DNA of 6,635 nucleotides from Negativicutes bacterium. Lineage in GTDB: Bacteria > Bacillota_C > Negativicutes > Acidaminococcales > Acidaminococcaceae. The stretch spans positions 1 to 6,635 of the forward strand of contig RZYP01000113.1 in NCBI GenBank assembly GCA_009930275.1. Direction: 5' to 3'. The position numbers and the translations under genes are program-made. Below, one piece after another: positions 1 through 6,635 of this stretch. Position 1 is the first letter of the stretch, and each line of letters opens with the position of its first letter. The notes beneath the pieces are model-generated. The model was given only the letters and a program-made list of their open reading frames with translations. It was not told where the DNA came from and made no database searches.

Positions 1-1041
1 ACTTTCCATATTGGAGCAAACGAAGGTCAGAATGTTGTGAGTTCAATCGGCGCTATGGATGCTGAGTCATTGGGCGTAGCTGGGAATAGGATTTCAGCTG
101 GAACCTTTACTGCTGGATCTACTAATATCCAATCAATGTCTAATTTAGGATCTGGTTTAACAGAGCAAACATATAGTGTTACTACAACTGTAAGTGCATC
201 ATCAGCAAGCTCAGCTACTTTAGGCACGAATATGAATGCAAACACAGCTGGTACTTTAGGTGGTGGAGCTGCTTATACTGGTGATGCTTATGCTTTGTTA
301 GAAATTAGAGTTAATACTGACGGAGTAGGAACTTTTAGCTCATTTGACTACCGTATTGGTGGTGGTGGATGGAATACAGGATTGGCTTCGGGTGATGCGT
401 TGGGTACTACAGGTTTAACTTGGACTGCAGGTACTGACTATGATGATGCAGAGACTGATAATGGTAAAATTATTTCATATGATTTAACACCGGCTTCTTA
501 TACTGCTAAACTTGTAAATGAAGCTGGAACCGATGTTGGTTCTGCCGTTACTTTTAGATATTCAGCGACTTCTGTTGTTGTTGGTAATGCAGCTTCTGGT
601 GAAACAATGCAGGCAAATTTTGTAGCAGGTTCAATCGCAGCTAATACTGATACAACTCAAGCTGTAGTTCTAACAGGATCTACTGCGGCTTCAATCGACG
701 CTAATGGAGAAGTAACTTCTAAAGCAACTGTACAAGCGGGTATTAATATTTCCTCTCAATCAGCTGCTGATACAGCAATTACTACTATTAATAGTGCACT
801 TGAGAAGGTATCTTCTGAAAGATCAAAGCTTGGAGCGGCTCAAAATAGATTAGAGCATACGATTAAAAATTTGGATACTTCTTCTGAGAACTTACAAGCT
901 TCTGAATCACGTATCAGAGACGTAGACATGGCGAAAGAAATGATGGAATTCACTAAGAATAACATCTTGCAACAAGCAGCTCAGGCTATGTTGGCTCAAG
1001 CAAATCAGCAACCTCAAGGCGTATTACAGCTTCTGAGATAG
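1..1041 (+). CDS. Flagellin, C-terminal part (N terminus outside window)
   Basis: Structural subunit of the flagellar filament, exported through the flagellar type III apparatus and polymerised outside the cell. The reading frame is open from base 1 and gives 346 residues. It opens with [10 protein letters not shown], the end of the conserved N-terminal flagellin domain, so the D0/D1 N-terminal half is missing upstream. A Gly/Ser/Thr/Ala-rich variable region follows (about residues 25-240). The conserved C-terminal domain runs from about residue 250 to the end, with [20 protein letters not shown], then [13 protein letters not shown] and the tail [14 protein letters not shown]. The stop is TAG at 1039-1041. 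A group I intron and a second copy of the last 14 codons lie just downstream, so this is probably the unspliced form. The spliced form would join bases 1-991 to 1362-1406 and end [14 protein letters not shown]. Flagellin identity is near certain; which form dominates is not visible. Confidence 0.96.
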
Positions 1042-1361
1042 TTGATTAAGGGTCCGTTGGAGAGTAATCTCTAAATGATAATTGGGTGAATTGCTGGAAC
1101 TTCCTGAAGCTCAGCTAACCACAACGCAGCTGGAAACGGCATACGTGACGGTTTGAAAATAGCTGAGATTGGACAATCAGCAGCCAAGCTCCTGTACCGA
1201 AAGGTTGGAGAAGGTTCAACGACTAGGGTGTACTACCTAAGGCAATCCAAAGATTGTACGGTAATGAGATCCATAGGGGCAGAGGTGCCCTCGAAGTGCC
1301 CGACAACCAGAAATGGTTGAAGATATAGTCTGGCCGTTAGTGAAAGCTAATGGATGGTCCG
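992..1361 (+). ncRNA. Group I self-splicing intron (IA-like core) in the flagellin gene
   Basis: The catalytic core can be folded by eye: P2 1059-1063/1068-1072 (GUAA loop), P3 1082-1087/1298-1303, P4 1091-1096/1178-1183, P5 1110-1117/1160-1167 (8 bp, perfect), P6a 1189-1192/1207-1210 with a GAAA-capped P6b, P7 1221-1225/1326-1330 (GACUA/UAGUC, guanosine site), two extra hairpins between P7 and P3 as in IA introns, P8 1304-1309/1314-1319 (6 bp, GAAA loop) and P9 1334-1340/1347-1353. The conserved P, Q, R and S elements are recognisable, for example GUUCAACGACUA and AAGAUAUAGUC. The 3' end is placed at G1361. The 5' end is less certain. A start at 992, after U991, restores the flagellin frame exactly. 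A start at 1047, after the TTGAT at 1042-1046, gives a more compact P1. There is no homing endonuclease, TnpA or TnpB ORF. Group I introns in flagellin genes have been reported in thermophilic bacilli (from memory). Confidence 0.9.
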
Positions 1362-1406
1362 CAAGCAAACCAAGCACCTCAAGGCGTACTTCAGTTATTA
1401 AGATAA
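1362..1406 (+). other. Second flagellin C-terminal exon (14 codons plus stop)
   Basis: This stretch translates as [14 protein letters not shown] followed by TAA, which is the standard flagellin tail, yet it has no start codon and lies after the intron. It matches the tail at 997-1041 and its preceding codons (992-1041 overall), with one amino-acid change (Gln to Ala at the fifth residue) and several synonymous changes, including three reshuffled Leu codons and a different stop. Ligation of U991 to C1362 continues the flagellin frame without adding or losing a residue (MLA then QANQAPQG). This makes it the most probable 3' exon. If the alternative 5' splice site at 1046 is used instead, it would be an untranslated relic. 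Confidence 0.82.
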
Positions 1407-1438
1407 TTGAAACGTTGGTAAATTAATACAAAATCAAA

Positions 1439-1469
1439 ATGCCAGGGGATTAGTCCTCTGGCATTTTTT
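1439..1469 (+). terminator. Rho-independent terminator of the flagellin unit
   Basis: An 11-bp stem (1439-1449 with 1454-1464, one G-U pair) has a UUAG loop and is followed by a run of six T at 1464-1469. It sits 32 bases after the second flagellin stop and downstream of the intron, so both spliced and unspliced flagellin transcripts end here. This also implies that the intron and 3' exon belong to the flagellin transcript. Confidence 0.93.
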
Positions 1470-1478
1470 GTTGTGTAC

Positions 1479-1517
1479 TACATTTTCTCATCTTTTAACC
1501 GATAATACATGTATAAT
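1479..1517 (+). promoter_or_regulatory. Sigma-28 (SigD/FliA)-like promoter with an overlapping TATAAT box
   Basis: TACA at 1479-1482 is followed after 15 bases by ACCGATAA at 1498-1505. This is close to the flagellar sigma consensus (TAAA, N15, GCCGATAA). A perfect TATAAT at 1512-1517 could serve sigma-A, but no convincing TTGACA-type box lies 16-18 bases upstream of it. The site lies directly after the flagellin terminator and 35 bases before the next start codon, so it would drive the three small genes at 1540-2347. Confidence 0.55.
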
Positions 1518-1539
1518 CTTTTTTAAAAAGGAGCCTCTT

Positions 1540-1905
1540 ATGAATATTAATACCACGGAAATAATTAACCGAATTCCTCCTCTTCTGGAAACCATTGAAG
1601 AAGGAATAGATGCCAGCATAACAATGTTGGAAAACTTAAAGCTGGAAGAATCTGTATCAATGCTATCCGATGTTTATCTGGGAGTGCAGGCAGTGCAGCA
1701 TGCATTTGAAGGAATAGAGGAAGTACCAGAGAAGAAAATAAAAAGCAGCAGTAAAAACTTCAAAACCTTTGAAAAAAACATTGCAGAATATTACTCAGTA
1801 TATAATAATGAGGTTCAGGGTCAGTTGGATCTGATACTGATGGAGAAAATTATTCCTGATTATAAAAAATGGGTAAAAATAATAAGAGGACAAATTTGTA
1901 GTTAA
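1540..1905 (+). CDS. Hypothetical acidic helical protein, probably flagellum-associated
   Basis: I do not recognise the family. The 121-residue product starts at ATG 1540, preceded by AAAAGGAG at 1526-1533. A longer in-frame reading from TTG 1468 is rejected because it would begin inside the terminator T-run and has no ribosome binding site. The protein has no signal peptide or membrane segment. It reads as a mostly helical, Glu-rich soluble protein with an N-terminal amphipathic stretch (residues 8-35, IPPLLETIEEGIDASITMLE), a Lys/Ser-rich middle (about 65-80) and a more hydrophobic C-terminal helix ending in Cys-Ser. It sits between flagellin and a YjfB-type gene behind a sigma-28-like promoter. 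A late flagellar role, perhaps as a small chaperone-like partner, is inference from context only. It is separated from the next gene by 14 bases, so the two are probably co-transcribed. Confidence 0.82.
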   Translation: MNINTTEIINRIPPLLETIEEGIDASITMLENLKLEESVSMLSDVYLGVQAVQHAFEGIEEVPEKKIKSSSKNFKTFEKNIAEYYSVYNNEVQGQLDLILMEKIIPDYKKWVKIIRGQICS

Positions 1906-1919
1906 AGGGAGGACTTTTT

Positions 1920-2117
1920 ATGGATATAGCAGCATTATCAATGGGACTAAGTCAGATGAAAGTTGCCCAGCAGGCAGGTATCTCTGTAATGAAACTAGCC
2001 ATGGACGCAGCTCAGGGACAAACAGCAGAGCTGGCACAAATGCTGGAAGCAGGCACCCAGGCAATGGAGGCATCAGTAACTCCTCATTTAGGGGCAAATA
2101 TTGATGTATCAGTGTAA
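1920..2117 (+). CDS. YjfB-family putative motility protein
   Basis: A 65-residue protein of the YjfB type (Pfam YjfB_motility), a family of short proteins found in motile Firmicutes; as I recall, yjfB of Bacillus subtilis belongs to the SigD motility regulon. The recognisable pattern is MDIAALSMGLSQMKVAQQAGISVMKLAMD at the N terminus, then a helical Gln/Ala-rich stretch and a hydrophobic end LGANIDVSV, which is typical of the family. Biochemical function is unknown. The start ATG 1920 has a strong AGGGAGG at 1906-1912. The stop TAA shares its last base with the ATG of the next gene (TAATG), so translation is coupled. Confidence 0.88.
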   Translation: MDIAALSMGLSQMKVAQQAGISVMKLAMDAAQGQTAELAQMLEAGTQAMEASVTPHLGANIDVSV

Positions 2118-2347
2118 TGGACAAAGAAGAATATTTAAAAGATTTGGTAACACAGCTGGCTGAAGTCAATGAAAGACTTGAAATTCTGGATATGATGGAT
2201 GAAAGACTATTTAAAATAAAAGAGCTGCTGCAAAGAATAGAAAGTGGTAGCCTTGAAAAAGAAGAAGAAAAACAAATACGTTCTCAAATAGCCGAACTCG
2301 AAAAGCAGCTGAACCTTTTAAACAAAGAAAAGAACCTTCAGTCATAG
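2117..2347 (+). CDS. Small coiled-coil protein translationally coupled to the YjfB gene
   Basis: A 76-residue, highly charged protein of unrecognised family. Almost the whole length has heptad-like spacing of Leu/Ile with Glu/Lys, for example the segment around residues 10-42 (LAEVNERLEILDMMDERLFK onward) and LEKQLNLLNKEK near the end. A two-helix coiled coil with a turn near residue 42 (ESGS) is likely. There is no signal peptide or membrane segment. Its ATG overlaps the stop of the upstream YjfB-type gene by one base and has no strong ribosome binding site of its own, so expression probably depends on re-initiation. The context suggests a cytoplasmic partner in motility or flagellar assembly, but nothing in the sequence proves that. 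Confidence 0.8.
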   Translation: MDKEEYLKDLVTQLAEVNERLEILDMMDERLFKIKELLQRIESGSLEKEEEKQIRSQIAELEKQLNLLNKEKNLQS

Positions 2348-2356
2348 GTGCTGATG

Positions 2357-2385
2357 TTGATAAATTTGTTGTTATAATATATACT
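2357..2385 (+). promoter_or_regulatory. Sigma-A-type promoter of the Phd/YefM-like gene
   Basis: TTGATA at 2357-2362 and TATACT at 2380-2385 are separated by exactly 17 bases. The site lies in the short gap after the coiled-coil gene and 37 bases before the next start codon. It separates the antitoxin-like gene from the motility run upstream. Confidence 0.7.
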
Positions 2386-2422
2386 TTACTCCGTAGAAAA
2401 TATCTAAATGGAGTGACTTATA

Positions 2423-2710
2423 ATGATAAAAAAGGTATCAGTCAGCGGAGTGTTAAATTCCTTTGTTCCTATTTCCAGGTTCAACAAAGGTGAAGCTCAT
2501 AAAATCTTCGATGAGGTTAAACAGAATGGATATGGTATTGTTGTAAAAAATAATAGTCCCACATGCGTCCTGATTACTCCGGAAATTTACGAAGAGATGA
2601 TGGAAATAATTGATAAGTATAACAGCATGATGGAAGTGGAAGAAATTCTCAGCCATATGCATGAAAACAACTCAGATGAAAAAGCTGAGGGGCAGGAAAA
2701 ACTAGCATAA
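2423..2710 (+). CDS. Phd/YefM-family antitoxin-like DNA-binding protein, orphan
   Basis: A 95-residue protein with the Phd/YefM fold signature: an N-terminal strand and helix (SFVPISRFNKGEAHKIFDEV, about residues 13-32), then GYGIVVKNNSPTCVLITPEIYEEMMEIID (about 37-63), the usual pattern in which Asn/Gly and Pro precede the dimer-forming strand. The remaining third is acidic and probably disordered, as is typical of the toxin-neutralising tail. Family members bind DNA as dimers and repress their own operon, usually with a Doc or YoeB/RelE toxin. Here no toxin gene lies on either side: the gene has its own promoter and terminator and is followed by a protease-like gene. It is either an orphan antitoxin or a regulator. 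Start ATG 2423, with GGAG at 2410-2413. Confidence 0.88.
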   Translation: MIKKVSVSGVLNSFVPISRFNKGEAHKIFDEVKQNGYGIVVKNNSPTCVLITPEIYEEMMEIIDKYNSMMEVEEILSHMHENNSDEKAEGQEKLA

Positions 2711-2723
2711 AATTAACACACAC

Positions 2724-2758
2724 TGCTGAATCGGCTAAAACTGGTTCAGCATTTTTTT
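2724..2758 (+). terminator. Rho-independent terminator after the Phd/YefM-like gene
   Basis: A 9-bp stem, TGCTGAATC at 2724-2732 pairing with GGTTCAGCA at 2743-2751 (one G-U pair), is followed by seven T at 2752-2758. It makes the antitoxin-like gene a monocistronic unit. Confidence 0.88.
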
Positions 2759-2777
2759 ATTTAAGGAGGTGGAACTC

Positions 2778-3296
2778 ATGAACATATCATCAGCAGGAAG
2801 CAGTATCTATAGTTTGCAGAATGTATATAAGAACTACAGAAATGCTGGAGAAAAGGAAAAGTCCGCTGAATCTGCTGAGAAAAAGCAGGAGCAGGAAGTT
2901 CAGAGGGAAGCCGCCAAACTTCAACAGATAGAGCGGGAAGTAATCGCTCATGAGCAAGCCCATATGTCCGCAGGAGCCCACTTAGCCGGCTCAGCCAGGT
3001 ATCAGTATACAAAAGGTCCGGATGGGAAAAATTACGCCACAGGTGGAGAAGTTTCAATAAAAATACCAGAAGGAAAAGACCCAGAGGAAACCATTCAGCT
3101 AATGGATCAGGTTATAAGGGCAGCCCTGGCACCAGCCAACCCTTCACCCCAGGATTTGTCCGTGGCATCCAGAGCATCAATGAAGCAAATACAAGCCCGG
3201 GGCGAGTTAAGCAAAAGCCAAAACCAAGCCTACCAGGCCGGAAGCAACCTGGGCAAAGAACTAGATATAGGAAAAATATTAGACATAAGTATGTAA
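2778..3296 (+). CDS. SprA-like putative metalloprotease
   Basis: A 172-residue protein resembling the SprA-related putative metalloprotease family. The Lys/Glu/Gln-rich coiled N-terminal part (residues 24-53) leads into VIAHEQAHMSAGAHLAG, which carries the zinc-binding HExxH motif as HEQAH at residues 58-62. The family pattern RYQYTKGPDGKNYATGGEVS follows at about 73-92. Then come a charged stretch (IPEGKDPEETIQLM) and the conserved Ala/Pro-rich segment AALAPANPSPQDLSVASRAS. There is no obvious signal peptide. The start is ATG 2778, eight bases after AAGGAGG (2763-2769); a GTG at 2769 overlaps that site and is rejected. The gene lies between two terminator or promoter boundaries and is probably transcribed alone. 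The substrate is unknown, and proteolysis is inferred from the motif only. Confidence 0.86.
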   Translation: MNISSAGSSIYSLQNVYKNYRNAGEKEKSAESAEKKQEQEVQREAAKLQQIEREVIAHEQAHMSAGAHLAGSARYQYTKGPDGKNYATGGEVSIKIPEGKDPEETIQLMDQVIRAALAPANPSPQDLSVASRASMKQIQARGELSKSQNQAYQAGSNLGKELDIGKILDISM

Positions 3297-3300
3297 GGAG

Positions 3301-3336
3301 TTGACAACTCTTAACACCAAGTAGTACAATGTACTA
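3301..3336 (+). promoter_or_regulatory. Promoter and palindromic operator of the RelB/RelE-type pair
   Basis: TTGACA at 3301-3306, then 18 bases, then TACAAT at 3325-3330 form a strong sigma-A promoter. A perfect inverted repeat, TAGTACA at 3322-3328 and TGTACTA at 3330-3336 around a single central A, covers the whole -10 box. Ribbon-helix-helix antitoxins normally repress their own operon from such a site, so this is the probable operator for the protein encoded at 3358. Confidence 0.85.
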
Positions 3337-3357
3337 TGAGAGCGAAGGGGTGATATA

Positions 3358-3579
3358 ATGGCATTTTCAATAAGGTTAACAGATGAAGAAAAAAAACTAG
3401 CTGATAGTTATGCTAAGCTTCATGCTATTTCTTTAGGTGAAGCATTTAAAAAAGCATTGTTTGAAAAAATTGAAGATGAATATGATATTGCCGTAGCTAA
3501 CGAAGCTTATGATGAGTATGTTAAGAATGGGAAAAAGAGTCGTCCTATTGATGAACTATGGAAAGAACTAGATATATGA
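3358..3579 (+). CDS. RelB-type ribbon-helix-helix antitoxin
   Basis: A 73-residue antitoxin of a type II toxin-antitoxin module. The N terminus (MAFSIRLTDEEKKLADSYAK) is a ribbon-helix-helix DNA-binding domain: strand at residues 2-7, first helix from about 8 to 22, second helix SLGEAFKKALFEKI at about 25-38. The acidic and Lys-rich C-terminal part (DEYVKNGKKSRPIDELWKEL) is the usual toxin-binding segment. The start ATG 3358 follows the AAGGGG-type ribosome binding site at 3345-3350. Its stop overlaps the start of the toxin gene (ATGA), so both are made in a coupled manner. It probably represses its own promoter through the palindrome at 3322-3336. Confidence 0.92.
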   Translation: MAFSIRLTDEEKKLADSYAKLHAISLGEAFKKALFEKIEDEYDIAVANEAYDEYVKNGKKSRPIDELWKELDI

Positions 3580-3842
3580 ATTACAAAATCGAAACGACTG
3601 TTAAATTTGAAAAGGAATTTAGAAAATTAGACAACTATACTCAGCGAATGATTAAAGCTTGGATTGAAAAGAATTTAGTTAATTGTTTGGATCCAAGGCA
3701 GCATGGAAAAGGATTAACTTCTAATAAAAGTGGGCAATGGCGATATAGGATTGGTGATTATAGATTAATCTGTTTGATAGAAGACAACAAACTCATCATA
3801 ACTACTTTAACTATTGGTCATCGTAGAGATATTTACAAGTAA
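3576..3842 (+). CDS. RelE/ParE-superfamily toxin
   Basis: An 88-residue toxin, the usual size for RelE. RelE-type members cleave mRNA in the ribosomal A site, while ParE-type members target gyrase; the sequence alone favours the RelE branch. The motifs are FEKEFRKLD near the N terminus (residues 11-19), GLTSNKSGQWRYRIGDYRLI (46-65) with the basic Arg cluster R56, R58 and R63, and the C-terminal GHRRDIYK (81-88), whose Arg and Tyr are placed like the catalytic residues of RelE. The start ATG 3576 overlaps the antitoxin stop. An in-frame ATG at 3558 would add six residues inside the antitoxin gene and does not fit the family N terminus. The module looks complete and probably active. Confidence 0.92.
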   Translation: MNYKIETTVKFEKEFRKLDNYTQRMIKAWIEKNLVNCLDPRQHGKGLTSNKSGQWRYRIGDYRLICLIEDNKLIITTLTIGHRRDIYK

Positions 3843-3874
3843 TAAAAATTATAGTGCAAAATTAAAATTTACAG

Positions 3875-3901
3875 TGCCAGGAGAAATCCTGGCATTTTTT
3901 T
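3875..3901 (+). terminator. Rho-independent terminator of the RelB/RelE-type operon
   Basis: A perfect 8-bp stem, TGCCAGGA at 3875-3882 with TCCTGGCA at 3887-3894, has a GAAA tetraloop and seven T at 3895-3901. It isolates the toxin-antitoxin pair. Part of the T-run also forms the -35 region of the next promoter. Confidence 0.94.
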
Positions 3902-3928
3902 ACATTTTTCTAAAAAATATGATAAAAT
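3899..3928 (+). promoter_or_regulatory. Probable sigma-A promoter of the AbrB-like gene
   Basis: TTTACA at 3899-3904 and TAAAAT at 3923-3928, spaced by 18 bases, sit 35 bases before the start codon at 3964. The -35 box overlaps the end of the preceding terminator. The surrounding DNA is very AT-rich, which lowers confidence. Confidence 0.5.
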
Positions 3929-3963
3929 TAGAAAGTAAGAAATTCCAACCAGGAGGTATTGAA

Positions 3964-4242
3964 ATGATATTTGCCGAATTAAGAAAAAAATCTCAGATAA
4001 CAATTCCAAAGGATATTGTAGTAAAGCTTGGGCTAAAAGAAGGAGATCTTTTGGAAATAGAAGAAAGAGATGACCAGATAAATATAATTCCAGTAAAAAT
4101 TTATCCGAAAAAATATATTCAGGAACTAAAAGAAGAAATCAAAGAAATTAAATATAAAATAGAATCAGGAGAACAAGCAGTATTCGAAACTGTAGACGAA
4201 ATGTTCAAGTATTTAGATGACAGTGAGGAACAAAAAGGTTAA
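3964..4242 (+). CDS. AbrB/MazE/SpoVT-family DNA-binding protein, orphan
   Basis: A 92-residue protein. The N-terminal swapped-hairpin domain of the AbrB/MazE type covers about residues 1-48, with ELRKKSQITIPKDIVVKLGLKEGDLLEIEE; SQITIPK at 10-16 is the family hallmark. The C-terminal half is a Lys/Glu coiled segment (KKYIQELKEEIKEIKYKIES) ending in AVFETVDEMFKYLDD, a tail typical of antitoxins that neutralise a RelE- or PIN-type toxin. No toxin follows: the next gene is a cobalamin enzyme 63 bases away. It is therefore an orphan antitoxin or a transition-state-type regulator. The start ATG 3964 has AGGAGG at 3951-3956; in-frame codons further upstream (from 3814) run through the terminator and are rejected. 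Confidence 0.9.
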   Translation: MIFAELRKKSQITIPKDIVVKLGLKEGDLLEIEERDDQINIIPVKIYPKKYIQELKEEIKEIKYKIESGEQAVFETVDEMFKYLDDSEEQKG

Positions 4243-4305
4243 AATATTCCTTAGTGTAAAAAAGTGCCTTGTGCATTTAAATATATTTAAACGGAGGGTT
4301 TAATT

Positions 4306-5022
4306 ATGCTTGGAAAATTATATGGAATTGGAGTAGGTCCTGGGGATCCAGATCTTCTTACAATCAAAGCGGTAAAAATTCTTGAAAAAACTGAATACCT
4401 TTGCTTCCCTGTTGCAAAAGCAGATGGTGACAGCGTTGCACATGAAATTGTATCTAAGGCAATGAATAAAGATTGGAACTTGGTTAAGCTGCATATGCCA
4501 ATGAGTTTGGATTATGACTTACTTGAGCCAAAGTGGCAAAGTGCTGCCGAAGAAATTGCAGAGATTTTAAAAACTGGAAAAGACGCAGCCTTCATTACTC
4601 TTGGCGACACAGCTTTTTTCAGTACATTTATTTACTTGGTAAGAAAAATAAAAAATATACTTCCTGAACTGGAAATTGAAATGGTTCCCGGGATAACAGC
4701 ACCAAGTGCAATCGCAGCAGAGGCAGTACTTCCTCTTGTAATAAGAGACGAAAAATTGTTAATTGTTCCAGCAATCAGAGATATGGAAGACGTAAAAGAG
4801 GCGATTACTGAAAGTGAAAACGTTGTTTTATTTAAAATAGGAAGCATCTTTAAAGAGCTTTACGCTTTCCTTAAGGAAAACGGCCTGGAGAAAAATGCAG
4901 TAGTAGCCAGCCGCTTGGGCTTTGAAGACGGTTTTATTACAAAAGATTTGGAAAGTCTTTTAGACAGAGAAAGATTAGACTATCTTACAACTATGATTAT
5001 TAAGAAAAACGGATTGGAGTAG
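4306..5022 (+). CDS. cbiL: Precorrin-2 / cobalt-factor II C20-methyltransferase
   Basis: An S-adenosylmethionine-dependent methyltransferase that adds the C20 methyl group to precorrin-2 (CobI) or cobalt-factor II (CbiL), an early step of corrin-ring synthesis for vitamin B12 in the cytoplasm. The product has 238 residues, the normal family length. It shows the tetrapyrrole methylase motifs: GVGPGDPDLLTIKAVKIL at the N terminus (9-26), LGDTAFFST (99-107, in the place of the usual GDP-type loop) and VPGITAPSAIAA (127-138). The C20 assignment rests on the DPDLLTIKA and PVAKA pattern and on the adjacent C17-methyltransferase. The start ATG 4306 follows CGGAGGG at 4292-4298. It lies six bases before the next gene, with which it forms an operon. 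CbiL rather than CobI is inferred from an anaerobic, clostridial setting. Confidence 0.93.
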   Translation: MLGKLYGIGVGPGDPDLLTIKAVKILEKTEYLCFPVAKADGDSVAHEIVSKAMNKDWNLVKLHMPMSLDYDLLEPKWQSAAEEIAEILKTGKDAAFITLGDTAFFSTFIYLVRKIKNILPELEIEMVPGITAPSAIAAEAVLPLVIRDEKLLIVPAIRDMEDVKEAITESENVVLFKIGSIFKELYAFLKENGLEKNAVVASRLGFEDGFITKDLESLLDRERLDYLTTMIIKKNGLE

Positions 5023-5028
5023 GAAAAT

Positions 5029-5781
5029 ATGGAAAACAAATTAGGTAAAATATATATAGTAGGTCTTGGACCTGGAGACAGAGACCACTTTTCCTACAGA
5101 GCAGTTCAAGCGATAGAAGAGTCAGATGTAATTGCTGGATATGGCATGTACGTTGACCTGGTAAAAGATTTATTAGAAGGCAAAGAAGTTATCAGCAAGG
5201 GCATGAAAAGGGAAATTGAAAGAGCTAATCTTGCAATAGAGGAAGCTAAAAAGGGCAAAAATGTGGCCGTAATTTCCGGGGGAGATCCTGGGGTATATGG
5301 TATGGCAGGAATCGTTCTTGAGCTGGCTGATCCTGAAATTGAAATCGAAGTTGTCCCTGGAATAACAGCGGCAACAGCAGCGGCAGCAAGCCTTGGAGCT
5401 CCATTAATGCACGACTTCGCTTTAATCAGCTTGAGTGATCTTCTTACCCCTTATGACAAAATTATGGACAGAATTAAACACTGCTCAATGGCAGATATGG
5501 CAATTGTTATCTACAACCCAAGAAGTCACGGGCGTCAGAAGCATTTGGACGAAGCAAGGGAAATTATGCTTCAGTATAAATCTCCAGAAACACCAGTAGG
5601 TCTTGTTAGGAACGCAAAAAGAGGAGAAGAAGAAGTTGTAATTACAACTTTAGGGAATCTTCCAAATGAAGAAGTTGACATGCTGACCGTGGTTCTTGTA
5701 GGAAACTCAGAAACCAGGGTGCAAAACGGCAAAATGATTACACCAAGGGGATATCATAAAAAAGAAGAATATCACGCTTAA
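5029..5781 (+). CDS. cbiH: Precorrin-3B / cobalt-factor III C17-methyltransferase
   Basis: A SAM-dependent methyltransferase that methylates C17 and drives ring contraction in corrin synthesis (CobJ in the aerobic, CbiH in the anaerobic route). The 250-residue length fits CbiH without extra domains. The motifs are GLGPGDRDHFSYRA (12-25), the family-specific GYGMYVDLV (37-45), SGGDPGVYGMAG (83-94), VPGITAATAAAASLGAPLMHDF-type substrate loop (109-130) with SLSDLLTPY (134-142), and YNPRSHGR (162-169). The start ATG 5029 lies six bases after the cbiL stop, and its ribosome binding site GGAGTAGG (5016-5023) overlaps that stop. The other genes of the pathway are not in view, so this is a detached pair. 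Confidence 0.95.
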   Translation: MENKLGKIYIVGLGPGDRDHFSYRAVQAIEESDVIAGYGMYVDLVKDLLEGKEVISKGMKREIERANLAIEEAKKGKNVAVISGGDPGVYGMAGIVLELADPEIEIEVVPGITAATAAAASLGAPLMHDFALISLSDLLTPYDKIMDRIKHCSMADMAIVIYNPRSHGRQKHLDEAREIMLQYKSPETPVGLVRNAKRGEEEVVITTLGNLPNEEVDMLTVVLVGNSETRVQNGKMITPRGYHKKEEYHA

Positions 5782-5805
5782 ATCCTTAAGAAAATCTTTT
5801 CTAAA

Positions 5806-5835
5806 TTTTTCCAATTTGTTTGCAAATAGGAAAAA
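5806..5835 (+). repeat. Nearly perfect 13-bp inverted repeat ahead of the anti-sigma gene
   Basis: The left arm 5806-5818 pairs with the right arm 5823-5835 at 12 of 13 positions (only A5813 and A5828 clash), around a TTTG spacer. The core is CCAATTTG / CAAATAGG flanked by T5 and A5. No T-run follows the right arm on the + strand, so it is not a standard terminator. It may be an operator or a leader hairpin. A weak TTTGCA (5819-5824) to TAAATA (5841-5846) promoter-like pair, spaced 16 bases, overlaps the right arm. Confidence 0.7.
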
Positions 5836-5876
5836 GGTGGTAAATATTAGAAAAGTTTGATAACAGGAGCAGAGAT

Positions 5877-6278
5877 ATGAGTACAAAAAACAGAGAGTTT
5901 AAACTGAATAATATTAAAGAGCAGCAGGACGTAGTTGCCACATTGCTGGAGGATCTTGCCGGGGCGGAAGTTCCCAGAGAGACAGTGAATGACATACGTC
6001 TTGCTTTAGTTGAAGGTATAAATAATGCCTTTATTCACGGCGCCAGAAGCATTGAGGGTGAAGTTTCCGTATCCTGGCATCTGAATAATCGTTCAATCCG
6101 CATTGAAATTGCCGACAAAGGAACAGGCTTTGAATACTCTCAGGAAAAGTTTTCCCAACGTAAGGAAGACTCTTTATTGTGCGAGGGTGGCATGGGTGTA
6201 TTTTTGATTCAGCAGGTTATGGATGAAATTTTTTATAACGAAAAAGGGAATGTCCTCTGTGGACTTAAGACGTGGTAA
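5877..6278 (+). CDS. Anti-sigma factor, RsbW/SpoIIAB-like serine kinase
   Basis: A 133-residue GHKL-type ATPase of the RsbW/SpoIIAB family. Such proteins bind and silence a SigB/SigF-type sigma factor and phosphorylate an anti-anti-sigma factor. The ATP-binding boxes are clear: N box LALVEGINNAFIHG with E46 and N50, G1 box DKGTGFE (80-86) and G2 box GGMGVFLIQQVMDE (104-117). The length matches SpoIIAB/RsbW. The start ATG 5877 has AGGAG at 5865-5869. It precedes a SigB/SigF-type sigma gene by 52 bases, which supports the partner assignment. In the classical arrangement an RsbV/SpoIIAA gene sits immediately upstream; here that place is taken by cbiH and an inverted repeat. A closely related alternative is a family member acting as a kinase in another partner-switching circuit. 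Confidence 0.9.
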   Translation: MSTKNREFKLNNIKEQQDVVATLLEDLAGAEVPRETVNDIRLALVEGINNAFIHGARSIEGEVSVSWHLNNRSIRIEIADKGTGFEYSQEKFSQRKEDSLLCEGGMGVFLIQQVMDEIFYNEKGNVLCGLKTW

Positions 6279-6330
6279 GATATACAATAGTAGATAGCAG
6301 AAACAGACTTTAAAGTGTAGAGGTACAAAT

Positions 6331-6635
6331 ATGGCAAAAAGAGATTTAGATGAATTAGTCGCTGAGTATAAGCAGGAACCCTGTGAGAAAACCATAAACG
6401 AAATTTTCTCAGTAATGGAACCATATATTCAGTATTGGTGCCAGACTCAATGTTATCTTCCCTGGGAAAAGGAAGATATACTTCAGGTTGCCCGAATTGC
6501 CGTACTTGGTGCTATCGACCGTTTTGATACAGAAAAAGGCATTCGTTTTAAAACCTTTGCCTATAAAACCATTTCCGGAAAAATTTTGAACTATTATCGG
6601 GACAGTACTTGGAGAGTTGGAATTCCCAGAAAGTA
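6331..6635 (+). CDS. SigB/SigF-family RNA polymerase sigma factor, N-terminal part
   Basis: The frame is open from ATG 6331 to the window edge (101 residues), with AGAGG at 6319-6323 as ribosome binding site. The segment EDILQVARIAVLGAIDRFD (48-66) is sigma-70 region 2.1-2.2. EKGIRFKTFAYKTISGKILNYYRDSTWRVGIPRK (68-101) is region 2.3-2.4 and the start of region 3, with the -10-recognition helix. The TFAYKTISGKI and RDSTWRV.IPR pattern is that of SigB/SigF/SigG sigma factors rather than the housekeeping or ECF type. Regions 3 and 4 lie beyond the window. It is the probable client of the anti-sigma factor encoded just upstream. Whether it governs stress response, sporulation or another programme cannot be told from this part. 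Confidence 0.92.
   Translation, partial: MAKRDLDELVAEYKQEPCEKTINEIFSVMEPYIQYWCQTQCYLPWEKEDILQVARIAVLGAIDRFDTEKGIRFKTFAYKTISGKILNYYRDSTWRVGIPRK

Follow-up and report, generated by a model that had tools for sequence, protein, structure and literature searches.

Group I introns in flagellin genes are known from thermophilic Bacillus and Geobacillus, where they are reported to be self-splicing (Hayakawa and Ishizuka 2009, 2012, via PMC3984707, PMC4853749), and the later of these studies is reported in PMC4853749 to have found temperature-dependent splicing that promotes motility. Another ribozyme is C.te.I1, a group II intron in an S-layer gene of Clostridium tetani (McNeil et al., PMC3919590). 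Gene ends supplied by mobile elements have been described in fungal mitochondria, in which endonuclease ORFs brought C-terminal duplications to atp6, atp9, cox2 and nad3 (PMC3630166), and an early in-frame stop in group I introns is discussed in a review as an aid to intron folding (PMC3984707). No description of a duplicated flagellin tail was found in the literature searched, a limited collection lying outside the primary flagellin-intron papers, and passages of PMC5109656 and PMC8987985 contain nothing on the intron described here. The remark in the first-pass annotation that no described case was known is borne out within that scope.

The stretch of DNA analysed here (the window; 6,635 nt) opens inside a flagellin gene whose end is interrupted by an intron. 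Between its 5' splice site and its internal guide, this intron repeats in frame the last 14 codons and the stop of the gene. The features on which the argument depends are as follows.

1-1041, + strand: flagellin gene, 5'-truncated by the window start (Flagellin_C, PF00700, E 2.1e-31; ORF)
988-996, + strand: end of the 5' exon, ATG TTG GCT (MLA), with the Ala codon GCT in 90/90 intron genes
993-1054, + strand: P1, 993-997 with 1050-1054 (internal guide GGGUC), with U996.G1051 at the splice site (minimum-energy fold)
996-997, + strand: predicted 5' splice site U996/C997 (in-frame junction; U996.G1051 pair of P1)
997-1361, + strand: group I intron, 365 nt (RF00028, E 8.1e-25; boundaries from 91 homologous loci)
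997-1041, + strand: intron-borne (first, spare) tail copy, 14 codons and TAG (ORF; intact in 90/91 introns at the site, window included)
1003-1047, + strand: P1 extension, 1003-1009 (tail codons 3-5) with 1041-1047 (the last base of the stop and what follows) (fold; covariation)
1057-1074, + strand: P2 hairpin, 1057-1063/1068-1074 (minimum-energy fold; Rfam alignment)
1321-1330, + strand: AGATATAGTC, which contains the 3' strand of P7, 31 nt upstream of the 3' splice site (Rfam alignment)
1361-1362, + strand: predicted 3' splice site G1361/C1362 (comparison of homologous loci)
1362-1406, + strand: 3' exon, with the second tail at 1362-1403 (14 codons) and TAA at 1404-1406, predicted to be used after splicing (intact in 91/91)
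1436-1467, + strand: terminator-like hairpin 3' of the second tail (terminator scan; inverted repeat)

The match to RF00028 runs from 1022 to 1352 on the + strand over the full model length, with 97.1 bits against a cut-off of 50, and includes the conserved core P3-P8 with the guanosine-binding strands of P7; the group I intron proposed in the first-pass annotation is thereby confirmed. Read mechanically, the flagellin ORF ends in the intron-borne tail with its stop at 1039-1041, in agreement with the first flagellin end proposed earlier. Translation of both tails likewise verified the second tail and stop, the sole difference between the peptides being a change from Gln to Ala at tail residue 5. 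The tails form the longest direct repeat found in 900-1500 (997-1045 and 1362-1410, 49 nt, 78% identical). The spacing between the P7 motif and the 3' splice site is 31 nt in most homologues and 29 or 33 in others. The hairpin at 1436-1467 is the sole terminator-like one in 950-1550, although one found against a shuffle mean of 0.7 is weak alone. Neither a homing endonuclease nor alternative splicing of the C.te.I1 type was found in the window, as the only + strand ORF of at least 50 aa inside the 365-nt intron has 55 aa and this group I intron shows one 3' exon.

The remainder of the window holds a YjfB-type putative motility protein downstream of the flagellin (1920-2117), a Phd/YefM-like protein below the Pfam cut-off (2423-2710), and a two-gene pair encoding a DUF6290 protein and a ParE-like toxin (3358-3842; E 3e-16) that is likely a toxin-antitoxin module. 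A MazE-like protein (3964-4242) is followed by two tetrapyrrole methylases in tandem (4306-5781), which probably serve cobalamin synthesis. A histidine-kinase-like ATPase protein and then the start of a sigma-70 family protein occupy 5877-6633, and we take the former, by its place, to be RsbW-like.

The window is compatible with a single pairing scheme and a single reading frame, namely U996/C997 with G1361/C1362, which would give the exon junction GCT/CAA in phase 0 and in frame. The junction proposed in the first-pass annotation, U991 to C1362, falls out of frame, since a TTG codon occupies 991-993, and the 5' splice site lies 5 nt farther downstream, at U996. In 90/90 homologues the base immediately 5' of the predicted cut is U, within the codon GCT, the third base of this Ala codon having been left free in the homologue search; L252, excluded from that count, also has GCT. 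Among flagellins without an intron signal GCT is used in 58/100, and one of the 70 with an intron signal in the same survey had GCA. The intron ends in G1361 in the window; in the homologues the terminal G was part of the search pattern, and their counts are no test of it. The Rfam alignment of P1 would put the 5' splice site where the first tail ends; this position was rejected because the U.G-paired P1 and its covarying extension fit U996. No conserved P10 pairing with the 3' exon was seen by eye in the loci compared. From the ribozyme and from the selection on the 3' tail described below, we infer that the intron splices at the predicted 996/1362 junction.

An intron at the identical codon boundary of flagellin, MLA/QAN (hereafter site B, with type B introns), was found in 90 further loci from Bacilli and Clostridia, 89 of them with the spare tail, so that with the window the intron-borne tail is intact in 90/91 loci and the 3' tail in 91/91. 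The arrangement in the window is therefore no accident. These loci are related and do not amount to 91 independent events, and the permutations reported below leave that relatedness in place. In the first set, 184 distinct P7 motifs were examined and 70 had both an upstream flagellin MLA/Q site and a flagellin-like 3' exon start; two more (L143, L195) had the exon start alone. One of the 70, L105, was removed because its own flagellin tail is uninterrupted and a separate gene precedes the orphan intron. The first tail is intact at 14 codons in 68 of the remaining 69 (window included) and the second in all 69. A later search with identical criteria added a second set of 22 loci, in which both tails are intact throughout (one first tail having 15 codons); the longest of these introns, that of L291 at 604 nt, proved to be uninterrupted. 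The bases adjoining the splice sites were fixed by the criteria, stops and lengths being left free, and introns without a P7 motif lie outside the counts. Intron pieces with a second flagellin tail and no flagellin directly upstream, some of them decayed, were also observed as orphaned or broken copies (L105, L010, L028, L195).

The same build was present in 14 of the best 80 of 511 confirmed flagellin relatives in a genome scan (L001, L002, L011, L012, L017, L024, L039, L049, L054, L062, L067, L068, L071, L076), under the record names Syntrophomonas, Sporosarcina, Pseudalkalibacillus, Clostridium, Bacillus, Oceanobacillus, Neobacillus, Anoxybacillus, Peribacillus, Lentibacillus, Geobacillus and unclassified Firmicutes bacterium. 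Whole-genome Rfam searches gave group I matches in 139/299 genomes of the order of G005, 6/63 of the class of G001 and 31/249 of the order of G002. Of these matches, those reported as individual loci and a further 94 stretches from the listings were read for the first set, the listing for the order of G005 stopping short of its weakest matches. The draws for the second set had a group I match in 21/371 and 92/378 genomes, of which the best loci were read.

These observations suggest how an intron could be tolerated at the end of a flagellin gene. The group I ribozyme occupies the MLA/QAN boundary, and splicing would join the gene to its original last 14 codons 3' of the intron. RNA translated before or without splicing would, as follows from the frame, end on the intron's own copy of the tail, and both products would be complete flagellins. 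When the gene is strongly expressed, the leading ribosomes may arrive at the 5' splice site while the 365-nt ribozyme is still being transcribed, and so without a spare tail the earliest products might be defective. Since the stop lies 6-18 nt 5' of the guide in nearly all loci, a terminating ribosome would cover P1 and spare the catalytic core, and P1 could re-form after the ribosome leaves. The intron would thereby be nearly cost-free to its host, and we consider it likely that the spare tail is a fail-safe for ribosomes that arrive before the intron can splice. The proposal in the first-pass annotation that the intron carries a replacement of the exon it displaces, with spliced and unspliced RNA both encoding complete flagellin, is strongly supported by the comparison of loci, except that it set the splice site 5 nt too far upstream. 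It is an open problem how bacterial protein genes come to retain introns, with the ribosome close behind the polymerase, and here a widespread natural solution would be readable in sequence: the 5' end of the intron supplies both a strand of the guide helix and a substitute exon, so that an RNA translated ahead of splicing would cost nothing. It also follows that a mechanically read flagellin end in such genomes is the intron's copy, and that the tail expected after splicing is overlooked.

The first tail also appears to have a role as RNA. In the fold of 990-1075 the P1 extension encloses most of the first tail, with a weaker inner hairpin formed by later tail codons, and the energy z-score is -2.6 (3/200 shuffles equally good); the shorter stretch 985-1061 folded alone is unexceptional (z -0.7, 44/200 shuffles). 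The internal guide is GGGUCC in 14/68 introns and GGGCGUC in 54/68. Covariation of the P1 extension was assessed by pairing the tail-codon strand with the post-stop strands of other loci, a permutation in which kinship between loci remains: in the first set (58 distinct pairs) the summed duplex energy of the own pairing was -364 kcal/mol, where permuted partners averaged -243 (sd 12.8), and in the second set (20 new pairs) -138 against -69, with 0/20000 partner permutations as good as the own pairing in either set. This pairing accounts for most of the differences between first and second tails.

The differences themselves might be read in another way, with splicing modulated, for example by temperature, and the properties of the filament depending on which tail it carries. 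Tail residue 2 is Ser in 42/68 first tails and in only 2/100 flagellins without an intron signal, and it is Ala in 66/68 second tails. Temperature-dependent splicing reported for a flagellin group I intron (PMC4853749) would also suit such regulation, and splicing that promotes motility is not to be expected if the unspliced RNA gave good flagellin. The tails nevertheless differ mainly at codons 2-5, that is, in the P1 extension that covaries with its other strand, and two residues farther along mostly follow each other between the tails: residue 8 agrees in 80/89 genes (permutation maximum 61) and the last residue, 14, in 86/89 (permutation maximum 75), only 15 of these 86 sharing the codon as well, although the permutations do not remove relatedness among the 89 genes. 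We therefore regard regulated isoforms as unlikely, if the most serious of the alternatives. The first-pass annotation had left open whether failed splicing is harmless or two isoforms are made; the sequence favours harmless failure as the more probable of the two, because the tails differ mainly at the P1 helix and mostly agree elsewhere.

With part of the spare tail in a helix, its conservation might serve the RNA sequence of P1 and owe nothing to translation, as the pairing of codons 3-5 and the weaker inner hairpin from later codons would allow. Codons 6-14, however, lie outside the covarying helix and over 89 genes show a pS of 0.73 and a pN of 0.12 in the first tail, against 0.61 and 0.12 in the second. 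One relative, L252, keeps the intron and the second tail with 23 unrelated residues in place of the first tail, the guide-side helix still being possible by inspection. Conservation for RNA alone is thus improbable; the same locus, with no usable spare tail, indicates that the spare tail is not indispensable. Comparison of the loci indicates that selection maintains two complete in-frame 3' ends, and both tails look selected as protein, which suggests that spliced and unspliced RNAs are both probably translated. The second tail lacks its own start codon, and that it is kept implies that the intron splices in vivo; the first can be translated solely from unspliced RNA, and its upkeep implies a useful protein from that RNA.

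Loss of splicing, which would confine use to the first tail and make the remainder a structured 3' untranslated region, is a shade less probable again. The first ORF is complete, and such a state can exist, as shown by L036, in which the intron has decayed, no 3' tail was seen and the spare tail is intact, as if the spare tail suffices. Against it, all 91 loci preserve the 3' tail as protein at high synonymous divergence, the ribozyme core is kept, and L252 would be without a proper tail unless spliced. A recent tandem duplication beside an intron insertion, with tails intact merely because they are young, would fit the 78% identity in the window and is refuted for the family as a whole, and very improbable overall, by the occurrence of the layout in Bacilli and Clostridia and by a within-gene pS between tails of 0.72, close to the 0.75 between genes (68 genes), which also indicates that conversion is not what keeps the tails alike. 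In P0001, which at 75% identity is the nearest protein relative of the window's flagellin among the matches listed, the stop of the first tail is read through into 30 residues of intron sequence, through mutation or sequencing error.

A sister intron adds a second case. The same kind of ribozyme occurs between RDVD and MAKEM (site A, with type A introns), 69 nt upstream of site B; it is absent from the window. The first set holds 52 distinct type A flagellin introns (88 rows, the other 36 genes being uninterrupted at site A), and reading through from the exon ends after five or six codons, as YALAA in 30/52 and as YTEAA, YAFAA, YDLIAA or YALVA in others. Of the 52, 47 have AA as their final two residues, four have VA and one has AV; in the second set 11/11 end in AA, so that 63/63 end in AA, VA or AV (loci include L081, L112-L132, L279, L306 and L310). 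L131 carries three flagellin gene ends spaced at about 1.3 kb, each with a type A intron ending YDLIAA.

The type A endings, YAEAA being among the forms, resemble the SsrA (tmRNA) tags of the genomes that hold them. SsrA tags ending in LAA send proteins to ClpXP. Predicted tmRNA tags in four type A genomes end in FALAA, LAVAA, LAFAA and LALAA (eight loci searched, four without tmRNA). The last two type A codons show a pS of 0.52 and a pN of 0.05 over 49 introns. By inspection they lie in a hairpin in most copies, and this pairing may explain part of their conservation; in the six-codon variants L131, L310 and L324 the extra codon apparently falls within the loop, and the ending remains Ala-Ala. 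Among non-flagellin introns in the same loci, also by inspection, the read-through of L129, L134 and L160 is not tag-like and that of L194 ends in LAV, so the contrast between flagellin and non-flagellin introns is not clean.

Introns A and B occur together in 28 genes (20 in the first set and eight in the second, where L298 and L279 are one place and counted once), and the distance from the P7 motif of A to the B splice site is always 99 nt. In these genes A must splice before a whole flagellin can be made, and the spare tail alone thus cannot make them indifferent to splicing. Unspliced RNA gives a truncated protein at site A and a whole protein at site B. It is quite possible, and we propose it tentatively, that flagellin group I introns evolve the coding stretch between splice site and guide so that it determines what becomes of protein made ahead of splicing, B saving it with a spare tail and A destroying it with an SsrA-like ending. 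If the type A endings are degrons, one gene would hold two opposite answers, the product saved or destroyed.

In a tree of intron cores (129 taken and 123 used, six being skipped for lack of the motif, three of them type B and three other), most type B introns group together, and L062, L076 and L261, also type B, fall among type A cores with node support of 0.7-0.9. These placements put a single origin of the spare tail in doubt; repeated origin of the tail or exchange of cores is possible.

Among the described systems, C.te.I1 and the fungal mitochondrial duplications are the nearest in principle. The introns of Hayakawa and Ishizuka are likewise group I introns in flagellin genes, there of bacilli, and the record of Geobacillus icigianus (L076) has the window's build; the difference is that splicing there promotes motility, as PMC4853749 reports it, whereas a usable unspliced message is proposed here. 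The introns with an early stop, as reviewed in PMC3984707, share the halting of the ribosome inside the intron ahead of the core, but in the window the segment before the stop completes the protein. As in the fungal mitochondrial genes, a mobile element supplies a replacement 3' end for the gene it interrupts; in that account the element is an endonuclease ORF and the native tails of atp6 and cox2 are not expressed in mRNA (PMC3630166), while the window's intron has no ORF longer than 55 aa and both tails are kept. C.te.I1 resembles it as a ribozyme intron at a surface-protein gene whose spliced and unspliced RNAs each encode protein, but is a group II intron with several downstream exons that give distinct isoforms, and it is described as absent from other sequenced Clostridium genomes (PMC3919590). 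The system in the window, by comparison, is a group I intron with two near-identical tails, present in many species.
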